Shown here one piece after another: positions 1 to 46,930 of a stretch of DNA of 46,930 nt. The stretch spans positions 1-46,930 of the forward strand of contig JALHRK010000006.1 in the NCBI GenBank assembly GCA_022841505.1, read 5' to 3'. The translations under genes and the position numbers were made by a program. Under the pieces are notes generated by a model, which was not told the DNA's origin, did not search any database, and was given only the letters and a program-made list of their open reading frames with translations. The stretch is from Saprospiraceae bacterium (GTDB taxonomy: Bacteria; Bacteroidota; Bacteroidia; Chitinophagales; Saprospiraceae). Each line of letters begins with the position of its first letter. Within the stretch, counting starts at the first letter, position 1.

Positions 1-1
1 A

Positions 2-160
2 CATACAGAAACTTGGTGCGACGGCTGGAAACAGGGCGCTCGTAGCGTTCAACTCGAAATTGCAAAGGAAATAGAAAATCATTCTTACCTAGCCGACACG
101 GACAGATTGAATGAATGGATTGATAGCTTAACAAAACGACTGCGAGAAGAAGCCAAGTGA
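2..160 (+). CDS. 3' end of an unknown gene (partial)
   Basis: The frame is open from the window edge to a TGA at 158-160, giving 52 residues that begin HTETWCDGWKQG and end in a charged, helix-like stretch rich in Glu, Lys and Arg. No start codon is visible, so this is the cut 3' end of a gene. Direction and codon use match the small genes that follow. No family is recognised. It does not join in frame with the partial gene at 46853 if the window is imagined as a circle. Confidence 0.55.
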   Translation, partial: HTETWCDGWKQGARSVQLEIAKEIENHSYLADTDRLNEWIDSLTKRLREEAK

Positions 161-193
161 CCGCGATATGTCAGAGAGAGAAGGAGGTCTTTT

Positions 194-484
194 ATGAAAC
201 TTACACCTGAAGAACAATATTTTAACCTTATGAACGGGCTGGCAGATTCGGTTATGGATGCGTCTGACGAAGAAGTTGCAACGTGGCCCGTGGAGCCAGT
301 AGACAATCGGTGTTCGTATTTGTGCGGGCCGCATTTAGAACAATGTTCAAGATCAAAGACCCATTGTCGCAATAAATCCGCCTGTGTTTGTGAGCGAGGC
401 GTTGCGTGCGCGGTTCTCCAAGTTTTAGAGGAGCGGAAAAGGCTCGATCCTGACGCTCCAGATGCAATCGCGTTTCCGATATGA
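194..484 (+). CDS. small Cys-rich phage protein, unknown function
   Basis: This 96-residue protein has a very strong ribosome site (AAGGAGGT) just before the ATG. The N-terminal half is acidic (about residues 20-30, ADSVMDASDEEV). The C-terminal half holds seven cysteines in a CSYLC...C...C...CVC...C pattern that could bind zinc or an Fe-S cluster. No catalytic motif is visible and I do not recognise the family with certainty. The stop codon overlaps the ATG of the next small frame as ATGA, which suggests translational coupling. Confidence 0.75.
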   Translation: MKLTPEEQYFNLMNGLADSVMDASDEEVATWPVEPVDNRCSYLCGPHLEQCSRSKTHCRNKSACVCERGVACAVLQVLEERKRLDPDAPDAIAFPI

Positions 485-609
485 GCGAGCGTCCGGGGCT
501 TTGGTGGAAGTGGGTTAGAAAAATACAGGAGACAAATGAGACCAACAAACATACCAAACGACACGATAACGATACATCCAAGTCCGACTGCGGACACGCG
601 AAGCTGTGA
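481..609 (+). CDS. possible 42-residue overlapping ORF
   Basis: The ATG overlaps the stop of the preceding gene (ATGA at 481-484) and opens a 42-residue, very basic frame starting MSERPGLWWKWVRKIQ. Its last 74 bases overlap the better supported gene starting at 536 in another frame. Coupling to the upstream stop is its only support, and part of it supplies the ribosome site of the next gene. It may be a leader peptide or not a gene. Confidence 0.3.
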   Translation: MSERPGLWWKWVRKIQETNETNKHTKRHDNDTSKSDCGHAKL

Positions 610-1018
610 TTTTACGCAGGTTTCAAAAGAAACATTGCTTGAGAGTTCGTGGCAACACGTTGGCGATATTGCAAAGGGTTTTCAGTTCCTTCGCAAGATG
701 CTCGATCTTCAGGTTGCAATCCACGACCACGACAAGTTTTCGGACATAGACGGCTTTCATAGCGACTTCGTAACAGGCTTCGAGCAACACGCCTGGTGGG
801 ATAATCACCGGCAAGTCAACCGCCATCATCTGCTACAAGAGGATGGTATCCCTGACGATGTGAACCTGATCGACGTACTAGACCTAATCGTTGATTGCAC
901 GATGGCGGGAATGGCTCGGACGGGCGAAGTGTTTCCAATCACCATCACACCGGAAACGTTGCAGCGAGCCTTTGATAACACTGCCAAACTGCTAAAAGAC
1001 CGCATCGTGGTTGGGTGA
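536..1018 (+). CDS. conserved phage protein of the DUF5662-like type
   Basis: This 160-residue protein contains a His/Asp-rich block: HDHDKFSD near residue 60, then WWDNHRQVNRHHL near 85-100, then DVNLIDVLDLIVDCTMAGMARTGEV. I recognise this pattern from small phage proteins (DUF5662-like) that have an HD-type arrangement of metal ligands. Activity is unproven. The ATG at 536 has a GGAG four bases upstream. It sits in a run of small early-type genes with no obvious partner. Confidence 0.75.
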   Translation: MRPTNIPNDTITIHPSPTADTRSCDFTQVSKETLLESSWQHVGDIAKGFQFLRKMLDLQVAIHDHDKFSDIDGFHSDFVTGFEQHAWWDNHRQVNRHHLLQEDGIPDDVNLIDVLDLIVDCTMAGMARTGEVFPITITPETLQRAFDNTAKLLKDRIVVG

Positions 1019-1045
1019 CTTGGGTTAAGAGGAGGAAGGAGAGAG

Positions 1046-1276
1046 ATGAAACAAATAATCAGTATGGCACAAAACACGTTTTACCACAAAAACGATAAAG
1101 GCGAATATGAACGGATGCACGAGATAGTGCTGGTCTTGACCGAGCCGCAATGGGCGGCAGATGAAGCCGGGTTTATGGGTAAAAAGCGTTCGGTCGAAAC
1201 GATACGCTTTACGGCGTTCGATGAGCAGTTAATTACAATCGCGAATACGTTGATGGAGTACGCAACCGCCGACTAA
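1046..1276 (+). CDS. small unknown phage protein
   Basis: This 76-residue protein follows a purine-rich ribosome site (GAGGAGGAAGGAG). It has no signal peptide or membrane segment. The middle (MHEIVLVLTEPQW) looks like a beta strand and the end (FDEQLITIANTLMEYATAD) like a helix. No family is recognised. It stands one base before the next small gene, so the two are probably co-translated. Confidence 0.65.
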   Translation: MKQIISMAQNTFYHKNDKGEYERMHEIVLVLTEPQWAADEAGFMGKKRSVETIRFTAFDEQLITIANTLMEYATAD

Positions 1277-1277
1277 G

Positions 1278-1394
1278 ATGCCAGAACTATCAGACGACCA
1301 GAAAGAACGCATCGCCATCGAGGTCGAACACCTTCCACCCGACGAAGCCCAGGCCGAGTACGAGCGGCGCGTGAGGGAGGCGGAGAATTCGTAG
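1278..1394 (+). CDS. 38-residue acidic helical protein, unknown
   Basis: The short frame reads MPELSDDQKERIAIEVEHL and continues as a charged helix. Its start lies two bases after the previous stop. Its first 29 bases are repeated almost exactly (28 of 29) at 2406-2434 inside the endolysin reading frame. That supports this sequence being a real, duplicated gene start rather than chance. Function is unknown. Confidence 0.5.
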   Translation: MPELSDDQKERIAIEVEHLPPDEAQAEYERRVREAENS

Positions 1395-1411
1395 AAAGTA
1401 ACCAAGACAAA

Positions 1412-1636
1412 ATGCAACCTGATATGACTGCCAAGAAATGCCAACGATGCGGGGCCCGCGTCGAATCTATCCAGACCGATGGCGTTGACTTGTACCTGAA
1501 AGGCGAAAAGATGCCGTCCGAGCTGATCAGAGCGGTTTTCCCGTGTCCGTATTGCAAGACAGGGGTTATTGAGTGGAAGCGGGTCCGTCTCGTGCCTCCA
1601 ACTTTGTTGACCGAATCCGATTGTGTGCTAGAATGA
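1412..1636 (+). CDS. small zinc-ribbon-like protein
   Basis: This 74-residue protein has two CxxC pairs (Cys10/Cys13 and Cys45/Cys48) separated by about 30 residues, the spacing of a zinc ribbon. No strong ribosome site precedes the ATG, and Met5 is an alternative start. The last codons overlap a good promoter (TTGACC, 16 bp, TAGAAT) that reads into the endolysin leader, so this gene ends an operon. A nucleic-acid or structural zinc role is likely but not shown. Confidence 0.6.
   Translation: MQPDMTAKKCQRCGARVESIQTDGVDLYLKGEKMPSELIRAVFPCPYCKTGVIEWKRVRLVPPTLLTESDCVLE
1607..1634 (+). promoter_or_regulatory. sigma-70-like promoter for the endolysin leader
   Basis: TTGACC at 1607-1612 is followed after 16 bp by TAGAAT at 1629-1634, one of the best promoter matches in the window. 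Transcription should begin near 1641, leaving a leader of about 100 nt before the endolysin ATG at 1745. The promoter lies inside the end of the preceding gene. Confidence 0.6.
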
Positions 1637-1651
1637 TTCCCAATTAAACGT

Positions 1652-1739
1652 GCGGGCGTATGATTACCCGCTGACGAGCTGTGACAGGTTCGTGAGTTGT
1701 TCGGAATTTTTCCGGATAACTCGCGAGCCTTTTTCTTTT
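1652..1739 (+). terminator. two-hairpin leader ending in an intrinsic terminator
   Basis: The leader folds into a small hairpin (GCGGG at 1652-1656 with CCCGC at 1667-1671). A long stem follows (about 1691-1704 with 1712-1725), and then a T-rich run at 1730-1739. The endolysin ATG comes six bases later with no ribosome site. Because the promoter lies upstream of this terminator with no gene between, it looks like an attenuator or an antitermination target. Confidence 0.55.
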
Positions 1740-1744
1740 GCCTT

Positions 1745-2611
1745 ATGCGATTCGACCGCAAAACATTCTTTGATGGTTTCCGTGACCGGATCGATGCGAC
1801 TATCGAGCAGGAGCAGGTTGATGGCTGTGAATTTTTATTAGCGGGATTCGAACGGGGCAAATGGGATATTCGGCAAATTGCCTATTTTCTCGCAACTGTT
1901 TTTCACGAAACCGCTGGAAGCATGCAGCCCGTCGAGGAAGGCTATTATCTCGGATCTAAAGCCCGTGTTCAAAAGTTTCAAAAGACACTTCGTTACTATC
2001 CATACTTTGGGCGCGGCTTTGTCCAACTCACTTGGAAAACCAACTACAAAAAGGCAGGCGATACATTCGGAGTAGACCTTGTTAAAAATCCTGAGAAGGC
2101 TTTAGACCCTGAAATAGCGTTTCAGTCTCTAACAGTGGGAATGACTCGCGGCTGGTACGGAAAGAAGCTTAGTGACTTTATCAACGCCAAAACGACTGAC
2201 TATGTAAACGCACGGCAGACGGTCAACCGCATGGATAAAGCTGGATTGATTGCCGGTTACGCCAAGTCGTTTGAAAAGATTTTAAGAAGCTCGGCGGCGG
2301 CCCAGCCCAAGCCTGACGGTTCGTTCAACCAACCCGACGAGCCGACGACGCCGGGCGGTCAGGCATCCCCGGATCCCCAGGGCGAAAGGCATTGGGAAAC
2401 TTTAGATGCCAAAACTATCAGACGACCAGAAAGAGGCGAAAAAATGGATTGGACAGAAACAGAAAGGGTAGTAAGGGAATATGTAGATGCGGTGCGGGAA
2501 GGTGAGGGGGAGAGCCGCTTATCCAAATACGAATACGCTATTTTCGAGGCGGCGGTTGAGGCGGTGTTTGGTGAGGATATTTGGGATGAGATCAACGACC
2601 TTTTAGAATGA
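1745..2611 (+). CDS. endolysin, chitinase/lysozyme-like (COG3179, GH19-type fold)
   Basis: The protein should cleave host peptidoglycan at lysis. From ATG 1745 it has 288 residues. HETA near residues 54-57 holds the likely catalytic Glu55, followed by GRGFVQLTW at 89-97 and a C-terminal DYVNARQTVNRMDKAGLIAGYA block typical of phage chitinase-like endolysins. The domain ends near residue 195. A Pro-rich linker and an unrelated acidic C-terminus follow. That tail could be a separate 55-residue protein: an in-frame ATG at 2444 has GAGG seven bases upstream. A longer frame from 1697 would run through the terminator, so 1745 is preferred. Confidence 0.85.
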   Translation: MRFDRKTFFDGFRDRIDATIEQEQVDGCEFLLAGFERGKWDIRQIAYFLATVFHETAGSMQPVEEGYYLGSKARVQKFQKTLRYYPYFGRGFVQLTWKTNYKKAGDTFGVDLVKNPEKALDPEIAFQSLTVGMTRGWYGKKLSDFINAKTTDYVNARQTVNRMDKAGLIAGYAKSFEKILRSSAAAQPKPDGSFNQPDEPTTPGGQASPDPQGERHWETLDAKTIRRPERGEKMDWTETERVVREYVDAVREGEGESRLSKYEYAIFEAAVEAVFGEDIWDEINDLLE

Positions 2612-2612
2612 T

Positions 2613-2804
2613 ATGAAAAAGCCTTTCATCTGTGACCATTGCAAAATACTGTTAGGAACGCGGGATGGGGATAGCCTTATCGTGGGTGAGGTGGTTATTT
2701 ATGTTCCTAAATCGGCTGATATCACTTGTTATGGGTGCAAGGGGCAGACGCGGTTTTACATCATCAAAGATCGCAAGCATAAAGTAGCAAAGCGGTCTGT
2801 ATGA
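2613..2804 (+). CDS. small zinc-ribbon protein
   Basis: This 63-residue protein has CxxC pairs at Cys7/Cys10 and Cys39/Cys42 around a short beta-rich core, the layout of a zinc ribbon, and a basic C-terminus (KDRKHKVAKRSV). It begins one base after the endolysin stop and is probably co-translated with it. Such proteins are common in phage genomes and usually of unknown role. Confidence 0.65.
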   Translation: MKKPFICDHCKILLGTRDGDSLIVGEVVIYVPKSADITCYGCKGQTRFYIIKDRKHKVAKRSV

Positions 2805-2835
2805 CAACAGACTTTGCCACGTAAAAACTTATTTC

Positions 2836-2869
2836 TTTACTTAGTAAAATCTGATAGTCTAAAGATAAT
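2836..2869 (+). promoter_or_regulatory. AT-rich promoter candidate
   Basis: TTTACT at 2836 and TTAGTA at 2841 are possible -35 boxes. GATAAT at 2864-2869 lies 17 bp after TTAGTA. The segment is much more AT-rich than its surroundings and is followed by a leader with a small hairpin (CGGG/CCCG, 2877-2890) and a terminator. The exact boxes are uncertain. Confidence 0.4.
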
Positions 2870-2903
2870 TTATCGCCGGGTCTGTGCCCGCAACGATGGC
2901 TGG

Positions 2904-2950
2904 CAGCCTCGAATGAGTCGAAAGATTCACTTGAGGCTGTTTTTATTTTT
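2904..2950 (+). terminator. intrinsic terminator in the leader of the 3081 gene
   Basis: CAGCCTC at 2904 pairs with GAGGCTG ending at 2939, extending to about 13 bp with a few mismatches. It is followed by TTTTTATTTTT. It lies downstream of the promoter candidate and upstream of the gene at 3081, with no gene between, as in the endolysin leader. Confidence 0.6.
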
Positions 2951-2957
2951 GACAAGA

Positions 2958-3071
2958 TCGAACGCGGGAAAGGCACTTCGCTGATAACTAGTAATCTGCT
3001 GGATTGTCAGGAACGAACGGAATTACTTCAACCATCCCGCCACATAAAGCGAATACGAACCCCGCGTTCGA
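2958..3071. repeat. 11-bp inverted repeat bracketing the 5' UTR
   Basis: TCGAACGCGGG at 2958-2968 is the exact reverse complement of CCCGCGTTCGA at 3061-3071. The right arm ends ten bases before the ATG at 3081, in a place where no ribosome site is seen. In RNA the two arms could close a loop of about 90 nt right next to the start codon. Confidence 0.5.
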
Positions 3072-3080
3072 GTAAATGTT

Positions 3081-3617
3081 ATGGTTCCAGCTACACGTCC
3101 AAAACAAACGAGGGAACAGACTGAGACGATCTTTGCTCAGAATCTAGTCACGGCTAACGAATGCGTGATTCTGGCGGTACGTGGTTACTACCTCGACTCA
3201 ATGGGCAAGCGAGGCCGCAACGATCAGGCAATGTACGACGATGCCCTGTTCGTGCTATCGCCCACGGCTTACAAAGCATTCAACGCCAACACTGACCCGC
3301 AGAAGTCAGGGGCGAACCACGCGATGTTGAAAGCCCCGCAAAAGATTCAGTACTACAAGGGGAAACACAAGGGCAAATACGACGCTTTACGCCCGTATCC
3401 TGAGGCTATACGGCTTCCCTGTACGCGAGATGGTGTTGAGTCGATGTGTTCGCATACCAACATCCACAAAGGCGGTTACAGAGACACGCATAGCGAGGGC
3501 TGTATCACTGTTTGGCCTGCTCAATTTTCAGAATTCATTAAGCTCGTCTATTCCGAGATGAGCAAATACAACCAAAAAACGATCACGGTACTGTTGATCG
3601 AAAACACAGGAGCTTAA
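3081..3617 (+). CDS. possible YkuD-like L,D-transpeptidase/cell-wall enzyme
   Basis: This 178-residue protein has a C-terminal block NIHKGG...THSEGCITVWP, with His129 and Cys141. It resembles the His...S-x-G-C active site of YkuD-type L,D-transpeptidase-like phage proteins, which act on peptidoglycan. The family's usual SHGC reads SEGC here, so the assignment is tentative. It has no signal peptide. It lies between the endolysin and a holin-like gene, which supports a lysis or wall-processing role. The start lacks a ribosome site and follows a long structured leader. Confidence 0.5.
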   Translation: MVPATRPKQTREQTETIFAQNLVTANECVILAVRGYYLDSMGKRGRNDQAMYDDALFVLSPTAYKAFNANTDPQKSGANHAMLKAPQKIQYYKGKHKGKYDALRPYPEAIRLPCTRDGVESMCSHTNIHKGGYRDTHSEGCITVWPAQFSEFIKLVYSEMSKYNQKTITVLLIENTGA

Positions 3618-3622
3618 CTTTT

Positions 3623-3805
3623 ATGAACCTATCAAAATTTGTGGCTATTTTTACAGTTGTCGCACAAGTACTCAATTTTGTGCAAGCTACGTTTGCTGAC
3701 CTTTTGCCGGTTTACGTGAGTCTTATCATTGGCTTTGTTTTAGGCGGTATTCAGGCAATTACCCCTGCTTTGCAAAAGGTTTTTGGCACGAACAACAATG
3801 GCTGA
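3623..3805 (+). CDS. holin-like two-TM membrane protein
   Basis: This 60-residue protein has two hydrophobic segments: about residues 5-24 (FVAIFTVVAQVLNF) and 29-46 (LPVYVSLIIGFVLGGI). Size, topology and position next to the endolysin fit a small holin that would permeabilise the inner membrane. An AGGAG lies 12 bases upstream of the ATG. The 3' end overlaps the next gene by 8 bp. Confidence 0.55.
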   Translation: MNLSKFVAIFTVVAQVLNFVQATFADLLPVYVSLIIGFVLGGIQAITPALQKVFGTNNNG

Positions 3806-4127
3806 GGAAAACAAAGATAACCCGTGGACATTAGCCCTGATCGCCGTTGGAATCGCGGCGGTGATCGGGCTGGCGGGTTTGACGTTTCGTGCGTGTTCGG
3901 GGCCGAAGCTAGACGAAGCACAGATACAGCGAAACAAAGAAGCTGTGGCATCGGGCGAACGCAAGCGGATGGAAGAGGCATATCTTGAGAGCAAGTTAAA
4001 CCTCGCTAATATCGACGCTAACCGAGCCAACGCTGAGAATCTGAAACTAAAGACATTGCACGAAAGCAGGGTAGAGGCAAACGCAATGACGGATAAGCAG
4101 ATGCAAGACTTTCTGGAGGGCAGATAA
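3798..4127 (+). CDS. single-TM coiled-coil protein, spanin-like
   Basis: From the ATG at 3798 the protein has 109 residues. A transmembrane segment lies at about residues 10-33 (WTLALIAVGIAAVIGLAGL), followed by a long charged, coiled-coil-like region (LDEAQIQRNKEAVASGERKRMEE). This is the layout of an inner-membrane spanin subunit, though the family is not recognised. The start overlaps the holin-like gene by 8 bp. An upstream TTG at 3783 is in frame but less likely. Confidence 0.5.
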   Translation: MAEENKDNPWTLALIAVGIAAVIGLAGLTFRACSGPKLDEAQIQRNKEAVASGERKRMEEAYLESKLNLANIDANRANAENLKLKTLHESRVEANAMTDKQMQDFLEGR

Positions 4128-4298
4128 ATGGCGGGATGGAATGAAAGCGTTGACGATATGATGGCTCGAATGTGGGAAGAGGAAATGCGTTTCCTCAACA
4201 AAATGGGCGTACAGATGACAGTGTATTGCCCGTATGACCCGCCGACTCGTTGGGATCGGTTCAAGAATGACGTTTTGGCGTTTATCGGGTGGAGATAA
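4128..4298 (+). CDS. 56-residue unknown protein
   Basis: The frame begins two bases after the previous stop and its TAA shares a base with the next ATG (TAATG at 4296-4300). The protein reads MAGWNESVDDMMARMWEEE and is rich in Met and Trp. It has no clear membrane segment. The tight packing between neighbours supports it as a real gene. Function is unknown. Confidence 0.6.
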   Translation: MAGWNESVDDMMARMWEEEMRFLNKMGVQMTVYCPYDPPTRWDRFKNDVLAFIGWR

Positions 4299-4633
4299 TG
4301 AAGTACTTCCTGATATTACTTTTTGTCATACCCGCTTATTCGCAATGCCCTGAAGTGATGCCGGAGGGAACTATCTGTTTAACCAGATCGGCGGCACAGA
4401 AAGCGGTGGAAACGGCAAAAGAGCTGGACGCTACGAAAGTGCAGCTAAAGACAGAACAGCAAGCGTTTGCTGACTTGCTAAAGGAATTCAACAACCAGCG
4501 GGTGATAAACGCGGAACAGGCGGGGCGGATAATTGAATTGGAAAAGAATGCGGTTGAGGATAGGGCGGAAAAGGAATTACTGCTCAAATCCGTTAAAAAG
4601 CAGTGCAAGTTTTTTTCAATATGTCTTTTTTAA
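4298..4633 (+). CDS. exported coiled-coil protein, possible outer-membrane spanin or lysis partner
   Basis: The protein has 111 residues from ATG 4298. Residues 1-14 form a signal peptide (MKYFLILLFVIPAYS), followed by QCPEVMPEGTICL and then a long coiled coil (about 30-100). A Cys lies two residues after the predicted cleavage site, so it may be processed as an unusual lipoprotein or form a disulfide (Cys18/Cys27). Together with the TM/coiled-coil protein at 3798 it would make a two-gene spanin pair. This is inferred from layout, not family match. Confidence 0.5.
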   Translation: MKYFLILLFVIPAYSQCPEVMPEGTICLTRSAAQKAVETAKELDATKVQLKTEQQAFADLLKEFNNQRVINAEQAGRIIELEKNAVEDRAEKELLLKSVKKQCKFFSICLF

Positions 4634-4645
4634 TGTTTAACAGAA

Positions 4646-4996
4646 ATGCAGAAAACACACCTCCTACTTTCGGCATTTGGCGATTGGCTAGAATTAAACG
4701 CTCTGACGATTGTTCTAGCCGTCATTGGATGGGTCGCTCCATTCGCGGGACTCATCTGGCGGCTCTCACAACTTTCGGCAAAGGTGGATAACGTGGCATC
4801 AGAACAAGCACGGCTGACGGCTACGGCTAACGGTCACATTGACAACCAGAACGTACACACGACACGCGATTACCGCGATTCGGTCGAGCAGCGTTTTGAC
4901 AACATCGACAGGCGTTTTGACGAGATCAAGGACGCTCATCAGCGAATGGAAACCAAGATCGATAGGGTGCTTGATATCGTGATAAACCGCAAATGA
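4646..4996 (+). CDS. membrane protein with C-terminal coiled coil
   Basis: This 116-residue protein has a hydrophobic segment at about residues 18-40 (ALTIVLAVIGWVAPFAGLIW) and then a charged, heptad-like region (VEQRFDNIDRRFDEIKD, METKIDRVLDIVI). The layout resembles XhlA-like or holin-accessory proteins. There is no strong ribosome site. Its stop overlaps the next ATG (ATGA). Confidence 0.55.
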   Translation: MQKTHLLLSAFGDWLELNALTIVLAVIGWVAPFAGLIWRLSQLSAKVDNVASEQARLTATANGHIDNQNVHTTRDYRDSVEQRFDNIDRRFDEIKDAHQRMETKIDRVLDIVINRK

Positions 4997-5100
4997 TAGA
5001 ACTCATTCTAGCCGCTGTTTGCGTGATAGTCCTGATCGGGTTGTTCGTGAATCTTTTCGGCGGACAGGATGACAACGACGAATGGAAGGGGCTGAAGTGA
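4993..5100 (+). CDS. 35-residue single-TM protein
   Basis: The ATG overlaps the preceding stop as ATGA. Residues 2-22 (IELILAAVCVIVLIGLFVNLF) form one transmembrane helix followed by an acidic tail. The stop overlaps the GTG start proposed for the next gene. Small membrane peptides in this cassette may tune lysis. No family is recognised. Confidence 0.5.
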   Translation: MIELILAAVCVIVLIGLFVNLFGGQDDNDEWKGLK

Positions 5101-5291
5101 ACGGGTACAAATGCTTAACACCTGACCAAATATCCAACGCCTACGGTGCAAAAGAGATTCTTGAGAGGGCGTATGACAGAGCAGTAATAATTTACGGTGA
5201 GGAAATCGCCCGTGCTGGATATATCTACTTCATTAGAGATGCGAAACGCGATAAAAAATCAGGCGATCAAACGCCTAGAGAGCGAATATGA
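5097..5291 (+). CDS. small unknown protein (GTG start)
   Basis: A GTG at 5097 overlaps the previous stop and has AAGGGG six bases upstream, so I prefer it to the ATG at 5082. The 64-residue product is charged and helical with no membrane segment. The 3' end overlaps the next gene. Function is unknown. Confidence 0.5.
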   Translation: MNGYKCLTPDQISNAYGAKEILERAYDRAVIIYGEEIARAGYIYFIRDAKRDKKSGDQTPRERI

Positions 5292-5415
5292 AACTGTCTC
5301 GAAGGCGTTCATCTCACGGCAATGTGACGGGATATTCCGTAAGGTAGCCGACATCCTCGAACCTAAAACCTTCTGGAAAGAGGTAGACACATTACGGATG
5401 CCCGGTATGTGCTAG
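5239..5415 (+). CDS. small unknown helical protein
   Basis: From ATG 5239 the product has 58 residues (MRNAIKNQAIKRLESEYETV...). It is basic at the N-terminus and ends LRMPGMC. A GTG at 5197 would extend it but is less convincing. It overlaps the previous gene by 53 bp in another frame. No family is recognised. Confidence 0.4.
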   Translation: MRNAIKNQAIKRLESEYETVSKAFISRQCDGIFRKVADILEPKTFWKEVDTLRMPGMC

Positions 5416-5600
5416 CACTCACATTCAAAGACGCGGCTGGTCACCAACACCAACAGGCGTATTTAGAAGATTACAATGCATGCAGTGTGGGGCGTGGCAT
5501 CGAGGATTGCATAAGCGAATCAAATGAAATCAAAACCCAAAACGTACAGCACGACAACCGTTATAACATCCGTTACACACTACCGAACATATACGGATAG
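5409..5600 (+). CDS. doubtful 63-residue ORF (GTG start)
   Basis: The only start is a GTG overlapping the end of the previous frame, without a good ribosome site. The product (LTFKDAAGHQHQQAYLEDYN...) has no recognisable motif. Its second half overlaps the more credible zinc-ribbon gene at 5524. Confidence 0.25.
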   Translation: MLALTFKDAAGHQHQQAYLEDYNACSVGRGIEDCISESNEIKTQNVQHDNRYNIRYTLPNIYG

Positions 5601-5685
5601 GATACGGCGGATAAAATTACGAACGTGTAATACGTGTGGGGCAAGGTTGCGAGGAGAGAAAGAGATATGCAGGGAATGTCGATAG
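5524..5685 (+). CDS. 53-residue zinc-ribbon protein
   Basis: The frame ATG 5524 to TAG 5685 encodes a basic N-terminus and a C-terminal CNTCG...CREC pattern (Cys35, Cys38, Cys49, Cys52). That is a complete four-cysteine zinc ribbon. Four well-spaced cysteines in 53 residues are unlikely by chance. Function is unknown, possibly nucleic-acid binding. Confidence 0.55.
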   Translation: MKSKPKTYSTTTVITSVTHYRTYTDRIRRIKLRTCNTCGARLRGEKEICRECR

Positions 5686-5775
5686 TTTGCACAAAGTACC
5701 GAAAAGCGGTACTTACCGCAAACTTGTACTAATAGTACGACAATCAGCCGATGCTTAAACTTGCAATCAGCCGTT

Positions 5776-5973
5776 ATGCCAGACATAACAAAATGCACAA
5801 ACGAGAGCTGCACAAAACGCCTGACGTGCTATCGCTGGACAGCACCAGCGGACACTTGGCAAAGCTATGCACGATTTGAGGCCAAAGACTGCGGGTATTA
5901 TATCGAGTTACGAAATGTAACCACATCGGCGGCAAGTGAGGATGATTCGTCACAAGTGTCCCATTATCGGTGA
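5776..5973 (+). CDS. conserved small Cys protein of phages
   Basis: This 65-residue protein begins MPDITKCTNESC, continues LTCYRWTAPADTWQSYARF and ends with a further Cys-Gly-Tyr-Tyr. I recognise this C...C...CYR...W.QSY pattern from many phage hypothetical proteins. The cysteines may bind a metal. An upstream in-frame start at 5761 adds five residues that break the pattern. Upstream, 5686-5775 holds short hairpins but no gene. Confidence 0.65.
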   Translation: MPDITKCTNESCTKRLTCYRWTAPADTWQSYARFEAKDCGYYIELRNVTTSAASEDDSSQVSHYR

Positions 5974-6004
5974 ATCGGGACATTAAATCGCCATAAATGG
6001 GACA
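5957..6004. promoter_or_regulatory. inverted repeat TGTCCCATT/AATGGGACA, possible operator
   Basis: TGTCCCATT at 5957-5965 is repeated inverted as AATGGGACA at 5996-6004, and a third partial copy (GGGACATTA) lies between at 5977-5985. The right arm ends two bases before the ATG at 6007. Three copies in 48 bp suggest a protein-binding site or a hairpin that hides the start. Confidence 0.4.
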
Positions 6005-6006
6005 TT

Positions 6007-6156
6007 ATGAAAATATCCTTTGAAGGCAAATGGATGCACCTACGCAGACTTATCCAGCAGATGATAGATCAGGGCTGGGTGATAACAAGGTTAGAACCAA
6101 ACGCGGCGTTTACGCTGACAACGGTAGAGATGGAAAATCATTCACGGGGTGAATAG
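6007..6156 (+). CDS. 49-residue unknown protein
   Basis: The frame reads MKISFEGKWMHLRRLIQQMI with a helical middle and a short polar end. The ATG follows directly after an inverted repeat and has no ribosome site. It lies in the run of tiny genes before the terminase and has no recognised family. Confidence 0.4.
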   Translation: MKISFEGKWMHLRRLIQQMIDQGWVITRLEPNAAFTLTTVEMENHSRGE

Positions 6157-6179
6157 CATTCGCAATTCGCGAATCACGA

Positions 6180-6320
6180 ATGGAATGGATAACCAAAGAG
6201 CAGATATTAGACTTCGCCAAAACATTAACAGCCGATGAAATAAAAGAACTATCAGGCGAACTAATGGATATATGGCAGGGGAAGGAGTTCGGGGAAGAGT
6301 GGGCAAGTAATGAGAGGTAA
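6180..6320 (+). CDS. 46-residue acidic protein upstream of terminase
   Basis: The frame encodes MEWITKEQILDFAKTLTADEIKELSGELMDIW and ends 11 bp inside the next gene (terS). It is acidic and helical. The overlap with terS suggests translational coupling. Function is unknown. Confidence 0.5.
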   Translation: MEWITKEQILDFAKTLTADEIKELSGELMDIWQGKEFGEEWASNER

Positions 6321-6690
6321 GGCACATTCAGACGAGGTGAAGTCAGCGGCAATTGCGGCATTGCTGACCGGGCAAGGTGTGTCTGAGGTAGCACGGACGT
6401 ATAAGCTCCCTGAATCGACTGTCAGCAATCTAAAGAAGTCATTAACGAGTGAGCAGTTCGAAGAAGTTCGAAGTAAAAAACAGGAATCTTTAGCCGAATT
6501 GATCGAGGGGCATTTGCAATCATCACTCAATGCAGCGAGGAACATAGCAAACCAGACCAACAATGCTGACTGGCTCAATAAACAGGATGCCGACAAGCTC
6601 GGCGTTTTCTACGGTATCACTACCGACAAGGCGATTCGCATTCTCGAAGCCGCAGAAAACGCTAACAACCACGAAGAAGAAGGCTCTTAG
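6310..6690 (+). CDS. terS: terminase small subunit
   Basis: This 126-residue protein would bind the packaging site and recruit the large subunit. Residues 5-46 form a helix-turn-helix (AALLTGQGVSEVARTYKLPESTVSNLKKSL), typical of small terminases. The rest is helical and would give the oligomerisation and TerL-contact regions. It sits directly upstream of, and overlaps, the large terminase gene. Confidence 0.75.
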   Translation: MRGKAHSDEVKSAAIAALLTGQGVSEVARTYKLPESTVSNLKKSLTSEQFEEVRSKKQESLAELIEGHLQSSLNAARNIANQTNNADWLNKQDADKLGVFYGITTDKAIRILEAAENANNHEEEGS

Positions 6691-8029
6691 CTTTCGCTCG
6701 TTCGTTGAAAGAGCTAATCCACGCTTTGCGTTCTATACGCACTGCGATCTATTGATGCGGGTACTGGAGCGGGTCACTTCGGGCGAATTAAAGCGGCTGA
6801 TGATATTCCTACCGCCTCGACACTCAAAGAGTGAATTGATATCGCGGCTATTCTCTGCATATTACCTGTTACGCAATCCGCATCACTTCGTTGGCATCAA
6901 TTCCTATTCGGCTGAACTGGCTTATACGTTATCAAGGGCTTCGCGTGAGAATTTCATTCGATGCGGCGGTGATGTGAAAAGCGATGTGACAGCGGTCAAG
7001 CATTGGGAAACCACACAAGGTGGCGGAATGTGGGCGGCTGGTGTAGGCGGTTCGATCACGGGTAAGGGCTTTCATCTTGGCATCATTGACGATCCGTTAA
7101 AGAACAGTGAAGAGGCATCATCGGAAGTTATTCGTGCCAAGCAAAAGGATTGGTACAGGTCAACATTTGAGACGAGAACGGAACCAGATGCGGCTATTGT
7201 TCTAATCCAAACGCGATGGCACGAAGATGACCTTGCGGGATGGCTGTTGTCAGAGGAACACGTTGACGCGGCTGAACATTGGCACATTGTCAACCTTCCG
7301 GCGATCGCGGAAGAGACTCAGGCGTTCCCTGATACTTGCACTGTTGAGCCAGATGGCAGGGCGATTGGTGAGGCTCTATGCTCAGAGCGTTACGATATTG
7401 ACTTCCTACAACGGCGACAGGCTAAAGGTTCGTACACTTTCGATGCACTCTATCAGCAACGCCCGTCATCAAAAGAGGGGTTATTTTTTCATGTTTCCAA
7501 ACTTGAGATAGTCGATGCTGTACCCGTTGGCGGTAAGCAAGGCAGGGGCTGGGATAAAGCCGCAACAGCGGGTGATGGTGACTGGACGGCTGGGGTAAAG
7601 ATGCTCAAGGATGACAAGGGGCTTTACTACATCACCGACGTTGTACGCGGGCAATGGAACACGGCGGAACGTGACAGGCAAATAAGACAAACAGCAGAGC
7701 TAGACGGCAGAGACGTTAGGCAAAAGGGCGAACAGGAGCCGGGATCGGGCGGTAAAGAATCGGCAGAGAGTTTCATTCGTTTGCTATCGGGCTTTCCTGT
7801 ATCCACGGAAAAGGTGTCAGGCTCAAAAGAATTACGGGCTGACCCGTTTTCATCGCAAGTGAACGCGGGCAATGTTCGCATCCTTCGCGGAGATTGGAAT
7901 AAGGCGTTTATCGAAGAACTGCGAACATTCCCCAACGGCAAGCACGATGATCAAGTAGATGCGGCAAGTCTGATATTTAATGATTTGAGCGTGAATCATT
8001 CTTTAACCATTTCGCCATTCCATATGTAA
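6563..8029 (+). CDS. terL: terminase large subunit
   Basis: This is the packaging motor ATPase and nuclease. The 488-residue frame has a Walker A-like LPPRHSKSE (about 83-91), a Walker B IIDD (174-177), and a C-terminal RNase H-like nuclease with acidic residues in WDKAATAGDGDW (330-341) and KHDDQVDAA (about 462-470). It overlaps terS by 128 bp. The first 40 residues are low-complexity and probably spurious, but no later in-frame ATG, GTG or TTG exists before the conserved region, except Met9 (6587). The exact start is therefore unsure. Confidence 0.9.
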   Translation: MLTGSINRMPTSSAFSTVSLPTRRFAFSKPQKTLTTTKKKALSFRSFVERANPRFAFYTHCDLLMRVLERVTSGELKRLMIFLPPRHSKSELISRLFSAYYLLRNPHHFVGINSYSAELAYTLSRASRENFIRCGGDVKSDVTAVKHWETTQGGGMWAAGVGGSITGKGFHLGIIDDPLKNSEEASSEVIRAKQKDWYRSTFETRTEPDAAIVLIQTRWHEDDLAGWLLSEEHVDAAEHWHIVNLPAIAEETQAFPDTCTVEPDGRAIGEALCSERYDIDFLQRRQAKGSYTFDALYQQRPSSKEGLFFHVSKLEIVDAVPVGGKQGRGWDKAATAGDGDWTAGVKMLKDDKGLYYITDVVRGQWNTAERDRQIRQTAELDGRDVRQKGEQEPGSGGKESAESFIRLLSGFPVSTEKVSGSKELRADPFSSQVNAGNVRILRGDWNKAFIEELRTFPNGKHDDQVDAASLIFNDLSVNHSLTISPFHM

Positions 8030-8031
8030 TT

Positions 8032-9528
8032 ATGAAAGACACTCCCGATATCAAACACCCTGATTATCTCGACTCTGAGCAAGAGCGGGAAATGTATTTG
8101 TCGTTGATCGCTGGTACTAAGAAAGTGCGGGCGGCTCATTATCTGCCTCAGTTCCCGCTAGAGAGTGCGAAAGACTACGAGACGCGGGTTAATACGGCTA
8201 CGCTCTTGAACGTCACTAAGAAAACGCGGGATACGCTTGTTGGCCTGACGTTTCAGAAAGAGATAAAGCACGACGATAAGGTGGATCAGGCAATTAAAGA
8301 CTTGGCTGAGAACATCGACAACAAGGGCAATCATTTGAATGTGTTTGCTCGTCAGGTATTCACTGATTCGTTTGACGGCTGGGCGTGTATCTTAGCCGAT
8401 GCTCCCGGCACTAAGGCAAGCGATCTGGGGCAGCAGAAACAGCTAGGGATTCGCCCTTACCTGACATTGTACAAAGCGGCGAATGTTACGCATTGGGATT
8501 ATCAGATAAACCCCGTATCGAAAAAGAAAGAGCTATCGTTAATCATCTTTGCAGAATGCACGAATGAAAAGAAGGGCAAATTCGCGGTTGAAAAGGTGAA
8601 CAGGTTACGGGCGTTCTATTTAGAGAACGGGCGGGTGTATTGGGAGCTTTGGAGAGAGCAAAAGAAAAAGGAATCAGGTGAGAATGAGTGGGTTATCGAG
8701 GTTCCGCAGACCTTGATGGATAAACTCAGTGAGATACCTGTATCAGTAGTCGGTAAACTCGGACAATGCCCGCCGTTGACTGACTTGGCTTATCTCAATA
8801 TCAAGTATCTGCAAAAGGAGTCGGACTATGACGCAATCATACATAAGACTTGCGTTCCGATACCTTATACGACAGGCATAGAAGCCGGGGAAGTGGGCAA
8901 GGCTCAGGCTGGTGGGGTTATGTGGCACTTGCCTAAAGATGCCACGTTAGCATTTGCCGAAGTGGCGGGTTCGTCTATCGAAAAGGCTCGGACTAATCTT
9001 GAGGATTTGAAACAAGATATGTCTTGGATGGGGCTAAGAATGTTGATGCCTCAAGTCCACACGGCAACTGCTACTGAGGCTGTTATCGACCAGATTCAGG
9101 ACACGTCTGAACTGCAAGTAATGGCAACGCAGTTGAAGGATGCCATTGAGCTATCACTTGGGCATTTAGCAATCCTAATGGGGATGGAAAAAGAGAAAGC
9201 GGGCAGCATTGAACTAGGCTGTTCGTGGGATCAGATGGTTCTATCTATTCAGGATATTCAAACGTTAAATAATGCGGTGAATGATGGCAATTATCCGTTA
9301 GAATATTTCCTATGGCATCTGGAAAAGGCTGGTAAGTTCCCGCCTGATGGCACGGTAGAAGATGCTCTGGATAAGATCACCGAGGAAGTCGTAGAGATGC
9401 GGCCTATCAAGGATGCGAGGCAGTTCAATGAAGAGGAAGAAGAAAGTGATACCGAGGAAGAATCAGCGGGAGCGGTTCCCGGTGGACAGGGACGTAGAAG
9501 AGGCGAAGAAGTTAGCCAAGCGGGTTAG
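8032..9528 (+). CDS. portal protein (DUF4055-like)
   Basis: This 498-residue protein follows terL by two bases. The N-terminus KHPDYLDSEQEREMYLSLI and the block YLPQFPLESAKDYETRV are typical of DUF4055 phage portal proteins, which form the dodecameric ring at the capsid vertex. The C-terminus is highly acidic (NEEEEESDTEEES), then Gly/Arg-rich, and overlaps a separate basic ORF in another frame. Confidence 0.8.
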   Translation: MKDTPDIKHPDYLDSEQEREMYLSLIAGTKKVRAAHYLPQFPLESAKDYETRVNTATLLNVTKKTRDTLVGLTFQKEIKHDDKVDQAIKDLAENIDNKGNHLNVFARQVFTDSFDGWACILADAPGTKASDLGQQKQLGIRPYLTLYKAANVTHWDYQINPVSKKKELSLIIFAECTNEKKGKFAVEKVNRLRAFYLENGRVYWELWREQKKKESGENEWVIEVPQTLMDKLSEIPVSVVGKLGQCPPLTDLAYLNIKYLQKESDYDAIIHKTCVPIPYTTGIEAGEVGKAQAGGVMWHLPKDATLAFAEVAGSSIEKARTNLEDLKQDMSWMGLRMLMPQVHTATATEAVIDQIQDTSELQVMATQLKDAIELSLGHLAILMGMEKEKAGSIELGCSWDQMVLSIQDIQTLNNAVNDGNYPLEYFLWHLEKAGKFPPDGTVEDALDKITEEVVEMRPIKDARQFNEEEEESDTEEESAGAVPGGQGRRRGEEVSQAG

Positions 9529-9562
9529 TCGTGAGCTTTACGAGATGATGGAGAGTAAATGA
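9428..9562 (+). CDS. 44-residue basic protein overlapping the portal gene
   Basis: The frame starts at ATG 9428 with GAGG eight bases upstream and encodes MKRKKKVIPRKNQRERFPVD, a basic helical peptide. It overlaps the last 101 bp of the portal gene, and its stop overlaps the next ATG as ATGA (9559-9562). The ribosome site and the coupling on its 3' side make it more than a shadow. A short linker or head-decoration role is a guess. Confidence 0.5.
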   Translation: MKRKKKVIPRKNQRERFPVDRDVEEAKKLAKRVSRELYEMMESK

Positions 9563-9969
9563 AAATTGCGTTTCAACCTGATTGTCCTAAAGATGTCGCG
9601 GAATCGGTAAGGCCGCATCTGGAAGAATTTAGTTATCTTTGTCCGCTATGGATGCAACGGGTAGAGGTGGGCTATTGGTATGGTGAAACAGAGTTCACCT
9701 TGCAGATGAATCTAAACACCAATTACCGTGAGGCGTTGTTAAAGGTCGCTCCGAAGTATCTGCAAGAATCGCCAGAAAGACGGCGTGAGTTGATATGTCA
9801 CGAAATCGTACATTGCTTAACCATTCCGTTAAAACAAGTGGCATTAGAAGGGTTCGAGGATTTGAAGGCGGAAGACCCGGCATATTCGATACTGTGCCGA
9901 AAGGTTGATGATGTAATGGAACGGGTGACTCAGGACTTTGCTTATTCGATAGCGTACAGGAATGCCTAA
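9559..9969 (+). CDS. HExxH metallopeptidase-like head-region protein
   Basis: This 136-residue protein contains ELICHEIVHCL, with the zinc motif HEIVH at residues 81-85, as in SprT-like or minimal metallopeptidase phage proteins. A third ligand is not obvious. Its position between portal and head morphogenesis genes suggests a structural or maturation role. It could be a degenerate peptidase fold. Confidence 0.6.
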   Translation: MKIAFQPDCPKDVAESVRPHLEEFSYLCPLWMQRVEVGYWYGETEFTLQMNLNTNYREALLKVAPKYLQESPERRRELICHEIVHCLTIPLKQVALEGFEDLKAEDPAYSILCRKVDDVMERVTQDFAYSIAYRNA

Positions 9970-10609
9970 TGTCTACGACCCAACTAAAAAGCTGTTCCGT
10001 AATGCTCAGGGTTATATCCCTCGTGCTAAGGTTCGGGCTGAGATTGACAAGCTAATCAAGCACGTCCAGAAGCAGGCTAGGAAACTAGCAAGGGATTATG
10101 AGCAGACGGGGAACATCATCACGTTTGAGCAAGAGATGCGGGATTTGCTCAAATCGGCTCATATCGTAGCGGCTAGTGTCGGACGCGGCGGTAGGCAGCG
10201 GATGACGGCACGGGATTGGGGCGTAGTCGGGGCGAAGATCAAATGGCAATATGGCTATTTAGCTAAGTTTGCTGCAAAGGTTGCTAAAGGCACGGTTCAG
10301 GCGATCTCAGAATCAAGGGCGGCATCGTATGCTTCAGCGGTTTACACATCATACGCAAAGATGGATGTTCAAGAGCAAACAGTTGACCCGACACGCGAGA
10401 CGGTAAGGCTAGTGTTAAATGCTAAAGAAAGCTGTGCCGAATGCTCGGCAGACGCGGCTAGGGGCTGGGTCAACTTTGAGGATATGAAGCCGTTATTCAC
10501 GCGGTTATGCGGTGATTTCTGCCGTTGTCATTTAGAGTTCTCATCGGGTGAGTTAGACGTTCCAGATATAACAGGAATAGCAATGCGGGTGGTATTTGGG
10601 GATGAGTAG
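9962..10609 (+). CDS. phage head morphogenesis protein (SPP1 gp7/Mu gpF-like)
   Basis: This 215-residue protein has an alpha-helical N-terminus. Its C-terminal module carries ESCAECSADAARGWV and LCGDFCRCHLEF, the Cys-rich end characteristic of SPP1 gp7/Mu F-type minor head proteins that sit near the portal. It overlaps the previous gene by 8 bp. Length is at the short end for the family. Confidence 0.65.
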   Translation: MPNVYDPTKKLFRNAQGYIPRAKVRAEIDKLIKHVQKQARKLARDYEQTGNIITFEQEMRDLLKSAHIVAASVGRGGRQRMTARDWGVVGAKIKWQYGYLAKFAAKVAKGTVQAISESRAASYASAVYTSYAKMDVQEQTVDPTRETVRLVLNAKESCAECSADAARGWVNFEDMKPLFTRLCGDFCRCHLEFSSGELDVPDITGIAMRVVFGDE

Positions 10610-10610
10610 C

Positions 10611-10642
10611 TTGTAAGAAAAAAGTATATGTTTTTCTTACAA
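10611..10642. repeat. 12-bp perfect hairpin before the 10654 gene
   Basis: TTGTAAGAAAAA at 10611-10622 pairs exactly with TTTTTCTTACAA at 10631-10642 around an 8-base loop. The ribosome site AAGGAGAGG follows immediately. It begins two bases after the head morphogenesis stop. It may protect or separate mRNAs; the T run lies inside the stem, so it is not a standard terminator. Confidence 0.5.
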
Positions 10643-10653
10643 AGGAGAGGGGA

Positions 10654-10848
10654 ATGACTAAAGACGAATACATAACAGCCTATATGCTCCGTGCTGGCAT
10701 CCCGCTTGATTGGCGAACGGAGAATGGCTATCGACCACGGGGCATTGAGAAGGTATGCGTTAGGTGTAAGTGCGATGATGATAAATGCGAGGGGTTCGCA
10801 ATGGTAAGTAGGCAGTTGTACGAGCGGGGCGGGATGGAGTTGGCGTAG
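10654..10848 (+). CDS. small unknown Cys protein
   Basis: This 64-residue protein has a strong ribosome site (AAAGGAGAGG). It contains VCVRCKCDDDKCEGF, three to four clustered cysteines with an Asp run that could bind a metal. No family is recognised. A possible pseudoknot starts two bases after its stop. Confidence 0.55.
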   Translation: MTKDEYITAYMLRAGIPLDWRTENGYRPRGIEKVCVRCKCDDDKCEGFAMVSRQLYERGGMELA

Positions 10849-10849
10849 A

Positions 10850-10901
10850 GATGTACTAAACCCTAGCCGCTATATTCGTGCGTACATCGCGGGGATTTAG
10901 T
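10850..10901 (+). ncRNA. possible H-type pseudoknot
   Basis: GATGTAC (10850-10856) pairs with GTACATC (10882-10888). ACTAAACCC (10855-10863) can pair with GGGGATTTAGT (10891-10901) with a small bulge. The arms interleave in pseudoknot order, with two bases shared. It lies in a gap between two small genes, about 14 nt before the ATG at 10915, so it may control that start. Confidence 0.35.
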
Positions 10902-10914
10902 GTAGCGATTAGAG

Positions 10915-11094
10915 ATGACCAAATACAAAGACCTACACGAAGCAACAAAAGACGTAGCCATACGCAAGGCGAAAGTACACGGCGTATCTGATTGGCCTTT
11001 CACGTATAGAAATCAACAGGTGATAGTAACGGCAAGGAAAGAGGGCGATAAGGTGCGGACATCGACAACGCACGTTAGGAATAAAGGGAAATGA
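10915..11094 (+). CDS. 59-residue basic unknown protein
   Basis: The frame runs from ATG 10915 to TGA 11094 and overlaps the next ATG (ATGA). The product (MTKYKDLHEATKDVAIRKAK...) is basic with alternating beta-like segments. No family is recognised. Overlap coupling supports it. Confidence 0.5.
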   Translation: MTKYKDLHEATKDVAIRKAKVHGVSDWPFTYRNQQVIVTARKEGDKVRTSTTHVRNKGK

Positions 11095-11288
11095 TTGAGT
11101 ACACCATCATAGCTATATTAGCAACCGCCCTTATGCTGACGCATTGGCGTAAGAACGTCTGGCGGCGGCGATATGCGGTGATGCAAGATCAGGTAGTGCG
11201 GGAATTGGCTGGGCAATGGGGCTTGGCGATCATTCAACACGCAGTTGAGCAAAAGGGGAAGGAATGGCCGGAGACGATAGAGGAATAA
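11091..11288 (+). CDS. small single-TM protein
   Basis: This 65-residue protein begins with one hydrophobic helix (IEYTIIAILATALMLTHW, residues 2-19), followed by a basic region (WRKNVWRRRY) and a helical, soluble end. That places the C-terminus inside the cell. It overlaps both neighbours. Function is unknown. Confidence 0.5.
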   Translation: MIEYTIIAILATALMLTHWRKNVWRRRYAVMQDQVVRELAGQWGLAIIQHAVEQKGKEWPETIEE

Positions 11289-11461
11289 AAGTTCTAACCC
11301 GCGTTCCCAGCAATGAGGCCGCGGGCAAAAAACAGGAAATAAACGTGGATGTTTACATACAGAGTCACGAGTTATCACTGTTGTCTTTGCTGGCTAAGAA
11401 GTACCCGGATAAGGCGATAAAGTTCGCTCAAAAATCTTTGTTGACAGAGGTTTCTACTTAG
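11264..11461 (+). CDS. small unknown protein
   Basis: This 65-residue protein has an AAGGGGAAGG ribosome site and overlaps the previous gene by 25 bp. The C-terminal helix (LSLLSLLAKKYPDKAIKFAQKSL) is amphipathic. It ends the pre-scaffold gene group. The next promoter starts inside its 3' end. Function is unknown. Confidence 0.5.
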   Translation: MAGDDRGIKVLTRVPSNEAAGKKQEINVDVYIQSHELSLLSLLAKKYPDKAIKFAQKSLLTEVST

Positions 11462-11469
11462 TGTAGTTT
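11441..11469 (+). promoter_or_regulatory. promoter candidate for the scaffold/coat operon
   Basis: A consensus TTGACA (11441-11446) is followed after 17 bp by TAGTTT (11464-11469), a weaker -10. The transcript would run through a GTGTAG/CTACAC hairpin and then a terminator before the scaffold gene. Coat protein needs high expression, so a dedicated promoter here is reasonable. Confidence 0.45.
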
Positions 11470-11541
11470 TTCAATTAAGGGCGTGTTATAACGCTACACA
11501 ATTTTAGACTTTAACAGGTCACACGTCTTTTTTAGACACAC

Positions 11542-11586
11542 AGCCTGCTAGATGTATCAATACGATACATTTGGCGGGCTTTTTTG
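11542..11586 (+). terminator. strong intrinsic terminator upstream of the scaffold gene
   Basis: AGCCTGC...GATGTATC (11542-11558) pairs with GATACAT...GCGGGCT (11564-11580) over about 17 positions with few mismatches, followed by TTTTTTG. It lies between the promoter candidate and the scaffold ATG, as in the leaders at 1652 and 2904. Confidence 0.7.
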
Positions 11587-11636
11587 TATTTCACCAACCG
11601 CGTTAAGGACGCACTAAGAGCAAGGCTCACCAATAT

Positions 11637-12371
11637 ATGGCACTCAAGATCAAGATCGGTAAGGCCGATTACGAAACGCTAGACGAATCTTTGAAAACTC
11701 TCTACGTCGCAGACGGCGATAACTACAAGTTAGACGCTGACTATGAGGACGTAACCGGGCTTAAGAACAAAGCCGCTGAACTGCTTGCCGAACAGAAACG
11801 GCTCAAAGAGCAGATGAAGGCTTTTGACGGCCTCGACGCTGAAGCGGCTAGAGCGGCACTTGCGGCAGCTGAACAAGCGGAACACGCCAAGCTAAAAGAA
11901 GCGGGCGATTTCGACAAGATCAAAGAAGAGTACGACCGACGCATTGCTGAGTTAGACCAGAAACGAGCGAAAGAGGTCGAAGCAATAGCGAACGAGAAAA
12001 ACGCCATATTAGCGAACCTCAAACGCGAACGGTTGGCAAATGTTTTGACAGAGAAGGGCGTTCTGCCTGACCGGGTTAAGTACCTTGTCGGGGAACTAGA
12101 TCAGGCTATTGAGCTTGTATCGAGTGAGAACGGTTTCTCATTGAAAAAGATCGGCGGCATCGGGGATGACACCGAGTTCAACGCGATCATCGAGGACGTG
12201 AAACAAAAGTCACCGTTCTTTTTCGCGTCAGAGAATATTCCCGGAAGTGGGGCTTCTGGAAGTGACGGAGGCGGTAACTCGGGAATGAGAACCGCAACGA
12301 GAGATCAGGTCAAAAAGATGACAGCCGCTGAAAAGCGAGAGTTTTATCTGGCTGACGGAACGATCACATAA
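11637..12371 (+). CDS. capsid scaffolding protein
   Basis: This 244-residue protein has a short folded N-terminus, a long Ala/Glu/Lys-rich coiled coil (about residues 45-150), a Gly/Ser linker (GSGASGSDGGGNSG) and a short C-terminal domain. This is the normal layout of phage scaffolding (gp20-like minor structural) proteins. It lies directly upstream of the coat gene. Initiation is at an AATATATGG context without a clear ribosome site. Confidence 0.75.
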   Translation: MALKIKIGKADYETLDESLKTLYVADGDNYKLDADYEDVTGLKNKAAELLAEQKRLKEQMKAFDGLDAEAARAALAAAEQAEHAKLKEAGDFDKIKEEYDRRIAELDQKRAKEVEAIANEKNAILANLKRERLANVLTEKGVLPDRVKYLVGELDQAIELVSSENGFSLKKIGGIGDDTEFNAIIEDVKQKSPFFFASENIPGSGASGSDGGGNSGMRTATRDQVKKMTAAEKREFYLADGTIT

Positions 12372-12408
12372 CTTTTAACGAAACCATTTTCAGGAGACTT
12401 AAGACACA

Positions 12409-13530
12409 ATGGCTAACACATTTTCTAACCTCGTCAAAAACGCGTATAAATCGCTTGACGTAGTTTCCCGCGAGCTTGTAGGGCTTGTGAATTCCGTCAC
12501 CCTTGACGCTGACGCTGCGGCTATCCCGGTTGGTCAGACGCTTTACTCATTCGAAACTCCGGCAACGACAAGTGCTGCTATTACACCCGCTGTAACCCCG
12601 CCGGATGACGGCGATCAGACCATTGCCTCGCAGGCAATCACCATTACCACGCAGGAACGTGCCCCGTTTCGCTGGACTGGCGACGAGGCGGTTGCAATCG
12701 GCACAGGTGCTGGCTACGAGAACGTAAAACGCGGGCAGATCGCACAGGCGATGCGAACGCTTGTCAACAAGATGGAAGTTGCGGCCTGGAATGAGGCGGT
12801 TCTTTCGGCTTCACGAGCATACGGCACGGCAGGCACTACGCCTTTCGCGTCCGACCTTTCGGCGGCTGCTAACATCCGTAAGATTCTCGATGACAACGGT
12901 GCTGACGGTGCACGGTCGCTTGTCATTGACACTGCGGCTGGCGTAAAACTTCGCACCCTTGCACAGCTCACTAAGGTCAATGAATCCGGTACATCAATGA
13001 CGCTCCGTGACGGCGAACTGCTTGACCTCTTCGGCATGTCGGTTAAGGAATCGGCTGCGGTCAATACCGTTGACACCGGAACAGGTGCTTCGTATCAGCT
13101 TAGTGCAGCAACGGCGGTTGGCGATACCACGATAAGCGTGGACACGGGTTCGGGCACGATCCCTGCGGGTTCCGTCGTTACCATCGGCAATCACAAATAT
13201 GTTGTTGCAACGGCACTCTCAGGCGGCTCGTTTACCATCAACAAGCCGGGTATGCGTGAGATCGTTGCTGATAATACGGCGATCACGGTCAATGCGGACT
13301 ACACGGGCAACGTTGCGTTCTCGCAGTCGGCAATCATCCTCGCGGCCCGCACACCATACGTGCCGGAAGGCGAACTCGCCATTAACGAAGAGATCATAAC
13401 CGATCCTCGCAGCGGCATATCGTTCCGTCTCGCTCAGTATCCGAACTTCTACCGTACACAGTACGAGGTATCGGCAGCTTGGGGCGTACACGGCATCAAG
13501 CCTGCTCATACTGCGGTATTGCTCGGTTAA
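12409..13530 (+). CDS. major capsid protein, P22 coat-like
   Basis: This 373-residue protein forms the icosahedral shell. The N-terminus (MANTFSNLVKNAYKSLDVVSREL), the block RAPFRWTGDEAVAIG...GQIAQAMRTLVNKME and the central DNGADGARSLVIDTAAG are typical of P22 coat-like proteins with the HK97 fold. An inserted beta-rich region at about residues 225-300 could be an I-domain-like decoration. A CAGGAGAC ribosome site precedes the ATG. Several antisense frames across it are shadows. Confidence 0.85.
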   Translation: MANTFSNLVKNAYKSLDVVSRELVGLVNSVTLDADAAAIPVGQTLYSFETPATTSAAITPAVTPPDDGDQTIASQAITITTQERAPFRWTGDEAVAIGTGAGYENVKRGQIAQAMRTLVNKMEVAAWNEAVLSASRAYGTAGTTPFASDLSAAANIRKILDDNGADGARSLVIDTAAGVKLRTLAQLTKVNESGTSMTLRDGELLDLFGMSVKESAAVNTVDTGTGASYQLSAATAVGDTTISVDTGSGTIPAGSVVTIGNHKYVVATALSGGSFTINKPGMREIVADNTAITVNADYTGNVAFSQSAIILAARTPYVPEGELAINEEIITDPRSGISFRLAQYPNFYRTQYEVSAAWGVHGIKPAHTAVLLG

Positions 13531-13549
13531 TTTCCCAAGACGCGGGGCG

Positions 13550-13581
13550 GTAGCAAATATCGCCCTGCTACTCACCTTTTT
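13550..13581 (+). terminator. hairpin plus T run touching a start codon
   Basis: GTAGCA (13550-13555) pairs with TGCTAC (13566-13571), and an alternative GGGCG/CGCCC pairing is also possible. TTTTT at 13577-13581 is followed at once by the ATG at 13582. It could partly end coat transcripts so that downstream genes are made at a lower level. Confidence 0.5.
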
Positions 13582-13782
13582 ATGGCAGTGATCAAGTTAA
13601 CGGCAATGGTCCGAGACGGTAAGTTCGCAGACGTTCACCCAGATGAGGTGGAAAATATGCGGATGCACGGCTGGTTAAACGCTGACGAATACCACGCGGA
13701 CGGAACGCCGAGAGTTACTTATACCGAAGCTGACGCGGAAGCTCAGGCCGGGAAGCCGAAGCGAAAGAAAGCTAACCAATAA
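13582..13782 (+). CDS. small head-completion region protein
   Basis: This 66-residue protein is acidic in the middle and ends in a basic KPKRKKANQ tail. No family is recognised. It lies between coat and connector genes, and its stop overlaps the next ATG (TAATG). A head-completion or decoration role is inferred only from position. Confidence 0.6.
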   Translation: MAVIKLTAMVRDGKFADVHPDEVENMRMHGWLNADEYHADGTPRVTYTEADAEAQAGKPKRKKANQ

Positions 13783-14096
13783 TGGCGTTGACAGAAGCCC
13801 AAGAACTCAAGGTGTGCCAGATATTGGGCATCACGCCGATTAATCTGGAAGATCAGTTGGCGTGGATAGGCTCACGTTTTACAGCGGCGGTACAAACGGC
13901 TATCGAGGCTCAGATAACGCTCTGGGATGCGGGGGCGGGCACTAAGACGGTGAAGATTCACCCGCGTGAGAGTAACAAGGGCGTTGAAACAAATCCGATG
14001 ATGGCAAGGGCTGATATTAAGCGAAATATTGCCATTCTGTTGGAGATGCCCGAATGGGCAGGCGGGGGAATGACTTCCACACTTTTAAGGGGATAG
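13782..14096 (+). CDS. head-tail connector-like protein
   Basis: This 104-residue helical protein comes in the position of the gp6/gp15-type adaptor in siphovirus head modules. The sequence has no diagnostic motif. It is packed tightly with neighbours on both sides, and the order coat, adaptor, stopper, tail completion, terminator supports the call. Confidence 0.5.
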   Translation: MALTEAQELKVCQILGITPINLEDQLAWIGSRFTAAVQTAIEAQITLWDAGAGTKTVKIHPRESNKGVETNPMMARADIKRNIAILLEMPEWAGGGMTSTLLRG

Positions 14097-14471
14097 ATGC
14101 CCGCATACGTTGACATACGAGAAGGGATAGCTGAGGCGTTTGATGTTCTGTCAGAGGAATTTCACCCCGAAACAGTTCTTAAACTCGCTAACGCTTCGGG
14201 TAGCTACGACGAGTTTGATGAGTTGCTGACTATCTCATCAAAGCGGTTCTTTGAATTCACGGATTTTCGCAAAACGTTGCTGTTAGAGATAGCAGACGAT
14301 AGCACGGCACTTACTGAGGCTATGGAAGTCGCTACGCACGTTTTGGTGGATGACGTGCCTTATGAGATCGACCGGGGCGATATAACGGCTCCAGCGTCAA
14401 CAGACGTTACGTGGAAGATCACGGCAACGTTGTTCCCTGATACTAAGCGGTTCTCGACTCTATCGATATGA
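14097..14471 (+). CDS. head-tail stopper/adaptor-like protein
   Basis: This 124-residue protein is rich in predicted beta strands and ends VTWKITATLFPDTKRF. It sits where the head-closure (stopper) protein normally lies. It overlaps the next gene by 4 bp (ATGA). Identity rests on gene order. Confidence 0.45.
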   Translation: MPAYVDIREGIAEAFDVLSEEFHPETVLKLANASGSYDEFDELLTISSKRFFEFTDFRKTLLLEIADDSTALTEAMEVATHVLVDDVPYEIDRGDITAPASTDVTWKITATLFPDTKRFSTLSI

Positions 14472-15028
14472 AATTTGAAATAGAAGTCGAAGGTGCAAGG
14501 GAACTTGTAGAGAAGTTTGAAAAGGTACAGGACGGCGTTGCGGACTTACGAAAGAACGCCATCTGGTTGAAAGTCCAGCAGGCATTTTACCGGGAGGTAA
14601 AAGATCACTTTGCCGGGGAAGGAACGGGGCAAAGCGGTAAATGGAAAGAGCTTTCATCGCCCTATAAAGAGCAGAAAGCGAAGAAGTGGGGTGCAGTTCC
14701 TATATTGCAAGCGTCGGGCAAGATGTACCGTTCACTAACACGGGAAAACGGAGACGCAATCGTTGATAAACAGCCGCTTGAGATGACGCTGGGAACGAAA
14801 GTTCCATACGCGAAATACCATCAGGGCGGGACTAAGGCTCCGGCGACAAGATCAGGGCGGCGAAGCAAGGGCTTGGCCGGGCCGATGCCGAATTTAATGG
14901 GGCCGCAGAGAGGTGGGATGCCAGCACGACCCGTGTTTGACTTCACGGAAGATCAGAAGCGGAAGATAGTGCAGCCCGTACAGGACGGGTTAAGGCAGTT
15001 GATAGCTAACGCCAGATTAAAGGGATGA
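14468..15028 (+). CDS. phage virion morphogenesis/tail completion protein
   Basis: This 186-residue protein has the N-terminus MKFEIEVEGARELVEKFEK and a central GKWKELSSPYKEQKAKKWG...LQASGKMYRSL with a YHQGGTKAPAT block. This pattern is typical of Mu gpG/P2 gpS-like tail completion proteins. It joins the tail to the head. Start and stop overlap the neighbours. Confidence 0.7.
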   Translation: MKFEIEVEGARELVEKFEKVQDGVADLRKNAIWLKVQQAFYREVKDHFAGEGTGQSGKWKELSSPYKEQKAKKWGAVPILQASGKMYRSLTRENGDAIVDKQPLEMTLGTKVPYAKYHQGGTKAPATRSGRRSKGLAGPMPNLMGPQRGGMPARPVFDFTEDQKRKIVQPVQDGLRQLIANARLKG

Positions 15029-15522
15029 GTTTTGCAACGTTAACAGCAAGGGCGATCCCGATAAACCTACTGGCTTACATCGCCGATGAGCAGACGCAAG
15101 AAGCGGCTCTCGCGGCGGCGGGCGGTGAGGGGTTGAAATTGATAAAGACGGTATCGCAAACCGTCGCTAACAGGCTGAAACCGTCCTATCCGGCCATCGC
15201 GTTTGTTGATGACAACGACGCAAAGGATTACAGCGGCGATGTTATTCAGGCGGGCTATGTAGCCACTTTCGAGGTGAACGTGGTTGACCGCAACCCTGAC
15301 ACAGCCGTAAGCAATGCCCGCATATACGAGGCGGCAGTGGAAGCGATGATTTTGAATTGCCCATATGCGACATTAACCGCAAATACAGGGGCAACAAGCT
15401 GTCAGATACAGCAGATCGAGTCAGGCTTTGACGCGATAAAAACAGACGAAGGGCAAAAGGAATTTTTACAGACGTTTCAGGTTAGAGCGACTTGGTTGAT
15501 ATACGCACCAATCTACGCATAG
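15025..15522 (+). CDS. tail terminator-like protein
   Basis: This 165-residue alpha/beta protein follows tail completion and precedes the tail tube, the usual place of the tail terminator that caps the tube. No diagnostic motif is seen. Low-complexity Ala-rich stretches occur near residue 30. It overlaps the preceding gene by 4 bp. Confidence 0.5.
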   Translation: MSFATLTARAIPINLLAYIADEQTQEAALAAAGGEGLKLIKTVSQTVANRLKPSYPAIAFVDDNDAKDYSGDVIQAGYVATFEVNVVDRNPDTAVSNARIYEAAVEAMILNCPYATLTANTGATSCQIQQIESGFDAIKTDEGQKEFLQTFQVRATWLIYAPIYA

Positions 15523-15533
15523 AGGAGAACAGA

Positions 15534-15815
15534 ATGCCACTAAATGTAAATCTTGAAAATTTGACCACGATGCACGGCGACAAAGCAGACCGCGTTTTTC
15601 GTGAGATCGCAGACTTAGGCGGGTTCGGTAATGTCGGCAGCGGGCCGGGCGATGTTAGCCCTGCTTATGCGGGCGGGCTGGATGTGGCGGGCGTTCTTAA
15701 CCCTGCTAATACGGCGGTATCAGAAAAGGCAAAGGATCGCATTGCTCAGCTTGCTGGCGTTAAGCGTCCTGACGCACCTGTCGAGACGACCAGCTCGGCA
15801 AACAAGAAAGCATAA
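15534..15815 (+). CDS. small tail-region protein
   Basis: From ATG 15534 (AGAGGAG ribosome site) the product has 93 residues, with a Gly-rich middle (GGFGNVGSGPGDVSPAYAGG) and a basic end. A GTG at 15492 would add 14 residues but lacks support. It lies just before the tail tube gene. Function is unknown. Confidence 0.55.
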   Translation: MPLNVNLENLTTMHGDKADRVFREIADLGGFGNVGSGPGDVSPAYAGGLDVAGVLNPANTAVSEKAKDRIAQLAGVKRPDAPVETTSSANKKA

Positions 15816-15834
15816 CTAAGGAGAACTCTCATAT

Positions 15835-16467
15835 ATGGCTACATCGGGAACAGCAAAGAATTGGCGTACTACCGCCCAAACCTATAACTTCGGCAATTTC
15901 TGGGGCGGCCTAGCTGTTCCGGGAGCGGCTGCAAGGCTCCGCATTCACGAGGCCGATGGAACGCCTGACGCTACGGCGAACGCTTCTGCATTCCATTACG
16001 GGGCAACGAAAGGCGGCTCTAAGTTGATGATTAAGTCGAACTTCAAAGACTTGTCAGTTGATGAGTTTCGCGGGCCTATTTCGACCACTATCGAAAGCAT
16101 CGAAATGGGCATCTCGGCTGAGCTTATCGCAACGACCGATATCGTTCTTATGACCCGATTGCTTCCCGGCGTAGCAACCTACGCGACGGGTGCATTGTCG
16201 GGCGATGATGCGGCGTACACGGAAGCAAGAATTGGCGTTAAGGCACTCGCTTACGAGTCCTGTGCGTTGATATTCCAGCTTGTCGAGGATACGACCGAAT
16301 GGGGCGTGTTTCATCTCTATAACGCTCTCAATAACACGGGCGTTGAATGGGCAGTCACCCGCGTCGAGGCTGGTTTCACGCCTATCTCATTTGTCGGTTA
16401 CGAGCTAACAAGCCGTGCGGCTACCGATTCGATGGGGTGCTACTGGAAAAGCAAGCAGACAACGTAG
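15835..16467 (+). CDS. major tail tube protein
   Basis: This 210-residue beta-rich protein has AAGGAG upstream of the ATG. Size, composition and position between the tail terminator and the tail chaperones fit the tail tube. The gene's last 47 bp overlap the convergent HNH gene on the other strand. Confidence 0.65.
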   Translation: MATSGTAKNWRTTAQTYNFGNFWGGLAVPGAAARLRIHEADGTPDATANASAFHYGATKGGSKLMIKSNFKDLSVDEFRGPISTTIESIEMGISAELIATTDIVLMTRLLPGVATYATGALSGDDAAYTEARIGVKALAYESCALIFQLVEDTTEWGVFHLYNALNNTGVEWAVTRVEAGFTPISFVGYELTSRAATDSMGCYWKSKQTT

Positions 16468-17116
16468 TCCTATATTCGCTCTCTGTTTTGCGGCCTTTGG
16501 ACAAATTGCAAGGGCCGCAAGCAGGGGCAAGGTTCGCAGGCCAATTGGAGCCGCCACGGGCAATTGGTGTGCGGTGATCCATATGAAGCTCTTTGATAGT
16601 TAGCGAAGTATTACACAGATAGCAACGCCATCCGTGGTATTCAATCTTCGCTAGAAATTGTGTGCGTGAACAAGTGCCTGCGGCTTGTTTCAGACGGGCT
16701 TTTCGTTTGTGGCAAGAAATGCGGGCGTACTCAGGATGTACGGCTCGATATGCTTTCTGCAATTGGCTCATCCGGTCGCGGTTGGCTCTGTGCCATTGCC
16801 TTTTCTGTTCAAGAAAAGCGTTTCGGTCAACGGTCAAGAGCCATTGCTTGTTACGTTCCCGAATCCTATCAGGGAATCGTTGAGCATATTCCTTTTGATA
16901 TGCCTTTACGTCATCGGCATTTTGTTTATAGAAGTCAAGGGAATACTGGCGAAGCCGTTCTTGGTTCTTTTGATAATACTCAGCTCGATATTGCCTAACG
17001 CAAGATTGACATTTAGTTTGATGGCCGTCTGGAGACTCACGCTTTAAGTGATATTCCGATAGTGGTAAATGTCGGGAGCATTTACAACACTTTTTTGACA
17101 AGACAACATCGCTCAT
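16421..17116 (-). CDS. HNH endonuclease with N-terminal zinc domain (mobile)
   Basis: From the start at 17116 the protein has 231 residues. The N-terminus holds two Cys pairs (KKCCKC and KCQSC) plus a basic coiled region (EYYQKNQERLRQY). The C-terminus is a clear HNH nuclease: CYLC, HMDHRTPIARGG, N, CGPCNLSKG. It lies on the reverse strand inside a forward-strand tail operon, as expected for a freestanding homing endonuclease. A longer start at 17203 is possible but reads through a terminator stem. Its zinc domain resembles that of the protein at 42265. Confidence 0.8.
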   Translation of the reverse strand: MSDVVLSKKCCKCSRHLPLSEYHLKRESPDGHQTKCQSCVRQYRAEYYQKNQERLRQYSLDFYKQNADDVKAYQKEYAQRFPDRIRERNKQWLLTVDRNAFLEQKRQWHRANRDRMSQLQKAYRAVHPEYARISCHKRKARLKQAAGTCSRTQFLAKIEYHGWRCYLCNTSLTIKELHMDHRTPIARGGSNWPANLAPACGPCNLSKGRKTESEYRTTLSACFSSSTPSNR

Positions 17117-17178
17117 AAGCCCTATTTTACTAGGTTTTAGGCGATTTTCCAAGTCCTTCGCAACCCTCCCGAAGGAAT

Positions 17179-17226
17179 AGGGCGAGATGGTGCTTTGGCA
17201 CATATTCTCATCATCTCGCCCTTTTT
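17179..17226 (+). terminator. intrinsic terminator, 11-bp perfect stem
   Basis: AGGGCGAGATG (17179-17189) pairs exactly with CATCTCGCCCT (17212-17222), followed by TTTTA. It lies upstream of the tail chaperone ATG at 17261 and, on the reverse strand, upstream of the HNH gene. Confidence 0.65.
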
Positions 17227-17260
17227 ATAGAAAGTGCCAAATCCTACCCAAAGAATATAT

Positions 17261-17683
17261 ATGCCAAAGATGGAAACAGCGGTGCAGAAGTACCGTCGAA
17301 TCAAGGCCGAACGTGCAGCGGCTGAACAGTTATTTGATTTTGAATCGCCTTCGGGAATGACTTGGAAACTGCGACGGCCTCAGTTATCGCTATTCGTGAT
17401 AAACGGCACAATGCCGATGTCATTGGCTGGGAAGATCGCGGCGAAGGGCAAGAATCCTGAAGCGGCATTCCAAGAAATGGATTGGCAAGATCAGGCCAAG
17501 ATGATCGAGTTTAGCAACGAGGTTTTCAAGTACTGCGTTGTTGAACCGCGAGTTGTAGAAAGCAATCCCACGAAAGACGAACTTAGCTACAAAGAGATCG
17601 AACTAGACGATTACAACGCGATTGTAGCGTGGGCAATGGGGGGTGATGAGGTTAAGAACCTCGAAACCTTTCGTAGCGAATGA
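17261..17683 (+). CDS. tail assembly chaperone, upstream frame (G-like)
   Basis: This 140-residue protein lies upstream of the tape measure gene, where tail chaperones occur. The N-terminus is basic and helical. It starts at ATG 17261 in an AATATATATG context. Its final codons contain a run of six G (17638-17643) where ribosomes could slip into the next frame to make a longer product. A GTG at 17234 would lengthen it. Confidence 0.6.
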   Translation: MPKMETAVQKYRRIKAERAAAEQLFDFESPSGMTWKLRRPQLSLFVINGTMPMSLAGKIAAKGKNPEAAFQEMDWQDQAKMIEFSNEVFKYCVVEPRVVESNPTKDELSYKEIELDDYNAIVAWAMGGDEVKNLETFRSE

Positions 17684-17930
17684 TGATCTGTTTCTAACGT
17701 TTTGCGTTACGTGTCGAATGGGCGGCGTTTTGGCAAGTGACAAGTTAGGGATAACAAACGAGATAGCTGCCGCTGATCTAGATAGTGCTGTTGCGATACG
17801 GCTGACGATGTTTGACACGGAACTATCAAAGACGAACGCCCAGCGTATCGCCTATGAGGTTGGGAAGCTATTCGGCGGCGAAGATAGCGGCGGAACTACT
17901 TCGGTGGAGCCGGGGGTTGAGATTTGGTGA
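17628..17930 (+). CDS. tail chaperone, frameshifted extension (T-like)
   Basis: This frame opens after a stop at 17625-17627 and runs to 17930. Its only upstream start is a poor GTG inside the G run. A -2 (or +1) shift at 17638-17646 joins it to the 140-residue upstream product, giving a G-T fusion of roughly 225-235 residues. This matches the gene order and overlap of chaperone pairs before the tape measure. The extension contains TFCVTCRMGGV and ends in a helix. Confidence 0.6.
   Translation, partial: RGQWGVMRLRTSKPFVANDDLFLTFCVTCRMGGVLASDKLGITNEIAAADLDSAVAIRLTMFDTELSKTNAQRIAYEVGKLFGGEDSGGTTSVEPGVEIW
17638..17646 (+). other. programmed frameshift site candidate GGGGGGTGA
   Basis: Six G followed by TGA lie inside the only window (17628-17683) where the two chaperone frames overlap. 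In the upstream frame it is read GGG-GGT-GAT. From memory, the phage Mu tail genes use a similar G-rich site with a -2 shift. The same product also fits a +1 shift. Confidence 0.55.
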
Positions 17931-18363
17931 GGCTGAGTAGGTTTTTGAAAATCTGAAGGTCTTTCACCTCACCCTCAAACGGAAGCACCTGATACTCGAC
18001 CGTTTTAGCGTTCGCTAGCGTTTCGAGTTGTTTGATAGATAACGGGAATAGAGCAGCAGTGCCTATTTCACCGCTCTGTATTGTGAGCAGTTGCCCGTCA
18101 ATCAGCATATTCAGTGCGGGCTTATTGAAAAAACCGCGTTTTTGCGACACGTACCAAAAGACTTCAGGCGTTTTGTTATCCGCTCTGAAAGTTAACGACA
18201 AATAAGACGTGGCTTGCAGATGAACAAGAACCCGCGTTACATCCTCGAATTTGTCATATTTCACCGTGTAACGTTTCGCATCCTCGAAAGTTTGAACTCG
18301 ATCCGCAATAGATTGTCCGAACGAGACGGACGCAAACAGTAATAGTAAGACAAGAACTCTCAT
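17896..18363 (-). CDS. exported accessory protein (moron-like)
   Basis: From 18363 the protein has 155 residues with a clear signal peptide (MRVLVLLLLFASVSFGQ). The mature part has FWYVSQKRGFFNKPALNMLID and FPLSIKQLETLANAKTVEYQ and a Pro-rich end. It sits on the reverse strand between the chaperones and the tape measure. It fills a gap with no forward gene and starts only 23 bp from the divergent tape measure start. It is likely an acquired lysogen-expressed gene. No enzyme motif is seen. Confidence 0.6.
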   Translation of the reverse strand: MRVLVLLLLFASVSFGQSIADRVQTFEDAKRYTVKYDKFEDVTRVLVHLQATSYLSLTFRADNKTPEVFWYVSQKRGFFNKPALNMLIDGQLLTIQSGEIGTAALFPLSIKQLETLANAKTVEYQVLPFEGEVKDLQIFKNLLSLTKSQPPAPPK

Positions 18364-18386
18364 AACGTAATTTTCTACCACACAAA

Positions 18387-20945
18387 ATGGCTTTAGGGCA
18401 ATCAGCAGACATAGTTTTGAAGATCAAAGCCGACAGCAAGCAGGCTGTTGACGGGATTCAAGATGTTCAAAACGCTACGCAAGGGCTGACCGGCAAGATG
18501 TCCAGTCTCGCTGGCCCAGCGGCGGCGGTTGGTGCTGCTATGGCTGCTGTTGGAGCAGCGGCTCTTGCTACTTCGGCGGCTATGTTCGAGTTGACTCGAA
18601 ACACGGCAGTTTATGCAGGCGAATTGCTGAAACTGCAACGGCAAACGGGGCTTTCAGCCGAAACCTTATCAACCTTACAGATCGCGGCAAATCAGGCGGG
18701 CGTGTCGCTCGATCAGGTTGGGGATGTTATCGGGGAACTCACGTTAAAGCTAGGTGAAGCGGCGGCGGGTGATAAGAAGGCACAACAAGAACTAGCGGCT
18801 CATAAGATAACCGCAAAAGATACAAGCACGGCCTTAGAGCAGTTAATCACCACCGTTAACGGCAAAACGACAGCGGAACAAAAAGCAGCGGTAGCAACTG
18901 CGGTGCTGGGCGATGAGGGTAAGAACCTGTTGCCCGTTATCAGCAAGCTGGATGGTTCTTTAAGCAGTGCTACCGAAAGAGCTAAAAAGTTCGGTCAGAC
19001 GATATCGCAAGACTCGATAGCGAGTGCGGATAAATTCAATACAAGTTTAGCCAATTTGCAGTTAGTCGCGATGACGACCGGGCGAGAGTTTGCCTTTGGG
19101 TTAATGCCCGCTGTTACCCAGACGATGGATGACATCTCACGGGCGATGCAAGGCAATCAGGCCGATGCGAAAAATTGGGGGCAATCTGTCGGAGATGCGT
19201 TACGCGGCACGGTTCTAGTAGCGGGGGATGTTAGGGCAGGGTTAGGCAGTTTCTTTAATTGGTTAGCAAATGCGTTTGCTGACTCCGCATCCGAAGCCGA
19301 AGCGAACGCCAGACGAATCGAAGAAGCTCTGTGGGCGATGGCTATTGGTGCTGGCGGGATGTATCTCTTCCAGCGTGGGGCTGAGGAACGTCAAGAGAAT
19401 GCCAGACGCGAAAGTAATGTTGTTAGGGTAACGGGCGATCCCGGCACGTATGTTTCTGCAAATCGCCCGCCAAGACGCTCACGACCTAGCGGCGGCGGGG
19501 GTGGTGGCGGCGGCGGTCGCAGGGGCGGTGGCGGCGGAAAAGCCGAGCAATCCGAACTCGACAAACAGCGTAACGCTAACCAACAGGAACTTGCACTAAC
19601 GAAGCAATTCATTGACGAGCAGTTATCAGAGAATGAGCGGCTGTTTGCGGAGAAACTGCGAATAGAAGAGGACTATCTTGAAGAGAAAGCCCGGCTCAAT
19701 CAGTTTGCCATCGAGGAAGAGATTCGGCTGGCTCAAAAACTGCTCGAAGTTAAAAACCTTAAGGACGTTGACAGAAGGAAGATTGACAGTGAAATTCTCG
19801 TTCTTGAGAGTCAGCTACGGGCACAGAATAACGCTCAGTCAGTAGAACAGATCAAAAAGGCCGGTGATGATGCAAGACGGCTGGCTGATAGTCAGGCATC
19901 GGCTCAGTTAGCCGATTTGCGTGAGCAGTTAGAGCTAGGGCTGCTGACGCAAAGCCAATATGCCAGAGCGGTCGGTGATGTGAAGATCGCGGAACTTGAA
20001 CGGGAACGTGCTGAGACAGAAGAAAACTCAAACGAACGGCTCGTTTTAGATCAGAAAATAACTGAGCAAATCCTAGAAAACTCTGCGGCTGTCCGTGCGG
20101 CTTGGGGCAAAGAGGCAGAGGCATACCGCGAACTTATTCGCTTACAGGAAGAACGCAAGAAAGAACTTGAACTCCCGAACACGCTTGATATCCCCACAGA
20201 TGCGACTCAAGAGGGAGATGATCCATTCGCACGTCTCAAGGAAAGCTGGAGAGAACTAAAAGCGGAAATGGAGGGGAGTGTTGGGATGACCAACATCCTG
20301 AACACGCTAGGACAGCAGTTTCTTGATTTCGCTAAAAGTATGGCGAATGCTGTGGGGCAATCGGTGACGGCGTGGGCACTGTATGGCGACTCGATAGGCA
20401 ACTCACTAAAAAAGGCTCTCGCAGCCCAGCTCGCTCATATTGCCGGGGTAGCGGTGGTTAATGCTCTATATGCTACAGCGTTGGGTTTCTTGCGGTTGGC
20501 GATGTGGGACTTTCAGGGGGCGGGATGGGCGTTTTTATCGGCGGGATTATGGGCGGCTCTTGCTGGGGTCACTGCGATAGGAGCCAAAAAAATAGCGGGA
20601 AATACGTTTAACGAAGCCACGGGCGGCGGTGGTGGCGGCGGAGGTGGTGAACAGGGCGAATCGCGTAAAGGACTTGTTTTCACTTCCGCTTTCGGGGGAT
20701 TCACAAACGAGATACGCGACTTCGTAACCACGGCAAAGAACGAAATGAACGTGATCGCGGGCGGCGTGAAGGAAGAGTTTGCGACGTTTCGCCAGCAGTT
20801 CGGCGTGGCATCGGCTAGCGATGTCGTTATGGCGGCGGCTTATACGAGTGCCGGACAGGACGCTATTTACAGCGGGTTCAGGGACAGTTTGACGGCGGAC
20901 GGATCGCGGGCTACTGAGGTTAAACGGGCAATGGGTGATTATTAA
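18387..20945 (+). CDS. tape measure protein
   Basis: This 852-residue protein sets tail length. The N-terminus (MALGQSADIVLKIKADSKQAVDGI) and following Ala-rich hydrophobic segment are typical. Long helical, Gln/Glu/Lys-rich stretches fill the middle, two hydrophobic regions lie near residues 680-730, and two poly-Gly runs (about 370 and 748) act as linkers. No peptidase domain is obvious. It begins immediately beside the divergent exported-protein gene. Confidence 0.8.
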   Translation: MALGQSADIVLKIKADSKQAVDGIQDVQNATQGLTGKMSSLAGPAAAVGAAMAAVGAAALATSAAMFELTRNTAVYAGELLKLQRQTGLSAETLSTLQIAANQAGVSLDQVGDVIGELTLKLGEAAAGDKKAQQELAAHKITAKDTSTALEQLITTVNGKTTAEQKAAVATAVLGDEGKNLLPVISKLDGSLSSATERAKKFGQTISQDSIASADKFNTSLANLQLVAMTTGREFAFGLMPAVTQTMDDISRAMQGNQADAKNWGQSVGDALRGTVLVAGDVRAGLGSFFNWLANAFADSASEAEANARRIEEALWAMAIGAGGMYLFQRGAEERQENARRESNVVRVTGDPGTYVSANRPPRRSRPSGGGGGGGGGRRGGGGGKAEQSELDKQRNANQQELALTKQFIDEQLSENERLFAEKLRIEEDYLEEKARLNQFAIEEEIRLAQKLLEVKNLKDVDRRKIDSEILVLESQLRAQNNAQSVEQIKKAGDDARRLADSQASAQLADLREQLELGLLTQSQYARAVGDVKIAELERERAETEENSNERLVLDQKITEQILENSAAVRAAWGKEAEAYRELIRLQEERKKELELPNTLDIPTDATQEGDDPFARLKESWRELKAEMEGSVGMTNILNTLGQQFLDFAKSMANAVGQSVTAWALYGDSIGNSLKKALAAQLAHIAGVAVVNALYATALGFLRLAMWDFQGAGWAFLSAGLWAALAGVTAIGAKKIAGNTFNEATGGGGGGGGGEQGESRKGLVFTSAFGGFTNEIRDFVTTAKNEMNVIAGGVKEEFATFRQQFGVASASDVVMAAAYTSAGQDAIYSGFRDSLTADGSRATEVKRAMGDY

Positions 20946-20957
20946 CCAGCTAAAGTA

Positions 20958-20986
20958 TTGAAAATGCAAGTAGTTAGCGGTATAAT
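20958..20986 (+). promoter_or_regulatory. near-consensus promoter for the HNH gene
   Basis: TTGAAA (20958-20963), 17 bp, TATAAT (20981-20986) is a very good sigma-70-type promoter just after the tape measure stop. It would express the HNH gene at 21063 independently, or the tail tip genes beyond it. Confidence 0.6.
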
Positions 20987-20994
20987 TAAAGACA

Positions 20995-21026
20995 AGACAG
21001 CGGGTGTTACAAGCACTCCGCTGTCT
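20995..21026 (+). terminator. hairpin in the HNH leader
   Basis: AGACAGCGG (20995-21003) pairs perfectly with CCGCTGTCT (21018-21026). There is no clear T run directly after it, so it is either a weak terminator or a leader hairpin affecting the HNH message. Confidence 0.4.
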
Positions 21027-21062
21027 CTAATCAAATCAATTTTCTATACAGGAGAAAATCAA

Positions 21063-21689
21063 ATGACTGCTAGAAGTGTATCAAAAATTTGTGTAGTTGA
21101 CGGGTGCGAGTCTCGCTTAATTCAGGGACACGGCTTGTGCCACGTACATTATATGCGACTTCGCCGCACGGGGTCTGTTCAGTTACCCGTTCGCCCACCA
21201 ACGGTTTTAGAGCAACCGTCGCTGTTTTGGGACAGAGTGCGTGTAACTGATTCTGATCAATGTTGGACGTGGCAAGATTCTCTGGACTATAACGGTTACG
21301 GCGTTCTCTGGATGCCTGAATATAAAAAAACGTATAGAGCCCACAGGGTCGCTTTTTATCTACATTATGGACATTGGGCAAATCCCGTTACACGTCATAC
21401 TTGCGATAACCCGCCGTGCTGTAATCCGGCACATTTACTTGCTGGGACAGTAGCCGAAAACAATCAAGATAAAGTTGATCGCAATCGACAAGCTAAAGGC
21501 CGTGCCCTTAATGTGGCGAAGCTTACAGAAGATCAGGTGCGAGAAATCCGCAAACGAGGCGTGTTATATGCCACGGGTTCGGGTAAGGGTTCGCCTAATT
21601 CGCAAAGAGCATTGGCGGCTGAATTTGGCGTGTCGCGTCCGATTATTCGGTTGATTCTTAAAAACGAACTTTGGAGGCACGTCACTTAA
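21063..21689 (+). CDS. HNH homing-type endonuclease with C-terminal HTH
   Basis: The protein has 208 residues from ATG 21063 (CAGGAG upstream). An N-terminal Cys cluster (CVVDGC...GLCHVHYMRLRRTG) precedes the HNH_3-type nuclease (YRAHRVAFYLHYG, RHTCDNPPCCNPAHLLAGT, N..D...R). A C-terminal helix-turn-helix follows (SQRALAAEFGVSRPIIRLILKN). It is wedged between tape measure and tail tip genes with its own promoter, as expected for a mobile endonuclease. Confidence 0.8.
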   Translation: MTARSVSKICVVDGCESRLIQGHGLCHVHYMRLRRTGSVQLPVRPPTVLEQPSLFWDRVRVTDSDQCWTWQDSLDYNGYGVLWMPEYKKTYRAHRVAFYLHYGHWANPVTRHTCDNPPCCNPAHLLAGTVAENNQDKVDRNRQAKGRALNVAKLTEDQVREIRKRGVLYATGSGKGSPNSQRALAAEFGVSRPIIRLILKNELWRHVT

Positions 21690-21690
21690 T

Positions 21691-22749
21691 ATGCCCACTT
21701 CGGTTGTCGCTACTAATAATGAAAGTTTCCACCTGTGGCAGTTACACGCTGACTCATCGCGTGAGGTATCGCCCAGTATTGAATTCAATGAAATACGAAA
21801 CGATTTAGGGAATGGGTATCGTTCTAGCGTTCTATACGGTGCTGATACGGGAACGCGGTCTTGGACTATTTCACTGCCTACATTAGCGGGAAATGATATT
21901 CCCGTTCCTACTGTGACGGGCGTAAATGGTGAAACGGTTTCGCGTGAGCAATACATCTGGGATTTGTACTGCGAAACGCGGATAACGGGTAAGCCGTTTG
22001 TTTATACGTGTCCTAGAGATTCGCAGTATTACCTAGTTGATTTTGTGAACAGCAAATTGACGTATGAGAAAGAGTTTCGCAATGCCTTGTACTCGACGGG
22101 CGTTGAGATAAGGCAAGTACGAGAGGCGGGGGTTAGTGTGTTCGACCCGTCCGTATTTGAGAACACCTACGACGATTTTGATTATTACAATTCGACCACG
22201 CATAACAGCGGACTATCGACTTGGCAAAATGCCCGTGTCGGTTCGTCGGGGTTCCTTGCATCGGGTGACGTTGTTTTTAGCTCAAACCCACAGAACGGAT
22301 TTAATACCGTTCGACTTAGCGGCACATCGTCAACAGGCAAATTAGTTGCAGACGGCATACCGAGTGCGGCGGCTCCGACAGATGTGATTATCGCAATGAA
22401 AATGCGAGAAGACACATTTTCAAATGCTTGCGGATTGTTCGGGAATATTATCGGCACTGCATCGGGTACAAAATGGGCGAACCCATCTCACACGGGGCTT
22501 GAGTACACGTTAAACGGCACATCATACGCGGTAACTGATATGCAAGCGCCAATGAATACTTGGGGCGTGTGCCATTTCCGTACAACGGTAGCAAATCCAT
22601 TCACAGCAACACAATTCGGACAAAACGGCTCGACAGCGGGGACATTCGCTTTAGCAGATTTAGGGGAACTTTATATCTTCGGCTCGCCTATTTCCCAGCC
22701 AGACGCACGGCGACTTATCGAGCATTTGGTTATCAAGTTTGACGTATAA
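21691..22749 (+). CDS. minor tail protein with lectin-like C-terminus
   Basis: This 352-residue protein has an N-terminal domain (about 1-150) like distal tail/gpM-type proteins. The C-terminal half looks like a LamG/concanavalin-type jelly roll ending ELYIFGSPISQPDARRLIEHL. It probably lies at the tail tip and may bind host sugars. The start follows the HNH stop by one base in a TTAATATG context. Confidence 0.6.
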   Translation: MPTSVVATNNESFHLWQLHADSSREVSPSIEFNEIRNDLGNGYRSSVLYGADTGTRSWTISLPTLAGNDIPVPTVTGVNGETVSREQYIWDLYCETRITGKPFVYTCPRDSQYYLVDFVNSKLTYEKEFRNALYSTGVEIRQVREAGVSVFDPSVFENTYDDFDYYNSTTHNSGLSTWQNARVGSSGFLASGDVVFSSNPQNGFNTVRLSGTSSTGKLVADGIPSAAAPTDVIIAMKMREDTFSNACGLFGNIIGTASGTKWANPSHTGLEYTLNGTSYAVTDMQAPMNTWGVCHFRTTVANPFTATQFGQNGSTAGTFALADLGELYIFGSPISQPDARRLIEHLVIKFDV

Positions 22750-25017
22750 ATGCCTTTATCATCAGGTGACATCACAGCCATCCTAGCTGAACGCAAACCA
22801 AAGGTTTGTGCTTATTGGAAAATTACGTGGGATGCGTCCGACGCTAACGAGACGCGTTACTACTCTGACTCTGTTTATAACGAGATGTCGGGGTTCCTGA
22901 ATATCGGGATAACAATAGAGGCTCAGACTATCAACGGCGGGAAGTCGTTAGCAGAATCGGTCAAGTATGAGATTGACCCTGATTTGCGGGCGGAAAAGGT
23001 TGACATTGTTCTCAATGATGTTCCTGACCGGGGCGATACCGTCAAGCCTATTTCGACCAGATTTCAAGAATTCAAATCAGGCGTTCGGGCGGAATTGTTT
23101 TTCTACTTCCCTGTTGTTGACGAGCATCATTCGGCGTGGTTAGGGCAATTACAAGCCCCTGATAAATACGGACACGATAGGATAACGGCGGTTTCAACCA
23201 ACGGCTGGCGATCACGAGAGCAGTTACTACCGAAACGTACCGGGCCGGAAGAGTGTACGGCGAACTTCGGCGGCTCATTGCCGGACGCTTTGGCTATCGC
23301 TACTAACGGATGTCCTTATGACAGGCATGTTAGCGGCTCGGTTGGGACGTTCCTGTCGGGTTCAACACCTCGCACGGCTTGCAAGCGTGACAGCACTACG
23401 ACTTGCAACACGAATCTTGGCACATCTGATGGGCGTTACTTCTTAGGTTTCAACGTAGACGCGGCGGCGGTTGTTACGTCGGGTAATCCCAGAGTTGGCC
23501 CTGCTATCTCGCAAGGGCAGCATTCTAGCCTCACAAAGCCGTGGCCTGTTATTTACGGGAACAAATATTATCGCGGTTCGCGTCCTTTGCTATTCAGACA
23601 GGAAACGGGTGCTCCTAATCCAGATCACGATTGGGTGTCGGCTATATCGGGAGTATGCGAAGGGCCAGTTTCGCAAATCTATAACATCAAGGTTCTCGAC
23701 GGGCGTACACCACAACAGGTTGCGTTACAGATACGCACGGGGGCGATAGGGCAACCCGCAGTTAGTAATTGGGGAACTACGATATCTAACTTCTCAGGCA
23801 CGGCACACGTTCGCTGGAAGTTTGGGTGGATAAACGCGAAAGAAACGGGTGCGAGTGACGCAACGATGGAATGTCAGGTGATGGGAATGACCACGGTTCC
23901 CGTTTACACCGACGCGACCACATTTTCACGAACATTCTCAGATAACCGAGCGTGGTGTTTGTTTGACCTGATGACGCATCAGCGTTACGGAATGGGCTAT
24001 CCGCATTCACGATTTGAAATAGCGGATTGGCTGACCGTTGCTGATTGGACATTGAACACCGTGTCATTCGGAGCGACGGACTCAGACGGTAATACCGTTA
24101 CCTACGCGGGCAGGCGTTCGACGTTTGACGCGGCGTGTGAGGGGCGGCCTGTTGCGGAACAGATAGAGGATATTTGCCGTGCGGGTGGGTTCTCAATGCC
24201 TTTCCTGCACGATGGCAAATTTACTATTCGAGAGTTTCGTAAAGCGACTTCGGGCGAACTATCAGCGGCTAAGGTTTTCACAGATACGGGTGACAACGTA
24301 AATATCGTTTGGTCAGGCGAACGCCCTGCTATTACGTTTGGTCAGGTTCCTGATGACAAGATTTATAACCAGATAGAGCTAAGTTTCGAGGAAGCGGACA
24401 ATTTTGATATCGAGCGATCTTTAACCGTTGACGAACCTAACCAGAAACTAAAAGCGGGGCGGGTTTTAGGTGACAACAATCTCCAAACGGTAAATAAGAA
24501 ATTCTCCGCGTTTGGGTGCAGGCACGTTCACGAGGTTGCACGGCTGGGCTACCGTTTGCTCTGGTTTGGTGAATTCGACAAGGGCGGGGTTATGAATAAC
24601 CTTAACGCTACTTTTACCACGCCGTGGCTTGAGACGCTTGGCATAAAGAAATACGACATCATCAAACTCGAAACTACCTTAGACGATGGTTTTGAGATCG
24701 GCATTGATAACGGGGCGGTAGACCTTACAGAGACACCGCAATACTACCGCGTGATGTCGATGAAAAAGACAGGCCCGTTGGCTGAGATCACGGTTCAGGC
24801 ATACAACCACACGGCTTATACAGCGTTCGACAACGTAACGACGGTTGACCCGCCGATATTTAACGATTGTTCGGTTGATGGCGATTGCCCTGCTGGTTAT
24901 GTCTGTGATTGGTACGGCAACTGCGTACCAGCCCCGATATTTGACCCGCCTGTTTTGACGCTGACCACTCTTAACTACGATGACCCGAATACTGCTCTGG
25001 AGGTGACGATCACTTAA
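22750..25017 (+). CDS. tail tip/baseplate hub protein with EGF-like tail
   Basis: This 755-residue protein follows directly on the minor tail protein. The N-terminal part resembles gpL-type tail tip proteins (Cys-rich middle with CNTNLGTSDGRYFLGFN). The central part (about 430-690) resembles a hub domain. At about 700-725 it has a short Cys module, DCSVDGDCPAGYVCDWYGNC, of an EGF-like kind unusual for a tail protein. It probably forms the tail tip and contacts the host. Confidence 0.65.
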   Translation: MPLSSGDITAILAERKPKVCAYWKITWDASDANETRYYSDSVYNEMSGFLNIGITIEAQTINGGKSLAESVKYEIDPDLRAEKVDIVLNDVPDRGDTVKPISTRFQEFKSGVRAELFFYFPVVDEHHSAWLGQLQAPDKYGHDRITAVSTNGWRSREQLLPKRTGPEECTANFGGSLPDALAIATNGCPYDRHVSGSVGTFLSGSTPRTACKRDSTTTCNTNLGTSDGRYFLGFNVDAAAVVTSGNPRVGPAISQGQHSSLTKPWPVIYGNKYYRGSRPLLFRQETGAPNPDHDWVSAISGVCEGPVSQIYNIKVLDGRTPQQVALQIRTGAIGQPAVSNWGTTISNFSGTAHVRWKFGWINAKETGASDATMECQVMGMTTVPVYTDATTFSRTFSDNRAWCLFDLMTHQRYGMGYPHSRFEIADWLTVADWTLNTVSFGATDSDGNTVTYAGRRSTFDAACEGRPVAEQIEDICRAGGFSMPFLHDGKFTIREFRKATSGELSAAKVFTDTGDNVNIVWSGERPAITFGQVPDDKIYNQIELSFEEADNFDIERSLTVDEPNQKLKAGRVLGDNNLQTVNKKFSAFGCRHVHEVARLGYRLLWFGEFDKGGVMNNLNATFTTPWLETLGIKKYDIIKLETTLDDGFEIGIDNGAVDLTETPQYYRVMSMKKTGPLAEITVQAYNHTAYTAFDNVTTVDPPIFNDCSVDGDCPAGYVCDWYGNCVPAPIFDPPVLTLTTLNYDDPNTALEVTIT

Positions 25018-25018
25018 T

Positions 25019-28000
25019 ATGGCGAGTTTTTTGCCAGCATTTGACGTTGTTCGTGTCACGGCTCAGGGCTTCCGTGTGTCTGTTACAACCGGAACTGTCA
25101 ATCTTTACAACGTGACTACCGCATCGTCACTAGGAACGCGGGCTATATCGGCTAATGGTGTCGTAGCTGAGGGCGATCTATCACAAACGGCGGGCGATAT
25201 TGTTCGTGTGTCTCACGCGACATATCCACTGACGTGCCATTTCGTTTTGACGGCTACTCAAGCAGAGGCTTACACAAACCCTGACAATGCGGTTGTCACG
25301 TATGTAGCTGAAAACCTAGCCAGCACTTCTACTGCGGAGTATGCGGAAGTAGTTCTCACCGACGATGACAACCCCGATATCGAACCGATAGTTCTAGGGG
25401 TTGCAAAGGTAGGCACGACCAGATTCCCGGTTGAGGTAAATCGCGAAACGAACTACACGGTTTCTCTTGTTCCTGTTGACGAAAACCAACAGAGCAAGGG
25501 TTACGACCTGTTAAATGCAGTCAATGACCAAATCACAATTCCCGCAACGGGCGGCGGGGCAACTGTTGATTACGCAACCGAAGTTGAAATCCTAACAGGA
25601 ACCGAAGCGGCTAAGGTTATTTCGCCGGATGATCTTTACCAAGCCATCTGGAAAAAAGGCACTGACATAGCATCGGCGGGAACTATCTCTGTCGGGAATG
25701 GCGGTTATTTTGATGTAACCGGGACAACGACGATCACAACTATCAATTTTGCCACGGATGCGGCGGGGCGTACTGCTGTCCTTCAATTCGATGGGGCTGT
25801 TACGTTAACGCACGGGTCGAATCTGATATTGCCGGGCGGTAAGAACATCACCACGGCGGCGGGCGATATTGTTCATATTAAATCCGAAGGCTCTGGCATT
25901 AAACGGGTTACTGCCTATCAGCGGGCGGCTAATTTCCCGCGTACTCAGAAAGAGGTTTATTTAGAGCAGCACGGGCATTCTAATTCAGGATTAGCGGCGG
26001 CGATCACAGCGATCGGTTCGACGCGGACAAGGTTAATTATCACTGAGGATGTTAGCGTAACCGCGAATCATACTATCCCTGCGACTTGTACGCTATCTAT
26101 TGCGAATAACGCACGGATAACGGTATCAGGTGGTTCAACATTGACGATAGGAAGGTTTGAGAATCCGGGCAACGTGCAATGCTTCGCGGGTGTCGATGCG
26201 TCGAATCACGTTGTGTTTAGTGATGGTGCTGTTGAGAAATATAACCTTGCTTGGTATATGGGAATTGGTTCGACTTCGGACTGTACCTATGCCATTGCCG
26301 ATATTATTACGTCGGTAAACAACTCAGACGGTGGCACGATGTTTGTCCCGGCTGGGCAGTGGAAAGTTAATGACATCACTTGCCCGAATTACTTCAATAT
26401 CGAGGGCGTAGGGCAGCCGATTGACGATACAAGCGGTAACGCATCCTGTTTCATTCCAAAAGATGGCTCAACGTCTTATCTGTTCCGTGTAACGGGCAAT
26501 TTTAGGAACTTTACAGCCTCTCACGTTGGCTTTTCGGCTCAAACGAATACTACGACAAGCCCGTTTCTAATCACGGGTGTTAGCGGCTCGTCAGGATTCG
26601 GGGCAACGTTCTTACATTGCCTCTTTCACGCGGACGGAACAACAAGTTACCCGCTATTAAATGCTGACACAGATCAGGCATACGAGATAATGCGGGCGAA
26701 CGTGTACAACTGCCAATTTATCGGCGTTGATAACTCGAAATGTGCCTACATTGATTCGGTCAACACGATGTTTGCATTCCGCGATTGCTCATTTATCGTG
26801 GGACAGGGATCGAGCTACGGGATAGACGGATTCAACTGCGGATTGCTCGTATCTAACTGCGATTTTCGCGGACAGCAAGCGGCGTTTAACGACACGGCAA
26901 GCAGCTTCAGCGGCACATTTGCGGGAACGATCACGAGCGGCACGGCTACGCTTACGCTTACCACGGGAGCCTTCACAAAAGCGATGGAAGGTCAGCGGGT
27001 AGGCAATGGCACGGCGTTCTCGACGGCAACCTATATCAAATCGGTTGACAGTGCGACAACGGCAACTATGAGCCAAAACGCATCAGGCTCGATAACGGCT
27101 GGCTCTCTGACGATATACAAATGGGGCAACAATACGTCACGAGCAGGCACAGCGGTACGTCTCGGTGCTGGTGCCACGCTTGTTGCTCAAATAGATAATT
27201 GCGGTGAAGAGGCGTTTAACTACTTCCTCGAAGTGCCAACGGGCGGCGGTAATTTTGATAAACCTATCAGGCTTTCAAATAACCTCATTCAGTCGAAAAT
27301 ATCTATCAATAGTTCGATAACGATGTTCCTTGAAGGGAATGAAATGTACTCGAACGCCTTTGAGGTAGCAAGCGGACAAAATTGCCACGTCTACGGGACT
27401 AATACCGTCTGGGATAACATCGTTGAAATGTCATCGCCGGGCACTCTTAACCCTCTAGCTGAGGGCAAACTAGGCGGGCCAGCGGTGGACGGCGATCTAT
27501 TTATTCACGATCCGCAATTCTACGCTAACGCTTCCACGGGCGGGCAAACAACGCTCGACCAATGGCGATACTACAAAGAGGTATTCGTTCCCGGCACAGG
27601 TTCGCTTTCGCGGCCTCTGTTAGGTGCGTTCACCACCTACGAAGCCACGGCTGACGAGCAGCAAATTCTTTTCGCAGTCGGTGTCAGAGACGCGGCTTCG
27701 CATCAAAAGAAATACGCATTAACGCTAGACCGTGCGGTAGAGAATCCATACGCGGGATTCTATCGCTGGAAAACTACACAAGCGGCTCCGAACAACGGGA
27801 TGGTCTTTGATTTCCCGACAGGTTACGGGGCGAATGTTCGCAGTACGGTGACGCAGGGAACGTCTCGAACAACGGGCGTAACTTGCAATGCGGCTCACGG
27901 GATAATCACTTGTTACAGCTACGCGGGTACACCACTAGCACCGGGTGAAACTATCTCATTCACTCTTACAAATTCCTACATTCAAAACAGCGATCACTTC

Positions 28001-28186
28001 CGCGTTGATGTTATCGACGGGGCGGATTTGCCTACGAAAACGATTGCGTGGAGTTCGGATTGGGGCGGGAACGTAGCAACGATATGCGTTAAAAATACGA
28101 GCCTCACGACAAATGAAAACTCAACAGGGCTGAAACTCAAGTTCAGGCTTGAAAAGGACGGCGGGCAACTAGGTATCACAGTCTAA
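25019..28186 (+). CDS. tailspike with pectate-lyase-like beta-helix
   Basis: This 1055-residue protein begins with beta-sandwich-like repeats (1-180) and a central shaft. GGTMFVPAGQWKVNDI (near residue 440) is the entry motif of pectate-lyase_3-type right-handed beta-helices, and a long Asn/Cys/Phe-rich helix region follows (to about 800). The C-terminus is a beta sandwich. It should bind or degrade surface polysaccharide. Catalytic residues cannot be assigned by eye. Confidence 0.7.
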   Translation: MASFLPAFDVVRVTAQGFRVSVTTGTVNLYNVTTASSLGTRAISANGVVAEGDLSQTAGDIVRVSHATYPLTCHFVLTATQAEAYTNPDNAVVTYVAENLASTSTAEYAEVVLTDDDNPDIEPIVLGVAKVGTTRFPVEVNRETNYTVSLVPVDENQQSKGYDLLNAVNDQITIPATGGGATVDYATEVEILTGTEAAKVISPDDLYQAIWKKGTDIASAGTISVGNGGYFDVTGTTTITTINFATDAAGRTAVLQFDGAVTLTHGSNLILPGGKNITTAAGDIVHIKSEGSGIKRVTAYQRAANFPRTQKEVYLEQHGHSNSGLAAAITAIGSTRTRLIITEDVSVTANHTIPATCTLSIANNARITVSGGSTLTIGRFENPGNVQCFAGVDASNHVVFSDGAVEKYNLAWYMGIGSTSDCTYAIADIITSVNNSDGGTMFVPAGQWKVNDITCPNYFNIEGVGQPIDDTSGNASCFIPKDGSTSYLFRVTGNFRNFTASHVGFSAQTNTTTSPFLITGVSGSSGFGATFLHCLFHADGTTSYPLLNADTDQAYEIMRANVYNCQFIGVDNSKCAYIDSVNTMFAFRDCSFIVGQGSSYGIDGFNCGLLVSNCDFRGQQAAFNDTASSFSGTFAGTITSGTATLTLTTGAFTKAMEGQRVGNGTAFSTATYIKSVDSATTATMSQNASGSITAGSLTIYKWGNNTSRAGTAVRLGAGATLVAQIDNCGEEAFNYFLEVPTGGGNFDKPIRLSNNLIQSKISINSSITMFLEGNEMYSNAFEVASGQNCHVYGTNTVWDNIVEMSSPGTLNPLAEGKLGGPAVDGDLFIHDPQFYANASTGGQTTLDQWRYYKEVFVPGTGSLSRPLLGAFTTYEATADEQQILFAVGVRDAASHQKKYALTLDRAVENPYAGFYRWKTTQAAPNNGMVFDFPTGYGANVRSTVTQGTSRTTGVTCNAAHGIITCYSYAGTPLAPGETISFTLTNSYIQNSDHFRVDVIDGADLPTKTIAWSSDWGGNVATICVKNTSLTTNENSTGLKLKFRLEKDGGQLGITV

Positions 28187-28722
28187 TGGGCGTTGAACGA
28201 AAAATAATAGTAAACGGCGGTAGCGATAACGCCAGAGAATTGGTAAGCGGTGATCGCTATGCTCACGTTGCTCAAACCCTCTGGGCTGAAAAAGACACGG
28301 GAACAACGGCGGGCACTTCACCGGAAACGCAGTACATCTACACGCTCTTAGCAAACACGCTCTATGCAAATGAATCATCGATCTCGATGGTGTACAACGG
28401 AGTCTTTGCCGACAGTTCGGGCAATGAGAAATACATTCACCTGTACTTCGGGGGAACGGAGATTAGTTTTGCCGGAGCATTGTTCGAGAGTAACTTGGCG
28501 TGGCAGTTGCGTGTAGAAGTAATGCGGGCAACAAATAACATTGTGGAATGTATGACGACTTTGTACAGAGACGGCATAGCACCAAAATTACGCTACGTCG
28601 AGATCAGCGGGCTTGACCTCACGTTCAATGAATACGAAATAGAACTAGAACTGCATTCACCTGACAACGCGGGCGATGTTTCAGTACACAATGGAAGGAT
28701 AGTTTATTACCCAGCACCGTGA
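28186..28722 (+). CDS. small tail-associated protein
   Basis: This 178-residue beta-rich protein starts within the stop codon of the tailspike and overlaps the next gene by 4 bp. Its sequence (GTSPETQYIYTLLANTLYANESSISMVYNG) resembles receptor-tip or C-terminal fibre domains made as separate chains. It may be the tip partner of the spike. No family is recognised. Confidence 0.5.
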   Translation: MGVERKIIVNGGSDNARELVSGDRYAHVAQTLWAEKDTGTTAGTSPETQYIYTLLANTLYANESSISMVYNGVFADSSGNEKYIHLYFGGTEISFAGALFESNLAWQLRVEVMRATNNIVECMTTLYRDGIAPKLRYVEISGLDLTFNEYEIELELHSPDNAGDVSVHNGRIVYYPAP

Positions 28723-28916
28723 TAAAAGTTATTAAAAAAGAGGATGTTGCTAGATTCTTAGACGATCCCAAACGCGAGTATATAGATAGGCGTTTGGGTG
28801 AGATGAATCAGCGAGTGCGGATATTAAAAACGCTGATAGCAGAGAAGCCCGCACGGAAGGATTTAGTCCTAGCCACGTTAGATGATTTTCGGATACAATT
28901 AGAGCAAGCGGCTTGA
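28719..28916 (+). CDS. small helical protein
   Basis: This 65-residue, charged, helical protein (MIKVIKKEDVARFLDDPKRE...) overlaps the previous gene (GTGATAA context). It ends a transcription block, since a terminator follows 50 bp later. Function is unknown, perhaps a fibre chaperone. Confidence 0.5.
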   Translation: MIKVIKKEDVARFLDDPKREYIDRRLGEMNQRVRILKTLIAEKPARKDLVLATLDDFRIQLEQAA

Positions 28917-28967
28917 GCCGTCAACACAATTTAATCATTTCATAGGTTCCATTCTCGTAAGAGACAC

Positions 28968-28992
28968 GCCTCGCATAGTGCGGGGCTTTTTT
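28968..28992 (+). terminator. intrinsic terminator just before a fibre gene
   Basis: GCCTCGCA (28968-28975) pairs with TGCGGGGC (28979-28986) around a 3-base loop with one G-T pair, followed by TTTTTT. The next gene seems to start only four bases after the T run. Confidence 0.7.
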
Positions 28993-28995
28993 GTT

Positions 28996-30147
28996 TTGGC
29001 TAAAGATACAACATTTTTTATCGACGCTAAGGACGATCCGCGAGACAGATTGCGGGTCGTTGTTGGCGATGATAAACAGCCTGATTTCAAGCCGCAGGTG
29101 AAGGTCGAGCGGTTTGATAATGAGTATAACGTCTCGTTTCGCTTAGAGGCTAACGATGAGGCGGTTGTCTCGAAAAAGCGAGATAAGGTCGAATGGGCGG
29201 GGAATAAACGCAAGGCTGATTTTTACAATGAGCCTGTTTCTGAACTCAATCCAGAGGGCGGTTACGAGTTTGATCTAACTCTTTACGAACGCCCTGCAAA
29301 TGATGAAGTAGCATTTTCTATCAGGTATAAAAACGTTCGCTTTGCATATCAGTCGGAACTAACGCCGGATGAGATCGCAATGGGAGCGAATCGCCCTGCT
29401 CATATCGTCGGTTCGTGGGCGGTATTTGCGAACGATGACCCTGTTAATCGGGTTGGTGGTAAAAACTACAAGAGCGGTAAAGTCGGTCATATTCCAAACT
29501 CCTTGATGCGGGATGCTAACGGCGTGACCTCTCGCACGAATCCGCAAATCACGGACAATGGCGACGGCACGGGGCGGCTAGTCATTAAATTTGATAAGCA
29601 ATTTCTCGACAACGCGGCGTATCCGATTCGCCACGCGGCGGGGTTGACGTTTGGTTTTGCCAGTATCGGCGGCAGTTCTGCGGGTGTTGGCGGTGTTCGT
29701 CAGGGCGGTGGGAAGGCCACGCCAGCCAGCGGCGGCGAGATTGATAGCATTACCTATTACGGGGCATCGAATTCGGGGGGGGCATTAAACACTAAGGCGA
29801 CAACGTGGCTCGGTTCTGACGGCACAGTGGTCACGAACGGTGTTTCTCCCGTAGTTTCAGCCAGCACAACGGCTAATTGGTGGACTGCAACGTATTCCTC
29901 AAAGCCCACTATAACGGTGCAGTCGTATTTTCTGGGTGTTGTGGCGGAGACATTTAATTTCACTTTCTACTACGACACCGAAACCAACGGCGGCAACTAC
30001 CACGCACACGGCTCCGACACGTATTCCACGCCTACCACGCTTGAAGACAACGGCGGCACGAACTACAAATGGTCAGCGTATGCGACGTATACGGAGACGG
30101 CGGCGGGTAGTCCTATGCCCTATTACCAGATGCTAAGAAACGGCTAA
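28996..30147 (+). CDS. tail fibre/structural beta-rich protein
   Basis: The protein has 383 residues if it begins at the TTG at 28996. The longer GTG frame at 28978 starts inside the terminator stem. The N-terminal half has charged beta segments (DTTFFIDAKDDPRDRLRVVVGDD) and the C-terminal half is Gly/Ser/Thr-rich beta (GGSSAGVGGVRQGGGKATPASGG). It may be a fibre or decoration protein. Start and family are uncertain. Confidence 0.55.
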   Translation: MAKDTTFFIDAKDDPRDRLRVVVGDDKQPDFKPQVKVERFDNEYNVSFRLEANDEAVVSKKRDKVEWAGNKRKADFYNEPVSELNPEGGYEFDLTLYERPANDEVAFSIRYKNVRFAYQSELTPDEIAMGANRPAHIVGSWAVFANDDPVNRVGGKNYKSGKVGHIPNSLMRDANGVTSRTNPQITDNGDGTGRLVIKFDKQFLDNAAYPIRHAAGLTFGFASIGGSSAGVGGVRQGGGKATPASGGEIDSITYYGASNSGGALNTKATTWLGSDGTVVTNGVSPVVSASTTANWWTATYSSKPTITVQSYFLGVVAETFNFTFYYDTETNGGNYHAHGSDTYSTPTTLEDNGGTNYKWSAYATYTETAAGSPMPYYQMLRNG

Positions 30148-30151
30148 ATAT

Positions 30152-33100
30152 ATGAGTGCTTCTTATCTAAAACAATCCACAGCTTCGCAGTCACGAGCTA
30201 TCGGGCCGTTTCTCGATGATACAGACTTCAAGACCGCCGAGACGGGCTTAACCATCGCTAACACCGATATCAAACTTGTCATCAACGGTGCAGCATCGGC
30301 TAATAAAAACTCTGGCGGCGGCACTCATCGGGTAAACGGCGTTTACAGCATCACGTTTGACGCGACGGACACGGCAACGGTCGGTGAAATGGAAGTCTCG
30401 GTGGTTGTTGCTGGTGCGTTGCCTGTTTTTCATAAGTTCTGGGTGCTTGAGGAAGCGGTATATGATGCCCTGTTTGGTGCATCGGCTCTTGGATACATTG
30501 CCAACGCTCCTGTAAACGTCGCTCAATTCGGCGGCTCAAACGGCACATTCTCAAGCGGACGGCCTGAAGTAAATACGACTCACGCGGCGGGAACGGCTTG
30601 GGGTTCGGGTGCGATCACTGCGGCAGCCATCGCAGACGGAGCTATTGACCGTGCGACCTTCGCGGCTGATACGGGATTGCAGAGCATTCGCAGCGGCACG
30701 GCACAGGCGGGGGCGTCGGGCACTATTACGCTCGACGCAAGTGCCCATGCAACGAGCGGGTTCTACACAGGTAAAGTTCTGTACATTGTGGGCGGTACGG
30801 GCGTAGGGCAGTCCCGAATGCTTATCAGCTACAACGGAGGTACAAAGGTCGCGGCAGTTGCACCTAATTGGACGGTAACCCCCGACAATACAAGCGTTTT
30901 TGCGATATTACCGTGTGGCCCCTCTGATATTGAATCCTTGAATCATACGCAATTGACCACATCAATTGCACAGATTGGGGTGAATGTCGTGCAAGTCAAT
31001 GGTACAGCTATCACGGCAGCGGGCGGACAGCCATATCTCGGTATTGTCGATCAGGGCACGGCTCAAAGTGCGACGGGTACGACTCTTGTGCTACGTTCGG
31101 CTGCGGCATTTGCTGACGATGAACTTATAGGCAATTACATCACTATTACAGGCGGCTCGACAGGTGTTGGGCAAACTCGCCAGATTACCGATTATGTCAG
31201 TTCAACCGACACTGCCACGGTTGATACTTGGACGACTACGCCAACGGGAACGATAACCTACCAGATACGACCCGCAGTTGCAGGCGGCGGAGGCGGCGGG
31301 CTTGATGCGGCTGGTGTACGTGCGGCAGTTGGACTGGCATCGGCTAATCTCGACACGCAGTTAAGTGCTATTGATACCGTTGTTGACAGCATCTTGGTCG
31401 ATACGGCTGAAATAGGAGCGGCGGGTGCTGGGCTTACCGCTTTGGCTTCCGCATCGGCACTCGCAACGGTTGACAGTGAAGTTGGCGACATTCTCACTGA
31501 TACAGGAACGACGATCCCTGCTCAAATCGCGGCACTGAATAACCTTTCAGCGGCTCAGGTCAATGCAGAAGTCGATACGGCTCTTGCTGATATCAACCTC
31601 GACCATCTGGTTAAGACCGCCGTTGATACCGATTGGGCAACAACAGTTCACCTTAATTCGGTTATCGGACACGTTGCGGACAACGGCACATCAGCCACGT
31701 TTGACAGAACGACCGACAGCCTCGAAGCATTGCAAGCAGAACACGATGCTACGCAATCAGCATTGACCACAATTGATAATGAGATCGCGGTTATTGATGG
31801 CAACGTCGATTCTATCCTTGTAGACACGGCTGAAATAGGAGCGGCTGGGGCTGGGCTTACTGCTCTCGCAACACAGGCAAGCGTCAACACGATTGATGAC
31901 TTCCTAGACACCGAAGTAGCGGCAATTTTAGCGGCAGTGGATACGGAAGTTGCGGCAATTCTTGCTGACACTAACGAACTACAAACGGATTGGGCAAACG
32001 GTGGACGTTTAGACCTTATCCTTGATGCTAGAGCTTCGCAGTCGAGCGTAGACACGATAGACACCGAAGTCGGCGTTATCGACGGTTTAATTGACACGAT
32101 CAAGGTAACGACCGACAAAATAGACGATACGCTTGAGGATGATGCCGGAACATACCGCTTCACGACAAACGCCCTTGAACAGGCTCCAACGGGCGGCTCT
32201 GCACCTTCGGCGGCGGATATCGCAGATGCGGTTTGGGATGAGGTTCTATCGGGACACCTTACGGGCGGCTCGACGGGTAATGCTCTAAATGCGGCTGGAA
32301 GTGCGGGCGATCCGTGGACAACGGCTCTACCGGGAGCTTACGGTGCTGGTACGGCTGGAAAGATCATCGGTGATAACATCAACGCGACTATCTCAAGCAG
32401 GGCATCTCAGGCAAGCGTGGACACGATTGACGATTTCCTAGATACGGAAGTTGCGGCAATATTGGCTGACACCAATGAGCTTCAGACCGATTGGGCGAAC
32501 GGTGGACGGCTTGATTTGATACTCGATGCACGGGCATCGCAGGCAAGCGTTGACGATCTGCCGACGAACGCGGAACTTACTACCGCACTCGGTACGGCTG
32601 ACGATGCTACGCTTGCTCAAATCGCTCTTGTTAAAGCCAAGACCGATTTGATACCCGCATCACCAGCGGCTGTGGGTTCGGCTATGACTTTGGCGGCGGA
32701 TTCGGTCAACGCGGCGGCTCTCGCGGCGGATGCCGTTGCTGAGATCAACGCAACGGTTGATGCGGCACTTGCTGACTATGACGCTCCGACCCGTGCGGAA
32801 CTTACAACCGATACGAATTCAATTCTAACGGCTGTGGGTGACGTACCTACGAATGCGGAACTAGCAACGGCTCTGGCTTCGGCTGACGATGCAACACTCG
32901 CGGCAATCGCGGCTCTCAATAACCTATCAGAATCAGGCGTGAGAACGGCTCTCGGAATGGCATCGGCTAACCTCGATACCCAGCTTGCAGACTTGCCTAC
33001 AAATGCCGAACTAACGACGGCATTAGGAACGGCTGATGATGCTGTACTAGCGGCTGTGGCGGCTCTGAATAACCTCGACGCAACTCAGGTGCAAACAGCA

Positions 33101-33385
33101 GCGGCGGCAGCTCTAACAGCCTACGATCCACCGACACGGGCGGAACTAACGAGTGATACAAACTCTATCCTCACCGCAGTCGGTGACGTTCCTACGAATG
33201 CGGAACTTGCGACGGCACTAGGTACGGCTGACGATGCGGTTCTTGCTCAAGTGGCTCTCGTGAAGGCTCAGACAGATCAATTGACCTTTACAGAAGCGGG
33301 CAACGTCGATGCTAACGTGAAATACGTTCACGATATCGAAATAGACGGCTCTGGAACATCGGGCGATCCTTGGGGGCCTATTTAG
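30152..33385 (+). CDS. long repetitive tail fibre protein
   Basis: This 1077-residue protein has an N-terminal beta domain (to about 110), a second beta block near 190-380, and a long Ala/Asp/Thr-rich shaft. Similar blocks recur in the shaft (DTEVAAILADTNELQTDWAN, PTNAELTTALGTADDA, DSILVDTAEIGAAGAGLTAL). The pattern suggests a trimeric coiled-coil or beta-stalk fibre. The start is in a TAAATATATG context without a ribosome site. Internal repeats could recombine. Confidence 0.65.
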   Translation: MSASYLKQSTASQSRAIGPFLDDTDFKTAETGLTIANTDIKLVINGAASANKNSGGGTHRVNGVYSITFDATDTATVGEMEVSVVVAGALPVFHKFWVLEEAVYDALFGASALGYIANAPVNVAQFGGSNGTFSSGRPEVNTTHAAGTAWGSGAITAAAIADGAIDRATFAADTGLQSIRSGTAQAGASGTITLDASAHATSGFYTGKVLYIVGGTGVGQSRMLISYNGGTKVAAVAPNWTVTPDNTSVFAILPCGPSDIESLNHTQLTTSIAQIGVNVVQVNGTAITAAGGQPYLGIVDQGTAQSATGTTLVLRSAAAFADDELIGNYITITGGSTGVGQTRQITDYVSSTDTATVDTWTTTPTGTITYQIRPAVAGGGGGGLDAAGVRAAVGLASANLDTQLSAIDTVVDSILVDTAEIGAAGAGLTALASASALATVDSEVGDILTDTGTTIPAQIAALNNLSAAQVNAEVDTALADINLDHLVKTAVDTDWATTVHLNSVIGHVADNGTSATFDRTTDSLEALQAEHDATQSALTTIDNEIAVIDGNVDSILVDTAEIGAAGAGLTALATQASVNTIDDFLDTEVAAILAAVDTEVAAILADTNELQTDWANGGRLDLILDARASQSSVDTIDTEVGVIDGLIDTIKVTTDKIDDTLEDDAGTYRFTTNALEQAPTGGSAPSAADIADAVWDEVLSGHLTGGSTGNALNAAGSAGDPWTTALPGAYGAGTAGKIIGDNINATISSRASQASVDTIDDFLDTEVAAILADTNELQTDWANGGRLDLILDARASQASVDDLPTNAELTTALGTADDATLAQIALVKAKTDLIPASPAAVGSAMTLAADSVNAAALAADAVAEINATVDAALADYDAPTRAELTTDTNSILTAVGDVPTNAELATALASADDATLAAIAALNNLSESGVRTALGMASANLDTQLADLPTNAELTTALGTADDAVLAAVAALNNLDATQVQTAAAAALTAYDPPTRAELTSDTNSILTAVGDVPTNAELATALGTADDAVLAQVALVKAQTDQLTFTEAGNVDANVKYVHDIEIDGSGTSGDPWGPI

Positions 33386-33388
33386 TAT

Positions 33389-33586
33389 ATGGCAAGTAGC
33401 TGGGGCGATGCTTGGGGAGTTTCTTGGGGTGATTCGTGGGGTTCAACGGGAATTGATACCACGGGCACTCGGAGGCTCTTTGCGTCGATCAATGACGGGA
33501 TTCGATATGCTGATGTTAATGAAGGTGAGAATCCCATTGAAATAAATACGGGCATCAGATATGCGGATATAAACGATGGCACATAA
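33389..33586 (+). CDS. small Trp-Gly repeat protein
   Basis: The 65-residue protein begins MASSWGDAWGVSWGDSWGST, four WG units, and then has two copies of an INDGIRYADVN-like segment (residues 34-44 and 53-63). I have seen WG-repeat small proteins in phage tail regions. Their role is not known to me. It overlaps the next gene by 11 bp. Confidence 0.6.
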   Translation: MASSWGDAWGVSWGDSWGSTGIDTTGTRRLFASINDGIRYADVNEGENPIEINTGIRYADINDGT

Positions 33587-33938
33587 TAGAACTACAAGAG
33601 TTAAACGCGGCGAAACAGGGCACATTATATCCGTTACCTTTTATCAGGATGACGGCGAGACGGTCTACGATCTTACCGGGCATACGGCGGTCATCGAGGT
33701 GACGGCTCAAGATGATGCAACGAATCTCTTGGAAGGCACTAATATGACCATCGCCAGCCCTGCATCTGGCGTGGCTACATATACGATGTCAGCCAATGAT
33801 GCGTTGATAGCGGCAGGCACTTACGATTGGGAATGCCGTGCCACTCACACATCATCAGGGCGGGTAAGGATAGCTCCAAAAGTCGATGGCTACGATTACG
33901 GCATTTTCATTATGAAAGAATCGAAGATCGGAGCGTAA
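33576..33938 (+). CDS. tail-region beta-sandwich protein (BppU-like N-domain)
   Basis: This 120-residue protein (TRVKRGETGHIISVTFYQDDGETVYDLTGHTAVIEV) resembles the Ig-like N-terminal domain of BppU/DUF2479-type baseplate or neck proteins. It is the last gene of the forward late region before the attachment site. The product may decorate fibres. Confidence 0.55.
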   Translation: MAHNRTTRVKRGETGHIISVTFYQDDGETVYDLTGHTAVIEVTAQDDATNLLEGTNMTIASPASGVATYTMSANDALIAAGTYDWECRATHTSSGRVRIAPKVDGYDYGIFIMKESKIGA

Positions 33939-34144
33939 TTTGAAGGGCAATCCCGCCAAATATCCACCATTTGCCATTAAATGCGGGGTAAGTCTTTTGT
34001 TATCAATAGGGGGCAACGGCATTGCGAACGCCGTAGCCATTCTTTAAGAATACAGGTTTTATCTAGTGTTTTGTTGATTTTGCTAGGCAATAAGTGGCGG
34101 TAATTGCCCTTTCAAATCATTAGAATCCCGCCAATTATCCCACC
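33939..34144. other. putative attP region with direct and inverted repeats
   Basis: Between the last late gene and the integrase stop lie a 20-bp imperfect direct repeat (AATCCCGCCAA[AT]TATCC at 33949-33968 and 34124-34144) and an inverted repeat (TTTGAAGGGCAAT, 33939-33951; ATTGCCCTTTCAAA, 34103-34116). Such paired sites next to int fit arm- and core-type integrase sites. The core itself cannot be named without the attB or junction sequence. Confidence 0.45.
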
Positions 34145-35166
34145 GCTTTAAGCGCGGCTTTGTCAGCGGCTTCTTGCATCAATTCAACGCTTCGGGTGTA
34201 TCGCGGAAGCATCCTTAAATCTGAATGTCCAAGCATTCGGGCGGTAGTTACCGCGTCTGTTCCGTTCTCTATCAGACGGGTTCCGAATGTGCGTCTAAGA
34301 TCACGGATCGTTAGCGGCGGTATGCCTGCTCGTTTGCAAGCTCGTTGCATAGCGTGACGTACCGAGCCTGTTTCTTTTCCCGTTACGGGCGAAGCGAATA
34401 ACAAGTCACCGCTGTTATGCCACCTCTTTTCTAGGATGGCTTTGGATTCGGCATTGAGCATCACCATCACCCGGCGTTTTACTTTGCCTTGAATGAGAAC
34501 AATGCAGTTCTCATCAAAGCGAACCTGAAACCGTGTCAGCGTCATTAGATCGTTTTGTCTAAGGCCCGTATGCAAGACCATCATACAGATATCCCTTGCC
34601 CATTCGCTGTGCATATTGGCAAAGAATTTTTCCTCATCCTCGCGTTTGAGGATTTTGTCTTGGATATTATCGAAAGGTAGTTTTGAGACTCTGGAACAGG
34701 GGTTATAGTCGATCAGATCGTTTTTCATCGCGGATGTGAAGATGTTGCTAAGTATCGCCATTTCGCGTTCTACCGTCTGAGGCTTTCTAGGTGTGCCGTG
34801 CTGGGTTGGCGTGGCAAGTCGAGCGGCTTTGATGCGTTCAATGTCGCTGGCTTTTATCAAGCGTAAGGGCTTGCCGTACAAGAATGGCTTAACGACTCGT
34901 AGGATGTACACAAGCCTATCCCAGCGGGGCTTGGAGAACGTCGATGCTGTTATGTTATAGACATCCGCGACAAAGCGATCAAACGTCATCTGTGAGCGTT
35001 CTGCAATGCCGTGGGAATCAAACATCAGATCAGCCTTTGCTTTTATCTCAATGCGTTCCGCTTCTTTCTTTGTCATACCGTCTGGCATCCGTTCTTTGAA
35101 ACGAACGCCCTTATATCGAAATTCGATAAAGAGACGGCCTGTTTTCTTGTCAGCGTAAACGGGCAT
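34135..35166 (-). CDS. int: tyrosine recombinase integrase
   Basis: This 343-residue protein inserts and excises the phage DNA. It has an N-terminal arm-binding region, a SAM-like core-binding domain (about 60-160) and a catalytic domain with Arg203 (HTGLRQNDL), Lys228/230 (QGKVKR), the box RDLRRTF (288-294), His314 (LGHSD) and the nucleophile Tyr323 (PRYT). The usual His of HxxR is Arg here (R288xxR291). It overlaps the excisionase-like gene by one base. Confidence 0.85.
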   Translation of the reverse strand: MPVYADKKTGRLFIEFRYKGVRFKERMPDGMTKKEAERIEIKAKADLMFDSHGIAERSQMTFDRFVADVYNITASTFSKPRWDRLVYILRVVKPFLYGKPLRLIKASDIERIKAARLATPTQHGTPRKPQTVEREMAILSNIFTSAMKNDLIDYNPCSRVSKLPFDNIQDKILKREDEEKFFANMHSEWARDICMMVLHTGLRQNDLMTLTRFQVRFDENCIVLIQGKVKRRVMVMLNAESKAILEKRWHNSGDLLFASPVTGKETGSVRHAMQRACKRAGIPPLTIRDLRRTFGTRLIENGTDAVTTARMLGHSDLRMLPRYTRSVELMQEAADKAALKAVG

Positions 35167-35384
35167 CAGTATCCGGCAGCTTCGGCTAAAGCACTTTTCG
35201 TTTTCTTGATAAGTCTAGGCTGGAATTTTACTACAACGCCGGGGTTAACGTCAGTTACGGTGAGGCAACTTTCAACCACGGATGGATTGAACATACGTTT
35301 ACGCCCCGTATCCACGAACGGGATACGACGCTCTTTAACGAGTTTCAAGAGGGTTTTGCGAGAGATGTTCAAGCTAGATGCCAT
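35166..35384 (-). CDS. excisionase-like DNA-binding protein
   Basis: This 72-residue protein has an N-terminal winged-helix/MerR-type reader (SLNISRKTLLKLVKERRIPFVDTGRKRMF), the layout of small phage excisionases. It is translated together with the integrase (ends at the int start). A promoter with an operator lies about 50 bp upstream. It could also be a general helix-turn-helix regulator. Confidence 0.65.
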   Translation of the reverse strand: MASSLNISRKTLLKLVKERRIPFVDTGRKRMFNPSVVESCLTVTDVNPGVVVKFQPRLIKKTKSALAEAAGY

Positions 35385-35439
35385 CTCATCGCAAGTCAGA
35401 AGTTTATGCAGATCGTTTGCAAGAAAGGCTCATAACCAC

Positions 35440-35477
35440 ATTATAACACGCGACATTTATTGCGACAAAATGTCGCG
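35440..35477 (-). promoter_or_regulatory. xis/int promoter with palindromic operator
   Basis: On the reverse strand, TTGTCG (35463-35468) is followed after 17 bp by TATAAT (35440-35445). A perfect 10-bp inverted repeat, CGCGACATTT (35449-35458) and AAATGTCGCG (35468-35477), covers the spacer and -35. It is probably bound by a repressor of excision/integration. Confidence 0.65.
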
Positions 35478-35479
35478 AT

Positions 35480-35935
35480 TCACCGCGTCTTATGAATTAT
35501 CCTAGTGACCACGCCTAGTATTAAAAATTCATCATCCGGCCTGATTTCTTTTGGTTGCAGCTGGATATTAGAGGGCACTAGATACAAACCTCGTTTGCCT
35601 CGCAGATCGTTTGCTTTCAAACGTTTCAGTGTGTGTGAGCCTCTTACGGATGCAATAACAATATCGCCGGGAACGGGCATCAATGCACGGCTGACAACTA
35701 TCCAGTCACCATCGGCTATTTCAGGGCACATTGATTCGCCGTCTACTCGTATCAGTAATGAGTCAGGAGAGCCTTTTGTCAGGAGATAGTTGAGGTCGAT
35801 CATTTCGATCTCAGACAACAGTTCGACGGGTTCGCCAGCAGGGATACGGGCGATTAGGGCAGGAACCAGATCAGACTCTAATATATCGTCTTCTTTCAAT
35901 ACGTAGCCAGTTAAAACCAAGCCTCCTTCACTCAT
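35480..35935 (-). CDS. UmuD-like S24 peptidase, no DNA-binding domain
   Basis: This 151-residue protein matches UmuD/LexA C-terminal domains. A cleavage-like Ala33-Gly34 (IPAGEPV) is followed by IDLNYLL, Ser68 (VDGESMC) and Lys104 (HTLKRL). The Ser-Lys spacing is 36, close to UmuD. It has no helix-turn-helix. It overlaps the upstream RHH gene by 8 bp, so the two are co-translated. It may self-cleave under RecA/ssDNA control and switch off repression, or act as a UmuD-like subunit. Confidence 0.75.
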   Translation of the reverse strand: MSEGGLVLTGYVLKEDDILESDLVPALIARIPAGEPVELLSEIEMIDLNYLLTKGSPDSLLIRVDGESMCPEIADGDWIVVSRALMPVPGDIVIASVRGSHTLKRLKANDLRGKRGLYLVPSNIQLQPKEIRPDDEFLILGVVTRIIHKTR

Positions 35936-36227
35936 TTACCGCTTTATCCTTGTCTCTATCTTCGTCTTTATCGCTACTAAATTTAAGCGCTCCTCCCGGC
36001 ATTGTGTTTTTGGGGATGCCCGCGTTCTTTTCGCCCGTTTGAAAATACCGCAGATCAGCGGCGGTCAGAATGTTCAAAGGGGCGAGGCCAAGCAATTCAC
36101 GTATAACGTGAGATTTGTCTAAATAAGGGTTCTTTTTCTTAGCGGCATCCATTAGTTTCCAAAACCGCAAGTTTTCGGATTCTTGCAGGCGGATAGACAT
36201 AACGGGGTTGCCAGGCTGTATTTTCAT
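35928..36227 (-). CDS. ribbon-helix-helix regulator (repressor candidate)
   Basis: The protein has 99 residues from ATG 36227, or 109 from 36257. PVMSIRLQESENLRFWKLMDAAKKK and DKSHVIRELLGL give a short strand and two helices, the Arc/MetJ-type fold. The tail is polar and charged. It is the first gene of the reverse operon with the UmuD-like protease and is divergent from another RHH gene at 36334. The 36227 start would lie within three or four bases of the predicted transcript start. Confidence 0.6.
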   Translation of the reverse strand: MKIQPGNPVMSIRLQESENLRFWKLMDAAKKKNPYLDKSHVIRELLGLAPLNILTAADLRYFQTGEKNAGIPKNTMPGGALKFSSDKDEDRDKDKAVNE

Positions 36228-36236
36228 TAGACTGTT

Positions 36237-36265
36237 ATTTTGTATACGTGCTTGCATTTGGTCAA
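36237..36265 (-). promoter_or_regulatory. promoter for the RHH/protease operon
   Basis: On the reverse strand TTGACC (36260-36265), 17 bp, CAAAAT (36237-36242) is a moderate promoter. A GTATAC lies in the spacer next to the -10 (36242-36247) and matches the repeated element of the early promoters, consistent with autoregulation. Confidence 0.5.
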
Positions 36266-36295
36266 TGGCTCCGAAGGTGAGGTGATTTATACTTG

Positions 36296-36324
36296 TTGAC
36301 GCGTGAACGTGTAGACGTTATAAT
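36296..36324 (+). promoter_or_regulatory. early promoter 1
   Basis: TTGACG (36296-36301), 17 bp, TATAAT (36319-36324) is a strong sigma-70-type promoter divergent from the reverse promoter. The predicted start, near 36331, lies about three bases from the ATG at 36334, so the message would be almost leaderless. Confidence 0.7.
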
Positions 36325-36333
36325 TGGGCTTGT

Positions 36334-36516
36334 ATGAGACAACAACAAGAAAAGACGAAGGTACTTAGTCTGAGGGTTCCTATTGGGTTTTTGGAAAAGT
36401 TTGACGAGTTCGTGCGATCAGAACCGCGTCGGACACGTCAAGAGGTTTTAGCTGAGGTATTCATCCCGGCATTCAATCGACATCTCAAACGACAAAACAA
36501 AAAGGCGATAGCGTAA
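36334..36516 (+). CDS. small ribbon-helix-helix regulator (Cro-like position)
   Basis: This 60-residue protein (KVLSLRVPIGFLEKFDEFVRSEPRRTRQEVLAEVFIP) has the strand-helix-helix pattern of Arc/CopG-type dimers and a basic tail. It is first under the early promoter and divergent from the other RHH gene, the place of a Cro-like antirepressor or early regulator. It probably binds the operators between the divergent promoters. It is unlike the RHH protein at 35928 in sequence. Confidence 0.65.
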   Translation: MRQQQEKTKVLSLRVPIGFLEKFDEFVRSEPRRTRQEVLAEVFIPAFNRHLKRQNKKAIA

Positions 36517-37015
36517 AGGGTTTACCGTGTGCGTTCCTGTAACGAGCGGTGAGTCCGCACGTTAAGCCCAAAATCACCGCTGGTCGATCTAGGCAGAGGT
36601 CTATTGACGCTTTGCCAGACGATAGGGGTCGGATAAGGTCTGTCCGAAGTTAGTTAAGCTGCTAGTAGCGAGAAGATCGTGAGGGAGCGGCTGTATCTGC
36701 GATTATCGAAAACGTGTTCTCCCTCGAAAGAGGTTCTTTACCGGGCACCGGGCAAGTAATTGATCTTGCAAATGGCGGCAAACGTCCCGGTCATCCTATC
36801 AGTAATAGAACAACGTGTATAAGGTTGGGCGAGCTAACGTAAATCCTTGAAAAACAAAAGGGACGCGGCAAGCATCCCTAATGTTAACTAAGACTGTAAA
36901 GCAAGCGGCTTTATCATTATCAATATAGCACAAAGCTAAAGATAAAGATAGGGATTGCCGCCGTGTATCTATGATTATTTACTAAGTAATTATTAGATAT
37001 TTTCTCTGTTACCCG
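36517..37015 (+). ncRNA. structured non-coding region after the early regulator
   Basis: About 500 bases lack a credible gene but hold many perfect stems: AGCGGTGA/TCACCGCT (36545-36552/36574-36581), GAGGGAG/CTCCCTC (36681-36687/36719-36725), CCTC-GAAA-GAGG (36722-36733), ACCGGG/CCCGGT (36740-36745/36786-36791) and GCAAG/CTTGC (36752-36756/36765-36769). A bulged repeat also pairs 36865-36880 with 36949-36961. The last 100 bases are AT-rich with TAAAGATAAAGATAG repeats. It may be a regulatory RNA, a replication origin, or both. Confidence 0.45.
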
Positions 37016-37044
37016 TTGACGTGTATACATTAGATGTGTATATT
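37016..37044 (+). promoter_or_regulatory. early promoter 2 with tandem TGTATAC operator
   Basis: TTGACG (37016-37021), 17 bp, TATATT (37039-37044). TGTATAC (37022-37028) and TGTATAT (37037-37043) are direct repeats 15 bp apart, one in the spacer and one on the -10. The layout is the same as in early promoter 3, suggesting one shared regulator. It drives the gene at 37094. Confidence 0.7.
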
Positions 37045-37093
37045 TAGAAATGCGAACAGTCGCAAAATCAAAACAGGCAAGGAGAAAACGATA

Positions 37094-37870
37094 ATGGCAA
37101 CAAAAGCTGTTAGCAGTACGGAGATAGTTATCCCCGTCATTGAAAAAAGCGAAGTAACATTTGCCGTCTTAGGGACTACGCCGTTGATTTGCAATAGAAA
37201 ATCCGAAGGGGTATTGCACGATCTATGGTTGCCGCCCGGCAAAAAGACAGCGGCGGAAAAGGCGTCGAGTTTGAAACACGATCCGTTACGGGAATACCGC
37301 AACTCGGTTTATACCTCATCAGATGATAAGAGTCCGACACGCATTCAGATGCTAGGCTCAATGTTCAAAAAAGCAATGAGCACTGCGGCACTGGACACCG
37401 AAGGCGTTCGCAAAACGCAAATGGAGCGTTTGCTGTGCGTCGAGGATGTCCGTGTTGATATCTACGGTGTTCCGCAAATGTTAGTGTGCGGCGTAGGGCC
37501 GACACAGTTTGGCGGTGCTCCAGACGTTCGGACGCGGGCGATCCTAAAGGAATGGGCTTGCTGGGTAACTATCAGTTTTATCACGCCGATGATTAAGCAC
37601 AATTCCGTTGCGAATCTTTTAGCAAGGGCTGGCGTTACGTGCGGGCTGGGCGATTGGCGGGTTCAAAAAGGATCGGGAGCCTATGGAATGTTCAAGCCTG
37701 TCGATGCCAATACGGGCGATTTCAAGAGGTTGCTTGAGACTGGCGGACGGGCGGCACAAGATGCGGCATTGCACTCACCTACCGCGTTCGATCCAGAAAC
37801 GGAAGCTGCATGGGAATGGTTTCAGCAAGAGGCGGTCAAGCGAGGATTAAAGATCACGCTTCCAGAATAA
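37094..37870 (+). CDS. conserved early phage protein, possible recombination function
   Basis: The protein has 258 residues from ATG 37094 (AAGGAG upstream). TPLICNRKSEGVLHDLWLPPGKKTAAEKA, DVRTRAILKEWACWVTISFITP and GLGDWRVQKGSGAYGMF are blocks I recognise from a common phage family of unknown function, often in recombination modules. There is no nuclease or ATPase motif. It is paired with the next gene two bases later. An upstream in-frame ATG at 37034 would begin inside the promoter and is rejected. Confidence 0.65.
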   Translation: MATKAVSSTEIVIPVIEKSEVTFAVLGTTPLICNRKSEGVLHDLWLPPGKKTAAEKASSLKHDPLREYRNSVYTSSDDKSPTRIQMLGSMFKKAMSTAALDTEGVRKTQMERLLCVEDVRVDIYGVPQMLVCGVGPTQFGGAPDVRTRAILKEWACWVTISFITPMIKHNSVANLLARAGVTCGLGDWRVQKGSGAYGMFKPVDANTGDFKRLLETGGRAAQDAALHSPTAFDPETEAAWEWFQQEAVKRGLKITLPE

Positions 37871-37872
37871 AT

Positions 37873-38340
37873 ATGTCACCAGAAATACAAGCCTGTATTC
37901 AGGCATTAGCAGATAACAACAACGGGCGTATAACGCCGGATATCGTGATAGAGGCGGCCCGTGATAGCACGAGCCCGCTTCACACTCAGTTTAATTGGGA
38001 TGTTGAGCAAGCGGCTTATAGTCACTGGCGAGATGTCGCAAGGAACATCATAGCGTCGGTTCGGGTCGAGATACGATCTGAAAAGATGGTTATCAAAACA
38101 GTCGCTTACGTTCGTGATCCGACAAAGGAACATAACGAGCAGGGGTACATCAGCGTTGCGGTCATTCGTAATGATGCTGAGTTAGCGGCTAAAGCCTTCG
38201 TGTACGAGTTTGGCAGAGCAGAAGCGGCTCTCACTCGTGCCGAAGAAGTGGCGGCGGCTCTTTCGTTAGAGCCGGAAGTCAAACGCATTGCGAAGCGAGT
38301 ATCAACGCTTCGAGATCGCGTGAGTCAGCAATACGCATAG
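37873..38340 (+). CDS. conserved early phage protein
   Basis: The protein has 155 residues from ATG 37873. The block SPLHTQFNWDVEQAAYSHWRDVARNIIASV is typical of a widespread phage family of unknown function (an F-x-W-D...AA...R..AR.LI pattern). The rest is charged and helical. It follows the previous gene by two bases and precedes a G-rich periodic tract. Confidence 0.65.
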   Translation: MSPEIQACIQALADNNNGRITPDIVIEAARDSTSPLHTQFNWDVEQAAYSHWRDVARNIIASVRVEIRSEKMVIKTVAYVRDPTKEHNEQGYISVAVIRNDAELAAKAFVYEFGRAEAALTRAEEVAAALSLEPEVKRIAKRVSTLRDRVSQQYA

Positions 38341-38357
38341 CTGGCTTGTAACGGAAA

Positions 38358-38593
38358 GGCAGTAGTGGTTGGGCCGGGCGAGGTGAGCATAGGTGCGGCA
38401 TGGCAGGGAATGGTGCGGCAGTAGCGGCAGGGCGATGTCAGGTGCGGAGTGGTCAGACACGGTTTCGTCAGGAACGGCAGTAGTGGTTAGGCTGGGCTTG
38501 GTTGGGTGTGCCGTGGTTGGCAATGGCAGTACTGGTTCGGCTTGGACTGGTTGGGCATGTTCAGGCGTGGTGATGTACGGCAGTTTAGGTAGC
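38358..38593 (+). repeat. G-rich tract with GG every five nucleotides
   Basis: GG dinucleotides recur at a 5-base step over about 235 bases, with phase slips of one base near 38426, 38485 and 38534. GGCAGTAGTGGTT and close relatives occur three times. The tract lies between the recombination-type genes and the ORF at 38606. Frames through it give low-complexity peptides rich in Gly, Val and Ser, so I treat it as non-coding. Confidence 0.7.
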
Positions 38594-38605
38594 TTTCGGC
38601 AGCGT

Positions 38606-38947
38606 ATGAATCATTTTTCTTATTTCTCCGACATAGAAGAAACGTTTGTACGCTGTCGAGGGCGTAATTTGTTTATCAGTTCTAAAGACTGGCACTTGAT
38701 CGAGACTTGGCAAGAGCGAGATATACCGCTGCATATCGTTATCAGTGCAATAGAAAGTGTGTTTGCGGGCGGTAAAGAAAAGGCGGTTACGTCGCTGGCG
38801 TATTGTGTCCCCGCAGTAGAGGAACGATATAAACAATGGTCAGCTGGGCGGGCCGGGGCTAGTGACGAACAGGAATACATACCGATAGAGGTTGAAACAA
38901 AATGCGAGACTTGCGGAAGGGAATATTGCCTAGCTTTACACAGGTAG
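38606..38947 (+). CDS. conserved phage early protein, YFSDIEETF-type
   Basis: The protein has 113 residues from ATG 38606. YFSDIEETFVRCRGRNLFISSKDWHLIETWQERDIPLHIVISAIESVF matches in pattern a family I know from bacterial and phage genomes, whose role may be in replication, though unproven. The C-terminus has CETCGREYC, a small Cys cluster. The 184-residue open frame starting at 38393 runs through the G-rich tract and is not credible upstream of 38606. Confidence 0.65.
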   Translation: MNHFSYFSDIEETFVRCRGRNLFISSKDWHLIETWQERDIPLHIVISAIESVFAGGKEKAVTSLAYCVPAVEERYKQWSAGRAGASDEQEYIPIEVETKCETCGREYCLALHR

Positions 38948-39096
38948 AGATCGAGAATCAAATACTTAGCTTTGAGGCGTTGTTAGACGTTCTTGAGGAC
39001 GGTGATATTGATTCAGCTATCGAATGGACTAAGGCGGTGATCGCGTGTCAGAAAAAGAATTTAGCAAAGGTTCGCCAATCCCCTTTTTTGAGTTGA
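38902..39096 (+). CDS. small helical protein overlapping the 38606 gene
   Basis: This 64-residue acidic, helical protein (EIENQILSFEALLDVLEDGDIDSAIEWTKAVI) overlaps the previous gene by 46 bp. It ends at the early promoter 3. No family is recognised. A later start is possible but no later ATG exists. Confidence 0.5.
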   Translation: MRDLRKGILPSFTQVEIENQILSFEALLDVLEDGDIDSAIEWTKAVIACQKKNLAKVRQSPFLS

Positions 39097-39121
39097 CTTG
39101 TATACACTAGATATGTATACT
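39093..39121 (+). promoter_or_regulatory. early promoter 3 with tandem TGTATAC operator
   Basis: TTGACT (39093-39098), 17 bp, TATACT (39116-39121). TGTATAC is repeated exactly at 39099-39105 and 39114-39120, 15 bp apart, as in early promoter 2. It reads into a structured leader. Confidence 0.7.
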
Positions 39122-39245
39122 TCTAATTGTCGAAAGGGATTCGCGACAGGAAAGAAAGGAAAACAACCAAGCAAGGGGGCTTTAGCAGACGGTCAGTAGG
39201 AAACGAACCTCTGGAAGCAAAGCAAACAAAAAGATATTTGAAAGA

Positions 39246-39523
39246 TTCAAGCGGCGTAGTAACGAAGTGATGCTGCTTGAACGGGGGTACAAAGGCGGTT
39301 ACGTGAGCATTGAGACCGCAAAGTTAGCCGCCTTCCCCTTAAATTTTATCGAGCCGGTAATAGTTCACGGACTCGATGAAGCGGGAAAGGCTGGTTTGAA
39401 CTCTTAATGTGCCTGCCTTTCCCTTTGAAAAAGATTCCGCCAAGAGCGGATGTTACCCGCAGGACGCGTCGGGCCGTCCAATTAAATACGGAGGAAGAAA
39501 GGCTCTGTGAAAGCGGAGCCTTT
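39246..39523 (+). ncRNA. structured leader or small RNA with four perfect hairpins
   Basis: The 408 bases between the promoter and ATG 39530 contain four perfect stems in order: TTCAAGC/GCTTGAA (39246-39252/39275-39281), AAGGCGG/CCGCCTT (39292-39298/39328-39334), GGGAAAGGC/GCCTTTCCC (39383-39391/39415-39423) and AAAGGCTC/GAGCCTTT (39498-39505/39516-39523). The last ends seven bases before the ATG. A 45-codon frame (39270-39407) crosses the stems and is doubtful. Confidence 0.5.
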
Positions 39524-39529
39524 ATAAAA

Positions 39530-39742
39530 ATGAAATTCAAAATAACTAACTCAAACTACCCGCCCTCGATGAGGTGGAGAGCATTTATCGAAACAAGTGA
39601 AGGCGGTATCGGACGGCGGGGCTGTTACGGGCCGACAAAGGAAGCGGCAGCAATGCGGCTAAACAGCTTGATAGAACAGGGCAAGATCAGAGCAGAACGC
39701 CGGGATAAGTGCGAGGCGTTTGTGGCGGGGTTGGGGATATGA
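39530..39742 (+). CDS. small protein, AP2/integrase-N-like arm domain possible
   Basis: This 70-residue protein (MKFKITNSNYPPSMRWRAFIETSEGGIGRRGCYGPTKEAAAMRLNSLI) has a three-stranded sheet plus helix pattern, as in small AP2-like or integrase arm domains that bind DNA. This is inferred by pattern only. The longer frame from 39407 overlaps hairpins and is rejected. Its stop overlaps the next ATG. Confidence 0.5.
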   Translation: MKFKITNSNYPPSMRWRAFIETSEGGIGRRGCYGPTKEAAAMRLNSLIEQGKIRAERRDKCEAFVAGLGI

Positions 39743-40680
39743 CTTACAAACTTAAAAAAGATCACATCTTAGCCCTTCGCACTTGCGATAAAGATTTGAA
39801 GGCTCACGGCGGTTTTCAATGGAGAGAAAAGGGCATTGTAACCGCACCTGATTTTAAGCCGATAACTGAATGCGGCAACGGACTACACGCCCTTGAGTGG
39901 GGCATCGGTGATGGTGGTTTGCTGGACTGGTCGGCAGAAGCTAAGTGGCTAATTGTCGAGGTCAAGCAGTCTGACGTTATTCAGTTGGACGGCAAGATCA
40001 AATTCCCATCGTGCAAAGTCGTTCATTGCGGCGATCAGTTATCAGCAACTTCATTTTTGTTAGATGTAAATAGCACCTTGCAAGGCGTGGTTGGTTCATT
40101 TGTCAAAGCTGGAAACTACGGCACGGCAACCGCTGGAAACTACGGCACGGCAACCGCTGGAAACTACGGCACGGCAACCGCTGGATACAGAGGCACGGCA
40201 ACCGCTGGAGACGAAGGCACGGCAACCGCTGGAACGCGAGGCACGGCAACCGCTGGAAACTACGGCACGGCAACCGCTGGAAACTACGGCACGGCAACCG
40301 CTGGAGACGAAGGCACGGCAACCGCTGGAACGCGAGGCACGGCAACCGCTGGAAACTACGGCACGGCAACCGCTGGAAACTACGGCACGGCAACCGCTGG
40401 ATACAGAGGCACGGCAACCGCTGGATACAGAGGCACGGCAACCGCTGGAAACTACGGCACGGCAACCGCTGGAAACTACGGCACGGCAACCGCTGGAGAC
40501 GAAGGCACGGCAACCGCTGGATACAGAGGCACGGCAACCGCTGGAGACGCAGGGGTCTTAATTATCACTTGGTGGGATGGTGGCAAACATCGACGTTCAA
40601 TCGGACACGTTACAGACGGCGGGTTAGAGCCAAACGTGAAGTATCGGCTGAATGATAAAGGGGAGTTTGTAAAGGTATGA
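39739..40680 (+). CDS. beta-solenoid repeat protein (DUF7666-like)
   Basis: This 313-residue protein starts with a folded N-terminal domain (about 1-115: KKDHILALRTCDKDLKAHGGFQW). It continues with 18 octapeptide repeats of the form AG-xx-GTAT in which only the two x residues vary (NY, YR, DE or TR). It ends with a short beta domain. The repeats are coded by a 24-bp tandem repeat and should form a regular solenoid. The family is seen in phages and bacteria. Function is unknown. Confidence 0.7.
   Translation: MTYKLKKDHILALRTCDKDLKAHGGFQWREKGIVTAPDFKPITECGNGLHALEWGIGDGGLLDWSAEAKWLIVEVKQSDVIQLDGKIKFPSCKVVHCGDQLSATSFLLDVNSTLQGVVGSFVKAGNYGTATAGNYGTATAGNYGTATAGYRGTATAGDEGTATAGTRGTATAGNYGTATAGNYGTATAGDEGTATAGTRGTATAGNYGTATAGNYGTATAGYRGTATAGYRGTATAGNYGTATAGNYGTATAGDEGTATAGYRGTATAGDAGVLIITWWDGGKHRRSIGHVTDGGLEPNVKYRLNDKGEFVKV
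40111..40542 (+). repeat. 24-bp tandem repeat, 18 units
   Basis: Each unit is GGA-NNNNNN-GGCACGGCAACCGCT and differs only at the six N bases: AACTAC, TACAGA, GACGAA or ACGCGA. The constant 18 bases are identical in all 18 units. The two-unit blocks suggest duplication by recombination or slippage. Confidence 0.9.
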
Positions 40681-40775
40681 GATTCCAACCAGATCGCGAG
40701 GACGTACTAGGGTTTGTCGCAATGTGCGTCCTGATATTCGGCTTTTGTTTGGTGGTGATAGTTTTCGGAGGGTGA
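40677..40775 (+). CDS. 32-residue membrane peptide
   Basis: The ATG overlaps the preceding stop (ATGA). Residues 11-31 (LGFVAMCVLIFGFCLVVIVF) form one transmembrane helix after a charged start. There is no known family. The overlaps support it as a real gene. Confidence 0.5.
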   Translation: MRFQPDREDVLGFVAMCVLIFGFCLVVIVFGG

Positions 40776-40778
40776 AAG

Positions 40779-40961
40779 GTGACGGCACAAGAACACATCG
40801 ACCGCTTAACAGAGTGGCAACGGCAAGCTGAGGAATATATCGAGGCCGCTACAAAGTATCTCGGTAAGTGTGAGCAGCACGAGCGGACATTTAGAGACTG
40901 TTTCACAGCAGAGGGCTGGGCAAAGGTGGAAGCGAGACGGACTAAGAAAAAGCGTAAATGA
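40779..40961 (+). CDS. small helical protein with basic tail
   Basis: A GTG start with GGAGGG upstream gives 60 residues. It has amphipathic helices and a strongly basic C-terminus (ARRTKKKRK). It overlaps the next gene by 4 bp. A DNA-binding or chaperone role is possible. No family is recognised. Confidence 0.5.
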   Translation: MTAQEHIDRLTEWQRQAEEYIEAATKYLGKCEQHERTFRDCFTAEGWAKVEARRTKKKRK

Positions 40962-41203
40962 ATTGGAACAACATACGCCGACAGGTAAAGAAAGACTTTG
41001 AACGGCTGGGCGTAACCAGATGCGAGAAATGCGAGGCAGCTTACCCGCTGGGATTCGCCCACAGATATAAACGGCGGTTTATCAAGACGGCAGAGGAAAT
41101 GAAAACGGTGGCGTTATTGTGCAATCCCTGTCACGAAAAGATCGAGTTTAGCGGACACGAGAATATGTTCGACGCAATCACGGAAATCATAGAGGCGAGA
41201 TGA
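40958..41203 (+). CDS. HNH-like zinc protein
   Basis: This 81-residue protein has Cys22/Cys25 (CEKC), His35 (FAHRYKRR), and Cys55-x-x-Cys58-His59 (CNPCHEKIEF), followed by GHENM. It is the minimal HNH/zinc-finger nuclease layout seen in many phage early regions. The nuclease function is uncertain. It may act in DNA processing or recombination. Confidence 0.6.
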   Translation: MNWNNIRRQVKKDFERLGVTRCEKCEAAYPLGFAHRYKRRFIKTAEEMKTVALLCNPCHEKIEFSGHENMFDAITEIIEAR

Positions 41204-41433
41204 GCAGATCAAATCCACAGGTAACAAAGCGAACGATAACGGATCGCAATGCACGGCTAGGCTTCGGGAAGTTCGCTAGTGAAACAGTGCAAGACGTTCT
41301 CGATAATGACCCCGGCTATTTACTTTGGCTGGATGAGAACACGGATATCGAGATAGCTTGCAACATCCTGACGGAGGCTCAGGAGAATTTGATACCAGAT
41401 CACGCATTTAAGAATTGGACTCAGAGAACTTAG
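41200..41433 (+). CDS. small conserved protein, DUF3820-like fragment
   Basis: This 77-residue protein contains LGFGKFASETVQDVLDNDPGYLLWLDENTDI, a pattern found in DUF3820-type and exonuclease-associated domains that often bind DNA. Its first six residues, MSRSNP, are identical to the start of the next gene at 41477, which suggests duplication. Confidence 0.5.
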   Translation: MSRSNPQVTKRTITDRNARLGFGKFASETVQDVLDNDPGYLLWLDENTDIEIACNILTEAQENLIPDHAFKNWTQRT

Positions 41434-41476
41434 CCGCATTAGTTCCGGCAATCAAAAAAAAGGTAAACGAGGGAAT

Positions 41477-42259
41477 ATGAGCAGAAGCAATCCAGAAACA
41501 ATTTTACAGAACCCGGCAGTGCGGTTTTTCGAGTGGAAAGGCGACACCGGCGAACTGAAATACTACGACCGCGAGAAGGAAGAGAACGTTATCGTGGCTA
41601 CGCCTTTCAGGTTCCTTGTTCTCGATAACGTGGCTCAGGTCGGCGGCGGTATCAAGAAGCATAACGAATACGTCGGGTACTTCTCAAACGCCGTGCGGGT
41701 TCGCAACATCAAGACGCATCCGCTAGTTGTGAAATCCAAGATCAACGGACACGTTAGCGTCGAGGCCGAGGGCGTTTGGGAGCATATCAAGGGCACTCTG
41801 CAAGGGGCGAAGTTCATTCAGGGGCTTTACATCGGATTCTTTGACGGTGACAAGTTGACAATCGGGTATCTGAAACTCAAAGGGGCTGCTAATTCGGCGT
41901 GGATAGATTTTAACAAGACGATCAATCGCCGGGACATCTGTGCCGGGGCGTACACGATCAAAGGACGTTCTGAGGAAAAACAGAACGGCAACACGACATA
42001 TTACGAGCCTGTCTTTAGCTGGACGGAACAGGTCAAGCCCGAAACGGAACAGGCCGCACTCGATCTTGATGTTGAGTTGCAGAAATACCTCACGGCATAT
42101 TTCGCCCAGCAAGCGTTGGTTGAACCATCCGAGCCTGAATATTCGGGTGAGTCGTTCGATGATATCGAGGAGCGTAAGGCAATCGCGGCATCGGCGGGCA
42201 ATGCGTCAACGTGGAAGGCCGCTGAGTTTGTTGACGATAGCGATTCGATACCCTTTTGA
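41477..42259 (+). CDS. ssDNA-binding protein candidate (SSB-like C-terminal tip)
   Basis: This 260-residue protein has a beta-rich N-terminal half (FRFLVLDNVAQVGGGIKKHNEYVGYFSNAVR) and an acidic end, FVDDSDSIPF. That matches the acidic SSB tip (DDDIPF) that recruits recombination proteins. No OB-fold motif can be proven by eye. Its position in the early region, next to HNH and coiled-coil proteins, supports ssDNA binding in recombination or replication. Confidence 0.6.
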   Translation: MSRSNPETILQNPAVRFFEWKGDTGELKYYDREKEENVIVATPFRFLVLDNVAQVGGGIKKHNEYVGYFSNAVRVRNIKTHPLVVKSKINGHVSVEAEGVWEHIKGTLQGAKFIQGLYIGFFDGDKLTIGYLKLKGAANSAWIDFNKTINRRDICAGAYTIKGRSEEKQNGNTTYYEPVFSWTEQVKPETEQAALDLDVELQKYLTAYFAQQALVEPSEPEYSGESFDDIEERKAIAASAGNASTWKAAEFVDDSDSIPF

Positions 42260-42264
42260 AAATT

Positions 42265-42738
42265 ATGAAGAAGTGTTTTAAGTGCGGCGTGATCGCTCCT
42301 CTATCCGAGTTCTATAAACATCCTCAGATGGCAGATGGGCACGTTAATAAATGCAAAGAATGCAACAAGGTGGATATGCGTCTTAGCTACGCAGCCCGTC
42401 CAGTTGAACAACGGAAGGCATATGAGCGATCACGGCTTGATAATCCCAAGCGGATTACAGCTAGAAAGAGGTACTTGGAACGGGTGGGGCCAGAAGTCCA
42501 ACGAGCTTACAAACAAAAATGGGTGAGTCATAACCGACATAAACGCTATGCTCAAAATCTTTTATCTAAGGCAGTGAGGGCCGGAAAGATTCAACGCCAG
42601 CCTTGTGAACGATGCGGGAGTCTAAGGGCACAAGGGCATCACGAGGATTATTCAAAACCGCTTGATGTGATATGGCTTTGCCCAAAACACCACGGAGAGA
42701 GACATCGAGAATTAAGAGATATGGGAGTTCAATTGTAA
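42265..42738 (+). CDS. HNH endonuclease with N-terminal zinc domain
   Basis: The protein has 157 residues from ATG 42265. The N-terminal CFKC...NKCKECN domain (Cys4, 7, 30, 33) and the phrase LPLSEF/PLSEFYKHPQMADGH match the domain of the HNH protein at 16421. The C-terminus has CERCG, HHEDYSKPLDVIWLCPKHHGERHRE, a complete HNH site. It is probably a mobile or restriction-like nuclease. Confidence 0.75.
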   Translation: MKKCFKCGVIAPLSEFYKHPQMADGHVNKCKECNKVDMRLSYAARPVEQRKAYERSRLDNPKRITARKRYLERVGPEVQRAYKQKWVSHNRHKRYAQNLLSKAVRAGKIQRQPCERCGSLRAQGHHEDYSKPLDVIWLCPKHHGERHRELRDMGVQL

Positions 42739-43097
42739 TGCCACAGCCAATAGAAAAAGAACTTTTAGAGATCGAGCAGACGCTATCAAACATAGAGCGG
42801 GAGTTCCCGAAGATAGCGAGAGACGCGGCACAGAAGCGGTTTGACCTTGAGATAGCGAGAGCCGAGGAAATGGACGCTATTGAACATCGGGCGATAGCTG
42901 ACGGGGCAAAGAAGCCCACGGTAGCGGTTATGGAGGCTCAAGTTGATATCGCTACACGGGAAGTGCTTGAGCAGTCACGGATGGCAACTGCGGAGCTGGA
43001 CATAGCAAAGGTGACGCTGAGCAGTGTGCAATCGAGATTATCGAGCATCCAGACAAGATCGAAGATGTTGCAGTCAGAGATGGCGTTAGCGAGATAG
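42738..43097 (+). CDS. coiled-coil protein
   Basis: From ATG 42738 (overlapping the preceding stop as TAATG) the 119-residue protein is almost all helical and heptad-like (LEIEQTLSNIEREFPKIARDAAQ, ATAELDIAKVTLSSVQSRLSSI). It is acidic. Such proteins occur beside phage recombination genes. The 42672 start would read back into the HNH gene. Function is unknown. Confidence 0.55.
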   Translation: MPQPIEKELLEIEQTLSNIEREFPKIARDAAQKRFDLEIARAEEMDAIEHRAIADGAKKPTVAVMEAQVDIATREVLEQSRMATAELDIAKVTLSSVQSRLSSIQTRSKMLQSEMALAR

Positions 43098-43102
43098 GCA
43101 TT

Positions 43103-43163
43103 TGCGGAAATGTGAACCAACGACAGCTCCGGGCGGTTTCCGCATCTTATTCATCCCGCCCGG
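43103..43163 (+). ncRNA. possible H-type pseudoknot with two 8-bp stems
   Basis: TGCGGAAA (43103-43110) pairs with TTTCCGCA (43137-43144). CCGGGCGG (43129-43136) pairs with CCGCCCGG (43156-43163). The arms interleave in pseudoknot order, and the two stems touch at 43136/43137, allowing coaxial stacking. Loop lengths are 18 and 11 nt. It starts six bases after the upstream gene's stop and heads the array that follows. Confidence 0.6.
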
Positions 43164-43740
43164 ACATTTTGAAAACTTAGTTTGGCGGCTCAATGAGGGC
43201 ATTGGTAGTAAACGGGCTGAGGGGTAATGCATGCGAGAAACCCTGAAACGAAATAGACCTTTGAGCGACCTGATAGCCACCAAAAAACAGAGGCGGTGTC
43301 CAGTGGTAGAACGACTATCGGACGTGCAGGCGAAAGAGTCCGAGCCGCTTCTGACATTTTGAAAAAGTTATGGCGTAGGTGGCGGAATTAGACGCACAAG
43401 ACGGTAATCAAACCATCGGGGCAGACTTTTCAGGGAATCGTGCTAGCCCATTGGACTGGAACGAGCTGCCTTTGCAAGTAACCAATCTTGCCCTACGCCT
43501 TCCAATTCACCACAAGCACCGGGCGGCAGCGTGGTGGAACGGCTTAAAATAGGCCGCCCGGTTATTTGAAAAGTTTATATGGCAGACTCCAGCGACCGCG
43601 AGGCGTTGGCAGGGGGTTTTGTAGCATGTCACCCTGTGCCGTTAAGTCTGCCTTCCAATATCTGCCTAACGGCGGATGACACGGTGAGTTCTTCACACCG
43701 ATTCTCCAATTAGGGCGGTATCGGTATATCGCCCCTTTTT
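43164..43740 (+). ncRNA. tandem array of tRNA-like multi-arm RNA elements
   Basis: No protein frame is credible here. Three near-identical spacers of the form ATTTTGAAAA...TTA (18 nt at 43164, 43354 and 43563) each precede a stem-bounded element beginning GGC. The outer stems are TTGGCGGCT/AGCCACCAA (43182-43190/43275-43283, one mismatch), CAGAGGCGG/CCGCTTCTG (43288-43296/43345-43353), GGCGTAGG/CCTACGCC (43372-43379/43492-43499), ACCGGGCGGC/GCCGCCCGGT (43518-43527/43553-43562) and GGCAGACT/AGTCTGCC (43581-43588/43645-43652). Two end in TTCCA. D-arm- and T-arm-like hairpins are seen, but no standard T-loop. The array ends at a terminator. Confidence 0.5.
43713..43740 (+). terminator. intrinsic terminator ending the RNA array
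   Basis: GGGCGGTAT (43713-43721) pairs with ATATCGCCC (43726-43734) in a 9-bp stem with one G-T pair and a CGGT tetraloop, followed by CTTTTT. It precedes the ribosome site of the gene at 43758. Confidence 0.8.
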
Positions 43741-43757
43741 CAAAAGGAGTTTAAGTT

Positions 43758-44051
43758 ATGAATTTCGACGCAATAGACACGGCAGATGATGCCTATATGG
43801 TACGCGTAGGAACGGCGGCGGCATTGATCGCGGCTTTGATGTCAGACGGGCAAACAAGGACGGCGGCTGAAATATCCAGATCACTACCTGAAAAACATCG
43901 CGGGTGTGAATTCTGGTCGGCGTTAAAGTCTTTGAAAATTGACGGGAAAGTAGATTACGACGAATACGCGGCGGCTCCGACAAGGGTTCACGCCAGGTCA
44001 ATGCGGCGAATGATGCCACGTACAAAAAATCCATATAACAGAACGAGATAA
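43758..44051 (+). CDS. small winged-helix-like protein
   Basis: The 97-residue protein follows a good ribosome site (AAAAGGAG). TAAALIAALMSDGQTRTAAEISRSLPEKHRGCEFWSALKSLKIDGKVDY looks like a winged-helix reader, and the end is basic. It may regulate transcription. It lies directly after the RNA array terminator. Confidence 0.5.
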   Translation: MNFDAIDTADDAYMVRVGTAAALIAALMSDGQTRTAAEISRSLPEKHRGCEFWSALKSLKIDGKVDYDEYAAAPTRVHARSMRRMMPRTKNPYNRTR

Positions 44052-44126
44052 CGCCATCGGTTAGTAAATGCCAGCCGTATCCTGACGTGATATTTGGGGA
44101 AAACCATAAGGGACAGATTTAAGAAT

Positions 44127-44243
44127 ATGCCTAGAGCAATACAAAGAATGGCGGGGCTGTTATGGCCTGTAACGTTAGTAGGTTTATGCGTAGTCACGCC
44201 GTGGCTGGTGGTTAAGAGTTATCGAGAGTTGAGAGGGAAATGA
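44127..44243 (+). CDS. 38-residue membrane peptide
   Basis: The frame MPRAIQRMAGLLWPVTLVGLC has a basic N-terminus and one transmembrane helix (residues 9-29), then a basic end. The stop overlaps the next gene (ATGA). It is probably co-translated with the next membrane protein. No family is recognised. Confidence 0.45.
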   Translation: MPRAIQRMAGLLWPVTLVGLCVVTPWLVVKSYRELRGK

Positions 44244-44458
44244 GCAAATTAACAAAAAAACAAAAAGCAGGGTGTTTGATCGGGATGGTTACGTTGTTTC
44301 TGAGGTTCCCGTTAGCGTGGGCATCGGCATATTTAATGTTAGTACACGTTCAGGCAACGGATGTGATGTGGCTATTGTTCTGGATTGCTGTGCCGCTAAC
44401 TATTGTTATCGAGGTGATGGGTACAGTAGCAAAAGGCATCTTTGGTGAGGATACATAG
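44240..44458 (+). CDS. two-TM membrane protein
   Basis: This 72-residue protein has two hydrophobic segments (about 12-35 and 42-63: MLVHVQATDVMWLLFWIAVPLTIVIEVM). It starts inside the previous stop and ends the membrane pair. It may protect the host from superinfection, but nothing in the sequence shows this. Confidence 0.55.
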   Translation: MSKLTKKQKAGCLIGMVTLFLRFPLAWASAYLMLVHVQATDVMWLLFWIAVPLTIVIEVMGTVAKGIFGEDT

Positions 44459-44741
44459 AGTTTAGGCGATGCGGCTCCGGCGTTAGCGTGAGAGTGCGGT
44501 AATACGCGGCATCGCTCTTACGTTATCAAAGATCGGAGATGGCAGCCCGTAACGTGCGAATAGTCCTAAGACTGCCATTTTTGTATCGGCTACTGAGATA
44601 TGCGAAACGCAGGGGACGTGTAACTTCACCGATGGTGTGTATCAGGTTATTGGCTAACCATCATCGCTGGTTGCGATAGGTAAAGCATAGGTCAAGTAAA
44701 AGGGCGGTTAAACGGGAAACTTGAGGGGGTTTATTGAATAA
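44459..44741 (+). ncRNA. structured non-coding gap
   Basis: The 283-base gap has no good frame. It contains GCGATGC/GCATCGC (44466-44472/44509-44515), TGGCAG (44540-44545) with CTGCCA (44572-44577) followed by TTTTTG, which looks like a terminator, and a small AACCA/TGGTT hairpin near 44658. It may be another RNA gene or leader. Confidence 0.4.
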
Positions 44742-45185
44742 ATGCGAGATTCAAGATCGGTAATGACAAACGCAGTCAAGGGCATCGACGTTAGCGAACT
44801 AGCGGTGGAAATGGATGTCAGTTCGCCCAGAATGTACGAGATTCTAGGCCGCGATAACCCTTACCCAAAAGCGAAACGGCTGATAAAGGCAATCGGCAAA
44901 TTCAGCACATCGGGAATCCGGCTTATACGGGCTGATATGGAAACGCTGTTTCAGAGCATCTTGAGCGAATGCAGCGAGGAAGCAGAAGCCGTCGATCTAC
45001 ACAAAGAAGCCTACGAGGCGGTTAATGCGTGTTTAGTCGGCAAGGCTCCGGCAGAGCGGGCAAGGGAACTTCGAGAGCTTATCGCGATATCACAGACGAT
45101 GCTGGGCGAATTGAATAGAGAAGATGAAATGACACCGCGAGAAAAGGCACAGGCTAACACGGTGCGAAAGTTTGCGAGGCGGTAA
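44742..45185 (+). CDS. HTH regulator-like protein
   Basis: This 147-residue protein has a helix-turn-helix-like start (DVSELAVEMDVSSPRMYEILGRDNPYPKAKRLIKAI) like phage CII/regulatory proteins, and a helical C-terminus. The stop overlaps the methyltransferase ATG. It may control late early-region genes or the lysogeny decision. Confidence 0.55.
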   Translation: MRDSRSVMTNAVKGIDVSELAVEMDVSSPRMYEILGRDNPYPKAKRLIKAIGKFSTSGIRLIRADMETLFQSILSECSEEAEAVDLHKEAYEAVNACLVGKAPAERARELRELIAISQTMLGELNREDEMTPREKAQANTVRKFARR

Positions 45186-45832
45186 TGACAGAAACCTATC
45201 AAATGGATTGTATGGACTATATGCGGGAACTTCCTGACAAGGCGTTCGATCTCGCTATTTGCGACCCGCCGTATGGGATTGATATCAATCGGTCGGGCAG
45301 GTTAGTGAAGGAGCGTGGATGGGAATACAAAGACTGGGATTCAGCCGTGCCGAATGATTCATATTTTCTCGAACTGCGACGAACGACCGTCAATCAAATC
45401 ATTTGGGGCGGTAACTACTTTCCCTTAGGGCCGACGCGGTGTTATTTGCTTTGGGATAAGCAGCAACCAGAAGGTGTTTCGTTTGCAAGCTGTGAAATGG
45501 CGTGGACTTCGTTTGATGCATCGGCAAAGACGTTTTATTACCGAACGCAGGGCGGAACACGCATTCACCCAACACAAAAGCCCGTAGCCCTTTACAAATG
45601 GCTCCTACAAAACTACGCAAAGCCCGGCGATAGGATTCTTGACACGCATTTGGGCTCAGGTTCGTCACGTATCGCGGCTTACGATCTTGGCTTCGATTTC
45701 GTCGGCATCGAGCTAGATAAAGATTATTTCGAGGCACAGGAAAAGCGATTCGCGGAACACATTAAACAACCTAATTTCTTTACACCGACAGTAGCAAACG
45801 CGGTACAGGAAAGTTTGCTCAATATGGGCTAA
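45185..45832 (+). CDS. DNA methyltransferase (DPPY type)
   Basis: This 215-residue enzyme should methylate adenine N6 or cytosine N4 in DNA using AdoMet. It has DPPY at 27-30 (motif IV), HPTQKP at 128-133 and ILDTHLGSGS at 151-160 (motif I, order DPPY first, i.e. beta class). There is no partner nuclease nearby, so it is likely an orphan phage enzyme that protects its DNA or modifies regulation. The specificity cannot be read by eye. Confidence 0.85.
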   Translation: MTETYQMDCMDYMRELPDKAFDLAICDPPYGIDINRSGRLVKERGWEYKDWDSAVPNDSYFLELRRTTVNQIIWGGNYFPLGPTRCYLLWDKQQPEGVSFASCEMAWTSFDASAKTFYYRTQGGTRIHPTQKPVALYKWLLQNYAKPGDRILDTHLGSGSSRIAAYDLGFDFVGIELDKDYFEAQEKRFAEHIKQPNFFTPTVANAVQESLLNMG

Positions 45833-45857
45833 TGAATAGCAAAAAACAGGCTAATTG

Positions 45858-45866
45858 TGCTATAAT
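45858..45866 (+). promoter_or_regulatory. extended -10 promoter candidate
   Basis: TGC-TATAAT (45858-45866) is an extended -10 element after the methyltransferase. The -35 region (AGCAAA) is poor. It would read into a leader with an inverted repeat that traps the next ribosome site. Confidence 0.45.
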
Positions 45867-45876
45867 ACAAGACGAG

Positions 45877-45929
45877 CCGAAACAGTGCGTCAACACCGTT
45901 CCAGCTCTAACCACGATTACCTGTTTCGG
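45877..45929 (+). promoter_or_regulatory. hairpin that may hide the ribosome site of the 45938 gene
   Basis: CCGAAACAG (45877-45885) is the reverse complement of CTGTTTCGG (45921-45929). The final GG is also part of the ribosome site CGGAGG (45927-45932) of the next gene. When folded, the stem would partly block translation. Confidence 0.5.
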
Positions 45930-45937
45930 AGGCAATG

Positions 45938-46264
45938 ATGGCTAAGACAAGTCTAACCAATTTTAAATCCAACGACAATTTAGTACAGGCTACGCTTTTC
46001 GATAGCCCGACGTTTTCTTTTGACGGATACACGTATGACCCGGCAAAGGATGGCGAACGTTTAGCTACATTGCAACAGCGGGTAATGCGAACAATGGCAA
46101 GCGGGCATTGGTACACGTTACGGGCATTGCAAGCGATATGCGGCGGTAGTGAAACATCGATATCAGCTCGGATACGTGATTGCAGGAAGTCTCGCTGGGG
46201 CAATCGTGTGATCGAGACAAGGCGAACGGCTGAACCGGGCGTTTGGGAATATAGGATGAAATGA
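45938..46264 (+). CDS. small winged-helix-like protein
   Basis: From ATG 45938 the protein has 108 residues, or 109 from 45935. RVMRTMASGHWYTLRALQAICGGSETSISARIRDCRKSRWGNRVIETRR is a winged-helix reader typical of phage DNA-binding proteins. The stop overlaps the resolvase ATG. It may assist the resolvase or regulate. Confidence 0.6.
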   Translation: MAKTSLTNFKSNDNLVQATLFDSPTFSFDGYTYDPAKDGERLATLQQRVMRTMASGHWYTLRALQAICGGSETSISARIRDCRKSRWGNRVIETRRTAEPGVWEYRMK

Positions 46265-46605
46265 AATTCCCAATAAAAACAATATCTGAGGCCAACGCCC
46301 GTGAGCATTGGGGGGCGAAGCAAAAACGCAAGAAATCGCAACAACACGATTTTGCGATGCTCTGGCGAACGTTCAAGCCTGACATCTCATTGCCCGCCAA
46401 GATCATTTTCACGCGGTACTCGTGCAAGCTGCTGGATGCCGATAATCTCGCGGGAAGTTTCAAGCACGTACAGGATGCGTTGGCGAAAGAATTGGGAATA
46501 GATGACGGCCTGCTTAAGTGGGAATACAGGCAAGAAAAGATTGCTAAACGCGAACATTATTTTACGGTTAGCTGGGAGGCAATGGAATGTTCGATGACTG
46601 CCTAA
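46261..46605 (+). CDS. rusA: Holliday junction resolvase, RusA-like
   Basis: This 114-residue protein should cleave Holliday junctions. LLDADNLAGSFKHVQDALAKELGIDDGLLKW carries the conserved Asp59/Asp61 (DxDN), Lys68, Asp72 and Asp81/82 of RusA. It is short but within the family range. It overlaps the winged-helix gene by 4 bp and the next by 19 bp. Confidence 0.8.
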   Translation: MKFPIKTISEANAREHWGAKQKRKKSQQHDFAMLWRTFKPDISLPAKIIFTRYSCKLLDADNLAGSFKHVQDALAKELGIDDGLLKWEYRQEKIAKREHYFTVSWEAMECSMTA

Positions 46606-46820
46606 ATTGCACCTTACCTATATGCGATGATCGCTCAAAAGCGTGTGCTTATCGTCTGGTACAAATACAGAGCCGAAAGGAATATTACGCGGCATATTAC
46701 AAGGCGAACAGGGAAAGAAAACTAGCGGCTGCTAATCAGCGATATGTTGAAAAGCACGATGAGATAAGGGCATATCAGGCGGGATATAAACAGAGAGCGA
46801 GACGCGGCGAATATGTTTAG
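46587..46820 (+). CDS. small Cys/basic protein
   Basis: This 77-residue protein has a Cys cluster at the start (CLNCTLPICDDRSKACAYRL) and then a basic helical region (EYYAAYYKANRERKLAAANQRYVEKHDEIRAYQ). The basic region closely resembles the linker of the HNH proteins at 16421 and 42265, so it may be a truncated relative without the nuclease. It overlaps rusA. Confidence 0.55.
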   Translation: MFDDCLNCTLPICDDRSKACAYRLVQIQSRKEYYAAYYKANRERKLAAANQRYVEKHDEIRAYQAGYKQRARRGEYV

Positions 46821-46852
46821 GCGTATCCGGCACAAATTTAAGGAGAGAAAAG

Positions 46853-46930
46853 ATGAAAACAACAAACTATAAAAAACAAATGATTCGGCACGGCGAAATG
46901 CTGCTAGTGCCTGTGGACGCCGTTCCTGCT
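46853..46930 (+). CDS. 5' end of an unknown gene (partial)
   Basis: An AAGGAGAG ribosome site precedes ATG 46853, which opens 26 codons to the window edge: MKTTNYKKQMIRHGEMLLVP... The block RHGEMLLVPVDAVP is familiar from small phage and bacterial proteins of unknown function. The rest lies outside the window. Confidence 0.6.
   Translation, partial: MKTTNYKKQMIRHGEMLLVPVDAVPA

Follow-up and report, generated by a model that had tools for sequence, protein, structure and literature searches.

A probable phage cluster of small structured RNAs that includes a member of an anticodon-less tRNA-like family

We analysed a stretch of DNA of 46,930 nucleotides (the window) and consider it fairly probable (about 0.6), judging from its sequence, that it carries a phage cluster of small structured RNAs, one of which, at 43372-43499, belongs to a family of anticodon-less tRNA-like RNAs that would have a non-translational role and act on the host. 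By its predicted pairing, this family keeps the frame of a tRNA (acceptor stem, U8-G9, D-arm and T-arm), and a variable insert replaces the anticodon arm. The decisive support for the element at 43372-43499 comes from its relatives, that is, from a family collected with a 17-mer, from the pairing of its stems and from covariation.

The window comprises positions 1-46930 of its contig, which is part of an assembly of 7.5 Mb in 999 contigs. Judging from the protein families found in the window, among them a large terminase subunit, an integrase, a DNA methyltransferase and an endonuclease of HNH type, the source contig is a prophage or phage contig. Relatives of the terminase were found at 74 loci. 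For the genes neighbouring the array, no protein relatives were found in viral contigs; the neighbouring protein P0001 is present in one of 60 related genomes, which is its own, and its family (phrog_6706) in two of 150 genomes, again including its own. At the second phrog_6706 locus, the descriptor found no tRNA-like element, and a DNA search against phage records gave no useful match. On the forward strand, no reading frame of at least 60 aa (ATG, GTG or TTG start) occurs between 43098 and 43757. The longest exact antisense match between the array and the rest of the contig has 12 nt, compared to 11-13 nt in shuffles. We set aside an attachment-site reading of the array on distance alone, the integrase gene being about 8 kb off. 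The start of the HNH-type gene (42254-42267, TTTTGAAAATTATG) resembles the spacers of the array.

All features of the array lie on the forward strand. Repeated spacers had been predicted, and copies 1 (43166-43175) and 2 (43356-43365) both read ATTTTGAAAA, whereas copy 3 (43564-43572) reads ATTTGAAAA and is shorter by one T. Over 24 nt, copies 2 and 3 are 67% and 75% identical to copy 1. The GGC-starting elements described behind the spacers are present in the sequence, and TTCCA is indeed common to two element ends (43500-43504 and 43653-43657). As for the terminator said to close the array, there is a terminator-like hairpin at 43713-43734, followed by CTTTTTC; however, the terminator scan finds one such hairpin compared to a mean of 1.9 in shuffled sequence, and is thus no evidence by itself. 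The segment 43660-43745 folds with a z-score of -3.6 (all fold z-scores are against dinucleotide shuffles), and four of the five window elements have moderate fold support (z of -2.0 to -2.7). Upstream of spacer 1, a hairpin CCGGGCGG...CCGCCCGG is found at 43129-43163, whose stem sequence is that of the mini element at 43518-43562 described below.

The stems that the original prediction assigned to the element starting at 43372, i.e. an acceptor of 8 bp, TG at positions 8-9, a Leu-like D-arm of 3 bp and a T-arm-like hairpin of 5 bp abutting the 3' acceptor strand, are all present. The core of this anticodon-less tRNA-like RNA spans 128 nt (43372-43499) and is backed by its score with the covariance model R1 (see below), by the family tables and by covariation. 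The 5' acceptor strand GCGTAGG (43373-43379) pairs at 7/7 positions with the 3' strand CCTACGC (43492-43498), which is followed by C and then by TTCCA, and G43372-C43499 can add an eighth pair. In the 7-bp frame, T43380 and G43381 correspond to positions 8 and 9 (U8-G9). The D-arm GCG-GAATTAGA-CGC (43382-43395), in full GCGGAAUUAGACGC, lacks the usual GG (G18G19) and lies within the 17-mer of 72 viral stretches. An insert of 78 nt (43396-43473) replaces the anticodon arm; in the fold, it is closed by a helix of 43418-43424 with 43466-43472, with two G-U pairs at the base, and this helix ends 2 nt before the T-arm, a rule of the family described below. The T-arm GCAAG-TAACCAAT-CTTGC (43474-43491) has a loop of 8 nt that is identical in the members L013, L022, L025 and L069. 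The segment 43371-43512 has a fold z of -2.0.

To collect relatives, we used the 17-mer GTGGCGGAATTAGACGC, which extends from acceptor base 7 through the end of the D-arm, in an exact search. It was found in 72 stretches of IMG/VR and in 14 of a collection of bacterial and archaeal genomes. At many of the viral matches, the seven bases that end in the first G of the 17-mer recur downstream as their reverse complement, behind a T-arm-type hairpin of 5 bp. So that pairing would not enter into the choice, the acceptor played no part in how T-arms were defined for the test of this pattern. Among the 59 unique viral loci that remained after dropping 11 duplicates and two edge cases, 38 carry, behind a T-arm, a sequence complementary to their own acceptor at 7/7 positions, and 40 at ≥6/7. 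When acceptors were swapped between loci, this was the case for 47 of 3,334 combinations (1.4%) at 7/7 and for 195 of 3,334 at ≥6/7. The structure was absent from all cellular-genome matches (0/14 raw, 0/13 after dropping one duplicate), which by eye look like ordinary coding sequence or, in L157, like a repeat. Structured matches were thus confined to viral contigs and the phage-like contig of the window; since the genome scan used one exact 17-mer, cellular genomes may hold variants. The 21 of the 59 unique matches without structure include some that are apparently coding and some near-misses, of which L003, L016, L057, L073 and L074 were accepted by R1. With the strict descriptor, we obtained 40 distinct elements, namely the one in the window and 39 viral ones, plus six further duplicates.

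We next consider covariation. The alignment A2 contains 35 of 38 prepared sequences, and eight of the 40 elements, with inserts >112 nt, were left out. Because its elements were chosen for stems that pair, its 100% pairing is by construction, and the own-acceptor test above is the fairer one. Over the 15 core pairs of A2, both-side changes occur at 10 pairs (shuffled mean 7.3) and in 131 cells (shuffled mean 33.5), and compensatory changes are numerous in the acceptor pairs. The number of further pair types is not above that of shuffles (29 compared to 26.4; 72/500 shuffles reach it). By eye, L014 and L069 also differ by a compensatory change in a helix of the insert. A second sample was drawn with the T-arm sequence alone and gave 56 stretches at 43 unique places. 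Six of these are known D-arm matches and seven show the same plan with altered D-arms (L171, L174, L178, L189, L191, L193 and L199, three of them read individually), with compensated D-stems (GTG/CAC or GAG/CTC) in three of the seven; at the other 30 places the plan is absent, and these may be chance matches. A scan for D-stem variants gave 95 stretches, and among the 80 listed 22 were new, none of them (0/22) with the full strict structure. D-stem covariation is therefore limited to few cases (L174, L193 and L199). Conservation and covariation in relatives had been named as what the idea of tRNA-like RNAs depends on, and for 43372-43499 the idea survived this check. We found no description of such a family in the literature searched, which is weak evidence as most subscription journals are outside its coverage.

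Family members share a plan of 7-bp acceptor, U8, G9 (A9 in L189), D-arm, insert, 5-bp T-arm and acceptor strand. The D-loop is GAAUUAGA, without G18G19. Inserts range from 21 to 175 nt (median 78), the three smallest having 21, 21 and 22 nt. T-loops of 8 nt occur in 24 of the 40 elements, those of 7 nt in 11 and those of 6 nt in five; all 8-nt loops start with UA, and UAWYCAAU occurs in 9/40. The final two nucleotides of the insert are AU, GU or UU in 40/40. Furthermore, in 21 of the 36 inserts of at least 40 nt, including that of the window, a closing helix ends exactly 2 nt before the T-arm (mean 2.8 and maximum 5 in shuffles of these inserts). The same 36 inserts, the four shorter ones being left out, were searched for anticodon arms. 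A perfect standard arm within the first 6 insert nucleotides was found in 0/36 (shuffled mean 0.1), a one-mismatch arm in place in 1/36 (L040; shuffled mean 1.6), and counts of anticodon arms anywhere in the insert do not exceed those of shuffles. Position 73 is A in 17, T in 14, G in seven and C in two of the 40 elements; this lack of conservation argues against a shared aminoacylation identity. CCA is encoded in 8/40. Some inserts stood out by eye: those of L047 (2696-2845) and L050 (5120-5270) contain an embedded standard T-arm GTGGGTTCGACTCCCAC and then an acceptor-like hairpin, which gives the impression of reshuffled tRNA parts, and those of L023 (1466-1666) and L025 (4220-4423), with 153 and 156 nt, are alike and may be a distinct insert type.

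Known RNA classes did not account for these elements. None of the elements in the window is a complete tRNA: ARAGORN called no tRNA there, and Rfam 15 gave nothing at the gathering score. At E up to 10, Rfam gave unrelated weak matches in the array region and none to tRNA, and neither program matched a tmRNA in the window. Over 20 loci, Rfam called neighbouring tRNAs and none of the family elements (0/20), with no intron family among its matches. The family has the acceptor stem and T-stem of a tRNA and lacks the anticodon arm (a 5-bp stem with a 7-nt loop with U33, after the D-arm). The element at 43372-43499 shows the combination by which we describe the family, i.e. acceptor, TG, a D-arm of the GCGGAATTAGACGC type, insert, and a 5-bp T-arm with a loop of 6-8 nt.

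The model R1 was applied to 37 chosen sources, to eight more and to part of the window. When 119 related genomes, including the window's own, were scanned with it, 70 gave matches with an E value of 0.001 or less. Among the matches listed, these are mostly 75-88 nt long with up to 39 bits, and those of 75-88 nt are in our reading tRNA-Leu-like genes of the host (one of them, L264, looks like a tRNA-Leu by eye); a few other matches have 51, 125 and 141 nt. The element at 43372-43499, which is itself one of the 35 training sequences, has 69.4 bits, and a 145-nt match in the relative G092 has 46.1 bits; at the latter locus we find a tRNA-like element of 142 nt with canonical loops and no ARAGORN call.

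The other elements of the array are weaker, and no relatives of them were identified. The first (43181-43283) is not supported as a tRNA-like RNA, having a mismatch in its outer stem and a fold z of -0.4. The short tRNA-like element at 43288-43353 has a 9-bp outer stem and a D-arm-like part with GGTAGA, and no anticodon arm or T-loop; the segment 43286-43357 has a fold z of -2.7. Its predicted outer stem is present in the minimum-energy fold, whereas the 6-bp hairpin also proposed for it is absent from that fold. A seed from this element matched no viral stretch, and with 2.9 bits in R1 it is not a member of the family. In L022, a tRNA-like element of 59 nt, whose D-arm and T-arm are 9 nt apart, lies directly 5' of the family element, in the same order as the 66-nt element in the window. 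The mini hairpin element at 43518-43562, absent from the original prediction, has an acceptor-like stem only and a D-arm-like sequence (fold z -2.6 for 43518-43564). It is not a member either (2.4 bits in R1), and its seed gave one viral match, in apparently coding sequence. An element in L247 (2826-2876) recalls it: a D-arm motif inside a strong 51-nt hairpin without a T-arm (z -5.0). The last element (43581-43652) has an 8-bp outer stem, GGCAGACT/AGTCTGCC, before its TTCCA, a fold z of -2.2 (43576-43660) and no match to R1. It is overlapped by an ATG frame of 44 aa (43579-43713), which stops where the terminator-like hairpin begins.

Family members occur in diverse genomic contexts. Within the 113 flanking proteins scanned (140 listed), no family was common to more than two, among the 25 commonest families listed. 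A mechanically called ORF of at least 60 aa overlaps 16 of the 40 elements and leaves 24 free. Another element that has an acceptor, a D-arm and a T-arm was found no more than 600 nt away from 12/40 members, compared to 1/138 control segments elsewhere in the loci and 0/40 on the opposite strand; the window's own neighbouring elements fail this descriptor. Some neighbours are ordinary tRNAs. Others, short or oversized, have no ARAGORN call (59 nt in L022, 78 nt in L038, 109 nt in L046 and 115 nt in L069), though the L022 and L046 ones score as tRNA in Rfam; folds are no better than z -1.9 in L022 and -1.3 in L038. One phage contig (L189, 4051-4729) holds a dense tRNA-like array, with three R1 matches in about 700 nt. 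The T-arm and acceptor end of member L018 (3836-3868) matched 195 Vibrio phage records, over 28-33 nt among the matches listed, with one under an annotated tRNA-Pro; apart from the match that led to phAPEC8 (see below), other family elements queried against named phages gave nothing, or short weak matches.

How can such elements be explained? The original prediction spoke of a cluster of degenerate or specialised tRNA-like RNAs, a wording that has support for 43372-43499, in a covarying phage-borne family, and not for the first element. If these were decaying pseudogenes, i.e. remnants of phage tRNA-Leu genes, deprived of the anticodon arm and of any function, a tRNA-Leu-like D-arm, weak R1 matches to host tRNA-like genes and a window without any complete tRNA would be as observed. 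However, compensatory changes maintain both the acceptor stem and the T-stem in contexts that differ widely, and D-arm and T-arm sequences recur over many contigs while the inserts vary. Together with the common linker and closing helix and the insert-helix compensation between L014 and L069, this is not what we expect from decay, which we consider an improbable source. It is more doubtful still that the elements are intron-bearing pre-tRNAs, which would become functional tRNAs once splicing had removed an intron from the anticodon region. Although the insert sits at the place of the anticodon arm, the smallest inserts could not hold both an intron and such an arm, anticodon-like arms do not exceed their frequency in shuffles, no Rfam intron family was matched in the 20 loci, and the D- and T-loops are non-canonical as well; hence we give this explanation very little weight.

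Membership in a covarying, phage-borne family supports the view that the element at 43372-43499 is specialised rather than merely degenerate, as far as sequence comparison can tell. We propose that the family RNAs may be cut from a longer transcript by host tRNA-maturation enzymes (RNase P and 3' trimming) and stabilised by them. They would be unable to decode and would have a non-translational role, and they might act during infection through the variable insert, through the elbow and acceptor end, or both. Most likely, they would serve as decoys or inhibitors of a host tRNA-handling factor or as sRNAs on a tRNA scaffold; the functions originally suggested for tRNA-like RNAs here (decoys, RNase P substrates or sponges) are possible ones. 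For regulatory RNAs on a scaffold, the tRNA chassis would provide processing and stability, and the insert would pair with or bind a target other than tRNA. The wide variation of inserts between phages on a preserved chassis and the lack of a widely common neighbour gene among the 113 flanking proteins point in this direction, whereas the array has no exact antisense match above shuffles within the rest of the contig and a target site would hardly fit into inserts of 21-22 nt; we regard it as a tentative option. Equally tentative is the idea that the RNAs act as decoys or inhibitors and present their elbow and acceptor end to host enzymes that handle tRNAs or to defences that target them. The conserved chassis sequence with its decoding part lost would fit this, as would the restriction of structured 17-mer matches to viral contigs and the window's prophage-like contig. 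A further hint comes from PMC12685909: when a T4-like phage was adapted to E. coli ECOR34 in three independent experiments, every population acquired one and the same SNP, a convergent change in the rnaD region. This link is indirect, though, and we found that rnaD folds no better than shuffles (z -0.8). Also against the idea, the D- and T-loops of the family lack the standard elbow bases.

More speculatively, several tailed-phage groups might encode an unrecognised class of anticodon-less tRNA-like RNAs, both in tRNA arrays and between genes, with T4 RNA C as an early-seen example. As weapons or shields, such RNAs could be directed at host enzymes that handle tRNAs or at defence enzymes that target them, and what replaces the anticodon arm could be evolving in an arms race; we put this forward as an unlikely but worthwhile idea. 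Annotation programs that seek an anticodon can skip or mislabel RNAs without one. For instance, the rnaC homologue of Enterobacter phage PG7 (L239 454-548; NC_023561.1 75846-75940) is annotated as tRNA-Met. A covarying family in uncultivated viruses and an element of like plan in 85 phage records (see below) provide a comparative basis and new test systems for the question of the small stable RNAs of T4, so that an old puzzle about phage RNAs could become testable through the family.

Lastly, we compare the family to known systems. With tRNA-Leu, it shares the D-arm sequence and the frame of acceptor and T-arm; unlike tRNA-Leu, the window's member has no anticodon arm, no GG in its D-loop and no TTCRA, and its T-loop has 8 nt. 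In tmRNA, the acceptor and T-arm are kept and a helix takes the place of the anticodon arm. The family likewise keeps acceptor and T-arm with the anticodon arm replaced, but its RNAs are smaller, with inserts down to 21 nt that leave no room for a tag frame.

Through a T-arm match of 21 nt, we arrived at coliphage phAPEC8. In its tRNA array, an element (60019-60097) lies between tRNA-Asn and tRNA-Thr at a place with no annotated feature. It folds with a z of -3.0, has a 7-bp acceptor and carries a hairpin with a 4-nt loop instead of the anticodon arm. The stretch occurs in 85 phage records, many of phages of E. coli and 11 of them naming MG1655 as host, and elements of this type were examined in four phages (two Phapecoctavirus and two Justusliebigvirus). 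Its T-arm GCAGG-TATCGAAT-CCTGC is identical to that of family member L006, whereas it has no D-arm of the GCGGAATTAGACGC type, and in R1 it reaches 25-28 bits in the four phages, below the host tRNA-like matches (up to 39). In phAPEC8, a second gap element (L165 3923-3997) likewise carries a 4-nt-loop hairpin where the anticodon arm would be, together with a standard T-arm. By eye, phAPEC8 also has an unannotated tRNA-Ser-like sequence before its annotated tRNA-Ser (L165 2460-2551), with a CGGTCTTGAAAACCG anticodon-type arm and a standard T-arm. In the record of Klebsiella phage ZCKP1, Rfam matched RNAI (L166 2452-2553).

T4 RNA C (rnaC, species 1 RNA; L167 909-1047) is a small phage RNA adjoining tRNA genes, with a T-arm that abuts a 7-nt acceptor-like strand, no anticodon arm and a large insert. 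In two papers, RNAC and RNAD are described as late T4 RNAs, validated by Northern blot and of unknown function (PMC9697503), and their biological roles as unknown (PMC3014915). T4 RNA C differs from the family in its T-loop (UUCGAAU), in two U-U mismatches in the acceptor and in having no D-arm of the family type. It sits among standard tRNA genes, whereas the window has no standard tRNA, and some other family members adjoin tRNAs. We aligned rnaC from six T-even sequences including T4 (L237 was left out) and found that, across its fold of 47 pairs, 11 have changes on both sides and several have broken cells; the compensatory changes affect one acceptor pair (A-U to G-C), one T-stem pair and the insert helices. 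At rnaC in L167, L236, L238 and L239, R1 found nothing at E up to 1. As R1 misses rnaC and gives the phAPEC8 element 25-28 bits, both share the plan of the family and not its consensus. The link to T4 RNA C is thus architectural and not one of homology. Among experimentally detected RNAs of like plan, T4 RNA C comes closest.
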